From Paenibacillus jilunlii (GTDB lineage: Bacteria > Bacillota > Bacilli > Paenibacillales > Paenibacillaceae), in contig NZ_FNGM01000002.1 in the NCBI RefSeq assembly GCF_900102965.1, positions 114,559 to 178,558 on the forward strand: a stretch of 64,000 bases of DNA. The letters are read 5' to 3'. A program made the position numbers and the translations under genes. Below are positions 1-64,000 of this stretch, one piece after another (within the stretch, counting starts at the first letter, position 1; every line of letters starts with the position of its first letter). Below the pieces are notes generated by a model. The model was not told where the DNA came from. It did no database searches and saw only the letters and a list, made by a program, of their open reading frames with translations.

Positions 1-360
1 TTGTTTCTCCGTGGCCAAGGGCTGTCCAAACAACTCAATCGGCCAGCCGCCAGTCCGGAAATTAATTTTGGTGCGGACCATATCCCTTACTGTACGGGTT
101 ACCGCATAAAATCCCTCCAGCTGGCCGAAATGATATCGGGCCGCTTCGATAAAACGCTTGGGGTCCTGCACTTCACAAATAATATCCAGGTCGCTGCCTT
201 CCACCTGAATCCCCAAGGGTACTGTTCCTGCAAGCCGCGGATGATATTCTGCCAGCAGCTCCATGATGCGCAGCTCCCGCAATAATTGCCAGACCTCTCT
301 CAACACTGCATTTCCCGTTTCATCCTCATCATGACCCAATCCGCTGTTCATTTCCAGCAC
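1..360 (-). CDS. DUF4269 family protein (partial, 3' end outside window)
   Basis: The left edge of the window cuts this gene. The first 120 codons are present and the frame is open through position 1. The GTG start at 358-360 follows AGGAGGTG by four bases, which decides the start. The product carries GTVPLGI, then GSDLDIICEV at residues 55-64, and later IELFGQP. This is the pattern of the DUF4269 family, a small nucleotidyltransferase-like fold; the G-S-x-D-x-D residues resemble the metal-binding signature of that superfamily. No substrate is known for the family, so the function is open. The gene is divergent from the next one. Confidence 0.8.
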   Translation of the reverse strand, partial: MLEMNSGLGHDEDETGNAVLREVWQLLRELRIMELLAEYHPRLAGTVPLGIQVEGSDLDIICEVQDPKRFIEAARYHFGQLEGFYAVTRTVRDMVRTKINFRTGGWPIELFGQPLATEKQ

Positions 361-406
361 GCTTCACCTCCTGTCTGCTAATTTTATGAACAGAGCTAGT
401 CATCCT

Positions 407-591
407 TAGTGGGAAAAAGGTTCACTAATCGGACTAACTCGGCTTATGGGCCAGCCTATGTTGGAAAAAGTACCACTAATTCGGCTGAAAGTGACCGTAA
501 GGGATGAATATGCACGAATTAGGTGCCCAAAATCCAACTAAAACCTTCTGCAGCCAGGGTTTCAGTGAATTAGTTTTACTTTTTTCACTTA
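407..591. repeat. Intergenic 51-bp-spaced repeat element, copy 1
   Basis: Two direct units begin near 407 and 459 (type TGGAAAAAGNNNCACTAATT) and two inverted units near 517 and 568 (type AATTAGTTTTACTTTTTTCA). Spacing is 52, 58 and 51 bp. Units are about 24 bp and conserved, while the 27-30 bp between them vary. The rest of the 361-804 gap shows no convincing gene. The same architecture occurs six more times in the window. Confidence 0.8.
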
Positions 592-804
592 GCTCTAGCT
601 CCTGTTGAGCCTCCTTGCGCTCCCCAAGTTTCAAGTTCCCCAATTCAACTCATATACATTTAATTTTCTCCATATCCAGCAACTTTAGATATGCATGTCC
701 GGCAGACACAGGCTGTATAGCGGGGATAGGAGGGGGCGCACGCTTTTCTGGGCTCATGCATAAAAATATACAGAATCACAGAATGCACCTGAGGAGTGTC
801 GCTA

Positions 805-1704
805 ATGAATCCTGTATATCCCTATTACGGAGATCGTACGGTCTGCCGCGTGCAGCCTATAGCCTTTCCCCCACAGCATCAGGACCGCCAGCCGGGACTG
901 GAGAGTCTGATGCAGCCCCGGCCAATCAGCGAAAACCCGGACAGCCGCGGCAGCGGAAAGCTGGACGGCAAGGTTGCGCTCATTACCGGCGGAGACAGCG
1001 GGATCGGGAAAGCCGCTGCGATTGCTTTTGCCAAAGAAGGTGCGGATGTCGCCATTGCCTACCTCTACGAGGTGTCCGATGCCGAAGCCACACAGCGGCG
1101 TATTGAAGAGCTGGGACAGCGCTGCCTGCGGATTCAGACCGACTTACGGTATAAAGCGAACTGTTTCCAGGCGGTGGAGCATACCGTACGGACCTTTGGC
1201 AAACTGGATATCCTGGTCAACAATCACGGGGTACAGTATCCGCAGCAGAGCCTTCTGGATATCTCGGAGGAGCAGTTGTACGAGACGTACCGCACGAATA
1301 TTTTTCCGTTCTTTTTCCTGACACAGGCCGCACTCCCGCATTTGTGCGCAGGGGCTTCCATCATTAACACCGCATCCATAACCGCATACCAAGGCCATAA
1401 GGAGCTCATTGATTATTCATCCACCAAAGGCGCTATTGTCACGTTCACCCGCTCCCTCTCCCTGTCGCTTGCCGACAGCGGAATCCGGGTCAACAGCGTG
1501 GCTCCCGGTCCGGTGTGGACCCCGCTGATTCCGTCCAGCTTCTCCGCCGAGGAAGTCAGTGTGTTCGGTACCGATACCCCCTTCAAGCGGGCCGCCCAGC
1601 CCTATGAGCTGGCTGGAGCCTATGTCTATTTGGCCGGACCCGATTCCACCTACGTTACCGGAACCTGCATTCATGTTAACGGAGGGGACATGGTGACCAG
1701 CTGA
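805..1704 (+). CDS. Short-chain dehydrogenase/reductase (YhdF/YhxC-like)
   Basis: NAD(P)-dependent short-chain oxidoreductase of 299 residues. After an N-terminal extension of about 50 residues, as in Bacillus YhdF/YhxC/YdaD, come the nucleotide-binding TGGDSGIG at about 61-68, the NNHG motif at 139-142, a catalytic serine near 191, and Tyr204/Lys208 in YSSTK. It ends with the usual VTG-x-HVNGG signature. The ATG at 805 is preferred over an in-frame GTG at 796, because the ribosome site GAGGAG (791-796) overlaps that GTG and sits eight bases before the ATG. The substrate is not predictable; family members are often general-stress proteins. Confidence 0.9.
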   Translation: MNPVYPYYGDRTVCRVQPIAFPPQHQDRQPGLESLMQPRPISENPDSRGSGKLDGKVALITGGDSGIGKAAAIAFAKEGADVAIAYLYEVSDAEATQRRIEELGQRCLRIQTDLRYKANCFQAVEHTVRTFGKLDILVNNHGVQYPQQSLLDISEEQLYETYRTNIFPFFFLTQAALPHLCAGASIINTASITAYQGHKELIDYSSTKGAIVTFTRSLSLSLADSGIRVNSVAPGPVWTPLIPSSFSAEEVSVFGTDTPFKRAAQPYELAGAYVYLAGPDSTYVTGTCIHVNGGDMVTS

Positions 1705-1742
1705 CCGGCCGCCGTGTTCACTTCCCTGAAAGGATGTTATTC

Positions 1743-2198
1743 ATGAACAAATTGAAGGATTATGATCTTCCATCCGTGAGGCTTAGTGCAGGAATGTATG
1801 CACTGACAAAGCTGTCTGCTGCCGGTCTGACATTTATGCTCGTTTCCCTGGCCATGCTCGCATTCCCGCATACCGATGGTGTACCGGAGGGCTGGCCGGC
1901 CTCGGTGCCTTATGCCATCTATGCCTACGGGCTGCCGGCCGCCCTGGTATCGGATGCCCTGCTGCGCGTGTTCCGCTTCGCTTCGCTCACCCCGGCCCTT
2001 GTGCTGTACGCAGCCTGCGGCTATGGCGCTGGCGTATGGCTGGCCGCGGAGCAGGGCGGGGACGCTGTGACCTGCGGTATCGCCGGGATTTTTGCATTGC
2101 TCCTGTTCCGGCTTGCGCAGCTGGCCGGAGAACGGCAGCCGCTCCTGCTTCCGGTATTCGCCCTGTTTGTCCCGCTGATCTGCCTGGTATTGTTCTGA
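1743..2198 (+). CDS. Small multi-pass membrane protein, unknown function
   Basis: A 151-residue hydrophobic protein with four likely membrane helices (about 21-43, 57-75, 83-101 and 107-150 with a short break). I do not recognise a family. It lies 38 bp downstream of the dehydrogenase on the same strand, so cotranscription is likely. The second ATG is chosen because GAAAGGA at 1728-1733 lies nine bases before it and abuts the earlier ATG at 1734. Nothing in the sequence points to a transported substrate or enzyme activity. Confidence 0.65.
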   Translation: MNKLKDYDLPSVRLSAGMYALTKLSAAGLTFMLVSLAMLAFPHTDGVPEGWPASVPYAIYAYGLPAALVSDALLRVFRFASLTPALVLYAACGYGAGVWLAAEQGGDAVTCGIAGIFALLLFRLAQLAGERQPLLLPVFALFVPLICLVLF

Positions 2199-2315
2199 CC
2201 AGTGCTTATGGTGCAGGAAACTGCCGCTTGGCTGCGTTGTGTGTTACGGACTAAAGGTGAGGTAGGATACAACGTTTGCACTTCATAAGTATAACTGCGC
2301 CCTGCGCCTCCGGAA

Positions 2316-4229
2316 TCACAGCGCCTCGATAATATCCCCGGCGATCAATGCCGACGGATCATGGCGCTGGCGGGCAGCCCGTTCCCCGGCCAGGCCGTGC
2401 AGATAGACGCCAAAGGCCGCTGCCTGTGCGGCATTGAGCCCTTGCGCAAGCAATCCCGCAATGATGCCGGTCAGCACATCGCCCGCACCGCCCGTTCCCA
2501 TGCCCGGATGGCCCGTGATATTCACATAAGCCTCTCCTTCAGGAGTTGCGACCACCGTATGAGCCCCCTTCAGCACAAGGGTTACCCCGTGCTCCCGGGC
2601 ATAAGCCAGCGCCAGACCGATCCGGTCTCTCTGCACCTCAGCCGTAGATATTCCGGCCAGCCGGGCCATTTCCCCCGGATGGGGCGTCAGGATCACCGGA
2701 TGGCGGCGGCTTGTCCAGGAGCTGTAATCACTGTCGGCCAGCATATTCAGCGCATCGGCATCGATAACCATTGGAGCATCGATGCCTTCCCACAGCGCGC
2801 GCAGCCACTCCTGATCGCCCGGAAACCGTCCAAGCCCGGGTCCCACAGCAGTGACATCTCTGCCAGTGCTTAGCCGCAGCACTTCTGCGGCAGTCCCGGC
2901 GCTCCAAGTGCCATTCTCACCACCGGCGGCTGCCAGCATCAGCTCCGGAGCTGCGCCGATGACATAGGGCAGCAGCATCGAAGGCAGCGCCCAGGTCACC
3001 AGGCCGCAGCCTGCGCGGAGGGCGGCGCGGGCTGCGAGCAGGCCCGCCCCGCTCATGCTAAGGCTTCCCGCCGCCAGCAGGACATGCCCGTAGGTGCCCT
3101 TGTGGCCCTCGGGCGAACGGCGGCGCGACACGTCGACCTGCAGACGTGTCCGCAGCACCTCCGGCGTCAGCAGGCTCGCCGGGACGCCGCCCTCCCGGGC
3201 CAAAGCAGCGGGGATGCCGATGGAGCGGACCACCACCTGCCCGGCGTTGCCCGCGCCGGGATATTGCAGCAGCCCGCGTTTGAGGAACGCGAGGCAGACC
3301 GTCACCGCCGCATGAATGCACGGCTTATGCGTCTGGCCCGTGTCCGCATCCAGCCTGCTGGGGATGTCTGCGGACACAACGGGTTTGCCGCTGCCATTCG
3401 CAGCGGCAATCAGCTCCGCATAGGCACCGCGCGGGGCGCCCGCGCTGCCGGTGCCGAGCAGCGCATCCAGGATGCCGCTGCATGCGGCAAAGTCCACCCG
3501 GTCCCGGCCGTAGACTACGGCGGGCAGGCCCATAGCTGCAGCGGCATCGCGCTGCAGGGCGGCTTCGCCGGCCAGCGACTCCGGCGCGGCCGCGTACACC
3601 AGCGTGACGGCGATGCCCGCCTCACGCAGATGCCTGGCGGCGGCGATGCCGTCGCCGCCGTTATTGCCTTTGCCGACGAGGACGAGCCAATGCTCGGCGC
3701 CGGCACGCCCCAAGGTCAGCGCAGCATCGCCGCTGACCGTGAAGCCGGGCGGCTTGATCCCCGGGCCGCCGCCTGTGCCCTGCGTTCCATCTGGTCCGTA
3801 CACCCTGCCGGCCCACGCTCCATCTGGTCCGTACACTCCGTCGCCCCACGCTCCATCTGGTCCGTACACCCTGCCGGCCCACGCTCCATCTGGTCCGTAC
3901 ACCCTGCCGACCCACGTTCCATCTGGTCCGTACACTCCGTCGCCCCGCGTTCCGCCTGGACTGTACGCTCCGCCGTCCGGGCTTCTGTCCAGTGCGCCAG
4001 CCTCAGTGCGCCCCGGCTGACGCGCACCCCCGTCTTGGACTGTTCTGCTTGTTCCAAGTGTCCATGCAGCAGAGGTATCAGCTCCGCCAAATCTGCGGCG
4101 GCACAGCTTAATGATCTCCTCCGCAATGGCCCTGCCTGCATTTTCCATCAGCGCTACCGCCGGGATGCCCAGCCGCTCAATCGTCTGGCGGTCCAGCTCC
4201 CGCATATCCTGCGCAGTCACTATATACAT
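2316..4229 (-). CDS. nnr: Bifunctional NAD(P)HX epimerase / ADP-dependent dehydratase
   Basis: Repairs hydrated NAD(P)H: the N-terminal YjeF-type domain epimerises R- and S-NAD(P)HX and the C-terminal ribokinase-like domain dehydrates S-NAD(P)HX using ADP. Visible features are the N-terminal MYIVTAQDMRELD, the epimerase motif VGKGNNGGDG at about 195-204, and GTGGAGDVLTGIIAGLL near the C terminus. ATG 4229 is chosen because homologues start at this point and AAGGGGG lies upstream; the longer frame to 4334 has no support. The odd part is residues about 47-175. There the usual short link between the first helix and the NNGGDG loop is replaced by a Gly-rich insertion with an 11-residue tandem repeat of type VYGPDGAWAGR. 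Confidence 0.93.
   Translation of the reverse strand: MYIVTAQDMRELDRQTIERLGIPAVALMENAGRAIAEEIIKLCRRRFGGADTSAAWTLGTSRTVQDGGARQPGRTEAGALDRSPDGGAYSPGGTRGDGVYGPDGTWVGRVYGPDGAWAGRVYGPDGAWGDGVYGPDGAWAGRVYGPDGTQGTGGGPGIKPPGFTVSGDAALTLGRAGAEHWLVLVGKGNNGGDGIAAARHLREAGIAVTLVYAAAPESLAGEAALQRDAAAAMGLPAVVYGRDRVDFAACSGILDALLGTGSAGAPRGAYAELIAAANGSGKPVVSADIPSRLDADTGQTHKPCIHAAVTVCLAFLKRGLLQYPGAGNAGQVVVRSIGIPAALAREGGVPASLLTPEVLRTRLQVDVSRRRSPEGHKGTYGHVLLAAGSLSMSGAGLLAARAALRAGCGLVTWALPSMLLPYVIGAAPELMLAAAGGENGTWSAGTAAEVLRLSTGRDVTAVGPGLGRFPGDQEWLRALWEGIDAPMVIDADALNMLADSDYSSWTSRRHPVILTPHPGEMARLAGISTAEVQRDRIGLALAYAREHGVTLVLKGAHTVVATPEGEAYVNITGHPGMGTGGAGDVLTGIIAGLLAQGLNAAQAAAFGVYLHGLAGERAARQRHDPSALIAGDIIEAL
3787..3984. 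repeat. 33-bp in-frame tandem repeat inside nnr
   Basis: Five good copies and one degenerate copy of a 33-bp unit start at 3787, 3820, 3853, 3886, 3919 and about 3952. Read on the minus strand, each encodes an 11-residue unit VYGPDG(A/T)W-x3. The unit length is a multiple of three, so copy-number change keeps nnr in frame. Confidence 0.9.
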
Positions 4230-4507
4230 TAGCCCAGCCCCCTTAGTTGATTCGATTGTACTTGGTACAGGGGGCTCAAGCAAATCCTGTATCCTCCGAA
4301 TCTGCACTATCACAACGGCACCCCTGCCACTCATTTACCCGATTGTCCGAAACTCCTCACACCGAATATAAAACTCCGAATATTCCAAGGGATCTACTGC
4401 CCTATTACCCAGCAGAAGCGGCTTCGCCGTCTTTTACAGGGACGGTATCGTTTCAGCGGGAAATATACGGATGGTTTGTGGTGTGAAACATATAAATCCA
4501 ATATTTC

Positions 4508-4536
4508 AAAAAAGACCTCCCGAAAACGGAAGGCCT
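4508..4536 (-). terminator. Rho-independent terminator after the 4584-5216 gene
   Basis: On the minus strand GGCCTTCCG-TTTT-CGGGAGGTC is followed by a run of T (positions 4513-4508). It lies 50 bp past the stop of the NAD(P)-binding protein gene. The rest of 4230-4583 shows no gene; a short motif at 4444-4465 resembles part of the hairpin at 29110. Confidence 0.75.
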
Positions 4537-4583
4537 TACTTTATCTTTGTTCGGCATACGCTCAGGACAGGTTTGTCCGCCGC

Positions 4584-5216
4584 TCAGTATCCCACCGTAA
4601 ACCGGGTCCGGCTGAAGTTTCCTTCCTCCAGCTCGTCAATGACAGCTACGGCAAAATCCTCCACGCTGATGCTGCTGTCTCCGTTCTCATCCACCACCAG
4701 CCGGTCGAGGCCGATGCGGAACTGCCCGGTCCGGCGGCCGGGGCGGATCACGGCAGGCGGGCTGAGATACGTGTAGTCCAATGAAGAAGCGCTATAGATT
4801 TCATAGGCATGTCCATGCGCCTCCGCCAGCGGCCGGAACTTCTCGGGGAACCCCGGCGTATCCATCAGCCACTCGCCCGACTCCGTCTTCAGGGTGCCTG
4901 CTCCGCCAATGACCAGCAGGCGCTTCAGACCTGCAGCCTGCAGGCCCTCCAGCAGGCTCTCCGCCGCACGCAGCAGGTCGTTCTCCCGCCCGGCTGCGGG
5001 ACCAAATGCACTGATCACTTCGTGATGCCCGCGTACAGCCTCTGCTACCGCCGCCGGGTCCAGAATATCTGCAGTAGTAACCTGCAGACGCTCATCTTCC
5101 AGCTCCAGTGAAGCCGGATTGCGGACCACTGCAGTGACCTCATGTTTTCTTTTTAACGCTTCCTGCACAATGGCTCTGCCAATCGTTCCCGTTGCTCCAA
5201 AAACCACAACATCCAT
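4584..5216 (-). CDS. NAD(P)-binding protein, NmrA/YwnB-like atypical SDR
   Basis: A 210-residue Rossmann-fold protein beginning MDVVVFGATGTIGRA, so the dinucleotide motif GATGTIG lies at residues 7-13. It also has VIGGAGTL in the middle and YTYLSPP near 150. This matches the NAD(P)H-binding atypical SDR group of Bacillus YwnB, proteins of unknown substrate that often act as redox sensors or reductases. An ATG five codons upstream (5231) is possible but has GGAG only three bases away; the start at 5216 has GGGGG eight bases upstream and matches the family N terminus. It is monocistronic with its own terminator. Confidence 0.85.
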   Translation of the reverse strand: MDVVVFGATGTIGRAIVQEALKRKHEVTAVVRNPASLELEDERLQVTTADILDPAAVAEAVRGHHEVISAFGPAAGRENDLLRAAESLLEGLQAAGLKRLLVIGGAGTLKTESGEWLMDTPGFPEKFRPLAEAHGHAYEIYSASSLDYTYLSPPAVIRPGRRTGQFRIGLDRLVVDENGDSSISVEDFAVAVIDELEEGNFSRTRFTVGY

Positions 5217-5286
5217 ACCAGTAACCCCCATCTTCTCCAGTTGTAGTCTACTTTACATTCATTTCAATTTTGCCGTGGTACATTCC

Positions 5287-5697
5287 TCAGCGCCGCAGGA
5301 ACATTCCCTGCGAAGCAGGCATAACCGGCTCAAAGCCATACTGCACATACAGCCTTGCAGCCTCTCCATCGGCAATCAGGCTGATATAGGATCTGTCCGG
5401 CACCGTATCCAAAAAACTGCGGATTTCCCGCATAATGATCTTCCCCAGGCCGCGTCCCTGACAGGATGGCTTCACCGCAATATCGGTCACTTGAAAAAAG
5501 CAGCCTCCGTCCCCGACCACGCGCCCCATCCCGACAAGCGAGCCCTCTTCATACAGAGTCACTGCAAAAATGGACCGGGGCAGCCCGATTTCCGCTCCCT
5601 CGGCACTCATTGCGCTCAATCCTGCTTCCATCCGCAGCGCCAGATATTGTTCTACCGAAGGCCGCTCATGGCGGAGTTCCAGCTTGTCCTCCATCAT
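5287..5697 (-). CDS. GNAT family N-acetyltransferase
   Basis: A 136-residue acetyl-CoA-dependent acetyltransferase. The central beta strand and acetyl-CoA loop are visible as VTDIAVKPSCQGRGLGKIIM (Q/R-x-x-G-x-G/A pattern in QGRGLG). The C-terminal part has AARLYVQYGF, the usual xxLYxxxGF strand of GNAT proteins. The start is chosen at ATG 5697, eight bases after AAAGGAG; a GTG at 5700 and an ATG at 5694 are close alternatives. The acceptor substrate cannot be read from the sequence. Confidence 0.88.
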   Translation of the reverse strand: MMEDKLELRHERPSVEQYLALRMEAGLSAMSAEGAEIGLPRSIFAVTLYEEGSLVGMGRVVGDGGCFFQVTDIAVKPSCQGRGLGKIIMREIRSFLDTVPDRSYISLIADGEAARLYVQYGFEPVMPASQGMFLRR

Positions 5698-5949
5698 CAC
5701 GCCTGCTCCTTTCTCTAACTCCACTGTACTGCTGTGAAACCTGCAGCTGCTACCAATATATATGACCGTACTGCCGGCAAGCAAGAATAGTCCGACAGAT
5801 ACACAGCATCTTGAAACATTATCTACTGTTGAACGTACAATGACTCAAAGCCGCTGTTCTTTTACAGCCGGAATATTCTATGCCCGTATTCTTGGGTAAA
5901 CTGTGGAATAGGATCATAATATTATGCCGAAAGGTTGGGTGAAGTCATC

Positions 5950-6258
5950 ATGACTCCAATAGGAAAGTTGTTCAAATGGGGGACCTTTGCTTATGAGGCT
6001 TTTCTGGCGCTGCCGTTCATCGGGGGAGCTTTTGTTGTTGCGAATGCCTGGGCGCCGCTGGGTGTTGCGTTCCTCCTGCACGCCGTAGCCGTAGTACTGC
6101 TGTTGAGAGAACGTGGACCTATTGTCGGCAACGTGGTGGGGATTGTCACCTCGGTTGTTGCTTTAATTCCTTTTGTCGGTTGGATTATGCACGCTGTGAC
6201 TGCAATCATTCTGCTCATTGAGGGAATATCCGCCTCGCGGCGCACACCACGCTACTAA
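5950..6258 (+). CDS. Small membrane protein, unknown
   Basis: A 102-residue protein that is almost wholly hydrophobic, with three or four membrane helices (about 14-32, 37-52, 58-77, 80-93) and a charged end SRRTPRY. ATG 5950 follows GGTGA by seven bases; a TTG at 5935 is less likely because AAGG abuts it. It resembles small conserved membrane proteins of Bacillales, but I cannot name a family. It stands alone, convergent with yezD. Confidence 0.6.
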   Translation: MTPIGKLFKWGTFAYEAFLALPFIGGAFVVANAWAPLGVAFLLHAVAVVLLLRERGPIVGNVVGIVTSVVALIPFVGWIMHAVTAIILLIEGISASRRTPRY

Positions 6259-6396
6259 CGGGGAAGCTCAAAAATTACAGAAGAAGGAGTACCCTCACCA
6301 GCTAGGATCAAAAGATTGGCATACCTCCTATCAGGCCGCTTATGAGGATCTCTGAGCATTCACTCGTATAGCTGCAATCTATTCTTTCACAACCAA

Positions 6397-6432
6397 ACGG
6401 CTGCGCCGTCCTTCACTGGACAGTGCAGCCGT
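6397..6432 (-). terminator. Terminator-like hairpin after yezD
   Basis: ACGGCTGC (6397-6404) pairs with GCAGCCGT (6425-6432), with an inner GTCC/GGAC pairing. On the minus strand the stem is followed by a weak T-rich tract (TTTGGTT). It sits past the stop of the sulfate locus and would close that operon. Confidence 0.55.
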
Positions 6433-6484
6433 TCGGGATTATGGGTTTGCGGTTACACCCGGACGAAGGTCTATCCTTAAGCAG

Positions 6485-6706
6485 CTACCCCCGTCCCGCA
6501 GAACGGGAATCGGTCCGCCGGCTTCCGGCCTCTCCACTGTAACGTGCATTTGCAGTGCTGTTCTCAAAACGCTTGCGCTCCGTCCGCTCCATCTGCACAA
6601 TTTGTCCTTCATGCACCACGATGTGCAAGGAACCGAATTCCATATTGTCCAAAAGCTCCACAATCCGCGCAAGCCATACCTCATCCACTTTCAGTGGCTT
6701 AGCCAT
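6485..6706 (-). CDS. yezD: YezD family (DUF2292) small protein
   Basis: A 73-residue protein. Its first ~50 residues (LLDNMEFGSLHIVVHEGQIV followed by QMERTERKRF) are the YezD/DUF2292 fold, a small domain repeatedly found beside sulfur-assimilation genes in Firmicutes; its molecular role is not known. The last ~24 residues are polar and look disordered. ATG 6706 has GGGAGG upstream. It lies 100 bp after cysW on the same strand and is probably the last gene of the sulfate operon. The position suggests a role in sulfate uptake or reduction, but this is inference. Confidence 0.8.
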   Translation of the reverse strand: MAKPLKVDEVWLARIVELLDNMEFGSLHIVVHEGQIVQMERTERKRFENSTANARYSGEAGSRRTDSRSAGRG

Positions 6707-6806
6707 TCTCCAGCCTCCCTTTCCCCGGACAGGGGGATTTTCCGCCAATCCCGTAATAACCAACCCGTATACTATGTTTTAACTTAGCATGGAATCAAAA
6801 GGGCTG

Positions 6807-7670
6807 TCAATGCGCATTTTTGCGTGTAAGCCAGCTTTTTACGATCATCGTTACCAAAGCGAGCAGCAATAGCAGGGAAGCAACGGCGAAGGAAGCCGAG
6901 AACTGATATTCGTTATACAAAATTTCAACATGCAGCGGCAGCGTGTTCGTCTCCCCGCGAATATGCCCGGAGACAACAGACACCGCACCGAATTCTCCCA
7001 TCGCCCGCGCATTGCAGAGGATGATTCCGTACAGCAGGCCCCATTTGATATTCGGCAGCGTGACGCGCCAGAATATCTGCCAGCCATGAGCCCCGAGTGT
7101 AATAGCCGCTTCCTCCTCCTGCGTGCCCTGATCTTCCATCAGCGGAATCAGCTCGCGGGCCACAAAGGGAAAAGTCACAAACAGTGTGGCGAGCACGATG
7201 CCTGGAAGGGCAAAGACAATCTTAACATCATGGGCGCTGAGCCAGGAACCGAACCAGCCGTTCGAGCCGAAGACAAGCACAAAGATCAGCCCGCCGATCA
7301 CAGGAGATACGGCAAAAGGCAGGTCAATCAGCGTAATTAGAAACCCTTTACCGCGAAAACGGAACTTGGTCACCGCCCAAGCCGCCATCACCCCGAACAG
7401 GGTATTCAGCGGCACGGTGATTGCAGCAACCAGCAGTGTCAGCCGCAGGGCGGAAGCAGCATCGGGATCGGTCAGCGCCGCCAGAAATACATCCCAGCCC
7501 CGCTTCAGCGCCTCTGTCAGCACCACGATCAGCGGCAGCGCAATCAGCCAGAACAGCACAAGACCAGCCGCTGCGACCAGCACCCACTTCACGGCAGAAG
7601 CTTCCGTAGTTGCAGGGGAAGCTGCACTCCGGTGCGGACGGGGGGCAGCCATAGGGACGGTACCAGCCAT
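6807..7670 (-). CDS. cysW: Sulfate ABC transporter permease CysW
   Basis: Inner-membrane permease of 287 residues with six predicted helices. The conserved ABC-importer EAA loop is visible as EEEAAITLGAHGWQIFWRVT, where the coupling helix docks on the ATPase. Homologues pair with CysT to import sulfate or thiosulfate. The start is ATG 7670 after AGGAGGTAAAATC; the longer frame to 7766 is only leader sequence. The N-terminal 35 residues are Ala/Pro/Ser-rich and cytosolic. The gene follows cysT after an unusually long 242-bp gap, part of which forms a leader element also seen before copZ. No ATPase gene (cysA) follows. Confidence 0.93.
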   Translation of the reverse strand: MAGTVPMAAPRPHRSAASPATTEASAVKWVLVAAAGLVLFWLIALPLIVVLTEALKRGWDVFLAALTDPDAASALRLTLLVAAITVPLNTLFGVMAAWAVTKFRFRGKGFLITLIDLPFAVSPVIGGLIFVLVFGSNGWFGSWLSAHDVKIVFALPGIVLATLFVTFPFVARELIPLMEDQGTQEEEAAITLGAHGWQIFWRVTLPNIKWGLLYGIILCNARAMGEFGAVSVVSGHIRGETNTLPLHVEILYNEYQFSASFAVASLLLLLALVTMIVKSWLTRKNAH

Positions 7671-7745
7671 GATTTTACCTCCTAAAAGTTTTGTTAGCAT
7701 AAGCTTCACAGAGTTACTTCGACAAAACTCGCTTCGAAAGCATAC
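7671..7745 (-). promoter_or_regulatory. Leader element before cysW (shared with copZ)
   Basis: On the minus strand this stretch begins ATGCTTTCGAAGCGAGTTTT, continues with AAGCTTATGCT, and ends with AAAACTTTTAGGAGG, which supplies the cysW ribosome site. The same blocks in the same order occur before copZ (52066-52140). AGTTTTG and AAAACTTT arms could pair and mask the ribosome site. The function is unknown. The rest of the 7746-7912 gap shows nothing I can identify. Confidence 0.55.
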
Positions 7746-7912
7746 GCTGAAAGTCCTATGGAGCATAAACTGCCCAGTTCATAACTGTATTTCATGCAAC
7801 TAAAAGGCTATCAACGGTTTACCGCTCCTTTTTAACTGCGGCAAGTACACTTAGCCGGTCTGTGAAACAATCCTTTTCGAATGCACGTACTAAGCCCACG
7901 GCAGAAACTTGC

Positions 7913-8764
7913 TTATCGCGAAGTTTTGCGGGCCCAGCGCTGCAGCGTATTAATGACGAGCAGCATCAGGAAGGAGATCAACAGCAGCAGCAGCGCTACT
8001 GCTGTTGCCCCGGCATAATCGAACTGCTCCAGCTTCGACATGATGAGCAGCGGAGCAATCTCTGTGCGCATCGGCATATTGCCGGAGATGAATACCACGG
8101 ACCCGTATTCCCCGATCCCCCGGGCAAATGCCAGCGCAAAGCCGGTAAGCAGCGGCGGGATCAGCTCCGGGAGCACAATGCTGCGGAAGGTCCGCCAGCG
8201 TCCCGCTCCCAGCGTTGCCGAAGCTTCCTCCATATCCCGGTCCAAGTCCTCCAGCACAGGCTGAACGGTACGGACGACAAAGGGAATACCGATGAACATC
8301 AGCGCAAGCGTAATGCCCAGCGGTGTAAAGGCGATCTTAAGCCCCAACGGCTCCAGCATAGAGCCGATCCAGCCATTTTGCGAATACAGTGCCGTCAGGG
8401 AAACCCCTGCTACAGCTGTCGGGAGCGCAAACGGCAGATCGATCAGGGCGTCAAAGATCCTTTTACCCGGAAACTCATAGCGGACCAGCACCCAAGCCAG
8501 CAGCAGTCCCAGAAAAGCATCGGCCAAGGCTGCCATTGCCGCAGTGCTCAAGCTGACCCGGTACGAGGCCAGAACGCGAGGGTCTGTTGCGATATCCCAG
8601 AATTTGGCCCAGCTCAGTCCCGTCGAATTGAATAACAATGCCGACAGCGGCAGCAATACGACAAGACTCAGATAGAGTACGCTGTAGCCCATCGTAAGTC
8701 CGAAGCCCGGCAGCACCTTGCGACGCACTGCAGCCGTAGTGGTGACATTCATTGACCTGTTCAT
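7913..8764 (-). CDS. cysT: Sulfate ABC transporter permease CysT (CysU)
   Basis: A 283-residue permease with six membrane helices. The EAA loop is seen in MEEASATLGAGRWRTFRSIV. It pairs with CysW to form the membrane channel for sulfate/thiosulfate delivered by the lipoprotein encoded just upstream. ATG 8764 is preceded by AGGAAAGGG. It is 100 bp downstream of sbp and on the same strand. Its similarity to CysW in fold but not in N terminus supports a heterodimer. Confidence 0.93.
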   Translation of the reverse strand: MNRSMNVTTTAAVRRKVLPGFGLTMGYSVLYLSLVVLLPLSALLFNSTGLSWAKFWDIATDPRVLASYRVSLSTAAMAALADAFLGLLLAWVLVRYEFPGKRIFDALIDLPFALPTAVAGVSLTALYSQNGWIGSMLEPLGLKIAFTPLGITLALMFIGIPFVVRTVQPVLEDLDRDMEEASATLGAGRWRTFRSIVLPELIPPLLTGFALAFARGIGEYGSVVFISGNMPMRTEIAPLLIMSKLEQFDYAGATAVALLLLLISFLMLLVINTLQRWARKTSR

Positions 8765-8864
8765 CCCTTTCCTGCCTTCGGCTTATGGGCCGATCAGCCT
8801 CCATACACTAACTTGGTTACAGCAGTTCCTGCTGCTGTTCTTTGGATTTCAGCCGCTTGGGTTG

Positions 8865-9980
8865 TTATTTGGCGCCAGGCACGTAAATTTTGTCGAAAAT
8901 CCCGCCGTCATTGAAATGCTTCTCCTGGGTTTCTTTCCAGGTTCCGAATTTATCTGCGAGTGTGAACAGCTTGATTACAGGGAATTTGTCCTTATATTCC
9001 TCTTTCACGCTTTCCAGGGTCGGACGGTAGTAGTTGTCGGCAGCGATTTTTTGTCCCTCTTCGGTGTACAGATACTTCAGGTAGGCTTCGGCTACCTCAC
9101 GGGTGCCTCTTTTGTCCACGACCTTGTCTACTACAGCCACCGGCGGTTCGGCCAGGATACTCTCGGACGGGTTAACGATCTCGAATTTGTCCGGGCCCAG
9201 CTCCTTAATTGAGAGGTATGCCTCATTCTCCCAGGCAATCAGCACATCGCCGATTCCACGCTCTACAAAGGTTGTGGTTGCCCCGCGCGCTCCGGTATCC
9301 AGCACGGGCACGTGCTTGAACAGCTCCTGGACAAATTCCTGCGCCTTGGCTTCATCATTGTTGTTGTGGTCAAGCGCATAGCCCCAGGCGGCAAGATAGT
9401 TCCAGCGTGCCCCTCCGGAGGTTTTCGGGTTCGGCGTGATGACTTCCACCCCTTCTTTCAGCAGATCCGGCCAGTCCTTGATGCCTTTGGGATTGCCCTT
9501 GCGTACCAGGAACACAATTGTCGAGGTGTATGGGGAGCTGTTATGCTCGAATTTGCTTTCCCAGCCTTCATTGATCAGCCCCTTGTCCTTCAGTGCGTCA
9601 ATGTCGTAGCCTAGGGCAAGAGTGACCACATCCGCTTCCAGGCCTTCCTGCACCGCCCGGCTTTGGGCGCCGGAACCGCCATGCGATTGTTTGACCGTAA
9701 CCTTCTGGCCCGTTTCTTTCTCCCAATAGGCGGAGAACGCCTTGTTATAATTTTCGTACAGCTCGCGTGTCGGGTCGTAGGATACATTCAGCAGCTCTAC
9801 CGGATCTTTTGCCGGAGCTTTGGCAGCTTCTGCTGCTCCTGCCGCATTGCTTGCTGCCGGTGCATCTGTTGCTGCGGCCGCCCCATTGCCTGAATTGTTA
9901 TTGCCGCAAGCTGCAAGGCCTGCCGTCAATAATAATGCGAATCCCGTGATAAGTCCCTTTTTGATCCCTTTTCTCATCAT
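8865..9980 (-). CDS. Sulfate/thiosulfate-binding lipoprotein
   Basis: Solute-binding protein of the sulfate ABC importer, 371 residues. It has a lipoprotein signal with lipobox LAAC at about 22-25, a Gly/Ala/Asn-rich linker to about 55, and then a type-2 periplasmic-binding fold. Family signatures are visible: [35 protein letters not shown] and [20 protein letters not shown], as in Sbp/CysP (each with the Ser/Gly residues that bind the oxyanion). GGGGAG precedes ATG 9980. It is the first gene of the sbp-cysT-cysW-yezD operon, transcribed from the promoter at 10195-10223 through a structured leader. Confidence 0.95.
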
Positions 9981-10058
9981 AAGCCACTCCCCTGTTTATT
10001 TTCTCTTGACACCCCATGAAGTTCCCGTCAGTCGGCGTTGCTGCCTTTCAGCAAAAAT

Positions 10059-10141
10059 AGACGGAGGAAGGCCCACTTACGGCAGGTCAAACCGGTCCTG
10101 TGGACACGTGTCTGCGAGCTATGGCGGGCGTTCCTCCGTCT
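10059..10141 (-). ncRNA. Long leader hairpin of the sulfate operon (candidate attenuator)
   Basis: AGACGGAGGAAGGCCC (10059-10074) is the near-perfect reverse complement of 10126-10141 (15 of 16 pairs), enclosing about 50 bp that holds further pairing (GACACGTGTC, AGGACC/GGTTTG). On the minus strand the second arm is followed by ATTTTT. It lies in the 5' UTR between the sbp promoter and start. It does not match S-box, T-box or other leaders I know. Confidence 0.55.
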
Positions 10142-10167
10142 GTACGGTAAGAACTTATTTGATTATT

Positions 10168-10184
10168 CCTACCCATTTAGTAGG
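10168..10184 (-). promoter_or_regulatory. Palindromic operator candidate for the sulfate operon
   Basis: CCTAC-N7-GTAGG is centred about 12-15 bp downstream of the expected transcription start of the sbp promoter, a repressor position. A cysteine-responsive Rrf2-type or similar regulator is plausible but not shown. Confidence 0.5.
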
Positions 10185-10194
10185 TTATGAAGAT

Positions 10195-10223
10195 ATAATA
10201 CTGAAAGCTCCGCACCCTGTCAA
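10195..10223 (-). promoter_or_regulatory. Sigma-A promoter of sbp-cysT-cysW-yezD
   Basis: On the minus strand TTGACA (10223-10218), 17 bp, then TATTAT (10200-10195): an almost consensus vegetative promoter facing sbp. The remaining 10224-10410 sequence between the divergent genes shows no gene. Confidence 0.8.
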
Positions 10224-10410
10224 ACCTTTTTTTCAAAATAGCGAAAAGTCTTTTCAGCCGGCCTGGCGGCAGCATGTGGCGGCTGTTCCTGCAAGAACCA
10301 CTTGTTATTGCGGCGCCAAAGTAATATTATTGCTACATCTTATAGGTCAAAAACAGATCAAAACTATTAATTAAAAACATGAGAAATTAGTGTAAGTACC
10401 GGGGGAGACA

Positions 10411-12741
10411 ATGATGGGAATGAATCTGGAGTATGCACCTGTACCAGTACCTTCACCCGCGCCGCAGCGGCCACGGCTGCACAAGCGTATTCTTGGGGAG
10501 CTGGCAAGGCGCATTCTGGACACGTACTGCTACGATACACAACTATGGCGGACGGCGCTTGCCGGGCCCTGGTTGATATGCTTTTTGGTGTTTACAGCAG
10601 CTGTTCTGGGCATCCCTACGGGGCTCGGAACTGCCGCCGATGTGATGCTGGCCACCTGTGCCGCAACCCTGGTCCTGGCTTGTGCCGGAAATATTCTGGC
10701 AGTGCTGCTGGCCCTGTCCGGACTGCGCATCCCGCGTCTCTATGCGGGCTCTTTATTGAGCGCTTCAGGAGCTGTCCTGCTAGTCTTCTATTATGCCGAT
10801 CTGGAGCTGGAGGCTGCCGCCGCTGTTGCTGGAACTGCCGCCCTGCTCGGAGGCCTGGGTGGTCTAGCCATTGGGCTTCTGCGTAGACGCCGGTTCATCA
10901 TGGGACTGCTGCTGGCAGCCGTCGTGCTCGCTTCTCCGTTCGCCCTCTCTACCCGGGGCAATGGCGATACATCACCGGAGGTGAGCTTATCAGGCGGAAG
11001 CCCGGCTCCACTCAATGCCGAAAATCCGGGAGCTCCAGGGAACTATACTTATCACAGCTTCACCTATGGCAGCGGCCGGGATCTCCACCGTACCGAGTAT
11101 GGCGATGAGGCTGGGCTTATCACTTCTGCGGTAGATGCCTCTGCTTACATTACAAGCTGGCCCAAGCTGCGCACCTTATTCTGGGGCTTCGATTACAGCG
11201 CCCTTCCTGTAAATGCCCGGGTCTGGATGCCTGATGGTGATGGACCTTACCCGCTTGTGCTGATGGTGCATGGGAACCATATGATGGAGGATTATTCCGA
11301 AGGGGGTTATGCCTACCTGGGCGAACAGCTGGCCAGCCGCGGGTATATCGCGGTGTCTCTGGATGAGAACTTTCTGAACTATTCCGCCTGGTCGGGCATC
11401 CCGGATAATGATTTCAAGGTGCGCACCTGGATGATTCTGAAGCATCTGCAGCAGATCGGCATTTTTGCGGAGGAATCCGGCAACCCTTTCTATCAAAAGG
11501 TGGATTATAGCCGGACCGCCCTGCTCGGACACAGCCGGGGCGGGCAGGCCGTAGCCATGGCTGCGGATGCCGGCCGCTGGTTCAAGAATGACCCTGCTCT
11601 TGCCGCAACCACACAGTTTCACATCGCTTCGGTTATTGCACTCGCTCCTACGGACAAAGCCATTGATAACCAGCAGGCCCGTCTGGTCGATGTCAATTAC
11701 CTGACTCTTCAGGGCGCCCGCGATGGCGATGTGCATGATTTCTATGGAGACCGGCAGTATATCCGCTCTTCCTTTACGGGAGCCGCTTCGTCATTCAAAA
11801 GCTCGCTGTACATCGCCGATGCCAACCACAGCCAGTTCAATACCAGCTGGGGGCTGTACGACCAGTCGCTGCCGGCGGGATTGTTTCTGGACCGCAAGGA
11901 TATTATGGATGGAGACGCACAGCGGCAAATCGCCAAGGTCTATGTCACCGCCTTTCTGGAGGCTACCCTGGATGGGAAGGAAGTCTACCAGAATCTGTTC
12001 CGCGATTACCGCAGCGGATTGCAGTGGCTTCCCGGCACCGCATACTATAACCGGTTCCAGAGCGGCGGCGATATCGTTGTAGCCACCTTTGACGAAGACC
12101 GCAACAAGAATACCGTCACTGGCGGAACCGTGGAAGCAGCGGGGCTAACCTGGAGCGAGGAGGCCGCCAAGGACCGGGAATCCAAGAGCAAAGCTACCTA
12201 CGGGCTGCTGCTGGAGCATAGCGCAAAGGACGGCGGGGAGAGCTACTACAGCATCAAGCTGAAGAATAGCGTGGTCAGTGGGCTTGCTGAGTCCGGCGCT
12301 GCCGGCCTAACCTTCTCGATGGCTAACCGCAATGCCGACGGCAAGGATACCCCGGTTGCGGCAAAAGCTTCGGCATCCCCCGATGTGGAAGTCGAGCTGA
12401 AGGACAGCAATCATGCAGCAGCCCGCCTGCCGCTGAATGAAGTGATGGACATTCTGCCTCTGCCGCAGACCCGGTTCACACTCCTCCCCTGGCTTGAGGA
12501 GCGGATGAGCGACGGCAAATACGGCGATCTCTCGGAAGCCGTATTTCAGACCTACGAGCTGCCTTTTGAACGTTTTATCGAAGTAGAGCCCGGGCTTGAC
12601 CCGGATAAACTGAGCGAAATCACCTTCTATCTGCAGGGAGAGGGCGATAAAATTATGCTGGATGATATCGGCTTCTACCTTAAAAGCACCAGTATGGAAG
12701 GGTCCAAGCAAACCGCTATTATACAACGAACAGAAAAGTAA
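10411..12741 (+). CDS. Membrane-anchored alpha/beta hydrolase
   Basis: A 776-residue protein. The first ~180 residues hold about five membrane helices (starting near 50). The rest is a predicted extracytoplasmic alpha/beta-hydrolase domain. It has an HGNH oxyanion-region motif at 287-290, the nucleophile elbow GHSRGG with Ser375, a plausible acid residue nearby, and a candidate catalytic His473 in DANHSQF. The ~250 C-terminal residues form a beta-rich domain of unknown role. GGGGGAG precedes the start. It is divergent from the sulfate operon and monocistronic. The substrate is unknown; a chlorophyllase/lipase-like esterase is possible. Confidence 0.8.
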   Translation: MMGMNLEYAPVPVPSPAPQRPRLHKRILGELARRILDTYCYDTQLWRTALAGPWLICFLVFTAAVLGIPTGLGTAADVMLATCAATLVLACAGNILAVLLALSGLRIPRLYAGSLLSASGAVLLVFYYADLELEAAAAVAGTAALLGGLGGLAIGLLRRRRFIMGLLLAAVVLASPFALSTRGNGDTSPEVSLSGGSPAPLNAENPGAPGNYTYHSFTYGSGRDLHRTEYGDEAGLITSAVDASAYITSWPKLRTLFWGFDYSALPVNARVWMPDGDGPYPLVLMVHGNHMMEDYSEGGYAYLGEQLASRGYIAVSLDENFLNYSAWSGIPDNDFKVRTWMILKHLQQIGIFAEESGNPFYQKVDYSRTALLGHSRGGQAVAMAADAGRWFKNDPALAATTQFHIASVIALAPTDKAIDNQQARLVDVNYLTLQGARDGDVHDFYGDRQYIRSSFTGAASSFKSSLYIADANHSQFNTSWGLYDQSLPAGLFLDRKDIMDGDAQRQIAKVYVTAFLEATLDGKEVYQNLFRDYRSGLQWLPGTAYYNRFQSGGDIVVATFDEDRNKNTVTGGTVEAAGLTWSEEAAKDRESKSKATYGLLLEHSAKDGGESYYSIKLKNSVVSGLAESGAAGLTFSMANRNADGKDTPVAAKASASPDVEVELKDSNHAAARLPLNEVMDILPLPQTRFTLLPWLEERMSDGKYGDLSEAVFQTYELPFERFIEVEPGLDPDKLSEITFYLQGEGDKIMLDDIGFYLKSTSMEGSKQTAIIQRTEK

Positions 12742-12854
12742 CTTCGTTTGAGAGGATAAAAGCGGCCTTCAGCGCTCCAACAACGGCAACCGCCCTTCAC
12801 CAGATAACGTAGCTGTTGTGGATTTCAATTCCTTCATAAATCCGCGGCCCTTCC

Positions 12855-13039
12855 AAGTGGAAAAAGGACCACTAATTGGTCCCAGCACACTGATCTCTGC
12901 AGCCTAAGTTGGAAAAAGGACCACTAATTCAGCTCAGTTCGCTCCTAGAGGAGTAAAATCACCCAATTAAGTCACCTTTTTCCACTTGAATTTCTCATTT
13001 GTTGATTTAGGGGGGAAATAAGTTCCCTTTTTCCAACTA
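12855..13039. repeat. Intergenic 51-bp-spaced repeat element, copy 2
   Basis: Direct units at 12855 and 12906 (AAGTGGAAAAAGGACCACTA type) and inverted units at 12965 and 13016 (CCTTTTTCCACTT type). Spacing is 51, 59 and 51 bp. This is the cleanest copy. It lies between convergent genes; the rest of 12742-13269 shows no gene. Confidence 0.85.
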
Positions 13040-13269
13040 ACGGTTGTTCACCTGCTTCTTCGCCAGCGCGGGTTGGAAAACGGCTATCGAATCAGGCTGA
13101 ATACCACCCTGCTGGTTGAATGCGTTGAATTCAGGCCCACTCCCCCCCAACTTTATGCGTATTATATCCATTAGTGAAAGAAATCATAATTTCCTAAACA
13201 ACAAAAAACACGGCCCAGGCAACGAAATTCTGCTTTTCATTGCAGCAAGGCCACTCTCTGCTAGTCCGA

Positions 13270-14325
13270 TTATAAATTCAACGGCTTCAGACAGACCGGT
13301 GATGTGAGATCCAGCTCATTGCCGGTAGGGATGAGCCTGCCGGTCTCACTGTCGATTCTGAAGGAGACAATATTATCACTGTTCTGGTTGGCTGCGAGCA
13401 GCATCCCGCCGATAATGGCGAAGTTGCGCGGCGTCCGGCCTCCGGAAATGACCCAATCCTGCGCTTCCAGCAGGCCCGTGGATGCGTCGATATGGAACAG
13501 CGCAATGCTGTCATGCCCGCGGTTGGAGGCGTACAGAAAACGGCCGCACGGCGATACATGAATGTCGGCTGCAGTGTCATCGCTGCCGGCGGCATAATGA
13601 TCCGGAAGGGAGCTGATGCTCTGCAGAATTTTCAGATCAGCGGACTGCTCATCATTCGCGAACACAGTGATTGTGCTGTTCAGCTCGTTGATCAGGTACA
13701 GCCATTGTCCCGACGGATGTCCGGCCAGATGGCGGGGTCCCGAACCTGGCGGAAGCAGAACTTCACGGCGGGTAGCCAGCTTGCCGGCTTCCACACGGTA
13801 GAATACAATCTGATCCAGTCCCAGATCGCAGACAAGCACATGTTGTCCGGACCGGTCAGGAATGACCGAATGGGGATGCGGCGCTTCCTGCCGGTCTTCA
13901 CGCAGTCCGGACCCCTCATGCTTTACCTGGGCGGACATTTCCTGAAGCGAGCCGTCGGCATTCACCGGAAAAATGTTAACGTTGCCTCCCGAGTAGTTGG
14001 AGACAAATATGTAATCCTCTTGCGGGGAAATAGACACGTAACACGGAGCTCCGCCATCTGTTGGTCTGCTTCCCAGAAGACGCAGCGCTTTGCTGCCTGG
14101 CTCAATGGCGTACGCATAGACCTCGCCCTTATCCTTCTCACTTACGGCATACAGCACAGTCCCTGCGCTGTTCACTGCCAGATAGGACGGATTCTCAATC
14201 CCCTTCGTGCTGTTCAGGATTCTCATTTCTCCGGTATCCTTATTCAAAGCCCCCAGTATAATCGCATCTCGGTCAACACTGTTGTAGGTTCCTGCATAAA
14301 ATAAAACTTCATTAGGCTGGTGCAT
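13270..14325 (-). CDS. Lactonase family beta-propeller protein (6-phosphogluconolactonase-like)
   Basis: A 351-residue seven-bladed propeller protein of the YbhE/Pgl (lactonase, Pfam Lactonase) family. Repeated blade motifs are visible, for instance NPSYLAVNSAGTVLYAVSE, PCYVSISPQEDYIFVSNY, HPHSVIPDRSGQHVLVCDLG and HVSPCGRFLYASNRGHDSI. Family members hydrolyse 6-phosphogluconolactone in the oxidative pentose phosphate pathway; other lactones are possible. AAGGAG lies nine bases before ATG 14325. No signal peptide is seen, so it is cytosolic. It stands alone, convergent with the hydrolase. Confidence 0.88.
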   Translation of the reverse strand: MHQPNEVLFYAGTYNSVDRDAIILGALNKDTGEMRILNSTKGIENPSYLAVNSAGTVLYAVSEKDKGEVYAYAIEPGSKALRLLGSRPTDGGAPCYVSISPQEDYIFVSNYSGGNVNIFPVNADGSLQEMSAQVKHEGSGLREDRQEAPHPHSVIPDRSGQHVLVCDLGLDQIVFYRVEAGKLATRREVLLPPGSGPRHLAGHPSGQWLYLINELNSTITVFANDEQSADLKILQSISSLPDHYAAGSDDTAADIHVSPCGRFLYASNRGHDSIALFHIDASTGLLEAQDWVISGGRTPRNFAIIGGMLLAANQNSDNIVSFRIDSETGRLIPTGNELDLTSPVCLKPLNL

Positions 14326-14460
14326 GGGCAGCGGCTCCTTCTATTGTATATTGGCGCGTAGTTTTACTTACTTCATATATACCCTTAAGTTAAAGGAATA
14401 CACCTCAGGGTTCCGCACTTTTTTCACTATAACATGTTTATGTACCCGCTACCTCCCTAG

Positions 14461-14537
14461 GTTTAAACAGCATATTTCCGGGCATACTTGAATACTAATT
14501 ATAAGGCTGCCGACAATATTTGACACCTGGTTTAAAC
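14461..14537 (+). promoter_or_regulatory. Paired GTTTAAAC palindromes upstream of the GlsB/YeaQ gene
   Basis: GTTTAAAC occurs at 14461-14468 and again at 14530-14537, 69 bp apart, upstream of the start at 14599. Each is followed after about 13 bases by a G-rich hexamer (GGGCAT, GGTTAA), which recalls an alternative-sigma (sigma-B type) promoter, but the match is weak. Confidence 0.3.
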
Positions 14538-14598
14538 GTCCGGCATGAGGTTAATAGTAACCATCGAAGATAACAAAACATAAAGGAGCTGAAGCATA

Positions 14599-14859
14599 AT
14601 GAGTTTTCTGTGGATGTTGATTGTTGGTGGCGTCATTGGTTGGTTGGCCGGTCTGATTATGGGCAGAGATATTCCGGGCGGTGTTATCGGCAACATTATC
14701 GCCGGTATTCTCGGTTCTTGGCTCGGCGGCATGCTGCTGGGAAGCTGGGGACCTAAGATCAGCGATTTCTATGTCTTCCCGTCACTTATCGGTGCGATTG
14801 TCCTGATCTTTATCGTCAGCCTGATCCTCCGTTCGGTTGGCGGACGCAGCCGTTCTTAA
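14599..14859 (+). CDS. GlsB/YeaQ/YmgE family stress membrane protein
   Basis: An 86-residue protein of the transglycosylase-associated (Tag) family: MSFLWMLIVGGVIGWLAGLI, then MGRDIPGGVIGNIIAGILGS, a loop, and a third membrane helix ending RSVGGRSRS. Such small three-helix proteins are induced by general stress; no enzyme activity is established. AAAGGAG lies ten bases before the ATG. The gene has its own terminator at 14910. Confidence 0.9.
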   Translation: MSFLWMLIVGGVIGWLAGLIMGRDIPGGVIGNIIAGILGSWLGGMLLGSWGPKISDFYVFPSLIGAIVLIFIVSLILRSVGGRSRS

Positions 14860-14909
14860 GGAATAACCTTATATACAACCAGACCTGCCTAGCAGGGCTG
14901 GCATCTACA

Positions 14910-14937
14910 CCCGCCAAGGTCTTCCTTGGCGGGTTTC
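14910..14937 (+). terminator. Rho-independent terminator
   Basis: Perfect ten-base stem CCCGCCAAGG-TCTT-CCTTGGCGGG followed by TTTCTT, 50 bp after the GlsB/YeaQ gene. Confidence 0.85.
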
Positions 14938-15068
14938 TTGCGGCTGAAGCTATGGCTTCAGGAGAAGCAGCTGCGGAATTCCCGCGGATACGGGTTCAAT
15001 GTTTTGCCTTCTTTTTTCTGCTATAATGAAAAAATAAGTGACACAAATCACAGAAAGGAAAGTGAATC

Positions 15069-15575
15069 ATGGGCAATATCAACCCTTCACTTTTGCATGT
15101 CGGTTCCACGCTGGGGGCTGTATTCATGGCGCTGATGGTCATTTTCATCCGCCTGAAGGCTAGTGCGCGCCCGGTGACAATCCGCAAAATATGGATTCCA
15201 CCGCTGGGCATGTCCACCGGTTTTGCCATGTTTGTTGTTCCCGAGGTCAGATTTCCCTGGTGGTGGGCGGTTGCCGCTTTTCTGGTCGGCTGGTTTATTT
15301 TTGCCTACCCGCTGATCCGCAGCACCAAGTTTGAAGCACGGGAAGGCCTGGTTTATGCCCGGCGCTCCAAAAGCTTCGCCTTCATCCTGCTAGGACTGCT
15401 GCTGATCCGCACGGTGCTGCATGAGTTTATCAATCAATATGTATCCATTCCGCAGTCAGGCGGGCTTTTCTTCATATTGGCCTTCGGCATGATTCTGCAC
15501 TGGAGAGTATTTATGTATAAGCGTTACATCCGGATGGTTCCACCGCAGACCCCTATCCCTGAGCCCCGGGGCTGA
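15069..15575 (+). CDS. ccdC: CcdC family membrane protein
   Basis: A 168-residue protein with four or five membrane helices. MALMVIFIRLKASARPVT followed by KIWIPPLGMSTGFAMF is the characteristic N-terminal block of CcdC, a Bacillus protein annotated for cytochrome c biogenesis although its exact role is unresolved. A second pattern is RSKSFAFILLGLLLIRTVLH. AGAAAGGAAAGTGAATC precedes the ATG. The gene stands alone with a terminator at 15599. Confidence 0.85.
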   Translation: MGNINPSLLHVGSTLGAVFMALMVIFIRLKASARPVTIRKIWIPPLGMSTGFAMFVVPEVRFPWWWAVAAFLVGWFIFAYPLIRSTKFEAREGLVYARRSKSFAFILLGLLLIRTVLHEFINQYVSIPQSGGLFFILAFGMILHWRVFMYKRYIRMVPPQTPIPEPRG

Positions 15576-15598
15576 CAACATCATCTAATTATAAAAAA

Positions 15599-15638
15599 GA
15601 GCATTCGGGAGCCTCGCTGCCTCAAGAATGCTCCTTTT
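15599..15638 (+). terminator. Rho-independent terminator of ccdC
   Basis: GAGCATTC (15599-15606) pairs with GAATGCTC (15626-15633), followed by CTTTTTA. The following 15639-15855 contains no gene I can support; it must hold the ldh promoter, but no strong hexamers stand out. Confidence 0.8.
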
Positions 15639-15855
15639 TAGTGGATCATTCTACGGTTCATTGTCATCTTACATTCCCCTTTTTCCGCTAATTTGCATAT
15701 ACTACTAGTAATCCGCCCAGCCATTCCTAACCCCCCATGTCACTTTTGACTAAATTCGCACGAAACAGCCAGTTTTTTTTGTTTCTGATGTCAGGTAACT
15801 TACGATGAGATCAGTTAGAATATAAGCATACTTTTAGAGAGTGGGGACAAGACAA

Positions 15856-16818
15856 TTGAAAAGTAAATCAAGAAAAGTGGCGATCGTCGGCTCGGGAATG
15901 GTCGGTTCCAGCTGTGCCTATTCCATGGTCAATCAGGCTATATGCGATGAAATCATGATGATTGACCGTACTTATGACCGCGCCATGGCACAAGCGCTTG
16001 ATCTCTCGCATTGCATGGATTTCACCGGAACACGCACCAAGGTATATGCCGGCACCTCCAGCGATTGCGCCGGAATGGACGTTGTCATTCTGACAGCGGG
16101 CGCCAATCCCAAGCCGGGACAGAGCAGACTGGATGTCCTTGATGCTGCGGCAGTGATCACCAAGGATATTGTTACCGAAATTATGGCCGGAGGTTTCGAT
16201 GGCATCTTCGTGATCGCCGCCAATCCTGTTGATATTGTCACCTATATGGTATGGAAAATTTCCGGCCTGCCCCGCCACAGAGTCATCGGCACCGGAACAT
16301 CTATTGACTCATCGCGGCTGAAGACGCTGCTATCGGAGGTCTTTACCATCGATCCCCGCAGTGTCAACGGTTATGCGCTCGGGGAACACGGCGAGTCCCA
16401 GTTTGTTGCCTGGTCCCATGTGACCATCGGCGGCAAACCGATTCTGCAGATCATAGAGCAGCACCGGGAACGGTTCAGCACACTGGATCTGGAAGACATC
16501 GCCCGCAAAACCAAGGATGCCGGCTGGGAGATCTTCACGCGCAAGGGCTCGACGCATTTTGGCATCGGCAGCGCGCTGGCCTACATCACCCGCTCCATCC
16601 TGAATGATGAGCACAAAATCATTGCCGTCTCCGCCATATTGGACGGCGAATACGGCCAAAGCGGTGTATGCGCCGGAGCACCGGCAATCATCGGCAGGGG
16701 CGGCATACAGGAACTGCTGGAGCTGAACCTGAGTGCAGAGGAATCCAAGAAGCTCGAGGCTTCCTGCAGCATTATCCGCCGGGGCATTGAGAGCCTGCAC
16801 CTAGAAGAAAAGGTCTGA
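15856..16818 (+). CDS. ldh: L-lactate dehydrogenase
   Basis: NAD-dependent reduction of pyruvate to L-lactate, 320 residues. It has the dinucleotide motif GSGMVGSS near 12-19, the NAD-specific acidic residue in [10 protein letters not shown], the mobile-loop region with [14 protein letters not shown] (substrate Gln and Arg), AANPVD, an active-site His in ALGEHGES, and IDSSRL. The most likely start is TTG 15856 ([12 protein letters not shown]), nine bases after a GGGG run; a GTG at 15841 lacks a ribosome site. It is monocistronic with a hairpin terminator. A malate dehydrogenase is unlikely because of the Gln in the PGQSR loop. Confidence 0.92.
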
Positions 16819-16831
16819 CATAATAAAAAAC

Positions 16832-16873
16832 ACCCCTCAACTACACACACGGGAGTGTGCAGCATTGAGGGGT
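16832..16873. terminator. Bidirectional terminator between ldh and the chemotaxis receptor
   Basis: ACCCCTCAA (16832-16840) and TTGAGGGGT (16865-16873) form the stem, flanked by A-rich sequence on the left and GTTTGTGTGTTTTT on the right. The genes on both sides converge on it. Confidence 0.8.
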
Positions 16874-16900
16874 GTTTGTGTGTTTTTAAATAAACTAAGC

Positions 16901-18931
16901 TTAGCGGAATTTCTCAATCTCGCCTTTCAGCGCGGACATCATCTCATTGAGGGATTGCGCCGAGCTGACTACCTTTTTCATAAGCTCCATTTGTTCGGAA
17001 GAAGCGTGGGATACCGCCTGGGCATTCTCCGCCGAATCCTTGGCAATGGTAAGCATATCGGAGACTGAAGCTGTGATTTCCTCGGTCCCCGCAGACATTT
17101 CTTCGTTGATGGCGGAAACGTCCTGGATCTGCATCGAGACCTCTCGGATAGAGGAACGGATATGTTCAAAGGAGCTCCCCACATTTTTCATTTTGCCCAT
17201 ACCGTCGCCAATCTCGGCGATGCTCTTTTCCATGGACTGCGCAGCATTGGTTGTGGAAGTCTGAATCTGCTTGATCAGCTCGACAATATCAACAATCGAG
17301 GCATTGGTGCGTTCAGCCAGCTTCTTCACTTCATTTGCCACGACGCCGAAGCCCCGTCCATGCTCACCTGCGCGGGCCGCTTCTATTGAAGCGTTGAGCG
17401 AGAGCAGCCCGGTCTGATTAGCGATCTCCGAGATGACATCGATGATTTGTCCGATATGTTCCGATTGCTGCGTAAGGGTCTGAATCAGATCAGCAGTTTG
17501 GCCTGCGGTTGTAGTGATGACCGTCATTTGTTCAAGCGTGGATTGAATCTCCAGATAGCCGTTTTGAACCTCCGTACTTACCGCTTCCGCCTGATCGGAC
17601 ACACTTACGCTGGATTCGGCAATTCGCTGCAGGCCCACAGCCATTTCTTCGGTAGCCCGGGCCGATTGCTCTGATCCCTTGAACTGCTCCTCCATGCCAT
17701 GCGCCACCTCCTGGATGACGGTAGCAATTTCAGCCGAGGTATTTGAGGAATGGTTGGCGTATTCCAGCAGCCCTTCGGCGGCAGCCGCTACCTGAAGCAC
17801 GGTAGCATCAATCGTACCGACAATTCCAGACAGCGAACTGACCGTATCATTAATGCTTTTGCTCATCTGTCCGATTTCATCCCCCGAACGGACTTCCACC
17901 CGTTCACTCAGATAGCCTTCGGCCACTCTTTTCATGACACCGGAGATCGCCACAAGCGGCTTAACCGCCATACGGGTAAGATAGAGTGAAATCAATGTCA
18001 CCAGCAGGATGGTGCCGATGATTAATAGGGTAGCCAAGCGCTGAGCCGCATTCACTTTGGCAAAAATCTCGCTTTTCGGCACATTGATCATCAGCTTCCA
18101 ATCCGTACCGGGAATGGTCTTGTAATAGGTAATAATCGTCTTTCCGTCTTCACCTCTATAGGTTTCCGAACCGCTTTCGCGGCTGAGCATGGCGGTGACA
18201 GCCTTCTTCAGTTCCGGCTCCTTGGCATAATCCGCCATATTTTTCCCGATCCGGCTCATATCGGAATATGCGTAATAGTCCCCTTTGCCGGAGACTACAT
18301 AGCCGTAGCCGCTCTCAGCCACATGGATACTTTTACTCATCTCATTTAAGATATCGGGTGTAACCGAAAATGCAATTGCTCCGCTGAATTGCTGCTTCTT
18401 ATCCACTACAGGGACGATCAGCGGAATGATGTATTTTTTGAGCGGCTCCAGGTACGACATATCTCCCACTGCCGGCGCAAGGGATTCCTTGGCTTTTAAG
18501 AAATAAGCGGATTTCGCCATATCGGCCGTCAGGTTCATCGTATTGGTCAGCAAGCCCTCTTTGTTAATGACACTGTAGCCTTCCGATTGCTTATCACTCT
18601 CTTCCAGGATCTTAACCACCGGAAAAATACTCTGCGGCTGCGCGGTATCGAACTCCGGATGCTGCGCAATAAGCTCCTGCACGGCCGAGGTCCGGCTCTT
18701 CAACCACTCATCGATGCGCGAAGTGTTCATCTCTAATATTTTAGTGGCCAGCTCCTCGCTGTTCGACCGGGTCACACCGCCAAAATACTGCATAAAAAAG
18801 ATGGTCGTCCCCAGTAAAGGCACAATGGCAATGGCAAGGATCACAAGTGACCATTTGGTTTGAACGGATGCTGATTTTCTTTCTTTTGCTTTCATTTTCA
18901 TTTTTTCCGGTACATCTGTCTTATCCACCAT
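16901..18931 (-). CDS. Methyl-accepting chemotaxis protein
   Basis: A 676-residue transmembrane receptor. A cytosolic basic stretch is followed by TM1 near residues 30-50, an extracellular double-Cache-like sensor (about 55-280), TM2 near 285-305, a HAMP domain and a long methylated signalling coiled coil. The hairpin tip, where CheA/CheW dock, is the conserved [20 protein letters not shown] and following [23 protein letters not shown] 18931 follows a GGGGGG ribosome site; the frame extends to a TTG at 18946 with no better site. The ligand is unknown. It stands alone. Confidence 0.95.
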
Positions 18932-19026
18932 AGTTCCCCCCAGCAAAACTGATAATGATCTTCCATATGCTGTAAATCTATAGTGTTATATCGGCAATAA
19001 CAGACAAAGACCATTAGTTTCAACAT

Positions 19027-19079
19027 AAAAAATAAGCCTCAAGACCCACATTATGGGATCCCGAATGCTTATTTTTTTC
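19027..19079 (-). terminator. Terminator of the metal ATPase gene
   Basis: On the minus strand AATAAGC pairs with GCTTATT, with an inner GATCCCA-TAAT-GTGGGTC hairpin, followed by a run of T. It lies 36 bp past the ATPase stop. Confidence 0.8.
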
Positions 19080-19114
19080 GTATTATTTATTTGCTGCCCA
19101 TGACTATTGCCAAG

Positions 19115-21439
19115 TCATACAGATTTGGGAACCTGCAGGGCCCGGACGCTGTTCAGTACCGCAAGCACGGTCACACCCACATCCGAGAAGACGGCTTCCC
19201 ACATCGTGGCAATCCCGAAAGCTCCCAGCAGCAGGAATAATGCCTTCACTGCCAGGGCAAAAATAATATTCTGCCAGACGATGGTCCGCGTGCGCTTGGC
19301 AATGCTGACCGCTGTGGCGATTTTTGACGGTTCGTCAGTCATAATGACGATATCTGCCGCTTCAATCGCCGCATCCGAGCCCAGTCCACCCATAGCGATG
19401 CCGACATCCGCCCTGGCGAGTACCGGAGTATCATTAATCCCGTCGCCGACAAAAATAATCTTCTCCCGCTGTGATTTCTCCCGCTCCAGCTTCTCGATAG
19501 CTTCGACCTTGTGCTGCGGCAGCAGTTCAGCGTGAACCTCCTCAATTCCCAGCTGCTGCCCAACGGCTTCCGCAACCGGGGAGGCATCGCCCGTCAGCAT
19601 GACGGTTCTGTGGATGCCCAGCCGTCCAAGTGCCTGAACCGCCTGAAGCGAATCCTCTTTTACTTCATCAGCAATGACCAGATAACCCGCATACTGCTGA
19701 TCAATGGCGATATGGACCACCGTTCCGTTCTGTTCAGGCGTCCGGCTGGCAATGCCTTCACGTTCCATCAACCGTGCGTTTCCGGCCAGTACCGCCTTGC
19801 CCTCCACCATAACGGCAATGCCGTGTCCGGATATTTCGTTGTAGTCCGCTATAACGTCACCGGGAATTTCTTGGCCGTAAGCCGCCCGGATGGACTCCGC
19901 AATCGGATGGCTGGAGTGGCTCTCGGCATAGGCAGCTGTCCGCAGCAGATCGTTCTCCTTAAAGCCCTCCGAAGGGTAGGTCCCCGTTACCTTGAATTCG
20001 CCTTTCGTGAGCGTTCCTGTCTTATCAAACACAACCACTTTAACATCGTTCAAGGCCTCCAGGAAGTTGCTGCCTTTGACGAGAATGCCGCTTTTGGAGG
20101 CTGCGCCAATGCCGCCGAAGAAGCCAAGCGGGATCGAAACAACCAGCGCGCAAGGGCAGGAGATGACTAGAAATACAAGCGCCCGGTAGATCCAGTCCGA
20201 GAAAGTGGCTCCGCTCAGCACGAGTGGAGGGATTACAGCCAGCAGGAGCGCGGTAGTAACCACTACAGGCGTATAGCCTCTGGCAAACTTGGTGATAAAA
20301 TTCTCAGTTTTTGCCTTATTATTGGAGGCGTTCTGCACCAGCTCCAGGATTTTGGAGACGGCCGATTCTCCAAATGTCTCAGTAACCTCAATCGTAACCA
20401 CACCATTGCGGTTAATAAATCCGCTCAGCACCTTGCTGCCCGGTTCAGCTGCACGCGGCACCGATTCCCCGGTCAGCGCCGAGGTATCCATCATTGCACT
20501 GCCTTCAAGAATGGTTCCGTCCAGCGGCACCTTCTCCCCCGGTTTGACCACAATATGATCGCCAATCCCTACTTCATCCGGCGCAACACGTCTTAGATTG
20601 CCGGCTTCCTTCAAATTAGCGAACTCGGGGCGGATATCCATCAGCGCCGTGATGGAGCGGCGGGAACGGTTGACCGCCATCCCCTGGAACAGCTCGCCAA
20701 TCTGATAAAACAGCATGACAGCTACGCCTTCGGGGTATTCCCCAATAGCGAAGGCCCCTATCGTTGCGAGTGCCATCAGGAAATTCTCGTCGAAAACCTG
20801 GCCCCGGACGATGTTCCGGGCAGCAGACCAGACGACCTCGCCGCCGACAATCAGATAAGCGGCCAGGAAAACCAGCAGCTCCAGGATTCCGCTGACCGGC
20901 AGGAACATTCCCGCCGCCGCAAGGATGCCTCCGGCTCCCAGACGCAGCAGGATGCGGCGGGTATCGCCTTCCCCATGTTCATGGCTGTGCCCGTGCGCAT
21001 CGGCATGGGCATGGGCTTCGCGGCTGTGCCCGTGCGCATCAGCATGAGTATGGGCTTCGTGGCTGTGCCCGTGCGCATCGGCGTGAGCATGGGCTTCGCG
21101 GCTGTGCCCGTGCGCATCAGCATGAGCATGGGCTTCGCGGCTGTGCCCGTGCTGCGGGCTGGCGCCTGGCTGCGGGTTCCTGCGCAAGCCTGCCGGCTTC
21201 ACTTCCTTGACCTTCACGTGAGGTTCAAGGATATTAACCGTCCGCCGGGCTTCGGCGGACACTGCCTCGGCATCGGCCGCCGCAGTTTCCAGGGTCATCA
21301 TCTTCATGGTGAAATTCACCGAGCAGGACGTCACTCCTTCAATCTTCTTGACCTTATTTTCGATTTTCATAGCGCAATTGGCACAGTCCAGTCCTTCGAG
21401 CATCCACTGACGTCTCACATTTCCTTGAACCACATTCAA
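19115..21439 (-). CDS. cadA: Heavy-metal P1B-type ATPase (Cd/Zn/Co exporter) with His-rich repeats
   Basis: Metal-exporting P-type ATPase of about 774 residues. An N-terminal heavy-metal-associated domain carries GLDCANC, and a His-rich linker (about residues 97-155) has four copies of a 13-residue unit of type HGHSREAHAHADA. Then come membrane helices, the transport motif SCPCALV, the phosphorylation motif DKTGTLT, HPIA for nucleotide binding and GDGINDTPVLA. The CPC type plus His-rich tail fits Zn/Cd/Co export. AAGGGAG abuts the ATG at 21448, so the TTG at 21439, nine bases on, is the likelier start. An ArsR-type operator lies in the 5' UTR. Confidence 0.92.
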   Translation of the reverse strand: MNVVQGNVRRQWMLEGLDCANCAMKIENKVKKIEGVTSCSVNFTMKMMTLETAAADAEAVSAEARRTVNILEPHVKVKEVKPAGLRRNPQPGASPQHGHSREAHAHADAHGHSREAHAHADAHGHSHEAHTHADAHGHSREAHAHADAHGHSHEHGEGDTRRILLRLGAGGILAAAGMFLPVSGILELLVFLAAYLIVGGEVVWSAARNIVRGQVFDENFLMALATIGAFAIGEYPEGVAVMLFYQIGELFQGMAVNRSRRSITALMDIRPEFANLKEAGNLRRVAPDEVGIGDHIVVKPGEKVPLDGTILEGSAMMDTSALTGESVPRAAEPGSKVLSGFINRNGVVTIEVTETFGESAVSKILELVQNASNNKAKTENFITKFARGYTPVVVTTALLLAVIPPLVLSGATFSDWIYRALVFLVISCPCALVVSIPLGFFGGIGAASKSGILVKGSNFLEALNDVKVVVFDKTGTLTKGEFKVTGTYPSEGFKENDLLRTAAYAESHSSHPIAESIRAAYGQEIPGDVIADYNEISGHGIAVMVEGKAVLAGNARLMEREGIASRTPEQNGTVVHIAIDQQYAGYLVIADEVKEDSLQAVQALGRLGIHRTVMLTGDASPVAEAVGQQLGIEEVHAELLPQHKVEAIEKLEREKSQREKIIFVGDGINDTPVLARADVGIAMGGLGSDAAIEAADIVIMTDEPSKIATAVSIAKRTRTIVWQNIIFALAVKALFLLLGAFGIATMWEAVFSDVGVTVLAVLNSVRALQVPKSV
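20978..21148. repeat. 39-bp in-frame tandem repeat in the metal ATPase gene
   Basis: Four near-identical 39-bp units encode the 13-residue His-rich unit on the minus strand. The copies are more alike than coding constraint needs, which points to recent expansion. Confidence 0.85.
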
Positions 21440-21467
21440 AACACCCATCTCCCTTGTTCAAACCTAT

Positions 21468-21488
21468 ATATGAGTATTTGTTCATATG
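21468..21488 (-). promoter_or_regulatory. ArsR/SmtB-type operator of the metal ATPase gene
   Basis: Imperfect palindrome ATATGAG...TTCATATG (21 bp) just downstream of the promoter at 21502-21531. A sister site of the same length lies before the CDF exporter at 22311-22331, and the two share 16 of 21 positions. This fits control by the ArsR-family protein encoded at 23501. Confidence 0.75.
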
Positions 21489-21501
21489 TTTACTTACACA
21501 C

Positions 21502-21531
21502 ATTATATGCCCCTCAATCTTAAGGTGTCAA
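21502..21531 (-). promoter_or_regulatory. Sigma-A promoter of the metal ATPase gene
   Basis: On the minus strand TTGACA (21531-21526), 18 bp, TATAAT (21507-21502). Confidence 0.8.
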
Positions 21532-21888
21532 TGCGAAAAACAGCATAGTTTTCCAATTTACTTACAAGCAGGAGCCGCCCTGCCCCGCATAACCGGATTA
21601 GAAGCTTTATTAGATCTTCAGGCTGCAGCCCTCCTATACCGGAACCATCAATGTCCACCCGGTGCATGTTCATTGGCTCCTGAAGCACCCTGTAGTTATG
21701 ATGAACATAGGCAGCCCCTATTCGCCACCGGAGATTAGCTGGTAAAGGTATCAATAATTCCTCTCCCCGGTTCCCCAAATTGTAGGTATATAGCTGAACT
21801 TAAGGATGATGTCCGGCTTATGGACAAAATCCTAGTGGATCAAGGAGATCGTCCATGCTGCGGGTTGGATTCTTGCGTTCACTCTAAA

Positions 21889-22073
21889 TAGTTGGAAAAA
21901 GGATCACTAATTCCTCTCGCCCGCCCCCTAGATGGGAGTTAGGTGGAAAAAGGATCACTAATCTGGACGGATTTGCCCATATGGAGATAATTGTCTTAAA
22001 TTAAGTTCCATAATTCCCACTAAACCCTTGGAAGCCCTGAATTTCGGGAAATTAGTTTTACTTTTTCCACTTA
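21889..22073. repeat. Intergenic 51-bp-spaced repeat element, copy 3
   Basis: Direct units at 21889 and 21940 (TGGAAAAAGGATCACTAAT) and inverted units at 21998 and 22049; spacing 51, 58, 51 bp. It lies between the divergent metal ATPase and CDF genes. The flanks (21532-21888, 22074-22277) contain no gene I can support. Confidence 0.85.
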
Positions 22074-22277
22074 GCACCTTCCCCATAACCATAATGATCT
22101 ATGAACACACGGCTTGTCCGCTTCAATTCGTACAGGTATACGTTCCCGCGAGAAGGAGAAGGATAATTTACGTCGCAAGGCTTTTACATTGCAAGACTTT
22201 GACTTCATAATTATTAAGATATACGACAAAACACCCCTCGGAGCTCTAATAACATACAGTTGCAGATAACTTGTCCC

Positions 22278-22306
22278 TTGTAATCTGCTTTCATCCCGTT
22301 TAATAT
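22278..22306 (+). promoter_or_regulatory. Promoter of the CDF exporter gene
   Basis: TTGTAA (22278-22283), 17 bp, TAATAT (22301-22306). The downstream operator at 22311 would block it when bound. Confidence 0.6.
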
Positions 22307-22310
22307 TAAC

Positions 22311-22331
22311 ATATGAGCACTCATTCATATG
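22311..22331 (+). promoter_or_regulatory. ArsR/SmtB-type operator of the CDF exporter gene
   Basis: ATATGAGCAC-TCATTCATATG, a 21-bp palindrome matching the site before the metal ATPase, centred at about the expected transcription start. Confidence 0.75.
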
Positions 22332-22355
22332 TTTTTCGCGGAAAGGGGTCATTTT

Positions 22356-23411
22356 ATGAATAACCACAGCCATCAAGGGCATACCCACGAGCATAACGAG
22401 CATCAAGAGCATTATGAGCACCACGACCATAACCAGCATCAAGAGCACCACGAGCATAATGATAAGCAGAAGCATGTACATAATGACCGACACGGACACA
22501 GCCATTCTGGACACAGCCATTCCGGTCATTCCCATTCCCACGCGCCCAATAACAAAAAAGGACTGCTGATCGCCCTGATCATTACAGGGGGCATTATGTT
22601 CCTTGAATTCTTCGGCGGATTAGTTACCGGCAGTCTGGCTCTGCTCTCGGATTCCGGGCATATGCTGAGCGACACTGCCTCATTGGCATTAAGTCTTGTG
22701 GCAATGATTTTTGCCGTCAAACCGCCTTCATTGAAAAATTCCTACGGTTACTACCGGTTCGAAATTATGGCCGCATTATTCAACGGGGTTACGCTGTTTG
22801 TAATTGCCGGGTTTATTATCTGGGAGGCCTGGCAGCGGTTTTTCGAACCACCGGCAGTGGCAAGCGGCACTATGATGATCATAGCGGCTGTAGGGCTTTT
22901 AGCTAATCTGATCAGCGCCTGGTCCCTTATGCGTAAAAGCGATACCAAAGACAACATCAACATACGCAGCGCCTATCTGCATATCATGGGTGACGCCCTC
23001 GGCTCCGTCGGTGCCCTGCTGGCAGGGTTAATCATGAATTTGTTCTCCTGGTATGTTGCCGATCCAATCATTAGCGTACTGGTAGCTCTGCTCATCCTTA
23101 GAGGCGCCTGGGGGGTTCTGAAGCAGGCCTTCCATATTCTGATGGAGGGGACGCCGGTTTCCGTCAATACCAATGATATCAAAGAAGCCTTATTGAAGAT
23201 CGACGGGGTTGAAGATGTCCATGACCTGCATGTCTGGACCATCACGTCCGGACTTGATGCGCTCAGCGGACATCTGCTGATCAAGGATCACGCTGACCCC
23301 CATAGCATACTCCAGCAGGCAATTATTGTAGTGGAGGAAAATTTTGCGATACAGCATACAACACTGCAGATCGAGAATTCTTCCCTGAAACACGGGGAGC
23401 TGCGGGTATAG
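22356..23411 (+). CDS. czcD: Cation diffusion facilitator (CzcD/ZitB-like zinc exporter)
   Basis: A 351-residue proton-coupled metal exporter. The first ~65 residues are extremely His-rich (HxHxH clusters), then come six membrane helices with the metal-site pattern SDSGHMLSDTASL in TM2 and HIMGDALGS in TM5, the two Asp/His sets that carry Zn or Cd. The C-terminal cytosolic domain includes VHDLHVWTITSG. AAAGGGG lies seven bases before ATG 22356, which is preferred over an upstream start at 22329 lying inside the operator. It probably forms a zinc/cadmium-resistance regulon with the divergent ATPase and the convergent ArsR gene. Confidence 0.92.
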   Translation: MNNHSHQGHTHEHNEHQEHYEHHDHNQHQEHHEHNDKQKHVHNDRHGHSHSGHSHSGHSHSHAPNNKKGLLIALIITGGIMFLEFFGGLVTGSLALLSDSGHMLSDTASLALSLVAMIFAVKPPSLKNSYGYYRFEIMAALFNGVTLFVIAGFIIWEAWQRFFEPPAVASGTMMIIAAVGLLANLISAWSLMRKSDTKDNINIRSAYLHIMGDALGSVGALLAGLIMNLFSWYVADPIISVLVALLILRGAWGVLKQAFHILMEGTPVSVNTNDIKEALLKIDGVEDVHDLHVWTITSGLDALSGHLLIKDHADPHSILQQAIIVVEENFAIQHTTLQIENSSLKHGELRV

Positions 23412-23428
23412 GGTTAAAATAAAGATGG

Positions 23429-23450
23429 ACAACCGGCAATCTCCGGTTGT
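23429..23450. other. Small perfect hairpin after the CDF gene
   Basis: ACAACCGG (23429-23436) and CCGGTTGT (23443-23450) form a short stem without a T-run, 15 bp before the main terminator. It may be a 3' stabilising hairpin. Confidence 0.4.
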
Positions 23451-23464
23451 CCTGGACTGTCAAA

Positions 23465-23497
23465 GGCTGCCCCTCAAGCAATCGGGGCAGCCTTTTT
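23465..23497 (+). terminator. Terminator between the CDF gene and the ArsR gene
   Basis: GGCTGCCC (23465-23472) pairs with GGGGCAGCC (23484-23492), followed by TTTTT. The arsR stop is only four bases beyond, so it mainly serves the CDF gene. Confidence 0.85.
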
Positions 23498-23500
23498 CAT

Positions 23501-23866
23501 CTATTCATGCCGGATATGCTCATGTGTCTGCAGGAAAATCTGCTCCACATGCGCATCGTTCAGCGAATAATATACGGTTTTGCCTTCCTTGCGGCGTTTC
23601 ACAATCCGCAGGTTGCGCAAATAGCGAAGCTGGTGGGATACCGCCGACTGCCCCATATCCAGGATGGATGACAAATCATGCACGCACAGCTCCCTTTGCG
23701 ACAGGGCATAAATCATCCGTACTCTTGTCGGATCGCCCAAAGCCTTGAACATCTCCGCCATTTTATCCGTGGTCCCGCGGTCAGGCAGGATCAACGCCAT
23801 AGATTCCGGTTCCAGCTCCGAACCGTTGCATGTATTGTCGCATTCTTCCAGTGCCGCTGGCTCCAT
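23501..23866 (-). CDS. ArsR/SmtB family metal-responsive repressor
   Basis: A 121-residue winged-helix repressor. The core FKALGDPTRVRMIYALSQRE is followed by ELCVHDLSSIL, a CxHxL-type start of helix alpha-3, and QSAVSHQLRYLRNLRIVKRR, the recognition helix. The C-terminal helix DAHVEQIFLQTHEH has the D-x-H...H-x-x-H/E pattern of the alpha-5 zinc site in SmtB/CzrA. N-terminal Cys residues (ECDNTC) could add a CadC-like alpha-3N site. ATG 23866 is preferred because GGAGGAGGG lies seven bases upstream; ATG 23884 lacks a site. It likely represses the ATPase and CDF genes through their shared operators, releasing them on Zn or Cd. Confidence 0.88.
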   Translation of the reverse strand: MEPAALEECDNTCNGSELEPESMALILPDRGTTDKMAEMFKALGDPTRVRMIYALSQRELCVHDLSSILDMGQSAVSHQLRYLRNLRIVKRRKEGKTVYYSLNDAHVEQIFLQTHEHIRHE

Positions 23867-23907
23867 GCTCTCGCCCTCCTCCATCTATTCACCCGGCTCA
23901 CCGATGG

Positions 23908-23930
23908 TTAATCGAAGCTTCTACGATTAA
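23908..23930 (-). promoter_or_regulatory. Palindrome overlapping the arsR-type gene promoter
   Basis: TTAATCG-N9-CGATTAA lies at the start region of a minus-strand promoter (TGGACA-N16-TATAAT ending near 23929). It differs in sequence from the two metal-gene operators, so either the repressor tolerates both or another regulator acts here. Confidence 0.55.
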
Positions 23931-24005
23931 TTATAACAAAACTTTACCTGATGTCCATGGAACAGCCGGGGATGGGAAGAGTAGCAAGCAGCAGCGTTGT
24001 CAGGC

Positions 24006-24746
24006 TTAGACAGCTTTACGCCGGAAGGAGAACAGGCCGACGGCCAAAAATAAAATCAAACTGCCCAATACAACGGTTATCAAGCTCTCCAGCGGTAAAT
24101 TGAAGGCTCCAAAGCGGTCCTCCCCAAAGGGAGACATGGCCAGCATAGGCTGAAGCCAGGGATCATAAGGTCCATAGGTGCTAGAATTGGCAATCAGCAT
24201 ATTCGGCATGGTGAGGGTCACATTCAGCGCGAGCGGTGCCCCGAAGCTGCTCCAGCTCTGGGATATCGCCAGCTGCAGCGCAGCCAGCGGCATGCAGGCC
24301 AGCCAGCCGCCGAAGATGCTTGCAAGGAACATCGTCCAGGGAATCGGCACATCTACACCACGCAGCGCGCCTACACCAAGCACCGCAGCAAAAAACAGCA
24401 GCTGCACAGCAGCCAGCAGCGCCATAATCATAGTGTATTTGGCAAGATATACGGAAGTTCGCGTAACCGGCAGGGCCAGCAGCTGCTTCCAGCCGCCGTC
24501 GGCATGCTCTGCCCGGCAGATCAGCGCAGCAAAAACCCCTGACAGCACCGGCAGAAAGAACATGGCATGAAACAGCGACATCACACTAAGCAGTACTTCC
24601 CAGGTAATCATCTGCCCTTCTTCCTCCATATTGGCAAGCGCTCCAATGAGCATCGCCACCGCCGGACTCCCTATAACCAGCAGCCAGACGAAGGATTTGG
24701 ACATCTTGAGCCTTTCAGCGGATAGCACTCTCCAGAAGATCCCCAT
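24006..24746 (-). CDS. ABC-2 type permease, lantibiotic-immunity (LanG/BcrB) class
   Basis: A 246-residue integral membrane protein with six predicted helices. The start MGIFWRVLSAERLKMSKSFV and the block WKQLLALPVTRTSVYLAKY are typical of the LanE/LanG and BcrB permease family, exporters of membrane-active peptides. It is paralogous to the gene just upstream, with which it shares the GWKQLLALP block, and starts two bases after that gene's stop. ATG 24746 is used because the longer frame only overlaps the neighbour. Two permeases and one ATPase make a LanFEG-like exporter. Confidence 0.88.
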   Translation of the reverse strand: MGIFWRVLSAERLKMSKSFVWLLVIGSPAVAMLIGALANMEEEGQMITWEVLLSVMSLFHAMFFLPVLSGVFAALICRAEHADGGWKQLLALPVTRTSVYLAKYTMIMALLAAVQLLFFAAVLGVGALRGVDVPIPWTMFLASIFGGWLACMPLAALQLAISQSWSSFGAPLALNVTLTMPNMLIANSSTYGPYDPWLQPMLAMSPFGEDRFGAFNLPLESLITVVLGSLILFLAVGLFSFRRKAV

Positions 24747-24748
24747 GA

Positions 24749-25465
24749 TTAGTTCACATCCTTTCGCGCGAAATGCACAGCGCCAGGCAGCAGCACGAGC
24801 AGACCCAACAGCAGTCCCGCCCCGCTGAACAGCCAAGGCCGGGAAGTGCTCCAGGCGAGGGCAGGCCAGGACAAAGGAACCCATTCGGACAGGAACGTCG
24901 AGAAGAGGCTCAACAGGGACAAGATAAGGCCAAGCGATACAGGCAGCGTCTGGTTGCGGCTCGATAGGGAGAGCCATAGCTGCAGAGCGATCACGGGCAG
25001 GGCGGCGGCATAAGAAGCAAAGCCAATCCGCAGCACATCCGCATAGGGAACCGGCTGTGTACCAAATCCAAGCAGAAGTCCCAAGGCTACAGTCCCTGCT
25101 GACAACAGCGCGCAGGAGACGGCGACAAGCAGCAGACAGATCAGCAGCTTGGCCATGAATACGGAGGTCCGGGAGATAGGCAGGGCCAGCAGCTGTTTCC
25201 AGGAGCTCATCTGATGCTCCACATTTGCCAGCAGCGAGCAGACCAGCGTTCCTCCCAGATACAGCGCCACGGGCACGAAGTCGGCCAGGTTAGACAGCAG
25301 TCCGCCCCACAGGTCGGATTGGTACTGGCCAGTCAGATAGTCATAGCGCATGCCGAAGTTCAGCCCCTGCATGGCAAGGAGTCCCACCGGGCCGAGGAAG
25401 ACCAGGAACCATAAGCCTTTGCCGCGGATTTTCAGCCAATCCGCCGAGAGCGAACGCCACATCAT
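24749..25465 (-). CDS. ABC-2 type permease, lantibiotic-immunity (LanE/BcrB) class
   Basis: A 238-residue six-helix permease beginning MMWRSLSADWLKIRGKGLWF, with the family block SSWKQLLALPISRTSVFMAK. Its ATG overlaps the stop of the ATPase gene by four bases (ATGA), so translation is coupled. With the downstream paralogue it would form the membrane part of a peptide exporter. The two permeases are similar only in the shared block and helix layout, which suggests an old duplication. Confidence 0.88.
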   Translation of the reverse strand: MMWRSLSADWLKIRGKGLWFLVFLGPVGLLAMQGLNFGMRYDYLTGQYQSDLWGGLLSNLADFVPVALYLGGTLVCSLLANVEHQMSSWKQLLALPISRTSVFMAKLLICLLLVAVSCALLSAGTVALGLLLGFGTQPVPYADVLRIGFASYAAALPVIALQLWLSLSSRNQTLPVSLGLILSLLSLFSTFLSEWVPLSWPALAWSTSRPWLFSGAGLLLGLLVLLPGAVHFARKDVN

Positions 25466-26376
25466 ACGGATTGGCCTCCTTCGACGACCTGAAGGAAGAA
25501 TTCCTCCAGCGATTGTCTGTGTTCCTCCACGCGGTAGATGGCATGGCCGTTCTCAACCAGCTCCTTGATCAATAGCGCCACCCGGACATCGCTCATCCGG
25601 GGCAGGGTGATGCGCCCTTCCTGCAATGTGCCCCCGCAGCCCCTCCGGTTGGCCAGAATCAGCGCTTCTTCCGGCTCCGACACGGCAAGACGCAGATCTC
25701 CGGCCGCCTGCTGCTGCAGGTGGGCGATCGTGTCCTGATACACCATCCTGCCGGAACGGATAATGCCGACCGTTCCAGCCATCTGCTCAATTTCACTTAG
25801 GAGATGGCTGGATACCAGGACCGTAATCCCCTCTTCCACGGGAAGCCGCTTGATCAGCGAGCGGATTTCCTGAATGCCTGACGGGTCCAGTCCGTTGGTA
25901 GGCTCGTCCAGAATCAGCAGCTCGGGGCTGCCGAGCAGTGCGGCGGCTATGCCAAGCCGCTGCTTCATACCCAGGGAAAAGCCCTTCACCGGACGCTTTT
26001 CTTCACCTGTTAAGGATACAATATCCAGCACTTCAGCGATTCGGGACTTTGGCACATTCAGGATGCGGCGGATCGCCTCCAGATTATCCAAGGCGCTCAA
26101 ATGCCCGTAATAGGAGGGCGATTCTACAAGCGAACCCACTTTGCGCAGGATTTGCAGCTTATTCCGTTTCAAATCCTGGCCAAAAATCTTAATGCTTCCC
26201 GAAGTCGGCTTAATCAGCCCCAGCAGCATGCGGATGGTGGTTGTTTTGCCCGCACCGTTGGGCCCAAGGAAGCCGTAGATTTCCCCTTTGCCTATATTCA
26301 GATTCAAATGCTCCACCGCAGCCCGGCCACGGTATTCCTTCAATAAATTTGTCGTTTCAATCACTGCTTGCGTCAT
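25462..26376 (-). CDS. ABC transporter ATP-binding protein (BcrA/LanF-like)
   Basis: A 304-residue ATPase with Walker A GPNGAGKTT at about 39-47, Q-loop region, signature FSLGMKQRLG, Walker B LLILDEPTNGLDP and the H-loop SSHLLSE. The C-terminal ~90 residues are the extension typical of drug/peptide exporters. ATG 26376 has GAGGTGAAG upstream; the frame to 26400 has no support. It powers the two permeases that follow with overlapping or near-overlapping starts. It lies 59 bp after the histidine kinase gene, so the five genes are probably one operon. Confidence 0.93.
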   Translation of the reverse strand: MTQAVIETTNLLKEYRGRAAVEHLNLNIGKGEIYGFLGPNGAGKTTTIRMLLGLIKPTSGSIKIFGQDLKRNKLQILRKVGSLVESPSYYGHLSALDNLEAIRRILNVPKSRIAEVLDIVSLTGEEKRPVKGFSLGMKQRLGIAAALLGSPELLILDEPTNGLDPSGIQEIRSLIKRLPVEEGITVLVSSHLLSEIEQMAGTVGIIRSGRMVYQDTIAHLQQQAAGDLRLAVSEPEEALILANRRGCGGTLQEGRITLPRMSDVRVALLIKELVENGHAIYRVEEHRQSLEEFFLQVVEGGQSV

Positions 26377-26435
26377 TTTCTTCACCTCGGTAACCAGCAT
26401 ATCGTTCCAAGGTTAAAAGCACGGCGCAGCCCAGT

Positions 26436-27866
26436 TTAAATTTTGTTTAAATTTCCGTGCGGCAAACTTAGGATTACTATAGTAGTGCCTTGCTTGGTGC
26501 TGTCCACCTTCCATCCCAGCTCCATCCGCTTCAGCAGCAGATCAACAATCGATAAGCCCAGGCCTGCCCCTTTGGACTCGGAGCCGCTGCCCAGGCCCTG
26601 GCCGTGGTCGCGGATGACGATGACGCGTTCGCCCTCCCTGTCCTCCACAGCCACCCCCACGTATAGTCCGCTCCGCGCGTGGCGGACTATATTCTGGAAC
26701 AGATTATCCAGGATGCGGCGGAACCAGCTCTCATCCACGTTCCAATGCAGCGGCTCCCCCTCCAGATCAATCTCAATCTGGAACCCTTCCTTCTCCCACA
26801 GCGGATACCACGCCGCAGCACTTTCCCTGAGCAGACGCAGAACATCTTTGCGCTCCGGCTTCAGGGTCATTCGTCCGCTGCTGAGCAGATTGTAGGACAG
26901 CAGATTTTCGATCAGGACACCGAGGCTTTCAATCCGTTCATCCATCAGTTTCAGGGATTCCTGTCCCCGGCCGGTCAGCTGCTCCTTGCCAAGAATATGC
27001 AAGTGACTGCGGATCACAGTGAGGGGAGTCCGCAGATCATGCGACAAATCGGAGACCAGACGCTTGCGCAGCCCCTCTTCCTCCGCTTCACGCGCACGGC
27101 TGGCGGCAAGCTCGGTTACCATGGTATTAAAGGCCGTCTCCAGACGGCCAATCTCATCGGGCTTGCCCGGATCAATCAATTGCGGCACACCATCTTCTCC
27201 GGTGAAGGCCATGGCCGTCTCCAGCCGCAGCAGTCTTTTGCGGATTTGGATAAAGAACAGCAGCGAAACAACCATGAAGCCTGTAAAAAGCACAAACATC
27301 ACCAGCGTAAATCTTAAACTCATACCGTCGAAATAATGCCGCTCTATGATGGCGTCGGGAATTTGCATAACCATAAAACCTTCTCCGGCTTCAGCACGGT
27401 CTCCCACAAAAGCGACAATATTCATTGGCTTTGGATTATACGCCATGCTCTTTTTCATGAAGGAAATCGCTTGTGCAGCAGTCCACACCGGGGGGATAGG
27501 GCGCCGTTCGTTCTGCTGCCAAAGCCGCGGATCAGCAGACTCCAGCGACAGCCGGGTTCGCCCCTCTCCATCTACCCAGAACATCGCAGCCAGGCTGTAG
27601 GCGGAGCTTAGCGCCTTTAGCCGGTTATTGATTCTCTCAGGGGAGCTGCCAAGCAGACCTGCCGCTTCCTTATGCCAGATTTTTTCCAGTTCCTTAATGT
27701 CTTGATACTTCTCATATTCCTTCGGCACATCTTCCTGCGCCATGTTCAGCGTCAGTGGAATGATCACCAGCACAGCGGGAATGAACAGCAGCGCTGTCAT
27801 AATAATCAGCAGGTAACGTGAGAGGAGTGAAGCGTGCAGCTTGCGAAAAAAACCCGGTTGTCTCAT
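26436..27866 (-). CDS. Sensor histidine kinase
   Basis: A 476-residue membrane kinase: TM1 near 18-40, an extracellular domain of about 145 residues, TM2 near 188-208, HAMP, then a dimerisation helix with the phosphorylated His in VSDLSHDLRTPLT, and an ATPase domain with N-box DNLFQNIVRHA and GAGLGLSIVDLL. The large extracellular domain argues against the intramembrane-sensing BceS type. Its ATG overlaps the response-regulator stop (ATGA). Given the ABC exporter downstream, sensing of antimicrobial peptides or envelope stress is likely, but the ligand is unknown. Confidence 0.93.
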   Translation of the reverse strand: MRQPGFFRKLHASLLSRYLLIIMTALLFIPAVLVIIPLTLNMAQEDVPKEYEKYQDIKELEKIWHKEAAGLLGSSPERINNRLKALSSAYSLAAMFWVDGEGRTRLSLESADPRLWQQNERRPIPPVWTAAQAISFMKKSMAYNPKPMNIVAFVGDRAEAGEGFMVMQIPDAIIERHYFDGMSLRFTLVMFVLFTGFMVVSLLFFIQIRKRLLRLETAMAFTGEDGVPQLIDPGKPDEIGRLETAFNTMVTELAASRAREAEEEGLRKRLVSDLSHDLRTPLTVIRSHLHILGKEQLTGRGQESLKLMDERIESLGVLIENLLSYNLLSSGRMTLKPERKDVLRLLRESAAAWYPLWEKEGFQIEIDLEGEPLHWNVDESWFRRILDNLFQNIVRHARSGLYVGVAVEDREGERVIVIRDHGQGLGSGSESKGAGLGLSIVDLLLKRMELGWKVDSTKQGTTIVILSLPHGNLNKI

Positions 27867-28537
27867 GCTCTCACCCGGTAGCCGATTCCCCGGACCGTCT
27901 CAATAATCTCCGGAGCAGCCGGATCAAGCTCAAGCTTCTCACGCAGATACCGGATATGCACCATCAGCGTCTTATCGCCTTCTATGTAGCTTTCTCCCCA
28001 GACCGCCTCATAGATCTGCTCCTTCGTCAGTATTTGGCCGAGATGGCGCAGCAAATAGGAGAAAATCTGAAACTGCTTGCCGGTAAGCAAAATTTCTTTG
28101 CCGCTGGCTGCCTCTATGATCCGGTTGTCCCCTTCGTATACCATCAGATGCTTCAGCTTCAACGGGATGGACAGGACAGCTCCTGTCCGTCTTAACAGTA
28201 CTTCGATCCGCGCCGCCAGCTCATCCGGATGAAAAGGCTTGGTCAGATAATCATCGGCGAACTCCAGGCCCTGGAGCTTGTCATCGATGGATGTCCGCGC
28301 GGACAGCATCAGGACCGGCAGGTTCGGATACGCCCGCTTCAGCCGCTGGCCTACCGTGAAGCCATCGAGACCGGGCAGCATGACGTCCAGAATGACCAGC
28401 TGGCAGCCCGCCGCAGCCTCTACAGCACCCTCCCCGCTCTCCAGCCAGCGGACAGCATATTCCCGCTCCCGCAGATCGGCGGAGACGGCGCTTCCGATCT
28501 CCCGGTCATCTTCAATATACAGCAAGGTAACACTCAT
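27863..28537 (-). CDS. OmpR/PhoB family response regulator
   Basis: A 224-residue regulator. The receiver domain has acidic residues in YIEDD (8-11) and the phospho-acceptor Asp51 in ILDVMLPG; the C-terminal winged helix has LTGKQFQIFSYLLRH and GDKTLMVHIRYLREKL. ATG 28537 follows AAAGGA by ten bases; a TTG three codons upstream is less likely. First gene of the regulator-kinase-ABC operon. Confidence 0.93.
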   Translation of the reverse strand: MSVTLLYIEDDREIGSAVSADLREREYAVRWLESGEGAVEAAAGCQLVILDVMLPGLDGFTVGQRLKRAYPNLPVLMLSARTSIDDKLQGLEFADDYLTKPFHPDELAARIEVLLRRTGAVLSIPLKLKHLMVYEGDNRIIEAASGKEILLTGKQFQIFSYLLRHLGQILTKEQIYEAVWGESYIEGDKTLMVHIRYLREKLELDPAAPEIIETVRGIGYRVRA

Positions 28538-28689
28538 ACATGTCAAATCCTTTCTCTCATTCTGGAAAAAGCAAAAAATGGCTCCGGCGTCCTTTGGGAG
28601 CCTCCAGTTTTCGACTGCCGGATATCTTATCTGTATCTTATAATTTAACCTAGTAATTTCATATTCCTCTAAGCTAGGCGGTTCAGCCC

Positions 28690-28875
28690 AAGTGGAAAAA
28701 GTGAACTTAAAATCCCCCCACCTGTTCGGTCTGCCAGCGCTAGTTGGAAAAAGTAAACCTAATCCGGCCCATTCCTGGCCTTTCAGGTGAATTCACTTCA
28801 AATAAGTCTACTTATTCCAACTAATACCTTCTCTTGGACGCTTTCGGGCCGATTTAAGTTCACTAATTCCACTTC
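28690..28875. repeat. Intergenic 51-bp-spaced repeat element, copy 4
   Basis: Direct units at 28690 and 28741, inverted units at 28800 and 28855; spacing 51, 59 and about 55 bp. The inverted units are more degenerate than in copies 2 and 3. It is upstream of the response-regulator gene in a ~970-bp gene-free region (28538-29509). That region otherwise holds the hairpin at 29110 and a terminator. Confidence 0.75.
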
Positions 28876-29109
28876 AATCCCTTGCTGCAGATTTCTTGAA
28901 TTAATACCGCTACTGACGGTAGGATTCCAGACAGCTTATGCTTACGATGCAGGCTTTCCTGCCATCAATGCAGCTCATGGACCGCCCCCGGCTCATGTTG
29001 TGGTCAGTACTGCAGCGCAAGTATATCATGATTTCCCGTAAGCCAGCCATGGCCCAATAAGTAAGTCAACCGGACAAGGGGGCCCCATTCCATTCCATTC
29101 CAGCAAGTA

Positions 29110-29186
29110 GAAACGGGTACCGTCCTTATTAGGAGCCTATGCTTCCGAAGCAGCGATACAGAGTATCGCTTTCAGGTACCCGTTTC
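29110..29186. ncRNA. 77-bp branched hairpin element, unknown
   Basis: GAAACGGGTACC (29110-29121) is the exact reverse complement of 29175-29186. Inside lie two smaller stems: GGAGC-CTAT-GCTTCC, and AGCGATAC-AGA-GTATCGCT. The whole can fold as a three-way junction. There is no adjacent T-run. A shorter, related hairpin occurs at 48576-48626, with the shared flank AGCGAGAA. It could be a small RNA or a palindromic mobile repeat. Confidence 0.5.
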
Positions 29187-29411
29187 AGCGAGAATAACAA
29201 TTCAAAGCTTAAGACCGCAGGGATTCCTGCCGTTCCAAAATCAACGGGAGCGCCGGATAATCCGATGGTTCACACCCGCTAAACCATGCAACCTAGCTCG
29301 GTCGCTCAGGTCTGTCCGCTTCATTGTGCAGATGAGGACCCAATCCTCTTGAACTGCCTATATCATACTAATATTTCTAATATTTTAGCATTTCATAATT
29401 TCCCAAACGAT

Positions 29412-29450
29412 AAAAAAGCCATCCCGGAACCGTTAGGTTCAAAGATGGCT
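29412..29450 (-). terminator. Terminator of the FMN-binding protein gene
   Basis: On the minus strand AGCCATC-N-GAACC-TAAC-GGTTC-N-GATGGCT is followed by TTTTTT. It lies 60 bp past the stop of the gene at 29510. Confidence 0.85.
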
Positions 29451-29509
29451 ATACCTGTATCCCAAAGATGGCGTCTGCCATAAAACCGGGGTTGCTTGCC
29501 TTGCTTCCC

Positions 29510-29959
29510 CTACTTGCCGGAGACCGCCGCCGAACCTTGCCAGACCCCATGCTGCTGGTCCTTGCCCATATATTCTATCCGTGTCGGCTGCAGCTCAAGG
29601 ATCACATAGTCGGGGTCATCGGGACCCTTGAACCACTTCTCCAGTTCTTTGTTCCATACTTTGGAACGGAGGCTTTCATCCTTGGTCACGGCAACTGTCG
29701 CTTCAATCTCCAGCACATCCTTGCCGCCGCCCTGTTCATATCCAAGCAGCAGAAAAGCATTCGGGTTATCCCGCAGCTCCTCTACCTTATGCGTTTTGCG
29801 GTTGGTAGCCAAATAAATCTGAAGTCCTTCATGAAATACCGCCATATAACGCACCTTAGGTTTATTGCCGGCTTCTATCGTGCCGAAGGACCCGAACTTG
29901 TTGTCATCCAGCGTCTTGATGATCGTCTGCTCCAGCTCTCTGTTATCCATTGACGACAT
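29510..29959 (-). CDS. Pyridoxamine-5'-phosphate-oxidase-like FMN-binding protein (general stress protein 26 type)
   Basis: A 149-residue split-barrel flavin-binding protein. It has the family blocks KFGSFGTIEAGNKPKVRYM, LQIYLATNRKTHKVEELRDN and AFLLLGYE, similar to Bacillus YdaG/general stress protein 26. Such proteins bind FMN or F420-like cofactors and reduce unknown substrates. AAAGGAG is only two bases before ATG 29959 and eleven before ATG 29950 (MDNRELEQT), so the start is uncertain by three codons. It stands alone with a strong terminator. Confidence 0.85.
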   Translation of the reverse strand: MSSMDNRELEQTIIKTLDDNKFGSFGTIEAGNKPKVRYMAVFHEGLQIYLATNRKTHKVEELRDNPNAFLLLGYEQGGGKDVLEIEATVAVTKDESLRSKVWNKELEKWFKGPDDPDYVILELQPTRIEYMGKDQQHGVWQGSAAVSGK

Positions 29960-30212
29960 AGCTCCTTTCTAATCATGCGGATATAAGTTTATATATCCAC
30001 GCCCGCAGTTTGGATTTATGATAAACACGTTGCTTATAATAGTGTACCCGTACTGAGGGTATTGAATCCCGCGTCCAGCCATAAACCCATTACAGAAAGG
30101 GACCCCGGGGCTTGGCGCTTTTGCCGCCCTGCTGTTCCTGCTTAGCGTGGCAGCCTGGAAATTAGGGTAATATAGAACGTGTAATTATCCTGTGTGTAAG
30201 GGTGGAACCATA

Positions 30213-31673
30213 ATGCCTGAACTTAACCCGGCAGATGCCGAACCAACACTACATACCGCGCTGCTGCAGTTTATTTTCCCCTTCTCCCTTAAAGAGGGGG
30301 AGGACATGAATCTAATCCGGCAATTGACGCAGGATGGCTTCACCCGGTTTTTTCTTAGCAACAAAGAGTTGGAGGATGCTTATTACGGCGAAGGCTACTG
30401 CGTGTCCCATGAAAAAATGGAGCGCAGCTACCTCCCGTTTGCCGCCCATGTGCTGTTTCCGCGGGAGAAGGACAGGGATTCCTTCCGCCGTTTTTCCCGG
30501 GCCAACAATCTCTCCTGCAGGCTGGATATGCCAGCTCAGTCCGTTCATTTTCAGGTACTCTCTACAGATGTGTTCATCTGTCCTTTCGAACTCGGGTTCC
30601 TGACCATCAGAATCCGTATAGAGGAAGAGATGCTCCCTTTCAGTGTTGCCCTGGAATTCGCTGACCGCTTCCGCACACTGGAGGATGTCTCCTACCAGGA
30701 CAAACAGACCACCATTCATTGCCATGACAGAACTTTTGAGCAAGTAGAGGATTTTGTGTTCAGGCATCTGGCGCGCGGGCTGGAGCCTTTTCTGGACCCT
30801 TCGGAAATCAACGGGGCGTATTTCGAAACCCTGCCGTTTTTTGTGGATGAACGAATGCTGGTTCAGGCCTTTTATGGTTTTGACCGGCGGGAGGATACAG
30901 GGGGGATCAGCGAGGCGCTGCGCTACCGGGCTTCCCAGCTGGACGGCCTGACTCCGGAAGGCAAGCCCCACATCAGCGCCAGCGATCCCGGTTATATTGA
31001 GGATTACTGCCGTGAGCATTCCTACAGCCGCTGGGGACCGGAAACCTACTATATGACGAATGAGCAGACATTCTGCTGCCTGAGCCGGGCTGAACCCGGG
31101 CTTGCCACCCAGCTTGTGAACCAGATGTACGGGGAATACTATTACGGGCTGCTGCTGAGTATTTTTCACAAAATAGTACTGCTGAAACTGGCTAACATGC
31201 ATTCCCGTCTGCGCATTAACCATGATTACGACGAAATTGAGAAGCTGATTTTTCTGATCAACAAGTTCTCGGCCAAATTTTATTTTCTGGAGCTGATCTC
31301 ACAGTCCCAGGGGAGAGAGATTTTTTTCCAGCTCCGCAAGGTTTACGGCAATGATGCCCTGTTCGAAGAGGTCAAAATGACCCTGAATGACCTGTTTCAA
31401 TACCAGGATAAATTTCAGGCCAAACGAAGGGATACGCTGCTGATGATCCTGACGGTGTTCACGGTAGTCAGCGGTATTTATGGCATGAACCAGGTGATCG
31501 AAGACCTTAAGGGCAAGATTGAATGGAGCAAAATGCTGGAGTACTCCCCATTTGAATATCTGGCGCTGTTCGTTGCCTTAACGGGCATTGCCGTCAGTAT
31601 CGGGCTGAGCCTGAAGCAGCTGTGGAGCGGAATCCGCAGCCGCCGCAGAAAAAGATATCAGGGCCATGACTAA
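30213..31673 (+). CDS. Divergent CorA-like two-helix membrane protein
   Basis: A 486-residue protein. The large N-terminal part (1-400) is soluble, rich in aromatic and charged residues, with no motif I know. The C-terminal 90 residues hold two membrane helices, LLMILTVFTVVSGI and YLALFVALTGIAVSIGLSL. The first ends in YGMN (423-426), the signature at the end of TM1 in CorA magnesium channels. Length, topology and the motif suggest a remote CorA/ZntB-superfamily member; substrate and direction are unknown. AAGGGTGG precedes ATG 30213. It is monocistronic and convergent with the hybrid kinase. Confidence 0.65.
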   Translation: MPELNPADAEPTLHTALLQFIFPFSLKEGEDMNLIRQLTQDGFTRFFLSNKELEDAYYGEGYCVSHEKMERSYLPFAAHVLFPREKDRDSFRRFSRANNLSCRLDMPAQSVHFQVLSTDVFICPFELGFLTIRIRIEEEMLPFSVALEFADRFRTLEDVSYQDKQTTIHCHDRTFEQVEDFVFRHLARGLEPFLDPSEINGAYFETLPFFVDERMLVQAFYGFDRREDTGGISEALRYRASQLDGLTPEGKPHISASDPGYIEDYCREHSYSRWGPETYYMTNEQTFCCLSRAEPGLATQLVNQMYGEYYYGLLLSIFHKIVLLKLANMHSRLRINHDYDEIEKLIFLINKFSAKFYFLELISQSQGREIFFQLRKVYGNDALFEEVKMTLNDLFQYQDKFQAKRRDTLLMILTVFTVVSGIYGMNQVIEDLKGKIEWSKMLEYSPFEYLALFVALTGIAVSIGLSLKQLWSGIRSRRRKRYQGHD

Positions 31674-31679
31674 ACGTGC

Positions 31680-31714
31680 AAAAAAAAGAGCCCGCCAAAA
31701 CTACAGCAGGCTCT
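31680..31714 (-). terminator. Terminator of the B12-sensor/hybrid-kinase operon
   Basis: On the minus strand AGAGCCTGC pairs imperfectly with GGGCTCT, followed by TTTTTTT. The upstream arm overlaps the last codons of the kinase gene. Confidence 0.75.
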
Positions 31715-33386
31715 CCAGTTCCCGGCACGCTTCCGCATATGCAGGGGCAAGCTTCGGCAGCACCAGTGCAGCCGGTTCATATTCACCCTCTCTGGCATGG
31801 CGCTCAACCGCCGCGCACAAATGGGCGAAGTACTGCGCTCCAATGCTCAGGCTGCCTGATTTGAGTCCGTGGGCCGCGGCCGCCATCTCAGGAAGGTCCC
31901 TTGCAGCAAATGCTGCCTCCAGGGCCGCCAGCCGGAGCGGCGTGTCATTCTTGAACATCTCCACCAGCGCCTGGAGCAGCTGCGGCGCCTCTTCCCCGTC
32001 CATTTCCCGGATACCGGAAATCATATCCTCATCCAGCACCGGGATGTAAGCCTCGGGGCTGAACCATCTGTCCAGCAGCTGCCTCAGCCGCTCCAGGTTC
32101 AATGGCTTAACCGCCCAGTCATCCAGACCTGCCTGGAAAAACTGTGCCCGGCTCTCCTCCGATCCATCCCCGGTCACCCCGATGATGGGAATTCTGGGCC
32201 TTGTCCCGGAAGACTCCAGCTGGCGGATTCTACGGACCGCTTCCCCTCCATTCATGCCGGGAAGCCCGCTGTCCATCAGAATAAGCCCGTACTCTCCCTG
32301 CTGCCAAGCTTCGATAGCCTCCTTGCCGCTGCTGACCAGCCGCACATCCATAATGCCCAGCTTCTTCAGCTGCAGCAGCAAGAGGGTGCTGTTGAGGCCG
32401 TTGTCTTCTGCAACCAGCACCGGCTGGGTGCTGAAACGGGGCTCCGGCAATACCGCTTCACCCTCGGGAGATGATTCCTTCAGACTTAGCGTTTTATCCA
32501 GCGCAATCTCAAACCGGAAGGTAGAGCCCCGGCCGGGGGCGCTGTCCACTGTAATCGTTCCGCCCATCAGCTCCACCATGGACTTGCATATAGACAAGCC
32601 AAGCCCCGTGCCTTCCCCTGCCATCGCCAACTCGCTGCTGATCTGTGAATAGGGCCGGAACAGCGCAGCCTGATCCTGCAGTGAGATGCCGATGCCCTCA
32701 TCCCTGACCTCGAAGCACAGGTGCTGCCGGGCCGCATCCTCTCGAAGCAGGCTTACAATCATTTCCACTTCGCCGTTCTGTGTGAACTTTAGTCCATTTC
32801 CCACCAGATTGATGAGGACCTGAAGAATTTTCGACGAATCCCCGCTTAGAGTATGGTCTACTCTGTCCGCAATCTGCCATTTCAGAACATTCCCGCGCTT
32901 CGCGGCAGCCGTGGAGAGCAGCCTGGCCACATGCTCAAGCAGATCACGCAGGTTGAGCGGTGTTTTCTCCAGTTCCATTCTGCTGGCTTCGATCTTCGAA
33001 ATATCCAGCAGGTTGTTGATCATCTGCAGCAGGTATTGTGCGGATTCCCGGATGACTTCCAGATGGGCCCGCTGCCCGTCCGTCGCCCCTTCAGCCTCCA
33101 GAAGTTCGGTCATTCCCAGAATGCCGTTCATCGGCGTGCGGATTTCATGGCTGATTGTAGCCAGAAACAGGCTTTTCGCGCGGTTGGCCTCTTCCGCCTC
33201 CTCCTTCATCTCCTTAAGGCCCGCACTGTTCTTGGCAAGCAGCCGGTGCATCGTAATTAATTCATTATTCATCGCGGAGAATTCCGCGAGGGTCTGTTCT
33301 TCTCTATGCTGTCCCTGGATCACTTGATGCGAGAGCTGCTCAATTGTTTCCCTCAGTTTCCGGACTTCCTGCTCGTGGTCGGCCAT
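31701..33386 (-). CDS. Cytosolic hybrid histidine kinase (HisKA-HATPase-REC-Hpt)
   Basis: A 561-residue kinase without membrane helices. An N-terminal coiled coil (1-70) is followed by the phosphorylated His80 in [14 protein letters not shown]-box [13 protein letters not shown] near 189-201, G boxes DEGIGI and GEGTGLGL, a receiver domain with Asp372 in [13 protein letters not shown], and a C-terminal Hpt domain with His506 in AAHGLKSGS. It has no sensor domain of its own. The gene directly upstream (36 bp away, same strand) encodes a B12-binding protein, which probably supplies the signal. A final DNA-binding regulator is not encoded nearby. Confidence 0.93.
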
Positions 33387-33422
33387 TTCTATATCCCGCC
33401 TTTTGTGTAAGTTCTCTGGGTG

Positions 33423-34487
33423 CTAGTTCCGGGGAATCAGCTGTGCCGCCACTTCCAGCGCCCCATTGGCGTCCGGGGCATAGCCGTCGGCTCCAACCTT
33501 TTTCCATAATGCTCGGTCAATATTAAACGGCATTCCGCCGACTAGAATTTTCATGCGGTCCAGCCCGGCATGCGTGCGGATCGAGGCAATCAAACGCTGA
33601 ACCTCCGACACATGATAAGTCATGGTAATCGAAACGGCCAGGAGATCGGCAGGCTGTTCTTTTAAATAGCGGATCAGTCCCTCTGCGGGCATATTGGAGC
33701 CCAGATAGCAGGTGTTCCAGCCCTCCATTTCGAAAAAATCAGCGAGCATCCGCAGTCCGATTTCATGCAGCTCCTCGCCCACACCGACCGCTACCAGCGT
33801 TTTTTTGCTTTTCTGTGCTGCCTGAATCCAACGCGGGTAGAGCTGGGAGATAATACTCTGGGTACAAGCTGTACAGTAATGCTCCTGGGCTACAGTGATG
33901 CGGCCAAGCTGCCATAGACGGCCAATCTCATACTGGCTGTTCTGAAAAAGATGCAGATAAAGATCACGGATAGGCACACCGTCCTCATGCAGCCCCAGCA
34001 CGAACTCCGAAGCCTTACGGCGTTCACCGGCCAGAAGCAGCTCCAGGTACTCCTTTGCCTCGCGGAAATAGGGCTTTTCCGGCTGAAGAAAGGTAGGCAG
34101 GCTATCCTCTCCGCGCGAGTGGTAAATCCCCATGTCGAGATAGCTTAAAATCAGCTCTTTCTCCGGCGGTTCCACCTGAGAGCTAATAGCATCCTTCATC
34201 AGATCCAAATTAATCTGCAGATCCTCAGCCGTAATCTTATACTGGGCGAGCAGCACCTTCAGCCAGATAATATAATTTATGAACAAAAGCGGGCTATCCA
34301 GCGCCACACTTTGGGCCAGATACCGGAAATGATAGAGAGAATCCTGCCTGGTTCTTGCGATTCCCGAAGGGCCGAATCTTTGCCGCAGCTCGGGCTGCCG
34401 CTCATACTGACGTAAAGTGACTTCTTCCGCCAACTGCTCCGCTAGCACCTTCAGCCGTTCCCCGGCATTTTGCTGGTCAGCCAACAT
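33423..34487 (-). CDS. B12-binding sensor protein with CarH-like photoreceptor motifs
   Basis: A 354-residue soluble protein. Residues 1-150 are helical and unrecognised. Residues about 150-225 look like the MetH-type helical cap, and 229-354 are a B12-binding Rossmann domain. The cap carries Trp192 followed after nine residues by Glu202-His203, which is the W-x9-EH motif of the CarH light sensor. The Rossmann domain has ELHEIG (239-244), the ExHxxG motif whose His241 would coordinate cobalt, and GG at 317-318. AAAGGAG lies seven bases before ATG 34487. First gene of an operon with the hybrid kinase. The function inferred is light or cobalamin sensing. Confidence 0.82.
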   Translation of the reverse strand: MLADQQNAGERLKVLAEQLAEEVTLRQYERQPELRQRFGPSGIARTRQDSLYHFRYLAQSVALDSPLLFINYIIWLKVLLAQYKITAEDLQINLDLMKDAISSQVEPPEKELILSYLDMGIYHSRGEDSLPTFLQPEKPYFREAKEYLELLLAGERRKASEFVLGLHEDGVPIRDLYLHLFQNSQYEIGRLWQLGRITVAQEHYCTACTQSIISQLYPRWIQAAQKSKKTLVAVGVGEELHEIGLRMLADFFEMEGWNTCYLGSNMPAEGLIRYLKEQPADLLAVSITMTYHVSEVQRLIASIRTHAGLDRMKILVGGMPFNIDRALWKKVGADGYAPDANGALEVAAQLIPRN

Positions 34488-34609
34488 AGGGTCACTCCTT
34501 TTTCTGAAACGGAATTGTAGAGCCTTGTCCGTATTATAACATAAGGCCAGGTTACCCCGGCGGGCCTGGACGTTGTTGGCAGATTGCCGCCATTTTGGCA
34601 GATGGCTAC

Positions 34610-34638
34610 TGGACAACCCTGCAGGCGACAGCTATAAT
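34610..34638 (+). promoter_or_regulatory. Promoter of the thiamine-precursor operon
   Basis: TGGACA (34610-34615), 17 bp, TATAAT (34633-34638), about 40 bp upstream of the TPP riboswitch. Confidence 0.75.
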
Positions 34639-34678
34639 ACACCGTAAGAACACAGCAATACCCATAACTTCATAGTAC

Positions 34679-34772
34679 CAGGGGGGCTGGAATTGGCCGG
34701 CTGAGAGTGTATCCCGCAAAGATACTGACCCTTATACCTGATCTGGATAATGCCAGCGTAGGAATCCATTAC
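34679..34772 (+). promoter_or_regulatory. TPP riboswitch (THI element)
   Basis: The conserved thi-box sequence is present: GGGGGGCTGG at the 5' side, the pyrimidine-sensing GGCTGAGAG, then GACCCTTATACCTGATCTGG and ATAATGCCAGCGTAGGAA. With the terminator at 34820 it would stop transcription when thiamine pyrophosphate is abundant. Confidence 0.97.
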
Positions 34773-34819
34773 CCGCTACTCAGCCCATTTGGCCTAAGCG
34801 GTCACCTAACGCAACTGCA

Positions 34820-34848
34820 GCGTCCCGGTCTCCGGGGCGCTTTTTTTT
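34820..34848 (+). terminator. TPP-riboswitch-controlled terminator
   Basis: GCGTCCCGG-TCT-CCGGGGCGC followed by eight T, between the riboswitch and the first gene. Confidence 0.9.
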
Positions 34849-34907
34849 GGTATGGACATCATCAGAATTTGGAAGACTGGGGAGAGCTGGAAGGAGAGAA
34901 GAAAGAA

Positions 34908-35963
34908 ATGGGAGTCAAAAAAACACTAATGTTCTGCATCTGCTGCATGCTGGTCCTCGTCATGGCTGGCTGCGGCAGCAATAAAGCAAATTCCGGGGGG
35001 AATAGCGCTGCTCCATCCGGAGACAGCACCGCCGCCTCAGCAACGGACGCTCCAAAAGAGCTGACCAAAATAAAGGTCGCTCTGGACTGGACGCCGAATA
35101 CCAACCATACCGGTCTCTATGCAGCCAAGGAGCTGGGATATTATGCGGAGGAAGGCCTCGATGTAGAAATTGTGCAGCCAGGTGCAGCCGGAGCCGACAC
35201 GATGGTCACCTCAGGTGAAGCCGCTTTTGGCATCAGTGCCCAGGAGGCGCTCACACTGGCCCGGCTGCAGGATGTGCCGCTCGTCTCGATCGCTGCAATC
35301 ATCCAGCATAATACCTCGGGGTTTGCCGCTCCGAAAGACCGCAAGATCAAGACGCCCAAAGATTTCGAAGGCAAAACCTACGGCGGCTGGGGCTCTCCGG
35401 CTGAAGAAGCAGCCATGAAAGCGATCATGGACCCTGAAGGCGGCGATGTCAAAAAGGTGAAGCTGGTCAATATCGGAGAAGCCGATTTCTTCACTGCCGT
35501 GAAACGCGACATCGATTTTGCGTGGATTTTCTATGCATGGACCGGTATCGAAGCCGAGCTGCGCGGCGAGCCGGTTGACATGCTGTATCTGAAGGATTAC
35601 GCGCCGCAGCTGGATTACTACACACCGGTTCTGACCACCAGCGAAAAGGAAATTGCCGAGCATCCGGAACTGGTGAAGGCTTTCCTTGCGGCTACAACCA
35701 AAGGCTATCAATATGCGATCGACAAGCCGGAAGAAGCTGCTGCTATCCTCTCCAAGGCTGTGCCGGATCTTGATCCCAAGCTGGTCCTCGCCAGCCAGAA
35801 ATGGCTGAGCCCGAAATATAAGGACGATGCCGCCCGTTGGGGAGAGCAAAAAGCAGAGGTCTGGAAAAATTACGCCGACTGGATGTACGGCCTGAAGCTG
35901 CTGGACAAACCGCTGGATGCCGCTTCGGCGTTCACCAATGATTATTTGCCGCAAGGCCAGTAA
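34908..35963 (+). CDS. thiY: Thiamine-precursor (HMP) ABC transporter substrate-binding lipoprotein
   Basis: A 351-residue lipoprotein: signal MGVKKTLMFCICCMLVLVMA, then Gly-Cys as the lipobox cysteine, and a Ser/Ala linker. It is an NMT1/THI5-like solute-binding domain with IKVALDWTPNTNHTGLYAAK and GADTMVTSGEAAFGISAQEA. Members of this family bind the pyrimidine precursor formylaminopyrimidine or HMP. ATG 34908 is preceded by AAGGAG eleven bases upstream; the frame open from 34707 only runs through the terminator. First gene of thiY-DUF77-thiX-thiZ. Confidence 0.93.
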   Translation: MGVKKTLMFCICCMLVLVMAGCGSNKANSGGNSAAPSGDSTAASATDAPKELTKIKVALDWTPNTNHTGLYAAKELGYYAEEGLDVEIVQPGAAGADTMVTSGEAAFGISAQEALTLARLQDVPLVSIAAIIQHNTSGFAAPKDRKIKTPKDFEGKTYGGWGSPAEEAAMKAIMDPEGGDVKKVKLVNIGEADFFTAVKRDIDFAWIFYAWTGIEAELRGEPVDMLYLKDYAPQLDYYTPVLTTSEKEIAEHPELVKAFLAATTKGYQYAIDKPEEAAAILSKAVPDLDPKLVLASQKWLSPKYKDDAARWGEQKAEVWKNYADWMYGLKLLDKPLDAASAFTNDYLPQGQ

Positions 35964-36009
35964 TTGTGTGCAAACCCTACGATACCAAACCTGAAAGGAT
36001 CTGATTGAC

Positions 36010-36303
36010 ATGGCCAATACCCTGCTCAGCATTCAAGTCATCCCTAAAACTCCGGACAACGAGGATTCCATTCCTTATGTAGACAAGGCCATTGAGGTGA
36101 TTCAGCAATCCGGTGTCAAACACCAGGTGAACCCGCTCGAAACCACAATGGAAGGTGAACTGAACGAACTGCTTGAAGTGGTGCGCCAAATGCATGAGGC
36201 ACTGATCGCATCCGGCAGCCCCAGCGTCATCTCACAGATCAAGATCGCCCATAACCCTACCGGAATCAGCATGGACAAGCTGACGGAAAAATACCGGCCG
36301 TGA
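36010..36303 (+). CDS. Thiamine-binding protein, MTH1187/YqgV (DUF77) family
   Basis: A 97-residue ferredoxin-like protein: LLSIQVIPKT, then YVDKAIEVIQQSGVKHQVNP and LETTMEGELNELLEVV. The MTH1187/YkoF superfamily binds thiamine. GAAAGGATCTGATTGAC precedes the ATG. Its GTGA end overlaps the start of the permease gene, so it is translationally coupled inside the TPP-controlled operon. A role as a thiamine chaperone or sensor in precursor uptake is inferred. Confidence 0.9.
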   Translation: MANTLLSIQVIPKTPDNEDSIPYVDKAIEVIQQSGVKHQVNPLETTMEGELNELLEVVRQMHEALIASGSPSVISQIKIAHNPTGISMDKLTEKYRP

Positions 36304-37061
36304 GATCGTACTGGAACCAAATCTGGCCGCCCCTTGTGGCGGTCATCTTTTTTCTGGGGGCCTGGCAATTGGCGGTTTCCGTGTTTCATGTGCCTTCCTG
36401 GATGCTGCCAAGCCCCGGTGATATCGCCCGTGAATCCCGGGGCAATGCTTCGGGCATATGGGCGCATACGGCGGCTACGCTGCGGCTGACCCTGATCGGC
36501 TTCCCTGTCGGCACAGGGGTAGGCCTTATTGTAGCTCTGCTGCTGCATTTAGTGCCCTGGCTGAAAAGAGCGCTGTATCCGCTGCTGATTCTCAGCCAGA
36601 ATGTGCCTTCGATTGCCCTCGGGCCGCTGCTGATCGTCTGGTTCGGGTTCGGGCTGCTGCCCAAAATCGTCCTCATTACACTCGTCTGCTTCTTCCCGGT
36701 TGCCGTCGCCGCCATGGGCGGGCTGGCCCAAAGCGACCGGATCATGATGAATTATATGAAAATGGCCGGGGCCGACAAATGGCAGATCTTCACCAAGCTG
36801 GAGCTGCCCGGCTCCCTGCCCTCCCTGTTCTCGGGCCTGAAAATCTCCGCAACCTACGCGGTCATGGGCGCGGTGGTCGCGGAGTGGATCGGCGCCGACA
36901 AGGGCATCGGCTACTACATGCTGCTGCAGAAGGCCTCCTACCGCACAGACCGGATGTTCGTCGCCATTGTAATTATTGTGCTTCTTAGTCTGGTGCTGTT
37001 CGCCCTGATCGCACTGCTGGAGAAGTGGCTGGTCCGCTGGAAGCCGCGCAAGACCTCTTGA
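36300..37061 (+). CDS. thiX: Thiamine-precursor ABC transporter permease
   Basis: A 253-residue permease with six helices, of the SsuC/TauC/ThiX family. The EAA-type loop is seen as MKMAGADKWQIFTKLELPGS. The GTG start overlaps the preceding stop by four bases. ATGGGAVVAEWIGADKG-like segments near residues 180-200 match nitrate/taurine-type permeases, and the operon context assigns it to HMP or formylaminopyrimidine uptake. Confidence 0.92.
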   Translation: MRSYWNQIWPPLVAVIFFLGAWQLAVSVFHVPSWMLPSPGDIARESRGNASGIWAHTAATLRLTLIGFPVGTGVGLIVALLLHLVPWLKRALYPLLILSQNVPSIALGPLLIVWFGFGLLPKIVLITLVCFFPVAVAAMGGLAQSDRIMMNYMKMAGADKWQIFTKLELPGSLPSLFSGLKISATYAVMGAVVAEWIGADKGIGYYMLLQKASYRTDRMFVAIVIIVLLSLVLFALIALLEKWLVRWKPRKTS

Positions 37062-37133
37062 TACAGGCTGGGCATTACGTTACAGACGCTAAAGATTGAA
37101 CGATTTAGGCTCTCTGGAAAGGGGTGGACAATC

Positions 37134-38102
37134 ATGACTCGTATTACGGATGCCAAGCACGAAGGAGCCGTAGGCTCAAGTCCTGACGGCAGCCGTGGCT
37201 GGACCGGCGGGGGGCAGGCTGAGGCTGAGCAGGCCGATGCTGAGCAGGCTGGTACGACTCGCATGGCCGGACCCGGCGGTGGACGGACTGAGGCTGAGCA
37301 GGCTGGGGCGGCTCGGATAGCCGGAGTGCCGCCCGCGCTGGAAGTGAACAGCGTAACTAAAGCTTTCTTCCACCGCCGCCGTGAAACCCTGGTGCTGGAT
37401 CATGTCTCACTCAAGGTGGAGCCGCAGGAATTCGTCTCCATCGTCGGCCCCTCCGGCTGCGGCAAAAGCACCCTGTTCCACATTATCGGCGGCCTGGAGC
37501 AGCCCGATGCCGGAACCATAAGCATGAACGGCAAGCCGGTCACCGGACAGAGGGGCGAGATCAGCTATATGCCCCAGCAGCCCGCGCTGTTCCCGTGGCG
37601 GACCATCGAAGACAACGTCCTGCTCGCGGGTGAGCTGAAGGGCGGGCCGCGGGCTGAAGCGCGGGCGGCCGCCCGCCACTGGCTGGACAAGGTCGGCCTT
37701 GGCGGGTTCGAACGCGCCTACCCGCATATGCTGTCAGGCGGCATGCAGCAGCGGGCCGCCTTTCTGCGGGCGCTGCTTGCACCGCAGGAGCTGATGCTGC
37801 TGGACGAGCCGTTCAGCGCGTTGGATGCGCTGACGCGCAGCGAAATGCAGCGCTGGCTGCTGGAGCTGTGGGAGGAAAACCGCCGCTCCGTGCTGTTCAT
37901 TACCCACAATATCGAGGAGGCGCTGCTCCTCTCCAGCCGCATCTACGTCTTCTCCGGACGTCCCGGCTCCGTCCTGCATACCGTCGAGGTTCCCTTCCCG
38001 CGTCCGCGCCGCGAGGAAATTACGGAATCCCCCGAATTCCTCCAGTTGAAGCGCCAGTTGTCACAATGGATGCGCGAGGAGCAGGCCAAGGCTGCCAAGT
38101 AA
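37134..38102 (+). CDS. thiZ: Thiamine-precursor ABC transporter ATPase with N-terminal repeat extension
   Basis: A 322-residue ATPase. The nucleotide-binding domain begins near residue 66 (ALEVNSVTKAFFHRR) with Walker A GPSGCGKST at about 104-112, signature LSGGMQQRAA, Walker B LMLLDEPFSALDA and H-loop ITHNIEEALLLS. The first 62 residues are unusual: Gly/Ala/Glu/Gln-rich with repeats such as AEAEQADAEQAG and TEAEQAGAARIAG. AAAGGGGTGG before ATG 37134 is the only good ribosome site, so the extension is probably translated. It energises ThiX; 72 bp separates the two genes. Confidence 0.92.
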   Translation: MTRITDAKHEGAVGSSPDGSRGWTGGGQAEAEQADAEQAGTTRMAGPGGGRTEAEQAGAARIAGVPPALEVNSVTKAFFHRRRETLVLDHVSLKVEPQEFVSIVGPSGCGKSTLFHIIGGLEQPDAGTISMNGKPVTGQRGEISYMPQQPALFPWRTIEDNVLLAGELKGGPRAEARAAARHWLDKVGLGGFERAYPHMLSGGMQQRAAFLRALLAPQELMLLDEPFSALDALTRSEMQRWLLELWEENRRSVLFITHNIEEALLLSSRIYVFSGRPGSVLHTVEVPFPRPRREEITESPEFLQLKRQLSQWMREEQAKAAK

Positions 38103-38172
38103 GCCTGTTGCCATTGCAGTTTGCGGTTCGAGCAGTTTTAAAATTCCAGCTGTCTAGGCGCAGCTGCAATAA

Positions 38173-38219
38173 ACAGGCCCGCTTGCCCTTTATTATCGGG
38201 GTAGCCGGGCCTGTTTTTC
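38173..38219 (+). terminator. Terminator of the thiYXZ operon
   Basis: ACAGGCCCG (38173-38181) pairs with CGGGCCTGT (38206-38214), followed by TTTTTC, 70 bp after thiZ. Confidence 0.85.
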
Positions 38220-38235
38220 TATGCCGGTTTAGCAT

Positions 38236-38422
38236 TTAGTGGGAAAAAGTATACTTAAATCTGCATATAACAAGCATAGCTGATCATTAGTGGGAAATAG
38301 TATAACTAATTCGGCTCTTGAGGCCCACTCGATGGTTAATAGCCTGAATTAGGTGGAGAAAATCCCACTAAATCCTAAAAACACGCAAATTCCAGCTATT
38401 TAAGTGTACAAATTCCAACTAA
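38236..38422. repeat. Intergenic 51-bp-spaced repeat element, copy 5
   Basis: Direct units at 38236 and 38287 (AGTGGGAAAAAGTATACTTA type) and later units at 38347 and 38399; spacing 51, 60, 52 bp. The third unit is a hybrid between direct and inverted forms. Beyond it, 38440-38600 is a low-complexity CTTTCCGACTTTC-like stretch without a gene. Confidence 0.75.
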
Positions 38423-38602
38423 CTTCTCCCACATTCACTTTTCTCCTACTCCCCCGCCGATTTCGGGCCTTCACACTTCCGACTTTCGACTCCCACCTTT
38501 ACTGCCTTCCGAGTTCCACACTTTCCGACTTTCTGACTCCCAACTTTCCTGGCGTCCGGCTTCTTTACTTTCCGGGTTTCCGGCTTTCCACTGCGCACTC
38601 CC

Positions 38603-39205
38603 CTAGATCCAGCCCTTCTCCTCCGCCAGCCGCACGGCTTCAATGCGGCTCTTCACTTCCAGTTTGTTCAGAATCTCGGATATGTAGTTGCGGACGGTAC
38701 CATAGGAGAGGTGCAGTGCAGCTGCGATTTCCCCGGCACTCTGGCCGCCGCCGGCCAGCTTCAGGATCTCCCGCTCCCGGTCAGACAGCGGGTTTTCTTC
38801 CCGCAGGCTGCCGAAGACAAGCTCGGGAGACACTTCCCGGTGGCCGTCCATCACCCGGCGGATCGCATCCGCCAGCTTGTCTACCGGCTCGTCCTTCAGC
38901 AGATACCCTTGAATCCCGGCCTTCACGCCGCGCTCCAAATAGCCCGGACGGGCAAAGGTGGTCAGGATAATGATTTTGGTGGGGCTGCCTTTAGCCTTCA
39001 AGGTTTCCGCTACCTCCAGTCCGCTTTTATAGGGCATTTCTATGTCCATCAGGCATACATCCGGTTGAAGCCGTTCAATGACAGCAAGCGCCTCTGCCCC
39101 GTCTCCGGCCTCTCCTGCCACTTCAATATCATCCTCCAGATCCAGCAGCGAAGCCATGGCCCCGCGCAGCAGACGCTGATCCTCGGCAATCACGATGCGT
39201 ATCAT
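38603..39205 (-). CDS. NarL/LuxR family response regulator (YvfU-like)
   Basis: A 200-residue regulator: receiver domain with Asp54 in CLMDIEMPYKSG, and a LuxR-type helix-turn-helix with LSDREREILKLAGGGQSAGE and TVRNYISEILNKLEVKSR. Its ATG overlaps the kinase stop (ATGA). The gene order ATPase-permease-kinase-regulator equals Bacillus yvfRSTU and resembles desK/desR and liaRS-linked modules. It probably controls its own operon, perhaps through the palindromes near 42080-42115. Confidence 0.93.
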   Translation of the reverse strand: MIRIVIAEDQRLLRGAMASLLDLEDDIEVAGEAGDGAEALAVIERLQPDVCLMDIEMPYKSGLEVAETLKAKGSPTKIIILTTFARPGYLERGVKAGIQGYLLKDEPVDKLADAIRRVMDGHREVSPELVFGSLREENPLSDREREILKLAGGGQSAGEIAAALHLSYGTVRNYISEILNKLEVKSRIEAVRLAEEKGWI

Positions 39206-40353
39206 GCGGTCACTCCATCCTTTCTTTCCTTGACGACTCTCGGGATGGCAACAGTCAGGACCGTCCCCCTCTTTTCGCCTGAACTCAGCTTCAAAGAACC
39301 GTCAATCAATGACAGCCGCTCGGCCATCCCTTTCATCCCGTTGCCTTCGTCCCGCACATGGCCTTCCTGCTCCTGCGGGTGCAGTCCAACTCCGTTATCC
39401 TCAATGGAAATCTGCACCTCTCCCTCTGTCATCGCAAGGGCAATGCGGCACCGGTCCGCCCCGCTATGCTTCACAATGTTGGTCACAGCCTCCTTGATGC
39501 AGAGACTTAGAATATTCTGAGTAAGGTCTGATACGCCCTCAAGCTGGGCATCGCCCTCGATTTCCATGGCTATATCCGCTGTACGCAGCATTTCCCCCAC
39601 TTCCGCCAGCTCTTCAGCTACGGATACGGCCCGCATCTCCGACACCAGCTCACGGACCTGGCGCAGCGCCGCACGTGAAATCCGCTGGATCTCCCTGGCT
39701 TCGGCCTGCGTACGGCCGGTATCCTTGGCCGCAAGCTTTTCCACCAGCTGGCTCTTGAGGGTAATCAGCGACAGCGTGTGCCCCAGCGTATCGTGCAGGT
39801 CCCGGGCAATCCGCATCCGCTCCTCGCGTTTAACCAGCTCCTTGATGACTTCGTTGGCCTGGTCCAGCTCCTTTTCCAGCATTCTTTTGCGGTGCAGTGA
39901 ACGTATGCCAAACGGGGAGACCAGCATAATAATCATGAACGGGTACAAGAACAGCAAATCCCCTACAGCCATTCCCCAAGTAGCCGTGATCAGCGGGACA
40001 AGCACCATGGCCGCGAATACAGCATAAGCCATTTTAAAATGCTTCTCTCCTGTGTACCAGCCGATGAAATTCGAGGTAAAGAAGCCCATAAACAGATCGT
40101 AAGGCGTATAGGCTGCACTTAGAATTATAATAATCAGCATCTGCACAGCCAGCCACAGGGTAAAAGCTCTGCCGGTGGCCCAATAAAGCTGCCGGTAGGT
40201 CACGGCGAACAGGGCCAGCATCGCTGCGCCAAGCACCAGCTTGATTCCATGCTCCTCTTGCAGATTGATGACCGGAAACAATAAGTATAGGAGCCACATA
40301 TAAGGGAAAAAGCCGAATCTTTGCGGAAACAACCGGAACTGCCTGCGCGCCAT
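39202..40353 (-). CDS. Sensor histidine kinase, HisKA_3 class (YvfT/DesK-like)
   Basis: A 383-residue kinase with five membrane helices in the first 150 residues and no extracellular domain of note. A coiled coil leads into the phosphorylated His187 of ARDLHDTLGHTLS, and the ATPase domain has KEAVTNIVKHSGA and DNGVGL, ending before GNGMKGMAERL. This layout, like DesK, senses from within the membrane. It starts six bases after the permease stop. Confidence 0.93.
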   Translation of the reverse strand: MARRQFRLFPQRFGFFPYMWLLYLLFPVINLQEEHGIKLVLGAAMLALFAVTYRQLYWATGRAFTLWLAVQMLIIIILSAAYTPYDLFMGFFTSNFIGWYTGEKHFKMAYAVFAAMVLVPLITATWGMAVGDLLFLYPFMIIMLVSPFGIRSLHRKRMLEKELDQANEVIKELVKREERMRIARDLHDTLGHTLSLITLKSQLVEKLAAKDTGRTQAEAREIQRISRAALRQVRELVSEMRAVSVAEELAEVGEMLRTADIAMEIEGDAQLEGVSDLTQNILSLCIKEAVTNIVKHSGADRCRIALAMTEGEVQISIEDNGVGLHPQEQEGHVRDEGNGMKGMAERLSLIDGSLKLSSGEKRGTVLTVAIPRVVKERKDGVTA

Positions 40354-40359
40354 AGTAGA

Positions 40360-41097
40360 TTACACCGCTTCCTGTTTTTTTCGGATATAGACCGATAGTA
40401 ACATAAAGGCAGCCAAGTATCCGAGTAAAATCAGGATATTGCTCCATTGCGGATAACCCCCGCCAACAATTTCCCAAGCCCCCTCCCCGTAATTATAGGA
40501 AGGCAGCCAATGGCCGATCTGCTGCATTACCTTTGGCAGAATCTCCAGCGGCATCCACATGCCTCCGGCAACCGCCAGCCCCATATAGAGCACGTTGCTG
40601 ACACCGCTCGCCGTATCGACCCGTTTCATGAAGCCCACCAGTGTACCAAGCGCGAGAAAAGGCAGCGAGCCGGCCAGAATCCACAATCCGCTCAGCACCC
40701 ATTGTCCGGCAGTCAGCGATACACCGTTAATCAGATATCCCGCGGCAAAAATGCAGATCACCGAAAATAGATGCATAAGGGTCTGGCCGAACATTTTACC
40801 GGCAAAATAGACGGGAGACGGCAGCGGAGTAATGCGGATAAATGTGTTCCAGCCCTGTGTCCGTTCCTGGACCAGCCGGATGCCCAGCGTCATGATAGCG
40901 GACCCCATTACACTGAATGCGGCCATGGACATCAGGTAATGCGCCTGCCACTCTGATACATCATCCGCCCCTGTATTCACCACTCTGGTGAAGATGAAAT
41001 AGAACAGGATCGGCATTAATAAAGACCAGAATACATAATAGGGATTGCGGAATATCCGCAGCATTTCTGCTTTGCACTGCATAGCAACAATTCTCAT
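40360..41097 (-). CDS. ABC-2 type permease (YvfS-like)
   Basis: A 245-residue six-helix permease: RIFRNPYYVFWSLLMPILFY near the N terminus is the ABC-2 family start, and GGMWMPLEILPKVMQQIGHW is a re-entrant block of the same family. Its ATG overlaps the ATPase stop by four bases. With the ATPase it forms an efflux pump, likely for drugs or lipids; the substrate is unknown. Confidence 0.9.
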   Translation of the reverse strand: MRIVAMQCKAEMLRIFRNPYYVFWSLLMPILFYFIFTRVVNTGADDVSEWQAHYLMSMAAFSVMGSAIMTLGIRLVQERTQGWNTFIRITPLPSPVYFAGKMFGQTLMHLFSVICIFAAGYLINGVSLTAGQWVLSGLWILAGSLPFLALGTLVGFMKRVDTASGVSNVLYMGLAVAGGMWMPLEILPKVMQQIGHWLPSYNYGEGAWEIVGGGYPQWSNILILLGYLAAFMLLSVYIRKKQEAV

Positions 41098-42008
41098 CGT
41101 TTCATATCCTCCTCGTGGTTGTGGGTCAACTGTTCGAACGCCTCATCCAAGCTTCCCTGGTGAATACGCACATTCCTCACGGCAAGTCCGCCTGTAAAAA
41201 TCGCCCGGAGCGCCTCGTCCGTATTTTCTGTTACCACATGGATACGGCCGTCCTTGTCATAGCAGTCTATAACGGGCGCCAGCTTAAGCAGCTGTCCGCG
41301 CAGAGCTGCCGCATCTCCGGACGGCAGGAAGGACAGCGACTGCTTGACCATTCTCGCTTTGATGTCTTCCGGGCTGCCATCCGCTACGAGTGTCCCCTGG
41401 CTGAACAATAGAATCCGGTCCGCAACCTCCTCAGCCTCCTGTAGATAATGAGTCGTGAACAATATGGTTGTTCCCCCGGCAGCCAGCTCCCGCACCGTGT
41501 CCCAGAAGCGCCGCCGGGCCGTGGTATCCAGGCCAACCGTCGGTTCGTCCAGGAACAGCAGCTGCGGATTTCCCGCCAGCGCCAGCGCAAAGGCCAGGCT
41601 GCGCTTCTGGCCGCCGGATAACTTCTCGGCATAGCGGTTCAGATCGGCCGGAGCGAGCCCTGTCGCCCTGACCAGAAACTCCATATCCATCGGCTGCGGA
41701 TAGTAGCTGCGGATCAGAGCGATGATCTCGCGGACCTTCAGCCTGTCCATTACGCTCACCTCCTGCAGCATGGCCCCGCAGCGTTCGCGCACCTTCACAT
41801 CCTTTGGAGCAAGCCCGAATACCTTCACCGTGCCTTCCGTGGGCGTAAGCAGCCCCAGCAGCATCGACAGCATGGTTGTTTTGCCTGCGCCGTTTGGCCC
41901 GAGAACTGCTGTAATGGAGCCTTTGCCGATGGTAAAGCTGATGCCGTCAACGGCCTTTTTATCATTAAAGATCTTGCTGACCCTGTTCATTTCAATCACA
42001 TGGCTCAT
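41094..42008 (-). CDS. ABC transporter ATP-binding protein (YvfR-like)
   Basis: A 304-residue ATPase with Walker A GPNGAGKTT, signature LSGGQKRSLA, Walker B LLFLDEPTVGLDT and H-loop TTHYLQEAEE. ATG 42008 is eight bases after GGAGGAA; the frame to 42026 starts before the ribosome site and is rejected. First gene of the four-gene module. Confidence 0.93.
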   Translation of the reverse strand: MSHVIEMNRVSKIFNDKKAVDGISFTIGKGSITAVLGPNGAGKTTMLSMLLGLLTPTEGTVKVFGLAPKDVKVRERCGAMLQEVSVMDRLKVREIIALIRSYYPQPMDMEFLVRATGLAPADLNRYAEKLSGGQKRSLAFALALAGNPQLLFLDEPTVGLDTTARRRFWDTVRELAAGGTTILFTTHYLQEAEEVADRILLFSQGTLVADGSPEDIKARMVKQSLSFLPSGDAAALRGQLLKLAPVIDCYDKDGRIHVVTENTDEALRAIFTGGLAVRNVRIHQGSLDEAFEQLTHNHEEDMKR

Positions 42009-42099
42009 GTCTGATTCCTCCGTCACCGTATGTTTTTGCTGTACTTCTATGGTATTAAAGAACGGAAGATGACATCAGTATGGACTGTCATTTTTTTCG

Positions 42100-42115
42100 G
42101 GTGACAATTGTCACC
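42100..42115. promoter_or_regulatory. Perfect 16-bp palindrome upstream of the ABC/two-component module
   Basis: GGTGACAATTGTCACC. Nearby, 42068-42090 has a looser inverted pair ATGACA...TGTCAT. Both lie 60-110 bp before the yvfR-like start and share the TGACA/TGTCA half-site, so they are candidate sites for the NarL-type regulator. Confidence 0.5.
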
Positions 42116-42163
42116 TGAATTTCGTTTTTGGACTTTTGCAGCCGATCCCCCTTTACGCGCATC

Positions 42164-42206
42164 AAAAAAGCCTTCCTGCCAACGCCAAGCGCTGACAGAA
42201 AGGCTT
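42164..42206 (-). terminator. Terminator of the nitroreductase gene
   Basis: On the minus strand AAGCCTT-N-CTG-N-CAGCG... pairs with ...CG-N-CAG-N-AAGGCTT and is followed by TTTT, just past the stop at 42220. Confidence 0.8.
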
Positions 42207-42219
42207 ACCCCATCCGGCC

Positions 42220-42972
42220 TTATTTCTGCATAAATCCCTTTTGCAGCAAAAACTCCTTCATCTGCAGGCGTGAAGGCTGGGCAAGGCGCCCCGCCATCAT
42301 CTCGGACCACGGTGTATCCTTCTGCCCCCCGGTCCGCTGGCGCATGTAATCCCGGGTGATCTCATCATAGACCTTAACCTGCTCTACCGAGGCAGCCGCC
42401 TGATAGCCGTTATGATGAAGCACAGCCTGAAGCGGAAGACGCGGACGGATGCCGTTCACTCCGGCGGGATAACCGAGGCACATGCCGAAGACCGGGTAGA
42501 CCAGCTCCGGCAGGCCCAGCAGCTCCGACAGCTCCGCGATATTATTGCGCACCCCGCCAATATACACGATGCCAAGACCCAGCGATTCCGCCGCAACCGC
42601 CGCATTCTGCGCGGCAAGCGCTACATCGACGGTAGCCACGATCAGATTTTCTGTGGACCCCTCATAGGAAGCTGCCCCCTGCAGGTGCGGGCCGCTGATC
42701 TCCCGCAGCCGGTACAGATCGGCACACCAGACCAGGAACACCGGGCACTGTTCAATATAGGCCTGATTGCCGGACAGCTTGGACAGCCGCGCTTTCAGAT
42801 CCGGCTCTGTCACGGCAATGACCGAATATGCCTGGACATTGCTTGAAGTGGAAGCCATCTGGCCTGCCCCGATAATAGCTGCCAGCTGCTCTTCACTCAC
42901 GGGCTTGTCCTGAAACTGGCGGACAGAGGTGTGGCGGTTCAACAGCTCAAGGGTTTCGTTATTCGGTTTCAC
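42220..42972 (-). CDS. nfrA: NADPH-dependent flavin oxidoreductase / nitroreductase (NfrA/NfsA family)
   Basis: A 250-residue FMN enzyme: LLNRHTSVRQFQDKPV at the N terminus (the RHTSxR FMN-phosphate loop), SSNVQAYSVI, GLGIVYIGGVRNN, and YPVFGMCLGYPAG, all typical of NfsA/NfrA oxygen-insensitive nitroreductases. It would transfer electrons from NADPH to nitro compounds, quinones or flavin. The GTG start follows AGAGAGGCG. A 65-bp decayed copy of its 5' end is found at 45602. Confidence 0.92.
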   Translation of the reverse strand: MKPNNETLELLNRHTSVRQFQDKPVSEEQLAAIIGAGQMASTSSNVQAYSVIAVTEPDLKARLSKLSGNQAYIEQCPVFLVWCADLYRLREISGPHLQGAASYEGSTENLIVATVDVALAAQNAAVAAESLGLGIVYIGGVRNNIAELSELLGLPELVYPVFGMCLGYPAGVNGIRPRLPLQAVLHHNGYQAAASVEQVKVYDEITRDYMRQRTGGQKDTPWSEMMAGRLAQPSRLQMKEFLLQKGFMQK

Positions 42973-43051
42973 AATAGGTTCGCCTCTCTTTTTTCTGTTA
43001 TAGGCATATTATGAACACAAAAAAGTGTTCAGACAACAGGAACAACCCGCT

Positions 43052-44395
43052 CTACCACCCGCTTCCCCGTGCCGCCTCCTGGACAATGGCCCTGACACCC
43101 TCATCAATCTGATCCAGCCGGGCGCGGGAAATGCTGATGCGCATGAACTTTTCCCGGTTCCGGTAACCGGATATATAGAATCCATTGCCGGACACGACGC
43201 TGATCTTCCGCTCCGCCAGCCGCTTGACCAGACGCTCCAGATTCACGGTTACCGGCAGCTTGAATTGCAGGTAAACACCCGAGCTGGCCGCAGACACCTC
43301 AATCAAGCCTTCCGTATTGTGCCGCGCAAGCGCCTCATATACCGCTTGAATTCTTTCTGCGTACATAGCTTTTATTTTGTGCCTATGGTGCCCGTACATG
43401 CCGTTCTTGATGTACACCTCAAGCGCTGCCTGGGATAACAATGAGGTGTCTGTGTATCCTTTATACGCCCGGAAGGTCTCCAGCAGCGGTTCCGGCACCA
43501 CGGCCGCACCCAGCCTGAGACCTGGAAAAATGATTTTGGAGAAGCTTTTCAGATAAACGGTATGTGAAGTCTGGTCATACGCAACTATAGGGTCAAAACG
43601 CTGCTCGGCACCCAGATCGGCCATGTAATCATCCTCTACGATATACACATCGTATTTGCCGGCCAGTCCGGCAATGGCTTTCCGCTCCTCCGTGCTGTAA
43701 GAGGTTCCTAGCGGATTATGATACCTGGGCATGGTATAGAAAAATTTAAATCTGCCGCTTGCGAACCACGTCTCCAGCTCCCGCAGGTCAATCCCGGCTG
43801 CCGAACGGGCGATCCCGCTCACGGGCAGTCCCTCCGCCTCCAGATACCGGAGATAAATATCATAACCCGGCTGTTCAACCAGGATCTCCGTCCGGCCGTT
43901 AGGAAATGGCATTCTGGCCAGAATCTCCAGTGCCTGCTGGATGCCTGAAGTGATGATGATCCGCTCCACCTTGGCAAACACCTGGTACTCCGCCAGATGC
44001 GACACCAGCGTATGCCGCAGCGTATCCAGTCCCAGTGCATCACCATAGGTGAACAGGTGGTACTTGTACCGGTCAATCGCTTTGTTGAGGCAATGCTGGA
44101 AGTCCAAATACGGAAATACGTTCAGATCGGGCGAAGCTGAGGCAAAATCAACCGTCACGCTGCTCCCGGCAGGTCCCGGCTCTTCCGTCTTTTCCACCAT
44201 GTAATAGCCGCTCTGCGGAATCGAATAAATCGCGTGTGTTCTCTCCAACTCTGCGTAAGCCCGCAGAATGGTGCTGACACTGCAACCGTAGAGTTCTGCG
44301 GCACTGCGCACGGAAGGCAGCTTTTGCCCCGGACTGTACTGTCCCTCCTTGATCCGCTTCTCCATCTCGGATAAGACCGAATGATACTTTCTCAT
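43052..44395 (-). CDS. MocR-type GntR/aminotransferase regulator
   Basis: A 447-residue regulator. An N-terminal GntR winged helix (GQKLPSVRSAAELYGCSVST then ILRAYAEL) is fused to a fold-type-I aminotransferase domain that binds pyridoxal phosphate, with VEDDYMADL and the Schiff-base lysine in SFSKIIFPGLRLG. MocR proteins sense PLP adducts of amino acids or related effectors. GGGGAGG lies before the ATG. It is divergent from the EamA exporter, the usual target arrangement, with a perfect palindrome at 44478 between them. Confidence 0.92.
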   Translation of the reverse strand: MRKYHSVLSEMEKRIKEGQYSPGQKLPSVRSAAELYGCSVSTILRAYAELERTHAIYSIPQSGYYMVEKTEEPGPAGSSVTVDFASASPDLNVFPYLDFQHCLNKAIDRYKYHLFTYGDALGLDTLRHTLVSHLAEYQVFAKVERIIITSGIQQALEILARMPFPNGRTEILVEQPGYDIYLRYLEAEGLPVSGIARSAAGIDLRELETWFASGRFKFFYTMPRYHNPLGTSYSTEERKAIAGLAGKYDVYIVEDDYMADLGAEQRFDPIVAYDQTSHTVYLKSFSKIIFPGLRLGAAVVPEPLLETFRAYKGYTDTSLLSQAALEVYIKNGMYGHHRHKIKAMYAERIQAVYEALARHNTEGLIEVSAASSGVYLQFKLPVTVNLERLVKRLAERKISVVSGNGFYISGYRNREKFMRISISRARLDQIDEGVRAIVQEAARGSGW

Positions 44396-44477
44396 AGCAC
44401 GCCTCCCCTCGCCTTCATCACAGGATTGTGTTCATATTATCATTGTTCTTGTTCAATCATTATACAGGAATCACGAA

Positions 44478-44493
44478 ACTGTACCGGTACAGT
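44478..44493. promoter_or_regulatory. Perfect 16-bp palindrome in the mocR/eamA intergenic region
   Basis: ACTGTACCGGTACAGT, about 85 bp before the regulator start and 100 bp before the exporter start. It is the most likely MocR operator here, though MocR sites are often direct repeats. Confidence 0.5.
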
Positions 44494-44595
44494 ATCAGGA
44501 AACAGGTATTGTTGGGCTGCGGATTTCCCTTTAATTTTAAATAACAGATAAGACGTTTATACGATCCTGTCATGTTCACAAAGGGGGATGTACCT

Positions 44596-45549
44596 ATGCA
44601 GCAACAAGGACTCAAGCTGGCTTATGCCTTTGCCGTGCTCAATGCGTTCATTATCGGATTCTCATTCTTGTTCACCAAAGTGGCACTCGGCCATGCCGGA
44701 CCGCTCGATACACTAACCTACCGCTTCGCCGCCTCGTTTGCAGTGATGTCGGTCCCGGTCGCTCTCGGCTGGGTCAAAGTCTCCTACCGCGGCAAGCCGA
44801 TTGGCCGGGCGCTGCTGCTGGCTGCAATGTACCCGCTCGGGTTCTTCACCCTTCAGGTATTTGGACTCCAGCACGCTACCTCTGCCGAGGGAGGGATACT
44901 GTATTCGTTTACTCCGGTCGTGACGATGATCATCGCCTCTATTTTCTTGAAGGAGACGACGACTCTGCTGCAAAAGCTATGTATTTTCCTGTCTGTATTC
45001 GGCGTTGTGTTTATCTTCGTTATGAAAGGGAGCAGCATTCAGCTGTCCAATATGACCGGGATTGTGCTGTTGTTCATGACCTGTCTGGCTTTTGCCGGGT
45101 ACAGTGTGCTGGCCCGTTCGCTCTCCAGGCATTTCAGCCCCGCTGAGCTCAGCTACCTGATGATGGGGATTGGCTTCGCCACCTTCCTGATCATTTCGCT
45201 CACCGGACATACGGCCAGCGGAACTCTCGGCGATTTCCTAAGCCCGCTCAAGAGCGGCACCTTTATCCTGTCCGCTGTATACCTGGGGGTCATAGCATCC
45301 CTTGTTACTACCCTGACCTCAACCTATATCTTGTCCAAAATCGAAGCTTCCCTTATGAGTGTGTTCACCAATCTCTCGACCATCGTCTCCATTGCAGCCG
45401 GAGCCCTCTTTCTCGGGGAAGAGATCACAGTGTATCACTGGATCGGATCGTTCCTGATTATAGCAGGGGTAATTGGCACGAACTTGCTGGGCCGGAAAAA
45501 GGCAAAAGCCAGACCCGGTGCTGATCAGGCGGTGCCTTTAAGCAGGTGA
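44596..45549 (+). CDS. EamA (DMT) family transporter
   Basis: A 317-residue exporter with ten membrane helices in two EamA repeats (for instance FIIGFSFLFTKVALGHAGPL early and IASLVTTLTSTYILSKIEAS late). Such proteins export amino acids or metabolites. AAAGGGGG lies eight bases before ATG 44596; the ATG at 44572 precedes this site. Divergence from a MocR regulator suggests control by that protein, with a substrate related to amino acids. Confidence 0.9.
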   Translation: MQQQGLKLAYAFAVLNAFIIGFSFLFTKVALGHAGPLDTLTYRFAASFAVMSVPVALGWVKVSYRGKPIGRALLLAAMYPLGFFTLQVFGLQHATSAEGGILYSFTPVVTMIIASIFLKETTTLLQKLCIFLSVFGVVFIFVMKGSSIQLSNMTGIVLLFMTCLAFAGYSVLARSLSRHFSPAELSYLMMGIGFATFLIISLTGHTASGTLGDFLSPLKSGTFILSAVYLGVIASLVTTLTSTYILSKIEASLMSVFTNLSTIVSIAAGALFLGEEITVYHWIGSFLIIAGVIGTNLLGRKKAKARPGADQAVPLSR

Positions 45550-45601
45550 GAAGCTGCTCCATCATGGAGTGCATACGCTCATGCAGAGCAGAAAAGCCTA
45601 A

Positions 45602-45666
45602 GTCCTGAAACTGGCGGACAGAAGTATGCCTGTTCAACAGCTCAAGGGTTTCAATCGTTGGTTTCC
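45602..45666 (-). pseudogene. Decayed 5' fragment of a nitroreductase gene
   Basis: About 65 bp closely match the first 20 codons of the gene at 42220 (ETLELLNRHTSVRQFQD), in the same orientation. Similarity stops abruptly after the aspartate codon and no start is kept. It is either a remnant of a second nfrA-like gene lost by deletion or a short duplication; it lies 2.7 kb from the intact gene. Confidence 0.75.
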
Positions 45667-45667
45667 A

Positions 45668-45715
45668 AAAAAAGAGTTGTCCCGCATCCTTCCCGGCTGC
45701 GGAACAACTCTTTTT
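45668..45715. terminator. Bidirectional terminator
   Basis: AAAGAGTTGT-CCCGC pairs with GCGG-ACAACTCTTT, with A-run on the left and T-run on the right. It serves both the EamA gene and the convergent secreted-protein gene. Confidence 0.85.
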
Positions 45716-45727
45716 CGATAATGCGGG

Positions 45728-46597
45728 TTACGATTGCCCGGTGATGATCTGCTCTGCGAGTGATACCAGAGCTTCCTTGGTGATCTCCCCCCCAGTGGCA
45801 ATGATGGTATAGCTTATCTTGGTTCCCGAGTCTATCCATTCCAGACGCTGCTCGCCCGGGCTGTTATTAATCACCGGAGAGCTGGCTGTCTTATACTTAA
45901 GCGCATCTCCGGCCTTGTAAGTCAGGTCCTGCCCCTCCACCGACAGCTTTTCCGGCTCGGCCAGGGATGGGACGTATTCTATACTGGGGTCCGGTGTCCC
46001 GGCAGGCTCGGCAGTGATGGACAGAAATGCCCCAGCCTGCTGCGAGCCGGGACTGCCCTGGTATGTCAGGTTGATACTCCAGCGTTTGTCGGTCATTTTT
46101 TTGACAAATACCGTTTTGCCGGAAGCTTTGCCCTCCTCTACAATCTGCTTGCTCAGCTTCTGTCCTTCAATTGACCAGGTCTGTGGTGTATACACACCCA
46201 GGTACGCAGTTTGGAATTGAAAGTCTTCAGGCGCCTGCTCCAGTTGCAGGAAAGGGGTCTTGAGCACTTGCGCCTTCTGTACATATTCCTGGTAATTATT
46301 AAAAGGCAGGCCGTACGCGAATGCCCGATAAGAAAATCCGCCAGGATTAACCTTTTTATCGTTCACATACACATAATATATTTCTCCGGGATTCTTCTTC
46401 TGAAGCTGAATCGCATCAACCTGGGCCTGGATCTTCTTAGTGGTCTCCTTGGTGCTTGCCACAGGGACAGCGGTCGCACCTTTGGCCGCAGACTTCGTTG
46501 TGGACTGGCTGGCGGCGGCTGCAGCGTGTGAACCGTAAGCGGAGCCTAACAGCAGCCCTAGGCTGGCCAGGGCAATGACTGGCTTGTGAAATTTCAT
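45728..46597 (-). CDS. Secreted protein of unknown function, ECF-sigma target
   Basis: A 289-residue protein with a Sec signal peptide (MKFHKPVIALASLGLLLGSA, cleavage near SHAAAA) and a Ser/Thr/Lys linker. Its mature domain is unrecognised. The C-terminal half (RLEWIDSGTKISYTIIATGG followed by EITKEALVSLAEQIITGQ) resembles the end of the putative anti-sigma factor next door (QLVWLDSVQGQGAYYSLSDS...LINVAASML), the DUF4367-like layout. GGAGGAGAG lies before the ATG. It has its own promoter at 46693, matching that of the sigma gene. It may help sense envelope stress. Confidence 0.75.
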   Translation of the reverse strand: MKFHKPVIALASLGLLLGSAYGSHAAAAASQSTTKSAAKGATAVPVASTKETTKKIQAQVDAIQLQKKNPGEIYYVYVNDKKVNPGGFSYRAFAYGLPFNNYQEYVQKAQVLKTPFLQLEQAPEDFQFQTAYLGVYTPQTWSIEGQKLSKQIVEEGKASGKTVFVKKMTDKRWSINLTYQGSPGSQQAGAFLSITAEPAGTPDPSIEYVPSLAEPEKLSVEGQDLTYKAGDALKYKTASSPVINNSPGEQRLEWIDSGTKISYTIIATGGEITKEALVSLAEQIITGQS

Positions 46598-46692
46598 CGT
46601 TTTTTCTCTCCTCCCGAGCGTAAGGCCCGTTCTAAAATAGGATAACGAGTTGTTTCTCGGCCGAGAGATACCTCTTTAGTACCCGTTACATA

Positions 46693-46727
46693 CATATACA
46701 ACAATTCATCTCTTGTAATCGGGACAT
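46693..46727 (-). promoter_or_regulatory. ECF-type promoter before the secreted-protein gene
   Basis: On the minus strand ATGTCCCGATT-N13-TGTTGTATATG. The promoter upstream of the sigma-factor gene (48492-48526) has the same two blocks with identical spacing. It lies directly after the anti-sigma stop. A TCTCGGCCGAGA palindrome follows in the leader (46655-46666). Confidence 0.7.
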
Positions 46728-46736
46728 CATGCGTCA

Positions 46737-47912
46737 TTATTTTTTGTTTTTTAGCATGCTGGCTGCCACATTGATCAATTCCTGCTGGGACAGAGAGCTG
46801 TCCTTGCTGTCGGACAGGGAATAATAAGCACCCTGACCCTGTACCGAATCTAACCAGACCAATTGCTGTGTATAATCCTGGTCGCCCTCCGCCAACAGCT
46901 TCAAATAAATCATTTCTTTTCCTGCTACCACAACATTCTCGTACTTCTCCAAATCATTTGGGTTGAATTGGGCCAATCCCAGCCGATGAAGAGCCGTGGC
47001 CTGGATATTGATGCTCTGTCCTTCTGTGTTGGTGTATGACACTTTGACCGAGCTCGACCCGGCCGCACGGAATCTCTTCCATACCAGCTTATAGCCCTCT
47101 CCCAATTCTTTAGCCTTCATTACTGACATTTCTTCTTTTAGCCGGAAATACGCCTCGACTCCGCTTTTAGACTTGTCTCCGGAAGTAGTTTTGGACGGAT
47201 TGGCCAGCAGCAGGGCAATATCCGTTTCAGGAAAAATCTCTCCACCGCTGAATGCATAACCTTTGGGTACATATGTGGGTTCGGGAAGTAACGGAGCCCC
47301 CAATTCCGTCTGGTTGGCTCTGAAGTCAGAGTAACTGTCATAATGGAGCGGATTTACGGCACTTCCGGTTGAAGGATTAGCGGATAAATCCTTACCGACC
47401 AGAAAAATCCCCATTTCTCCCGGCAACAGCTGCTGTTCCACCCACTTTTCGGCCTCCTGATATTTCCGGGTTTTCACATCCTCTTCCGGCTGAACTACCC
47501 CCGGCTGCACCGGCGTCTCCTTCAGCTGAATGCGAAATTGGGTAACCGGGTCTTCAATCTCTTCATAATCCTTCACGGCATAAGGAATATCTGCCGTCTG
47601 ATTGTGAATATCAGCATACCAGTAATATGTGACTCCCAAGATAAGTACGGCCAGCAGCGAGGTGGACGCTGCCAGTATTTTCCCGTAGGATGCCGGTCTT
47701 TTGTGGGCGGCGCTGGCCGGGGATTCATTCACGCGCTGCATCATCTCGGGGAAGTCCCGGGCGTCCGGAGGAACTGCATCAGCCGCGCCGTTTCCATATT
47801 TCTCTGTGATGATGTTCATCACCCGTTGCCGGACATCAATAGCTTTGACATCACTTGATGCATCGTAGCTTCTCAGTTTTTGTTCTTCTGCAGTGTGCTG
47901 GCTTTTGTGCAT
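46737..47912 (-). CDS. Putative membrane-bound anti-sigma factor
   Basis: A 391-residue protein: a cytosolic N-terminal region of about 75 residues, one membrane helix (ILAASTSLLAVLILGVTYYW, about 78-97), and an extracytoplasmic domain ending with a DUF4367-like segment (YTQQLVWLDSVQGQGAYYSL, then QQELINVAASML). It starts inside the end of the ECF sigma gene (40-bp overlap), the usual sigma/anti-sigma coupling. AGGAGGAAGGAGA precedes ATG 47912. The predicted role is to hold the sigma factor at the membrane until an envelope signal arrives. Confidence 0.8.
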   Translation of the reverse strand: MHKSQHTAEEQKLRSYDASSDVKAIDVRQRVMNIITEKYGNGAADAVPPDARDFPEMMQRVNESPASAAHKRPASYGKILAASTSLLAVLILGVTYYWYADIHNQTADIPYAVKDYEEIEDPVTQFRIQLKETPVQPGVVQPEEDVKTRKYQEAEKWVEQQLLPGEMGIFLVGKDLSANPSTGSAVNPLHYDSYSDFRANQTELGAPLLPEPTYVPKGYAFSGGEIFPETDIALLLANPSKTTSGDKSKSGVEAYFRLKEEMSVMKAKELGEGYKLVWKRFRAAGSSSVKVSYTNTEGQSINIQATALHRLGLAQFNPNDLEKYENVVVAGKEMIYLKLLAEGDQDYTQQLVWLDSVQGQGAYYSLSDSKDSSLSQQELINVAASMLKNKK

Positions 47913-48466
47913 TCTCCTTCCTCCTTTTCTGATAACTCCATGAATGCTTTCAGCTTGTGCCTGATCCGCCCGTACTTTTTCTTGACCGCTTCCATATTCT
48001 TGCCCAGAATCTCACCGATTTCCTCAAAGGATTTGTCCTCAAAAATACGCAGAATCAGCAAATTCCGCTCTTCCACCGTTAGCATTTCAAGTGCCGAGGC
48101 GAGCGGTTCACTGAACATGGTGTCCTCTGCTGCCCGTTCGGCGCTCTCTGCCGCAACCTCCCGGCCAAACAGGCGGCTGACCTGCTGCTGCAGCTTGCGC
48201 CTGCGCAGCAGATTCAGACAATGGTTATAGGCAATTTTGTACAGCCAAGAGGTGAAGCTTCCCTTGGGCTGATAATACCTGACCTTTTCGAACACCTTAA
48301 GCATGATATCCTGCACCGCATCCTCGGCTTCTTCCCGGTTGCTTAACAACCGCAGGCAATACTTATAAATCCGGTTCTGATAAGTATCGATAATATCCGC
48401 AAATATGTAGACCTCGCCCGCTTGTATCCTTGCGATTTTCGATTCAATGCTCTCTATGGAATTCAC
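47873..48466 (-). CDS. ECF RNA polymerase sigma factor
   Basis: A 197-residue sigma-70 family factor. Region 2 has YKYCLRLLSNREEAEDAVQD and IMLKVFEKV, then SFTSWLYKIAYNHCLNLLRR. Region 4 has LTVEERNLLILRIFEDKSFE followed by EIGEILGKNMEAVKKKYGRI. Regions 1 and 3 are absent, as in ECF factors. The GTG start at 48466 follows GGAGGG by five bases. It is cotranscribed with the anti-sigma gene and preceded by a promoter matching the target-gene promoter, which indicates autoregulation. Confidence 0.92.
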   Translation of the reverse strand: MNSIESIESKIARIQAGEVYIFADIIDTYQNRIYKYCLRLLSNREEAEDAVQDIMLKVFEKVRYYQPKGSFTSWLYKIAYNHCLNLLRRRKLQQQVSRLFGREVAAESAERAAEDTMFSEPLASALEMLTVEERNLLILRIFEDKSFEEIGEILGKNMEAVKKKYGRIRHKLKAFMELSEKEEGECTKASTLQKNKN

Positions 48467-48491
48467 GGATTCCCTCCTTCCACCCCTTCAC

Positions 48492-48526
48492 CAGATATAA
48501 CACGTAAGCTCCTGAAATCGGGACAT
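48492..48526 (-). promoter_or_regulatory. ECF-type autoregulatory promoter of the sigma gene
   Basis: On the minus strand ATGTCCCGATT-N13-TGTTATATCTG, only 26 bp before the GTG start. It is the same layout and length as 46693-46727. Confidence 0.7.
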
Positions 48527-48575
48527 GGATAGAGCCTAACCTTCATATTCTCTGGAGTGCATGGATATTCAGAAC

Positions 48576-48626
48576 AAAACGGCTACGTTGTCCTAACAAG
48601 GTTGGTACCCGGTTTAGCGAGAAATA
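48576..48626. repeat. Hairpin related to the 29110 element
   Basis: AAAACGGCTAC...TCCTAACAAGGTT...GGTACCCGGTTTAGCGAGAA reads like a shortened version of 29110-29197 (AAACGGGTACC...GGTACCCGTTTCAGCGAGAA), with the inner branch missing. Confidence 0.45.
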
Positions 48627-48715
48627 GAAGTATTTAGAGCGTAAAGCAAAATAAATTATATTTGAACAAAATCACCCTGGCGGGTAAATAAAGGTCCTGA
48701 AAGTTACGAAATCCG

Positions 48716-48890
48716 CATTGTTGTATAACATGCAGGATTTTCGTCCATTTGGTGAAGCCGCGCCCACATTGTTGTACAATTTACAAGATTTTTGTCCGTT
48801 TAGCGTACTTAGGACACAGATTGTTGTATATCGTATAAGATGTCCACCCATTCTGCCTGCTTAAGACACACTTTGTTGTGTTCCGTGCAA
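48716..48890. repeat. Tandem repeat, 51-52 bp period, four copies (family B)
   Basis: Copies start at 48716, 48767, 48819 and 48871. Core: ATTGTTGTA followed by GATTTTTGTCC-like sequence; the last copy is degenerate. No gene overlaps it. It shares its period but not its sequence with the elements at 407 and 60819. Confidence 0.8.
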
Positions 48891-48928
48891 GATAACTAAC
48901 TTGCTCGAACACCCTGTTCTCCGCAGGT

Positions 48929-49062
48929 TAAGTGGAAAAAGGGTAACTAATTTAGCACATTTCGCCCCTAATCAGGTAATATAGCCTAATTAAGTTCCTT
49001 TTTTCCACTTAAATCTCATAATTGTTGATTTCCGGGAGAAATAAGTTCCCTTTTTCCAACTA
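48929..49062. repeat. Intergenic 51-bp-spaced repeat element, copy 6 (lacks one unit)
   Basis: One direct unit at 48929 (AAGTGGAAAAAGGGTAACTA) and two inverted units at 48988 and 49039, spacing 59 and 51 bp. The place of the other direct unit is occupied by family B. Its last half is nearly identical to copy 2. Confidence 0.8.
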
Positions 49063-49243
49063 GCACTAGGCTCCATCGAACGATATAACGGCTCCTGAGT
49101 CCATAGCCGTTGAAAAAACAAGGTTTTTGGAAAATTAAGGAATCCCCAGTCCGCTGGTGGAGCCCAATCCTCCAGCATCGCTTATAGCCTCTGAGGCTTC
49201 CAAGATATCCGCATTTTTTGACACTGTATAATTTCCTAATCTA

Positions 49244-49279
49244 TAAAAAAAGCCAAGCTCCGTAAAACAGGAGACTTGG
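49244..49279 (-). terminator. Terminator of copA
   Basis: On the minus strand CCAAG-N-CTCC pairs with GGAG-N-CTTGG, then CTTTTTTT. It is 15 bp past the copA stop. Confidence 0.85.
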
Positions 49280-49293
49280 CGTGCATAATCCAA

Positions 49294-51747
49294 TTACAGC
49301 TTCACCCGCTGCAGCCGCAGCGCGTTCAGGACTACAGAGACAGAGCTGAAGGCCATGGCTGCCCCGGCCAGCCATGGGGCCAGGAAACCCAGAGCGGCGA
49401 TCGGGATGCCAATCGTATTGTAGGCAAGCGCCCAGAACAGATTCTGCTTGATATTCCGCATCGTTCTGCGGCTCATCATGACCGCATCAGGGATGCTCAT
49501 GAGATCGCCGCGCATCAGCGTGATGTCCGCCGCTTCCATCGCGACGTCGGTACCGGTGCCGATGGCCATCCCGGTATCTGCTATCGCCAGGGCAGGCGCA
49601 TCGTTGATGCCGTCGCCGACCATGGCTACCTTGACGCCGCTGCTCTGCAGCCTGCGGATCTCCGCAGCCTTGCCTTCCGGCAGCACCTCGGCCAGCACTT
49701 TACGGATACCGGCCTGCTCCGCAATGGCCTGGGCGGTGATCTGGTTGTCTCCAGTAATCATCACCACTTCAATGCCCATGTCATGCAGCTTGGCTACCGC
49801 TGCCCGCGAGGTTTCCTTGATGGTGTCGGCAACCGCTACTACCCCGGCGATCACGCCTTCCACGGACACAAGCATCGCAGTCTTGCCTTCCTTTTCCAGC
49901 TTCGTCATGAGGGGCGCCCATGGTCCAGGCTCCGCGCCGCCTTCCTCCATCATCCTGCGGGTGCCTACGCTTACGGTCTGTCCGCCGACAACTGCGGTAA
50001 TCCCGCGGCCCGGCACAGCCTTGAACTCCCCGGCTTCCGGCAGTTCAAGGCCTCTGGCGGCAGCACCAGCGACAATCGCATCAGCCAGCGGATGCTCCGA
50101 GAGCTTCTCCGCAGCCGCCGTAAGGGCCAGCAGGCTGTTCTCGGCGGTTTCTCTGCCATGCGCTGCAATGCCGGTGGTCGTCAGAATATCCGTCAGCACC
50201 GGCTTGCCGCTCGTAACGGTACCTGTTTTATCCAGCACGACCACCTGAATCCCCTGCGCCGCTTCCAGATGCTCTCCGCCCTTGAACAAAATGCCGAACT
50301 CCGCCGCACGCCCCGATCCGGCCATAATCGAGGTCGGCGTAGCCAGACCGAGCGCGCATGGGCAGGCAATAACCAGCACGGCAATAGCATTCTCCAGCGC
50401 CTCGGCGAACTGGCCGGGAGCGCCCCAGATGAACCAGATCACAAAGGTCACAGCGGCAATCCCCACAACAATCGGCACAAAAATGCCGGAAATCACATCG
50501 GCGATCCGCTGAATCGGCGCTTTGGAGCCCTGGGCCTCCTCAACGACTCTAATGATCTGTGCAAGCGCGGTATCCCGGCCTACCTTGCGCGCTTTGATCC
50601 GCAGCATGCCGTTTTTGTTCAATGTCCCCCCGATTACAGAGTCCCCCGGTTTTTTCTCCACCGGAATGCTCTCTCCGGTCAGCATGGATTCATCCACGGA
50701 GGACAGCCCTTCGACAACCTCCCCATCGACGGGGACCTTCGTTCCCGGCTTCACCAGCACGATGTCGCCCGGAATGACTTCCTCTACCGGGATGCTGAGC
50801 TCGGCACCATCACGAACGACCAGCGCGGTCTTGGCCTGCAAGCCCATCAGGCTGCGGATGGCATCGGAGGAACGGCCTTTCGCTAGGGCTTCGGACCATT
50901 TGCCGACCAGAATCAGTGTAATCAGAACGGCGCTGGTCTCATAATACATGTCAACTGTATGACTCATTCCACTCATGCTCAAAGAGTCTATGGTCAGATA
51001 CAGACTGTAGAAATAGGCTGCTGAGGTGCCAAGCACCACCAGGACGTCCATGTTGGCGCTGCCGTTTCTCACCGCTTTATAGGCGCCGACATAGAATTGC
51101 CAGCCGATAATGAACTGCACCGGTGTAGCCAGTGCCAGCTGAAACCACGGGTTCATCAGCAGCTCCGGCGTCCAGATCCATTCCGTAAAGGAGAAATGGC
51201 CCGCCATCGCCCAGAGCAGCGGAAACGAGAGGATCGCTGAAATTATCCATTTGTTCCGTTTGTGCCGGATCTCCTGCCCTCGCTGATCGGCTTGCTCCTT
51301 GCGGTCCTGCTTCAGCGTTGCCTTATAGCCGATACTGCTGACCTTCTCCATAATCTCGGACACGCCAATGCTCCCTGGCGCGTACTCCACATGCGCCGTT
51401 TCCAGCGCCAGATTCACATTCACTGCCGCAATGCCGGGTGTGCGCCCCAGCACCTTCTCAATCCTTGCAGAACAAGCCGCACAGGTCATACCCGAAATAT
51501 CAAAATCCGCCGATTCCTTGCGGGTATCATAGCCCAGCGAACGGATCTTCTCCTCGATCTGCGGCACGCCTGCAACAGCAGGGTCATAGCCGACGGTCGC
51601 CTGCTCCAGCGCCAGATTTACATTGGCCTTCGACACGCCCTCCATGCGGGAGAGCCCTTTTTCAATCCGTGCCGCGCAAGCAGAACAGGTCATCCCTGTA
51701 ATCTGCAGAGTAGTCTGCTGCAGCGGGGTTTCCGCTGTCTTTTCCAT
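49294..51747 (-). CDS. copA: Copper-exporting P1B-type ATPase CopA
   Basis: An 817-residue Cu(I) exporter. Two N-terminal metal-binding domains each carry GMTC-x-x-C ([13 protein letters not shown] and [13 protein letters not shown]). Eight membrane helices follow with the CPC motif in [17 protein letters not shown], phosphorylation motif [15 protein letters not shown] and [19 protein letters not shown] 51747 is preceded by GGAGGTGGAGGGT; other in-frame starts upstream (51762, 51837) overlap the CsoR box. Last gene of the csoR-copZ-copA cluster, with its own CsoR box. Confidence 0.96.
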
Positions 51748-51760
51748 ACCCTCCACCTCC

Positions 51761-51777
51761 ATACCCCCTTGGGGTAT
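51761..51777 (-). promoter_or_regulatory. CsoR operator upstream of copA
   Basis: ATACCCCCTTGGGGTAT, a G/C-tract pseudo-palindrome typical of CsoR sites, 14 bp before the copA start. A second box precedes csoR. Confidence 0.85.
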
Positions 51778-51859
51778 AATATTTTGTAAAAGAAAGGGCA
51801 TTGGCGCCTCTGAAATCACAAGGATTCCCCGCTCCAAGCCCTTATATGCGCAGTTCCAG

Positions 51860-52060
51860 TTAGACTACGTCGTAGCCCTGATCTTCAATGGCCGCTTTGA
51901 TCGTGCTGAGGCTCACTTTGTTCTCATCATAATCCACAGCTACCGTCTTGGCCTGCAGGTCCACCTTCGCTGCGGCACCCACACCGCTTACCGCCTTCTC
52001 AACCGCACTGACACAATGACCGCAGGACATTCCTTCTACATTCAATGTTACATTAGACAT
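51860..52060 (-). CDS. copZ: Copper chaperone CopZ
   Basis: A 66-residue heavy-metal-associated domain with the Cu(I) site GMSCGHC at about 10-16 and a ferredoxin-like pattern ending IEDQGYDV. It carries copper in the cytosol to CopA and donates it to CsoR. AGGAGGGTTCATA precedes ATG 52060. It lies between csoR and copA, separated from each by about 110 bp, and its leader (52061-52140) resembles that of cysW. Confidence 0.95.
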
Positions 52061-52140
52061 TTATGAACCCTCCTAAAAGTTTTATGAAGCAATACTGCTT
52101 GAACTGTCTGCGCAATAAAACCCGCTTCAGAAGCATCTCC
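52061..52140 (-). promoter_or_regulatory. Leader element before copZ (shared with cysW)
   Basis: On the minus strand ATGCTTCTGAAGCGGGTTTT, then AAGCAGTATTGCTTCAT, then AAAACTTTTAGGAGG, in the same order as before cysW. ATGCTTCTGAAGC could itself fold. It provides the copZ ribosome site. Confidence 0.55.
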
Positions 52141-52168
52141 TTAAGTTTACCAGCCTAGCTTCCTTACC

Positions 52169-52516
52169 TTATTTCATCAGCTTGTTGACCGTGACCAGCA
52201 GCTCGTCGATTACTTCATGCTCCCCGGCTTCGATCCGCTCAATAATACAGCTCTTCATGTGCCCTTCCAGCAGCAGCTTGCCGACACTGTTCAGGGCTGC
52301 CTGGACTGCCGCCAGCTGGTTGAGCACATCATCGCAGTAGGTATCGCGCTCGATCATCCCCTTAATGCCGCGGATCTGGCCTTCAATCCGGTTGAGCCGG
52401 GTGGTAAGCCCGCTCTTGAATTCCGCTGAATGGTGACTTTTGCGTACGCCGGGAGCAGAGGTATGACAATCGTCTCCGCAGGAATGCCCCGCGTGCTCTT
52501 TCTCATTGGTAGACAC
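52169..52516 (-). CDS. csoR: Copper-sensing repressor CsoR
   Basis: A 115-residue all-helical repressor (DUF156 family). The Cu(I) site is visible as Cys in DTYCDDVL, then His and Cys in EGHMKSC (H-x3-C). LTTRLNRIEGQIRGIKGMIE is the family hallmark. The N terminus adds a Cys/His-rich tail (HSCGDDCHTSAP). The GTG start at 52516 follows AGGAGG by nine bases and is preferred over a start at 52540. Two CsoR boxes in the cluster show autoregulation and control of copA. Confidence 0.93.
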   Translation of the reverse strand: MSTNEKEHAGHSCGDDCHTSAPGVRKSHHSAEFKSGLTTRLNRIEGQIRGIKGMIERDTYCDDVLNQLAAVQAALNSVGKLLLEGHMKSCIIERIEAGEHEVIDELLVTVNKLMK

Positions 52517-52546
52517 AGGAATCAGCCTCCTCAACATCAATATAAT

Positions 52547-52563
52547 ATACCCCCCATGGGTAT
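52547..52563 (-). promoter_or_regulatory. CsoR operator upstream of csoR
   Basis: ATACCCCCCATGGGTAT, same 17-bp length as the copA box. Confidence 0.8.
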
Positions 52564-52717
52564 GTCAATACTTTCGTTCTCTTTTCCGCACTTCCCGAAC
52601 ATCGGCTACATTTGTCATGTTTTAGCAGGAATTTCTTTTCAGAAAGCGAATGTATACCTTCAAGGCTCCTTTGAACCCGGCATACGACTCAATTACAAAC
52701 GCAGAGGAGGGGCAGCG

Positions 52718-54559
52718 TTGTTCCGACGGATAAACAGCAGCTTCTTGCACAACAGGGGACACTTGTACTCCTTAATCATATGCTTAATCGGGCTAGGCTT
52801 GTTTGTTATTTACAGTAATGGTTCGTTTCTGCATTTCTCATCTTCCGCCTGGGGCTGGATTACCGCCATGGCGGGAGCGGCCGTGATCCTGACCGTCTTC
52901 ACCTTTCAGCTTCCTCCACAAGGAAACGGATTGTCACTTGACTCCTCCGTTTATTTAGCCTGCATTTTTATTTTTGGCCTCCCCTTTACCCTTATGGTAC
53001 TGCTGCTTAGCTCCCTGGTGCTGCTGTTCCTGGAATGGGGCAGTACGGTGTGGTGGAAGCACATCAATAATTTTGCCGTCTATTGCATCATGGTTGCTTC
53101 TGCTTCGTCTGCCTTCACCGCGCTGGGGGGTGTGCAGGGACCGCTGCTCAGCAGCCGCCTGGAAGCTTATGTAAGCGCTATGGCTGTATATTTTATTCTC
53201 AACACACTGCTGATCGGCTTCTATTATTACGTTGTTTTCCACAAAAATCTGTACAATACCCTCAAAGGAATGCTTACTGACACCATCCTCGCCTATGCCT
53301 GTACGCTGGTGCTGTCGCTGGTCTTGACGATTCTGCTGTACCACAACCACATGGTTGGCCTGGGACTGTTCCTGTGCCTCAGCATTCTCATTTCCTATTC
53401 CTTTAGACGGCTGTTCAGCATGTACCGTGACATTGAGGAACGCTCCAACCGTGACCCGCGAACGGGGCTGTTTAACCATAGTTATTTTGAGCATGCGCTG
53501 GAGGAGGAGATGGGCAGCTCGAAGATCAGCGGCACCGCCCTCTCCCTGGCAATGATCGATATCGATGATTTCAAAAAGTACAATGATCACTTCGGCCATC
53601 TCAAGGGCGACGGGCTGATCGTTTTTTTGGCGGAGCTGCTGAAGAGGGAGACGAAGAACACGAACATTATTGTGTCCCGCTACGGCGGGGAAGAATTCAC
53701 ACTGCTGATGCCGGGCTACGATGCTGCAGCGGCCAGAAATTTCATCGAGTCCCTGCGCAAAACCCTTAACCATTCCCGTTTTGAAGGGAGTGAAATTTTT
53801 CCCCAGGGCTGTCTGGCCTTCTCTGCCGGCATCGCCGCGTACCAGCCGGATGTCCATTTCAAATCAGAGCTTGTGGACCATGCCGACCAGGCGCTCTATT
53901 ATGCCAAAAAACAAGGCAAAAACCTCGTTCATACCTATGGCAGCCAGTCGCTGCAGGAGCGGGATGTTGATTTCAGCCAGGATGTCCGCGATATTGAGCA
54001 GCAGCTGAACCTGTTTATGTACAAGGATCTGGAAACCTTCAAGCATTCCAAACGCGTCTTCCGCTATGCGATGGACATCAGCGAGCTGCTGAATCTGGAC
54101 ACCCTCTCCAAAAGACAGTTTACCCTTGGCGCACTCATTCATGACATCGGCAAGCTGGAGATTCCCTGGGGGATTCTGAATAAAAAGGACAAGCTGTCGC
54201 TGGAGGAATGGGAAATGGTCAAATGGCATGTCATCTGGGGCAAGGAAATGGCGCTGACCAACGAAAAATTCAGAGATTTGGCCCCCTATATCGAGCTGCA
54301 TCACGAACGCTATGACGGCAAAGGTTATCCCTATGGCTTCAAAGGCGAAGAAATCCCCCGGTTATGCCGCATGCTGACCATTATCGACTCCTTCGACGCG
54401 ATGACCACCGAACGTCCCTATCAGCCGACCAAATCGTTCAAAGAAGCCATTGTTGAGCTTCGTGCCTGTGCCGGAAGCCAGTTCGACCCTGAGCTAACCG
54501 AACTTTTCATCCGATATATTGAAAGAAAAGAGGTGTGCGGGAGCGAAACGGCAATCTAG
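52718..54559 (+). CDS. Membrane GGDEF / HD-GYP cyclic-di-GMP protein
   Basis: A 613-residue protein with about six membrane helices in the first 220 residues. Then a GGDEF domain with DIDDFKKYNDHFGH and intact GGEEF (323-327), predicted diguanylate cyclase. The C-terminal HD-GYP domain has HDIGK with His475-Asp476, and HHERYDGKGYP from 528, a predicted c-di-GMP phosphodiesterase. Both active sites look intact, so one protein could make and break the messenger. The TTG start at 52718 lies six bases after GAGGAGGGG; the open frame back to 52430 overlaps csoR and has no site. Divergent from csoR. Confidence 0.9.
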   Translation: MFRRINSSFLHNRGHLYSLIICLIGLGLFVIYSNGSFLHFSSSAWGWITAMAGAAVILTVFTFQLPPQGNGLSLDSSVYLACIFIFGLPFTLMVLLLSSLVLLFLEWGSTVWWKHINNFAVYCIMVASASSAFTALGGVQGPLLSSRLEAYVSAMAVYFILNTLLIGFYYYVVFHKNLYNTLKGMLTDTILAYACTLVLSLVLTILLYHNHMVGLGLFLCLSILISYSFRRLFSMYRDIEERSNRDPRTGLFNHSYFEHALEEEMGSSKISGTALSLAMIDIDDFKKYNDHFGHLKGDGLIVFLAELLKRETKNTNIIVSRYGGEEFTLLMPGYDAAAARNFIESLRKTLNHSRFEGSEIFPQGCLAFSAGIAAYQPDVHFKSELVDHADQALYYAKKQGKNLVHTYGSQSLQERDVDFSQDVRDIEQQLNLFMYKDLETFKHSKRVFRYAMDISELLNLDTLSKRQFTLGALIHDIGKLEIPWGILNKKDKLSLEEWEMVKWHVIWGKEMALTNEKFRDLAPYIELHHERYDGKGYPYGFKGEEIPRLCRMLTIIDSFDAMTTERPYQPTKSFKEAIVELRACAGSQFDPELTELFIRYIERKEVCGSETAI

Positions 54560-54704
54560 GAGAAGCGGTTATGATTCCGCCGCATTATTGGAATACTTAG
54601 TTCTACTGCCGTTCTTCCCTATGGGCGGCGGTTTTTTGTGTTTTCCTCTGATTGACAGTCATCTGGACAGCAGAAAATCTGTTAAATTTTTTAGAAAATA
54701 ATGC

Positions 54705-54733
54705 TTGCCACCCTATTCAAATTTGACTATAAT
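54705..54733 (+). promoter_or_regulatory. Promoter of the MFS/PadR operon
   Basis: TTGCCA (54705-54710), 17 bp, TATAAT (54728-54733), ahead of the start at 54772. Confidence 0.75.
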
Positions 54734-54771
54734 GAGGCTCACGAAACTTTTTCAGAAGGAGTCTGCAAAGC

Positions 54772-56292
54772 ATGCATAGTAAAGAAAGTAACCTTAAGCT
54801 TGTAGTTGTCGGCCTGCTGCTGGGTATCCTTATGTCCGCTATGGACAATACCATTGTAGCTTCAGCTATGGGCACCATCGTTTCCGATCTGGGCGGACTC
54901 GATAAAATCGTCTGGGTGACCTCGGCCTATATGGTCATGGTAATGGCCGGAACGCCAATCTTCGGCAAGCTGTCCGATATGTATGGCCGGAAGCGGTTTT
55001 TTATCTTTGGCCTGATTGTATTCCTGGTTGGCTCCGCCCTGTGCGGAACGGCAGCCAGCATCACCCAGCTCAGTATCTACCGGGCGATTCAAGGGATTGG
55101 CGGAGGCGCGCTTATGCCGATTGCCTTCACCATTATGTTCGATATCTATCCCCCGGAAAAAAGAGGCAAGCTGACCGGACTCTTCGGCGCCGTCTTTGGT
55201 ATTTCCAGCGTGTTAGGTCCTCTTCTCGGCGCTTACATTACCGACTATATTGGCTGGCAGTGGGTGTTCTATATCAACCTGCCCATTGGCGTTGTCGCAT
55301 TTATTCTGATCACCCTGTCCTACAAGGAATCCGTCTCCCACGCCAAGCAGCGCATTGACTGGGGCGGCGCCTTCACGCTGGTGGGGGCAGTGATCTGCCT
55401 GATGTTTGCCCTGGAGCTGGGCGGCAATCAATATGCCTGGGATTCAGCGCAAATTCTCGGCTTGTTCGGCGGCTTTGCCGTGCTGCTGATTGCGTTCCTG
55501 TTCATTGAACGGGTGGCGCCTGAGGCGGTCATTTCCTTTGCCATGTTCCGCAACCGGCTGTTCGCCACCAGCAGTATCCTGGGGCTGTTCTATGGCTCTG
55601 CTTTTATTGTTGCCACAGTTTACATCCCGATTTACGTGCAGGGGGTATACGGCGGCTCCGCGACCAACTCAGGTCTTGTTCTCATGCCCATGATGATCGG
55701 GTCGGTCATCGGCAGCCAGACCGGAGGACTGCTGACCACCAAGACCAGCTTCCGCAACATCATGCTGCTGTCGGCTGTCTGCTTTGTGGCCGGGGTATTC
55801 TCCTTGAGCACGCTGGCCCCGGATACCTCCCGGCTGATGCTGAATATGTTCATGGCGCTGACGGGCTTTGGCGTAGGCTTCTCCTTCTCCGTGCTCAGCA
55901 TGTCCTCGATCCATCATTTCGACATGCGCCAGCGCGGCTCCGCCACTTCGACCAGCACCTTCATGCGGTCGCTGGGCATGACGCTAGGCATTACGATCTT
56001 TGGCATTATTCAGCGCAACAGCTTCACGAATGGGCTAAGCGAAGCCTTCGGCGCAGGTGCCGAAACCTCGTCGTTCGGTGATCCGCGCGCGGCCCTGACT
56101 CCTGAAGCCAGAGCCCAGATTCCGGCTCCCGTGCTGGAGAAAATCACCGATGCGCTGTCCGGCTCGATTGCCCATACCTTTTTGTGGGCGCTGGTTCCCG
56201 CTGTGCTGGGATTTGTGTTTGTCCTTCTGATGCCGGGCGACCGTCTTACCGATCACAGCAAAAAACAGCAGCCGGCCGGTGGGCAGAGGTAA
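54772..56292 (+). CDS. MFS transporter, DHA2 (14-helix) drug exporter family
   Basis: A 506-residue, 14-helix proton antiporter of the EmrB/QacA group. Motif D1 LMSAMDNTIVASAMGTI is in TM1, motif A GKLSDMYGRKRFF between TM2 and TM3, and antiporter motif C-like GPLLGAYITDYIGWQWVFY in TM5. AAGGAG lies ten bases before the ATG. A PadR regulator follows five bases after its stop. The pair is a typical self-regulated drug-efflux unit; the substrate is unknown. Confidence 0.94.
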   Translation: MHSKESNLKLVVVGLLLGILMSAMDNTIVASAMGTIVSDLGGLDKIVWVTSAYMVMVMAGTPIFGKLSDMYGRKRFFIFGLIVFLVGSALCGTAASITQLSIYRAIQGIGGGALMPIAFTIMFDIYPPEKRGKLTGLFGAVFGISSVLGPLLGAYITDYIGWQWVFYINLPIGVVAFILITLSYKESVSHAKQRIDWGGAFTLVGAVICLMFALELGGNQYAWDSAQILGLFGGFAVLLIAFLFIERVAPEAVISFAMFRNRLFATSSILGLFYGSAFIVATVYIPIYVQGVYGGSATNSGLVLMPMMIGSVIGSQTGGLLTTKTSFRNIMLLSAVCFVAGVFSLSTLAPDTSRLMLNMFMALTGFGVGFSFSVLSMSSIHHFDMRQRGSATSTSTFMRSLGMTLGITIFGIIQRNSFTNGLSEAFGAGAETSSFGDPRAALTPEARAQIPAPVLEKITDALSGSIAHTFLWALVPAVLGFVFVLLMPGDRLTDHSKKQQPAGGQR

Positions 56293-56297
56293 CCGCC

Positions 56298-56858
56298 ATG
56301 TCCATGAAAATGGTAATTCTCGGCCTGCTGCTGGAACGGAATATGCATCCATATGAGATTAAGCTGGTGATGAAGGAACGCGCCATGGACCAGATGATGA
56401 AGCTGCAAATGGGGTCTTTATACTATGCCGTGGACAAGCTGGCCGGGGAAGGTCACATTGAAGCCGTTGAGGTCATCCACAGCAGCGACCGGCCGGACAA
56501 GACCATCTACCGCATTACCGATAAAGGCAAAGCCCTGTTCGAGCAGCTGATTCTGCAGCAGATCAAAAAAAACGATATCTTCTACCATCCGCTCTACACC
56601 GCGCTTGCGTTCTCGCACCATATCGACCAGAGCAAGGTGGAGAAGCTGCTGGAGGAACGGATTCGTGAAACGGAGCATCGGGTGAACTATGCCTATCAGG
56701 TGTATGAGGAGCATATTGCCATTGTTCCACGCTCGGTGCTGCATGCGATGTACGGCAGATACGAGCATAGTCTAACCGAGCTGAAATGGCTGAAGCGCTT
56801 CTATGCGGATATAACCGAACGGAAGCTTAAGGATGCCGGCACACCGCTTGATCTGTGA
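56298..56858 (+). CDS. PadR family transcriptional regulator
   Basis: A 186-residue winged-helix regulator: MVILGLLLERNMHPYEIKLV and MKLQMGSLYYAVDKLAGEGH, followed by YRITDKGKALFEQL. The C-terminal helices (EERIRETEHRVNYAYQVYEE) form the dimer arm. ATG 56298 has AGAGGTAACC upstream; longer frames overlap the transporter. It likely represses the transporter operon and responds to an exported drug. Confidence 0.92.
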   Translation: MSMKMVILGLLLERNMHPYEIKLVMKERAMDQMMKLQMGSLYYAVDKLAGEGHIEAVEVIHSSDRPDKTIYRITDKGKALFEQLILQQIKKNDIFYHPLYTALAFSHHIDQSKVEKLLEERIRETEHRVNYAYQVYEEHIAIVPRSVLHAMYGRYEHSLTELKWLKRFYADITERKLKDAGTPLDL

Positions 56859-56962
56859 GCATGCCTACAATACCCCTGCCACAACCTTCATTGAAGCGGC
56901 CTTTCCGGGTGAAGTCTGGATAACATCGTTTTACACTGGAGAAAATATATTCTTAAGTTTGG

Positions 56963-56986
56963 AAAGAGGCCACAGCGGCCTCTTTC
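56963..56986 (+). terminator. Terminator-like hairpin after the padR gene
   Basis: AAAGAGGCC-ACAGC-GGCCTCTTT, 105 bp after the stop; the T-run is short (TCTTTCCTGTTT). Confidence 0.65.
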
Positions 56987-57050
56987 CTGTTTACAGGGGA
57001 GGAAATCCGTTTATTAATGAGCAAACTGCCAGAAAGCGAGGAGAAGACGC

Positions 57051-57263
57051 ATGAACAAAGACAACAAGCTCCAAGGAGACAAGCGGGACCATCCCGAGCA
57101 ATATCCCACTGAGAATCCCAGTCTGTTCGATCTGGATGAAAGTGAACGGAATGTTGATCCTATCCCGGTGGAGGATTTGAACCTGGAGAAGCAAGAGGAG
57201 AAGGACAAGGAAGGCACCAAACACCGCTCCTCCAGTGACAGGAAGTACCATACCGGATTCTGA
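57051..57263 (+). CDS. Small hydrophilic protein, unknown
   Basis: A 70-residue, highly charged and probably disordered protein (runs such as LEKQEEKDKEG). GAGGAGAAGACGC precedes the ATG, a strong site. No domain is recognised; it resembles small conserved hypothetical proteins of Paenibacillus. It lies 51 bp before the aldo/keto reductase start and may be cotranscribed. Confidence 0.6.
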   Translation: MNKDNKLQGDKRDHPEQYPTENPSLFDLDESERNVDPIPVEDLNLEKQEEKDKEGTKHRSSSDRKYHTGF

Positions 57264-57314
57264 AGATGTACAATACTCTATGAATTGCAATTTAGCCGTC
57301 ACGGAGGGATCATC

Positions 57315-58355
57315 TTGCTGAAAACGCTGCCACTAAACAAACGCGGCATCCCCGCCAGCCGCATTGCCCTCGGATGCATGGGACTTGGCGGGGGCTGGGA
57401 CCACGAACCGGTTACAGCAGAAAATGTGAAGCAGGGCCATGAGGCGGTGGAAGCCGCACTGGACATCGGCATTAACTTTTTTGACCATGCCGATATCTAC
57501 ACCCGCGGGAAAGCCGAGAAGGTATTCGGACAGATTTTCAGGGAGCGTCCGGGTCTGCGGGAAGAGATCATTCTGCAGTCCAAATGCGGAATCAAGCTAA
57601 TGGAGCCGGGCGACCGCTCCAATGTGTTCGACTTTTCCAAGGAACATATCCTGAGCAGTGTCGACGGAACCCTCACCCGCCTGGGAACGGAGTATATCGA
57701 TATTCTGCTGCTGCACCGGCCCGATCCGCTGATGGACCCCGAGGAAGTCGCCGAGGCACTGCACCAGCTCAAAGCGGCGGGAAAGGTGCGCCATTTCGGC
57801 GTCTCCAATATGAGTGCGGCCCAGATCAAGCTGCTTCAGGTCTATTGCGATGAACCCTTCATCGTTAACCAGCTGCATATGAGCCTGGCCAAAATCAGCT
57901 GGGTCGATGCCGTAATCAGTGTCAACCGGGAGCCTTGGAAGGATATCACCTTCCCGGAGGGCACCATCGAACACTGCCGGGCAGAGAACATTCAGCTTCA
58001 GGCCTGGGGGCCGCTGGCCCAGGGAATATTCAGCGGACGCCCTCTGGATGGGCAGCCGGAGAATATCGTCAATACAGCCGCCATGGTCAAGACGCTGGCG
58101 GAGGAGAAGAACACTACGCCCGAGGCGATTGTCCTCTCCTGGCTGATGAGCCATCCGGCTGCAATCCAGCCGGTGATTGGCACGGTGAATCCTGGGCGGA
58201 TCGCCGCTTGCAGGGATGCCGATAAGCTGGAGCTGTCCCGCAGGGAATGGTACGACCTGTACGTCAGCTCGCGCGGCGGCCAAGCGGCTGCGCCGTTCCC
58301 ACTGGACAGCGCAGCCGTGTTGGATTATAGATTCAGGCGGCTTAGCCACCTGTAA
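57315..58355 (+). CDS. Aldo/keto reductase
   Basis: A 346-residue NADPH-dependent TIM-barrel reductase of the YdhF-like group. INFFDHADIYTRGKAE holds the catalytic Asp and Tyr, QSKCGIK the Lys, and LLLHRPDPLMDPEEVAEAL the His. IQPVIGTVNPGRI is the phosphate-binding region of NADPH. The TTG start at 57315 is six bases after GGAGGG; an ATG at 57285 has no site. Substrates in this group are varied aldehydes or sugars. Confidence 0.9.
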   Translation: MLKTLPLNKRGIPASRIALGCMGLGGGWDHEPVTAENVKQGHEAVEAALDIGINFFDHADIYTRGKAEKVFGQIFRERPGLREEIILQSKCGIKLMEPGDRSNVFDFSKEHILSSVDGTLTRLGTEYIDILLLHRPDPLMDPEEVAEALHQLKAAGKVRHFGVSNMSAAQIKLLQVYCDEPFIVNQLHMSLAKISWVDAVISVNREPWKDITFPEGTIEHCRAENIQLQAWGPLAQGIFSGRPLDGQPENIVNTAAMVKTLAEEKNTTPEAIVLSWLMSHPAAIQPVIGTVNPGRIAACRDADKLELSRREWYDLYVSSRGGQAAAPFPLDSAAVLDYRFRRLSHL

Positions 58356-58385
58356 TCATGCCTTATCAGACGATCTCTTCCTTTG

Positions 58386-58450
58386 CCCAGTCCGCCCAGT
58401 CCCCCCAATCCTCCCAGTTCCCCCAGTTCTCCCAGTTCCCACAGTTCCCC
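58386..58450. repeat. 9-bp low-complexity tandem repeat
   Basis: About seven copies of a CCCAGTTC-C type unit (TCCCAGTTC, GCCCAGTCC variants) follow the aldo/keto reductase. No gene overlaps it. Confidence 0.75.
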
Positions 58451-58474
58451 CCTGTTAGGCTCTGCAGCAGGCCC

Positions 58475-58658
58475 AAGTGGAAAAAGTAAACCTAATTTCC
58501 CCCTCATCTTGCTTCCCCGCAAGTGCTAGGTGGAAAAAGGATAACTAATTCAGCAGTTTGCCCCCTTACCACCGAATTCGCTTAAATTAACTCTACTTTT
58601 TCCCACTATTCTCTCCTGGGGAAGCCTTTTCGTCCCCTGAAGTGGATTTATTCCACTT
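58475..58658. repeat. Intergenic 51-bp-spaced repeat element, copy 7
   Basis: Direct units at 58475 and 58527 (AAGTGGAAAAAGTAAACCTA) and inverted units at 58584 and 58640; spacing 52, 57, 56 bp. Between convergent genes; nothing else recognisable in 58659-58847. Confidence 0.8.
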
Positions 58659-58847
58659 CAATCTGTCACGGCTCCCGTCCCGTGAGCCTAAGCTTGCACG
58701 CTCCGAATTGCCGCTCCCTTCTGCCCAGGAGAATTCACAGCATAGGGGCGGTCGTGTTAACAGGGGCTTCTTTTTTCTAAATACAACTTAGCATAATAGG
58801 TTTGGTCTTTTTCTAATACCTGCTCTATTGTGCCAGTTAGCGCCCGC

Positions 58848-59585
58848 TTATCCCTGGGCCGTGGGACGAATAATAACCTCGCTCACATCAACGCCCTCCG
58901 GCTGTTCAATGGCATAAGCGATAGCACGGGCAATCGCATCCGCCGGCATCGCGATCTCATCCCGGGACTCTTCAAGCTTGGCCTTGATTTCCGGGTTTGT
59001 CATGGATTCCGCGAAGTTCGTCCGGGTCATGCCCGGCGAAATAATGGTCACGCGCAGCTTATCGCCAGCCTCCTGGCGCAGCCCTTCAGAGATGGCGCGC
59101 ACAGCAAACTTCGTTCCGGCATACACGGCCATGTTCGGCACAATGCGAAATGCTGCGGTAGAAGCCGTGTTGACGAAATGCCCGAACCCCTGCTTACGGA
59201 ACACTGGCAGCGCAGCCGCAATTCCGTACAGTACACCTTTTACATTGATATCGATCATATCCTCCCAATCCTGAACGCGCAGCTCATCAAGGGGAGATAT
59301 CGGCATCACGCCGGCATTGTTGATTAGAACATCAAGCTTGCCGTACCGCTCACAGGCCAGGTTAACTAGACCCAGCACGTCATCACGGCGTCTCACATCT
59401 GTAACTGCATATGCAGCTTCACCGCCTGAATCCGCGATGCGGGCCGCCAGCGCCTCTAAGCGTCCGGCTCCACGCGCTCCCAGCACAACCTTCGCTCCCC
59501 GCTCTGCGAGAAGGAGCGCTGCTGCCTCGCCGATCCCACTGCTTGCCCCCGTAATCGCTATAACCTTGCCTTCGATTCCTGACAT
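58848..59585 (-). CDS. Short-chain dehydrogenase/reductase (YdfG-like)
   Basis: A 245-residue classical SDR: GASSGIGEA at about 13-21, NNAGVMP near 89-95, and catalytic Ser/Tyr/Lys in NTASTAAFRI...YAGTKFAV. It is similar to NADP-dependent 3-hydroxy acid dehydrogenases (YdfG). ATG 59585 (MSGIEGKVIAITG) is chosen since homologues begin here; an in-frame ATG at 59681 with GAGGG nine bases upstream would add a 32-residue Gly/Asn-rich tail. It is divergent from an AraC regulator, which commonly controls such SDR genes. Confidence 0.92.
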   Translation of the reverse strand: MSGIEGKVIAITGASSGIGEAAALLLAERGAKVVLGARGAGRLEALAARIADSGGEAAYAVTDVRRRDDVLGLVNLACERYGKLDVLINNAGVMPISPLDELRVQDWEDMIDINVKGVLYGIAAALPVFRKQGFGHFVNTASTAAFRIVPNMAVYAGTKFAVRAISEGLRQEAGDKLRVTIISPGMTRTNFAESMTNPEIKAKLEESRDEIAMPADAIARAIAYAIEQPEGVDVSEVIIRPTAQG

Positions 59586-59857
59586 TAGATTTTTTTCTCC
59601 CTTCTCTGAGATCTGTCCGTTCTGCCCATTCATGCTTCCTGGTGAACCCGCTGCATTTCCTGCGCTACCTTCCAGCTTCATATTCCAATCCCTCTTTCGC
59701 TTGCTTATTAACCACAGTCTGCGCTGCGGCTTCCTGTCCATTATGGGGATTTTTTATGGGCCGGAGGTAGATCATTCATGTTTAATCCTTGCCTAATCCT
59801 GCCCCTGGTGGTTACACTGTGATCATCTGACTGTACGGAATGGAGGAACACAGAACC

Positions 59858-60781
59858 ATGAGCCTATCCATCATCAACCCTTCGATTTCAGAGTATCAGC
59901 ATGAACTGGCGTTACGGATTCAACGTCACACACCTTCAGATGGTGTACATCCTTCGGCGGTGCCTTCACTTTTTTTCAGACGCTCCTCTTATATGCTGGA
60001 GCCAAGGCATTCCATTAACGTTCCCTCCCTATGCATTATCGTGCAAGGCTCCAAGACAGCCACCGTAGGCACTGAAAGCTATACCTATGATCCGGCCAGC
60101 TATCTGGTCACTCCTGTTCATCTGCCCGTTATCGGTAAAATCACGGAGGCATCGCCGCAGGTGCCTTACCTCAGCCTTCAGTTGAATTTCACCCCGGAGA
60201 TCATTCTGGATATCGTCAAAGGGAACCCGCCGCAATGGGATGGAACAACAGGCCGCGGGATTATCGTGAGCAAGTCGACTCCTCCGCTGCTGGATGCCGT
60301 TCTCCGGCTGGTCAAACTTGAGGATACTCCCGGAGATATTCCAATCCTCGCACCGTTGATCACCCGTGAGGTCCTTTATAGAGTGCTGCAAGGCGAGCAG
60401 GGGGCGTCCATCACACAGTTTGCTTTTATCGGCAGCCATGCCTACCGCATCTCTGAGGCGATCCAGTTGATCAACCGCGACTATGCCAAGCCGCTTCTGA
60501 TTGAAGAACTAGCCAAGGAGGTCAACCTGAGCCCCTCAGCCCTGCACAAGCATTTCAAAAAGGTCACCGCCATGAGCCCGCTCCAGTATCAAAAGGCTAT
60601 ACGGCTGCAAGTCGCACGACGTTTGCTGCTCACAGAATTTTTGGACGCGGCTGACGCAGGTTACCGCGTCGGTTACGAGAGCCCCTCCCAGTTCAGCCGG
60701 GAATACGCACGCATGTTCGGACTCCCGCCCATCAGCGACGTTAAGCACATGCGCGACTCCATCAATGATCCGGTTACCTAA
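59858..60781 (+). CDS. AraC family transcriptional regulator (AraC_N type)
   Basis: A 307-residue regulator. The N-terminal cupin-like AraC_N domain has HSINVPSLCIIVQGSKTATV, and the C-terminal double helix-turn-helix has LIEELAKEVNLSPSALHKHF, then SPLQYQKAIRLQVARRLLL and YRVGYESPSQFSREYARMFG. ATG 59858 has GGAGGAACACAGAACC upstream; the ATG at 59840 overlaps this site. Likely controls the divergent SDR gene; the effector is unknown. Confidence 0.92.
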   Translation: MSLSIINPSISEYQHELALRIQRHTPSDGVHPSAVPSLFFRRSSYMLEPRHSINVPSLCIIVQGSKTATVGTESYTYDPASYLVTPVHLPVIGKITEASPQVPYLSLQLNFTPEIILDIVKGNPPQWDGTTGRGIIVSKSTPPLLDAVLRLVKLEDTPGDIPILAPLITREVLYRVLQGEQGASITQFAFIGSHAYRISEAIQLINRDYAKPLLIEELAKEVNLSPSALHKHFKKVTAMSPLQYQKAIRLQVARRLLLTEFLDAADAGYRVGYESPSQFSREYARMFGLPPISDVKHMRDSINDPVT

Positions 60782-60818
60782 ACCGGCTTATCTTGCCATC
60801 CGGGCCAGTGCTGGCACC

Positions 60819-61062
60819 AATCAAAGGTACTTTTACCTTTGATTCCGCCCCCTTGGCCCACTTCTGGTGAAATCAAAGGTACTTTTACCTCTCATTTGGC
60901 CCTGTCACCCACTTTTGGCTCAATCAAAGGTACTTTTACCTCTCATTTGGCCCTGTCGCTGACTTCCGGCCAAATCAAAGGTACTTTTACTTCTCATTCG
61001 GCCCTGACGCCCACTTCCGGCTAAATCAAAGGTACTTTTACCTCTCATTCGGCCCTGACGCC
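60819..61062. repeat. Tandem repeat, 51-52 bp period, five copies (family C)
   Basis: Copies start at 60819, 60871, 60922, 60973 and 61024. Core AATCAAAGGTACTTTTACCT contains the hairpin AAAGGTA-CTTT-TACCTTT; the rest of the unit (CTCATTCGGCCCTGACGCCC type) is also conserved. It lies between the AraC gene and the matrix operon control region. Confidence 0.9.
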
Positions 61063-61147
61063 TTTGGCAACTGCCTAACCCTGAACCTACTCCTCATCCA
61101 GCACCCCACGTATGTTCCTCATCAGACAGAATAGCTCGCCCCTCCAC

Positions 61148-61163
61148 GTTCTTTATTAAGAAC
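61148..61163 (+). promoter_or_regulatory. SinR-like operator 1 of the matrix operon
   Basis: GTTCTTTATTAAGAAC, an inverted pair of GTTCTT half-sites. The known SinR half-site in Bacillus is GTTCTYT, used at the tapA-sipW-tasA and eps promoters. Confidence 0.6.
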
Positions 61164-61217
61164 ATTTTGCAAAAAACAGCGATAAAAGCAGCTATCCGCA
61201 GATTATCAATGATATAC

Positions 61218-61233
61218 GATCTTTATTGCGAAC
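61218..61233 (+). promoter_or_regulatory. SinR-like operator 2 (degenerate)
   Basis: GATCTTTATTGCGAAC, differing from operator 1 at three positions, 70 bp downstream of it. Confidence 0.45.
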
Positions 61234-61296
61234 ATATAAACGAAATTAGCATTTTTCTTTTCTCTGGCCGGCAGTGTATGATTTCCTTACGAAGTC

Positions 61297-61312
61297 GTTC
61301 TTAATTAAGAAC
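61297..61312 (+). promoter_or_regulatory. SinR-like operator 3 of the matrix operon
   Basis: GTTCTTAATTAAGAAC, a perfect palindrome, 15 bp after a possible -10 hexamer (TATGAT near 61277). This position would suit repression. Confidence 0.6.
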
Positions 61313-61433
61313 GAAAATAGCGAATGAGATCCTTAGAAAGCCATGAGAGGGGGGCCCGCCTCTGTACCCCAGATCCGCCAAACGGCGTAAAAGAAAAAAC
61401 CATAAAAAAGGTCTTCGCATCCTGCAGTCTGGA

Positions 61434-62687
61434 ATGGCCGTATCCGTTCTGCTGCTGTATACCTCCGGCCAGATAGGCAGTACTTACGGAGGGTTTAGCA
61501 GTACCGCAGAGACAGCGGGCACCATTGGCTTTTGCCAGGTATTCCCTGAGTCCGTCAAGCAGCTGCTCAATGAGTTGAAGGATCATCTCAATGCGGCTGC
61601 AGCTCTAAAGGCATCCTTGAAAGGTTACACTCCGCAGGCAGGTGTTCCGGGCATTTCCGGAGTAGAGTCCATGTCTTTAGAGGAGCTTGAGATAGCGGAA
61701 CAGGAGATTTCAAGGCAGATGGCAGAGCTTCAGTCGGATCTGACCGCCATCAACGGCCAAACAGCGGCTAACAACGGGATTTGGAATGGGATTCATGCTG
61801 AGATCAGCGCGGCCGCTGCGGTCCTGGTGCAGATTGGAGGATATATGATCGATCTGGATCCCAATTGTCTGGAAATTAAGGATGAGCAGTTTTTTAACGA
61901 GCTGCAGAGCAGTGTGAGCCAAAGCGGTGTACTCTCCGAATCCTTCAGTGCTTCCATAACCGGAATTGTCAGCTACTTGAGGGCCATTCAGAACAACACG
62001 GCTCCATCCCCGTTAACGGTTAACGAGGCTGTTTACAACCAACTTCATTTAAGCGCGGGAGAACCCTTACAGTCCTTGCCGATTCTGACTCCATTTATCC
62101 AGCCTCCGGGAGATCTGTCCAATGAGCTGATTTCTTCATATGAGCAGTTGGAGGTTGAGCTGAACCGTGCCAGAGAGGCAGTAACCGCAGATATTTCAGG
62201 ACTTCAGCTCCAGCAGCAGCTGCTCAGCCAGACCCGAAGCAAGCGGCTTGAAGAGCTTGAGAAAGCCCGCCAGGAAGCACTGGAACAGGCCAAAAAGGAC
62301 GAAGAAGCAAAACTCGGCCATGAAAAGCAGCAAAAGGAAAAAGAAAAAGAAAAGGAAAACGAAGAGAAAGCCCAGACTGAACCAAAACCCACACCGGAGG
62401 CCTCACCTGCGGCCACACCTATTATCACACCGGAAGCAACACCTGAGGCAACTCCTACAATAACGCCGGAAACCACTCCTGAGCCTGAGGCAATACCTGC
62501 CGGAGCTTCTGGAGAACCGCCAGCCAGCACCGCTCCGGCACCAGCCGCCGGTAACCCAATCACACCTCCGGATGGAGACGTGATCAAAGCACCTTCCCAA
62601 GAACCACAGGCAACAGAGCCTCCGATCCCGGGTCCGGTAACGACCGCATTGCCTTCGGAGCCACAACTCATTAAAGGTGGAAACTGA
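61434..62687 (+). CDS. DUF4047-like secreted matrix-operon protein (TapA position), start unresolved
   Basis: A protein of at least 417 residues, first in an operon with sipW and tasA. The hydrophobic signal segment MAVSVLLLYTSGQIGSTYGG is followed by a region ending GFCQVFPESVKQLLNELKDH, a long helical domain, a charged coiled coil near 250-310 (KEKEKEKENEEK), and a Pro/Thr/Glu-rich tail (TPEATPEATP). This looks like the DUF4047 family seen next to sipW in Bacillales. ATG 61434 is the first ordinary start in frame, but the frame is open back to 61347. Those codons encode a basic stretch (KRRKRKNHKKGLR) that a signal peptide needs. An ATG at 61343 is out of frame by one base at a six-G run. 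Confidence 0.7.
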   Translation: MAVSVLLLYTSGQIGSTYGGFSSTAETAGTIGFCQVFPESVKQLLNELKDHLNAAAALKASLKGYTPQAGVPGISGVESMSLEELEIAEQEISRQMAELQSDLTAINGQTAANNGIWNGIHAEISAAAAVLVQIGGYMIDLDPNCLEIKDEQFFNELQSSVSQSGVLSESFSASITGIVSYLRAIQNNTAPSPLTVNEAVYNQLHLSAGEPLQSLPILTPFIQPPGDLSNELISSYEQLEVELNRAREAVTADISGLQLQQQLLSQTRSKRLEELEKARQEALEQAKKDEEAKLGHEKQQKEKEKEKENEEKAQTEPKPTPEASPAATPIITPEATPEATPTITPETTPEPEAIPAGASGEPPASTAPAPAAGNPITPPDGDVIKAPSQEPQATEPPIPGPVTTALPSEPQLIKGGN

Positions 62688-62688
62688 C

Positions 62689-63276
62689 ATGCTTATCAAA
62701 AAAATACTCAGCCATACATTATCCGCAGTGATGGTTTTAATTTTCGTGGTGCTGGCAGCAGCTGTAGTAGTATCCAGAGCCTCGGGAGGTGAGCCTGCCC
62801 TTTTCGGCTATGAGATCAAAACGGTGCTGTCCGGTTCGATGGAACCTGGCATTCAGACCGGCTCCATAGTCGCCTTGAAGCCCGGAGGAGATATGACCCG
62901 CTTCAAGAAGGGCGACGTCATTACCTTCATGAGCGGGGACAATATTCTGATCACTCACCGCATTGTGGATGCTTCTGCAAAAAATGCTGCCGGAGAAGTG
63001 GTCTATCATACCAAAGGCGACAACAATGATGCTGTCGATATGACCCCTGTCAGTTCGGGGAATGTTGTAGCTGAGTATACCGGAGTCACCGTTCCTTATA
63101 TAGGATATGCCATGAATTTTGCCGCCTCCAAAGCCGGCAGTGTGGTCCTGATGATCGTGCCCGGACTGCTGCTCCTGCTCTATGCACTCTACAGCTCTTG
63201 GAAGGCGCTGGCCGCCCTTGAGAAAAAAAATACCGCGCTCCCCCAAGCGCCGCCGGGAACTGACATACAGTCCTGA
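62689..63276 (+). CDS. sipW: Signal peptidase I of the SipW (ER) type
   Basis: A 195-residue membrane protease: TM1 at about 8-28, catalytic Ser in VLSGSMEPGI, catalytic His in LITHRIV in place of the bacterial Lys, Asp in HTKGDNNDAVD, and a C-terminal helix near 148-168. This Ser-His-Asp arrangement is the archaeal/ER type, and SipW processes TasA-family precursors. ATG 62689 follows AAAGGTGG; the stop of the preceding gene is one base upstream. Middle gene of the matrix operon. Confidence 0.95.
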   Translation: MLIKKILSHTLSAVMVLIFVVLAAAVVVSRASGGEPALFGYEIKTVLSGSMEPGIQTGSIVALKPGGDMTRFKKGDVITFMSGDNILITHRIVDASAKNAAGEVVYHTKGDNNDAVDMTPVSSGNVVAEYTGVTVPYIGYAMNFAASKAGSVVLMIVPGLLLLLYALYSSWKALAALEKKNTALPQAPPGTDIQS

Positions 63277-63361
63277 ACAGATTGTCCGCTTCCGCCTACG
63301 AAACGGAAGATACAATAATACATTCATCAACAGCTACACAAATCAGAGGAGGAATTCGAAT

Positions 63362-63970
63362 ATGGGTATCAAAAAAACATTGGGTCTTGGCATCGCATCG
63401 GCAGCACTCGGTTTGTCTTTGATTGGCGGAGGAACCTTCGCATACTTCAGTGATACTGCAACAAGTACGGCTACCTTTGCAGCAGGCACACTGGATCTGA
63501 ACTCCGATCCTTCCGTAATCGTGGATATCCAAAACCTGAAACCGGGTGACACCGTAACCAAAACTTTTAAACTTAAAAATGACGGAACCCTCGATATCGG
63601 CTCGATTCTGCTGAAAACCACCACTGAGGTTACAGATACCCTCGGCGACAACAACGGCGTCGATCTCAGCAAATTCATCAAGGTCAAATTTCTGAAGAAC
63701 AATGATAAAGGAACGATCATCTCACCGGAAGTTGTTGTGTACGAAACTACACTGGATGCCTTGAAGGGGCAAACCCCGGATCTTGTCAACAATACCGGAT
63801 GGGATCAAATTCTCACTGAAGCTGACGGCATCAAAGCACAGACCAGCGACAGCTTTACGGTCAAGTTCGAATTCGTGGATAATGGCGAAGCACAAAACTA
63901 TTTCCAAAAGGATAAGCTGAAGCTGACCTGGAATTTCGAAGCCAAACAAGGCCCCAAAAAAGATTACTAA
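63362..63970 (+). CDS. tasA: TasA/camelysin (CalY) family matrix protein
   Basis: A 202-residue secreted protein. The SipW-type signal MGIKKTLGLGIASAALGLSL, then IGGGTFAYFSDTATSTATFA, is the hallmark of TasA/CalY precursors, with cleavage expected near TFAYFSDTA. The mature domain has LKPGDTVTKTFKLKNDGTLD, the beta-sandwich start of Peptidase_M73/camelysin proteins, which form amyloid-like biofilm fibres. GAGGAGGAATTCGAAT precedes the ATG. It ends the operon within the window; no terminator is visible in the last 30 bases. Confidence 0.94.
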   Translation: MGIKKTLGLGIASAALGLSLIGGGTFAYFSDTATSTATFAAGTLDLNSDPSVIVDIQNLKPGDTVTKTFKLKNDGTLDIGSILLKTTTEVTDTLGDNNGVDLSKFIKVKFLKNNDKGTIISPEVVVYETTLDALKGQTPDLVNNTGWDQILTEADGIKAQTSDSFTVKFEFVDNGEAQNYFQKDKLKLTWNFEAKQGPKKDY

Positions 63971-64000
63971 TTCATAGCGGATTGCATTTTCAGAAGCAGC

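Follow-up and report, generated by a model that had tools for sequence, protein, structure and literature searches.

A dispersed intergenic element of Paenibacillus jilunlii with four dyad sites at fixed spacing, a candidate docking platform for a DNA-binding protein

Seven copies of an intergenic element lie in the window, the whole 64,000-nucleotide stretch of Paenibacillus jilunlii DNA that was analysed; none of the copies is assigned to a strand. Copy 1 (407..591) sits in a divergent gap, with dyad centres at about 417, 468, 530 and 581 and hence spacings of 51/62/51 bp. Copy 2, the subject of this report, occupies 12854..13039 in a convergent gap (centres at about 12864, 12916, 12978 and 13029; 52/62/51). 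It belongs to a subfamily whose longer repeat runs here from 12790 to 13221 on the plus strand and consists of a left hairpin module, the four-unit core and a tail with a degenerate fifth unit. Copy 3 (21889..22073; centres at about 21899, 21950, 22012 and 22063) lies in a divergent gap; the two divergent genes that flank it contain histidine-rich tandem coding repeats (22385-22459 and 20983-21152). Copy 4 (28689..28875; centres at about 28699, 28751, 28813 and 28865; 52/62/52) is found in a tandem gap, and copy 5 (38237..38421; units '+++-'; centres at about 38247, 38298, 38360 and 38411; 51/62/51) in a convergent one. Copy 6 (48929..49062), in a tandem gap, has three units, '+--', centred at about 48939, 49001 and 49052 (62/51). 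Copy 7 (58474..58658; centres at about 58484, 58537, 58598 and 58649) again occupies a convergent gap. Its fourth site (58640-58658), which scored below the threshold of our weight matrix, forms the perfect palindrome AAGTGGATTTATTCCACTT at a centre distance of 51 bp from site three; among 18 slots missed by the matrix, two have at least six arm matches. The sequence-only reading, made from the letters of this DNA before the present analysis, had located all seven copies to within 1 bp, and the unit offsets that it gave, about 0, 51, 110 and 161 bp, are correct.

Other features of the neighbourhood deserve mention. Across the whole window, the only Rfam match is a TPP riboswitch, above gathering score, at 34670-34781. 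The contig of the window also carries tandem palindrome arrays with a 51-bp period. Those of the type AATCAAAGGTA-CTTT-TACCTTTGATT are found in the window at 60819-61062 and on contig C28 at 21080-21466, 280703-281485 and 362082-362206, with a period of exactly 51 bp, units of 24-26 bp and palindromes that may or may not be perfect; a syntenic array of this type in the related genome G030 has about 19 copies. Arrays of a second type, AACAACGGCA-TTTC-TGCCGTTGTT, lie on C28 at 111321-111510, 261560-261703, 280454-280646 and 361493-361675. The two types lie near each other at 280 kb and 361 kb, and a stem of intermediate form occurs in G030. Their period and form suggest that the arrays may be akin to the four-site elements.

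The element proper is made of four dyad, or palindrome-like, sites whose centres are 51, 62 and 51 bp apart. In the weight matrix, the left and right letters of each unit have mirrored frequencies, and the start-to-start spacings of neighbouring units are sharp, at 51 bp for units of the same sense and 58 bp for facing units. Over 1.258 Mb, of which 400 kb had been picked for containing matches, there are 218 distances of less than 130 bp between neighbouring centres; 110 of them are exactly 51 bp (139 are 50-52 bp), 60 are exactly 62 bp (70 are 61-63 bp) and one is 72 bp. The start spacings of copy 5 are 51, 62 and 47 bp, yet its centre spacings are the usual 51, 62 and 51 bp, and in the five '-+' pairs the centre distance is 51 bp in four and 50 bp in one. 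The A-tract of a site can thus flip while the position of the centre stays unchanged. Because flipped units keep the centre spacing, the centre and not the orientation is the working coordinate. The arrangement of two direct and two inverted units, proposed earlier, is not the invariant; the fixed feature is the spacing of the dyad centres. Three-unit forms fit the loss of one 51-bp step. At 10.2-10.4 bp per turn, distances of 51, 62 and 72 bp would correspond to 5, 6 and 7 helical turns. Within the P. jilunlii genome the dyads are weak, with 3.7-3.8 of 8 arm pairs matched against 3.1 for a best-of-three background, and the paired positions of a unit share almost zero mutual information.

The 7.03-Mb genome is estimated to contain about 370 copies of the element, a figure extrapolated from 45 in an unselected 858 kb. 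In this sample, 45 clusters of at least two units stand against 8 lone units. Scanning 458 kb of the window's contig with the weight matrix detected 102 units above 15 bits, and none in either control (one shuffle and the reversed sequence). Searching the whole genome for a two-unit pattern with up to three mismatches gave 84 matches and none in controls; a stricter version of the pattern proved too strict, with no match even in this genome, and a model of the half-element has at least 151 matches, with 150 of 2,243 candidates scored. The structured family postulated by the sequence-only reading therefore stands, since the search beyond the window found neither the seven copies only nor lone units at random spacing. 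Its statement that the copies are always outside genes is nearly true: by our simple gene finder, 6 of 167 unit centres in the 858 kb fall inside called genes.

Within the window, the gaps that hold copies are convergent in three cases, divergent in two and tandem in two, in line with the earlier impression that the element does not mark a single kind of junction. This impression does not carry over to the 858 kb, where convergent gaps hold 19 of the 45 elements but account for 20% of intergenic bases (p 0.001), divergent gaps hold 4 and account for 21% (p 0.06), and the remaining 22 elements are in tandem gaps; the background here is intergenic bases in gaps of at least 250 bp between genes called by the simple finder. 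An earlier count, which included small called genes and 400 kb selected for matches, placed 26 elements in convergent, 32 in tandem and 2 in divergent gaps (60 of 67 elements, 7 being unplaced), and we prefer the weaker, unselected recount. The preference is consistent with a structural or insulating function at the ends of genes, and equally with mere avoidance of promoters. Along the chromosome, the copies are more evenly distributed than random on contig C28 (p 0.001) and not on contig C32 (p 0.40), and we build no argument on this evenness.

The same spacing recurs in other genomes of the genus, with different letters in the half-sites (TTAGAGGGA, TTAGTGGGA, TTAACTGGA, TTAGTTGCA). The half-element model has matches in 19 of 60 genomes, our own counted. 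Loci that score low with this model show the same layout written in other letters, such as TAGAGGG..CCCTCTA in G012, TAACTGG in G025, TAGTTGCA in G015 and TAGTTGGA..TCCAATTA in G045, a member of another family. When 17 low-scoring loci were scanned for palindromes without a model, the maximum lay on the element in 11 and elsewhere in 6, and the mean best score was 22.2, compared with 19.4-21.1 at ten other spacings. A two-dyad covariance model, built from 25 half-elements of these genomes and our own, was run on 100 genomes of the genus and has matches in 62 and none in the other 38; 27 genomes have at least 30 matches each. The counts rest on 47 scored candidates in each genome, and a place that is palindromic may enter them once for each strand. 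Among 20 further loci from G012, G016 and G108, 12 have spacings of exactly 51/62/51 bp, 6 are within 1 bp of this and 2 differ, and their best scores are 23-31 of 32, compared with 17-19 in shuffled loci. With a 51-bp pair imposed beforehand, a second pair at exactly 62 bp is present in 14 of 27 loci. An exact two-unit pattern retrieved one stretch from a collection of named genomes that may omit records near our own; it comes from Paenibacillus sp. S150, which makes this a named record carrying the layout.

The palindromes that are weak in P. jilunlii are strong in G012, G016 and G108, and near-perfect in G012 and its relatives. Compared across genomes, the two sides of the dyads change together: 42 cells are changed on both sides, compared with 25.7 after shuffling, and the covariation score is 0.237, compared with 0.169 (none of 500 shuffles as high in either case), and sliding the partners out of register lowers every measure. 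In two of the five measures the real data do not stand out from the shuffles (9 versus 8.8 pairs changed on both sides; 26 versus 25.8 further pair types). Within G016, 10 positions are compensated on both sides where 2.0 would be expected under independence, which a hairpin would also explain; in G012 and G108 the covariation within units is at chance level only.

From the geometry, the constraint and the distribution of the sites we infer that the dispersed four-dyad module is likely a docking platform for dimers of one putative sequence-specific DNA-binding protein, a reading to which we assign a probability of roughly 0.55. A protein dimer would read each dyad, because the half-sites vary independently in the P. 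jilunlii genome, yet change together between genomes. Four dimers of the one candidate protein would then line up along one face of the helix, one per dyad. As copies favour convergent gaps and lone sites are rare, the job of the platform is probably structural, for example to organise DNA or to insulate it where genes end, and not the control of promoters. New copies would arrive by insertion, in the cleaner cases inside a larger repeat of about 220-500 bp.

Insertion is also the starting point of the main rival explanation, according to which the element is a selfish miniature transposable element whose four sites bind a transposase encoded elsewhere and whose copies have no host function. 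We consider this unlikely as the whole explanation, although it may be partly true as well, if the element spreads by insertion and its sites are kept up afterwards. The high copy number suits it, as does the existence of subfamilies with common flanks. So does the presence or absence of copies at orthologous places in close relatives: over the aligned parts, our stretch shares 94.15% identity with G033 and 93.84% with G030. G033 has 13 of the 25 elements mapped to it and lacks 12, although one of the absences (C28 163487) is contradicted by reverse mapping; for G030 the numbers are 19 present and 6 absent, and for G027 3 and 2. The place of copy 2 (12854..13039) is empty in G033 and G027, and in G030 the orthologue has two units only, one having gone from each side. 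Copy 3 (21889..22073) is kept at the orthologous place in all three relatives. Since 12 of 25 mapped copies are scored missing from G033, no single copy looks essential. Of the 20 calls of absence for our copies, 17 have a shorter gap in the relative and so look like missing DNA, which argues against scoring bias, and 3 have a longer one.

Some of the empty sites are clean. Overlapping flanks, of 2-14 bp (10 bp in one case), were seen at the empty site in five comparisons (4 insertions) out of 15 selected ones, the pattern expected from a target duplication; among the 15, no common duplication length was found. The inserted piece exceeds the four-site core and measures about 220-500 bp in the cleaner cases, including, in one subfamily, the hairpin module and the tail. 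Common element ends were not found either, and both flank modules of the best-known subfamily are missing from 30 of 67 elements. The loci that we read contain no autonomous parent. In the syntenic segment of G027, copies are interrupted by enzyme genes (3150-5000 and 44100-45800), presumably insertions of IS110- and IS256-type transposases; their positions within the element differ and they appear incidental, so we rejected them as parents.

The flanks have a repertoire of their own. A hairpin repeat, GGCTACGCCGTCC..GGACAACGTAGCCG, lies in the left flanks of many copies (for example C28 226463-226702) and also occurs on its own; of its 37 matches, 25 have an element no more than 150 bp away. 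In several copies of one subfamily, the tail contains a row of the words TTATCCCCA, TTATGCACA and TTATCCACA, which we take to be DnaA-box-like. Sibling tails with these words are L013 14815-15230, L029 16415-16820 and L052 1320-1765, and the tail of the window copy is degenerate.

An argument against a selfish element comes from the divergence of orthologous copies, in which the units differ by 0.074-0.085 and the spacers by 0.174-0.205 (flanks, at 0.31-0.39, are inflated by poor alignment). With the units placed in a third genome and the divergence taken between the other two, the values for units and spacers are 0.079 and 0.222 (units lower in 10 of 10 elements), 0.102 and 0.185 (6 of 8), and 0.079 and 0.177 (10 of 10). 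The earlier observation that the units are conserved while the DNA between them varies is thus borne out, the sites evolving 1.8-2.8 times more slowly than the spacers, and the sites have therefore been held after insertion. Neutral decay following insertion would not predict slow units. Inside the unit, divergence is greatest at the free base (65 of 213) and about 4% at the tightest positions. Left out were 6 ortholog pairs more than 25% different, in the first set of divergences and the per-position counts, and 3 elements more than 30% different, in the comparison with units placed in a third genome; scoring a copy as present only with two units above threshold favours slow units somewhat.

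That the element acts as a structured RNA, its transcript forming either one long hairpin (unit 1 paired with 4, and 2 with 3) or four small ones, is much less probable still. Full elements do fold better than shuffles (mean z -4.74, n=51, compared with -1.94, n=49, for flanks), but this is how inverted repeats must fold. Two near-perfect palindromic stretches from G012 and its relatives reach z -7.6 and -6.0, and the compensated changes in G016 also favour a hairpin. In contrast, four 150-nt stretches of the window copies have fold z-scores from +0.4 to -2.6. The sequence-only reading had suggested a long paired structure and covariation of the paired positions as a check; the slots expected to pair do not covary (1 with 4, z -0.7; 2 with 3, z 1.4), whereas tandem neighbours do (1 with 2, z 6.1; 3 with 4 less so, z 2.5). 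Nor do the two halves of an element suit each other: exchanging halves between copies improves the pairing (-54.3 kcal/mol for native halves versus -59.6 kcal/mol for swapped ones), and the native combination is better in 12 of 51 (p 0.0003). Covariation within units is, with the exception of G016, almost nil in our own genome and not beyond chance in G012 and G108. A spacing that is precise to about 1 bp is not something that an RNA would need. At gathering score, Rfam matched none of 20 loci from other genomes, nor the window between 12700 and 13300. On the covariation between slots and within units, the fold z-scores and the swapping of halves, we rejected the RNA hairpin.

That the element is a REP/BIME family mobilised by a RAYT (Y1) transposase is barely conceivable, despite the short intergenic palindromes, the estimated hundreds of copies and the preference for gene ends, since Y1_Tnp (PF01797) has no match in 16 of the 27 genomes that match the two-dyad model 30 times or more and the one match in our own genome carries five stops, counts that led us to discard it.

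Of the three roles that the sequence-only reading had offered, the architectural DNA-binding site is the best supported, by the phased dyads, the constraint in cis and the half-sites that change together between genomes. The palindromic mobile repeat survives in part, in that an orthologous place can have the element in one genome and lack it in another, and the RNA element does not. Beyond the docking platform itself, we entertain, as a tentative extension that we would not yet bet on, a so far undescribed, chromosome-wide nucleoprotein system in the genus: each genome would have hundreds of four-dimer stations with a fixed spacing of 5/6/5 turns, each lineage would rewrite the half-site letters of all its stations in step with the surface by which one protein recognises them, and the 51-bp arrays would serve as stations for sister proteins that share its oligomer geometry.

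A sharp and testable clue lies in the dyad centres, whose spacing persists in many genomes although the letters change, and in the constraint on the sites in cis. If a protein is found, it would be one of the few in bacteria that have hundreds of chromosomal stations of their own, and the genus would offer a natural series for the change in specificity of one protein and several hundred sites.

To our knowledge, dispersed palindromic repeats are common in bacteria, and the role of most is unknown. Among the papers listed, a set that is thin for subscription journals and hence gives no proof of absence, we found no title or opening of an abstract that describes such an element for Paenibacillus, and the relevant passages of PMC3733652, PMC4666352 and PMC2267715 do not name the genus. 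The element resembles the REPs and BIMEs of enterobacteria and Pseudomonas in its palindromic intergenic units of 20-40 bp, its high copy number and its composite arrangement. The opening of the abstract of PMC2817692 describes BIMEs as containing REPs at regular spacing in alternating orientation and as binding several proteins; our element differs in its four sites at a fixed 51/62/51 bp and in the lack of a Y1 match in the 16 element-rich genomes mentioned above. REPs are defined, in the relevant part of PMC3733652, by a GTAG or CGTC tag at one end of the palindrome, and no tag of this type is apparent by eye in the unit consensus or the alignments. From MITEs, as described in part in PMC3733652 and as generally understood, the element is set apart by conserved, constrained units within diverged spacers; no fixed ends were found. 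It is like MITEs (bcr1, RUP, NEMIS, ERIC) in being non-coding, with few unit centres in called genes, in having inverted outer units and in its variable presence between relatives. Multi-site docking arrays, such as those of parS/ParB and matS/MatP, the Noc sites and the ends of Tn7 and Mu, have repeated sites that are read by one protein and are sometimes helically phased. Site sequences and numbers are different in these systems, and here the four-site unit is itself repeated genome-wide, with a half-site that varies from genome to genome.
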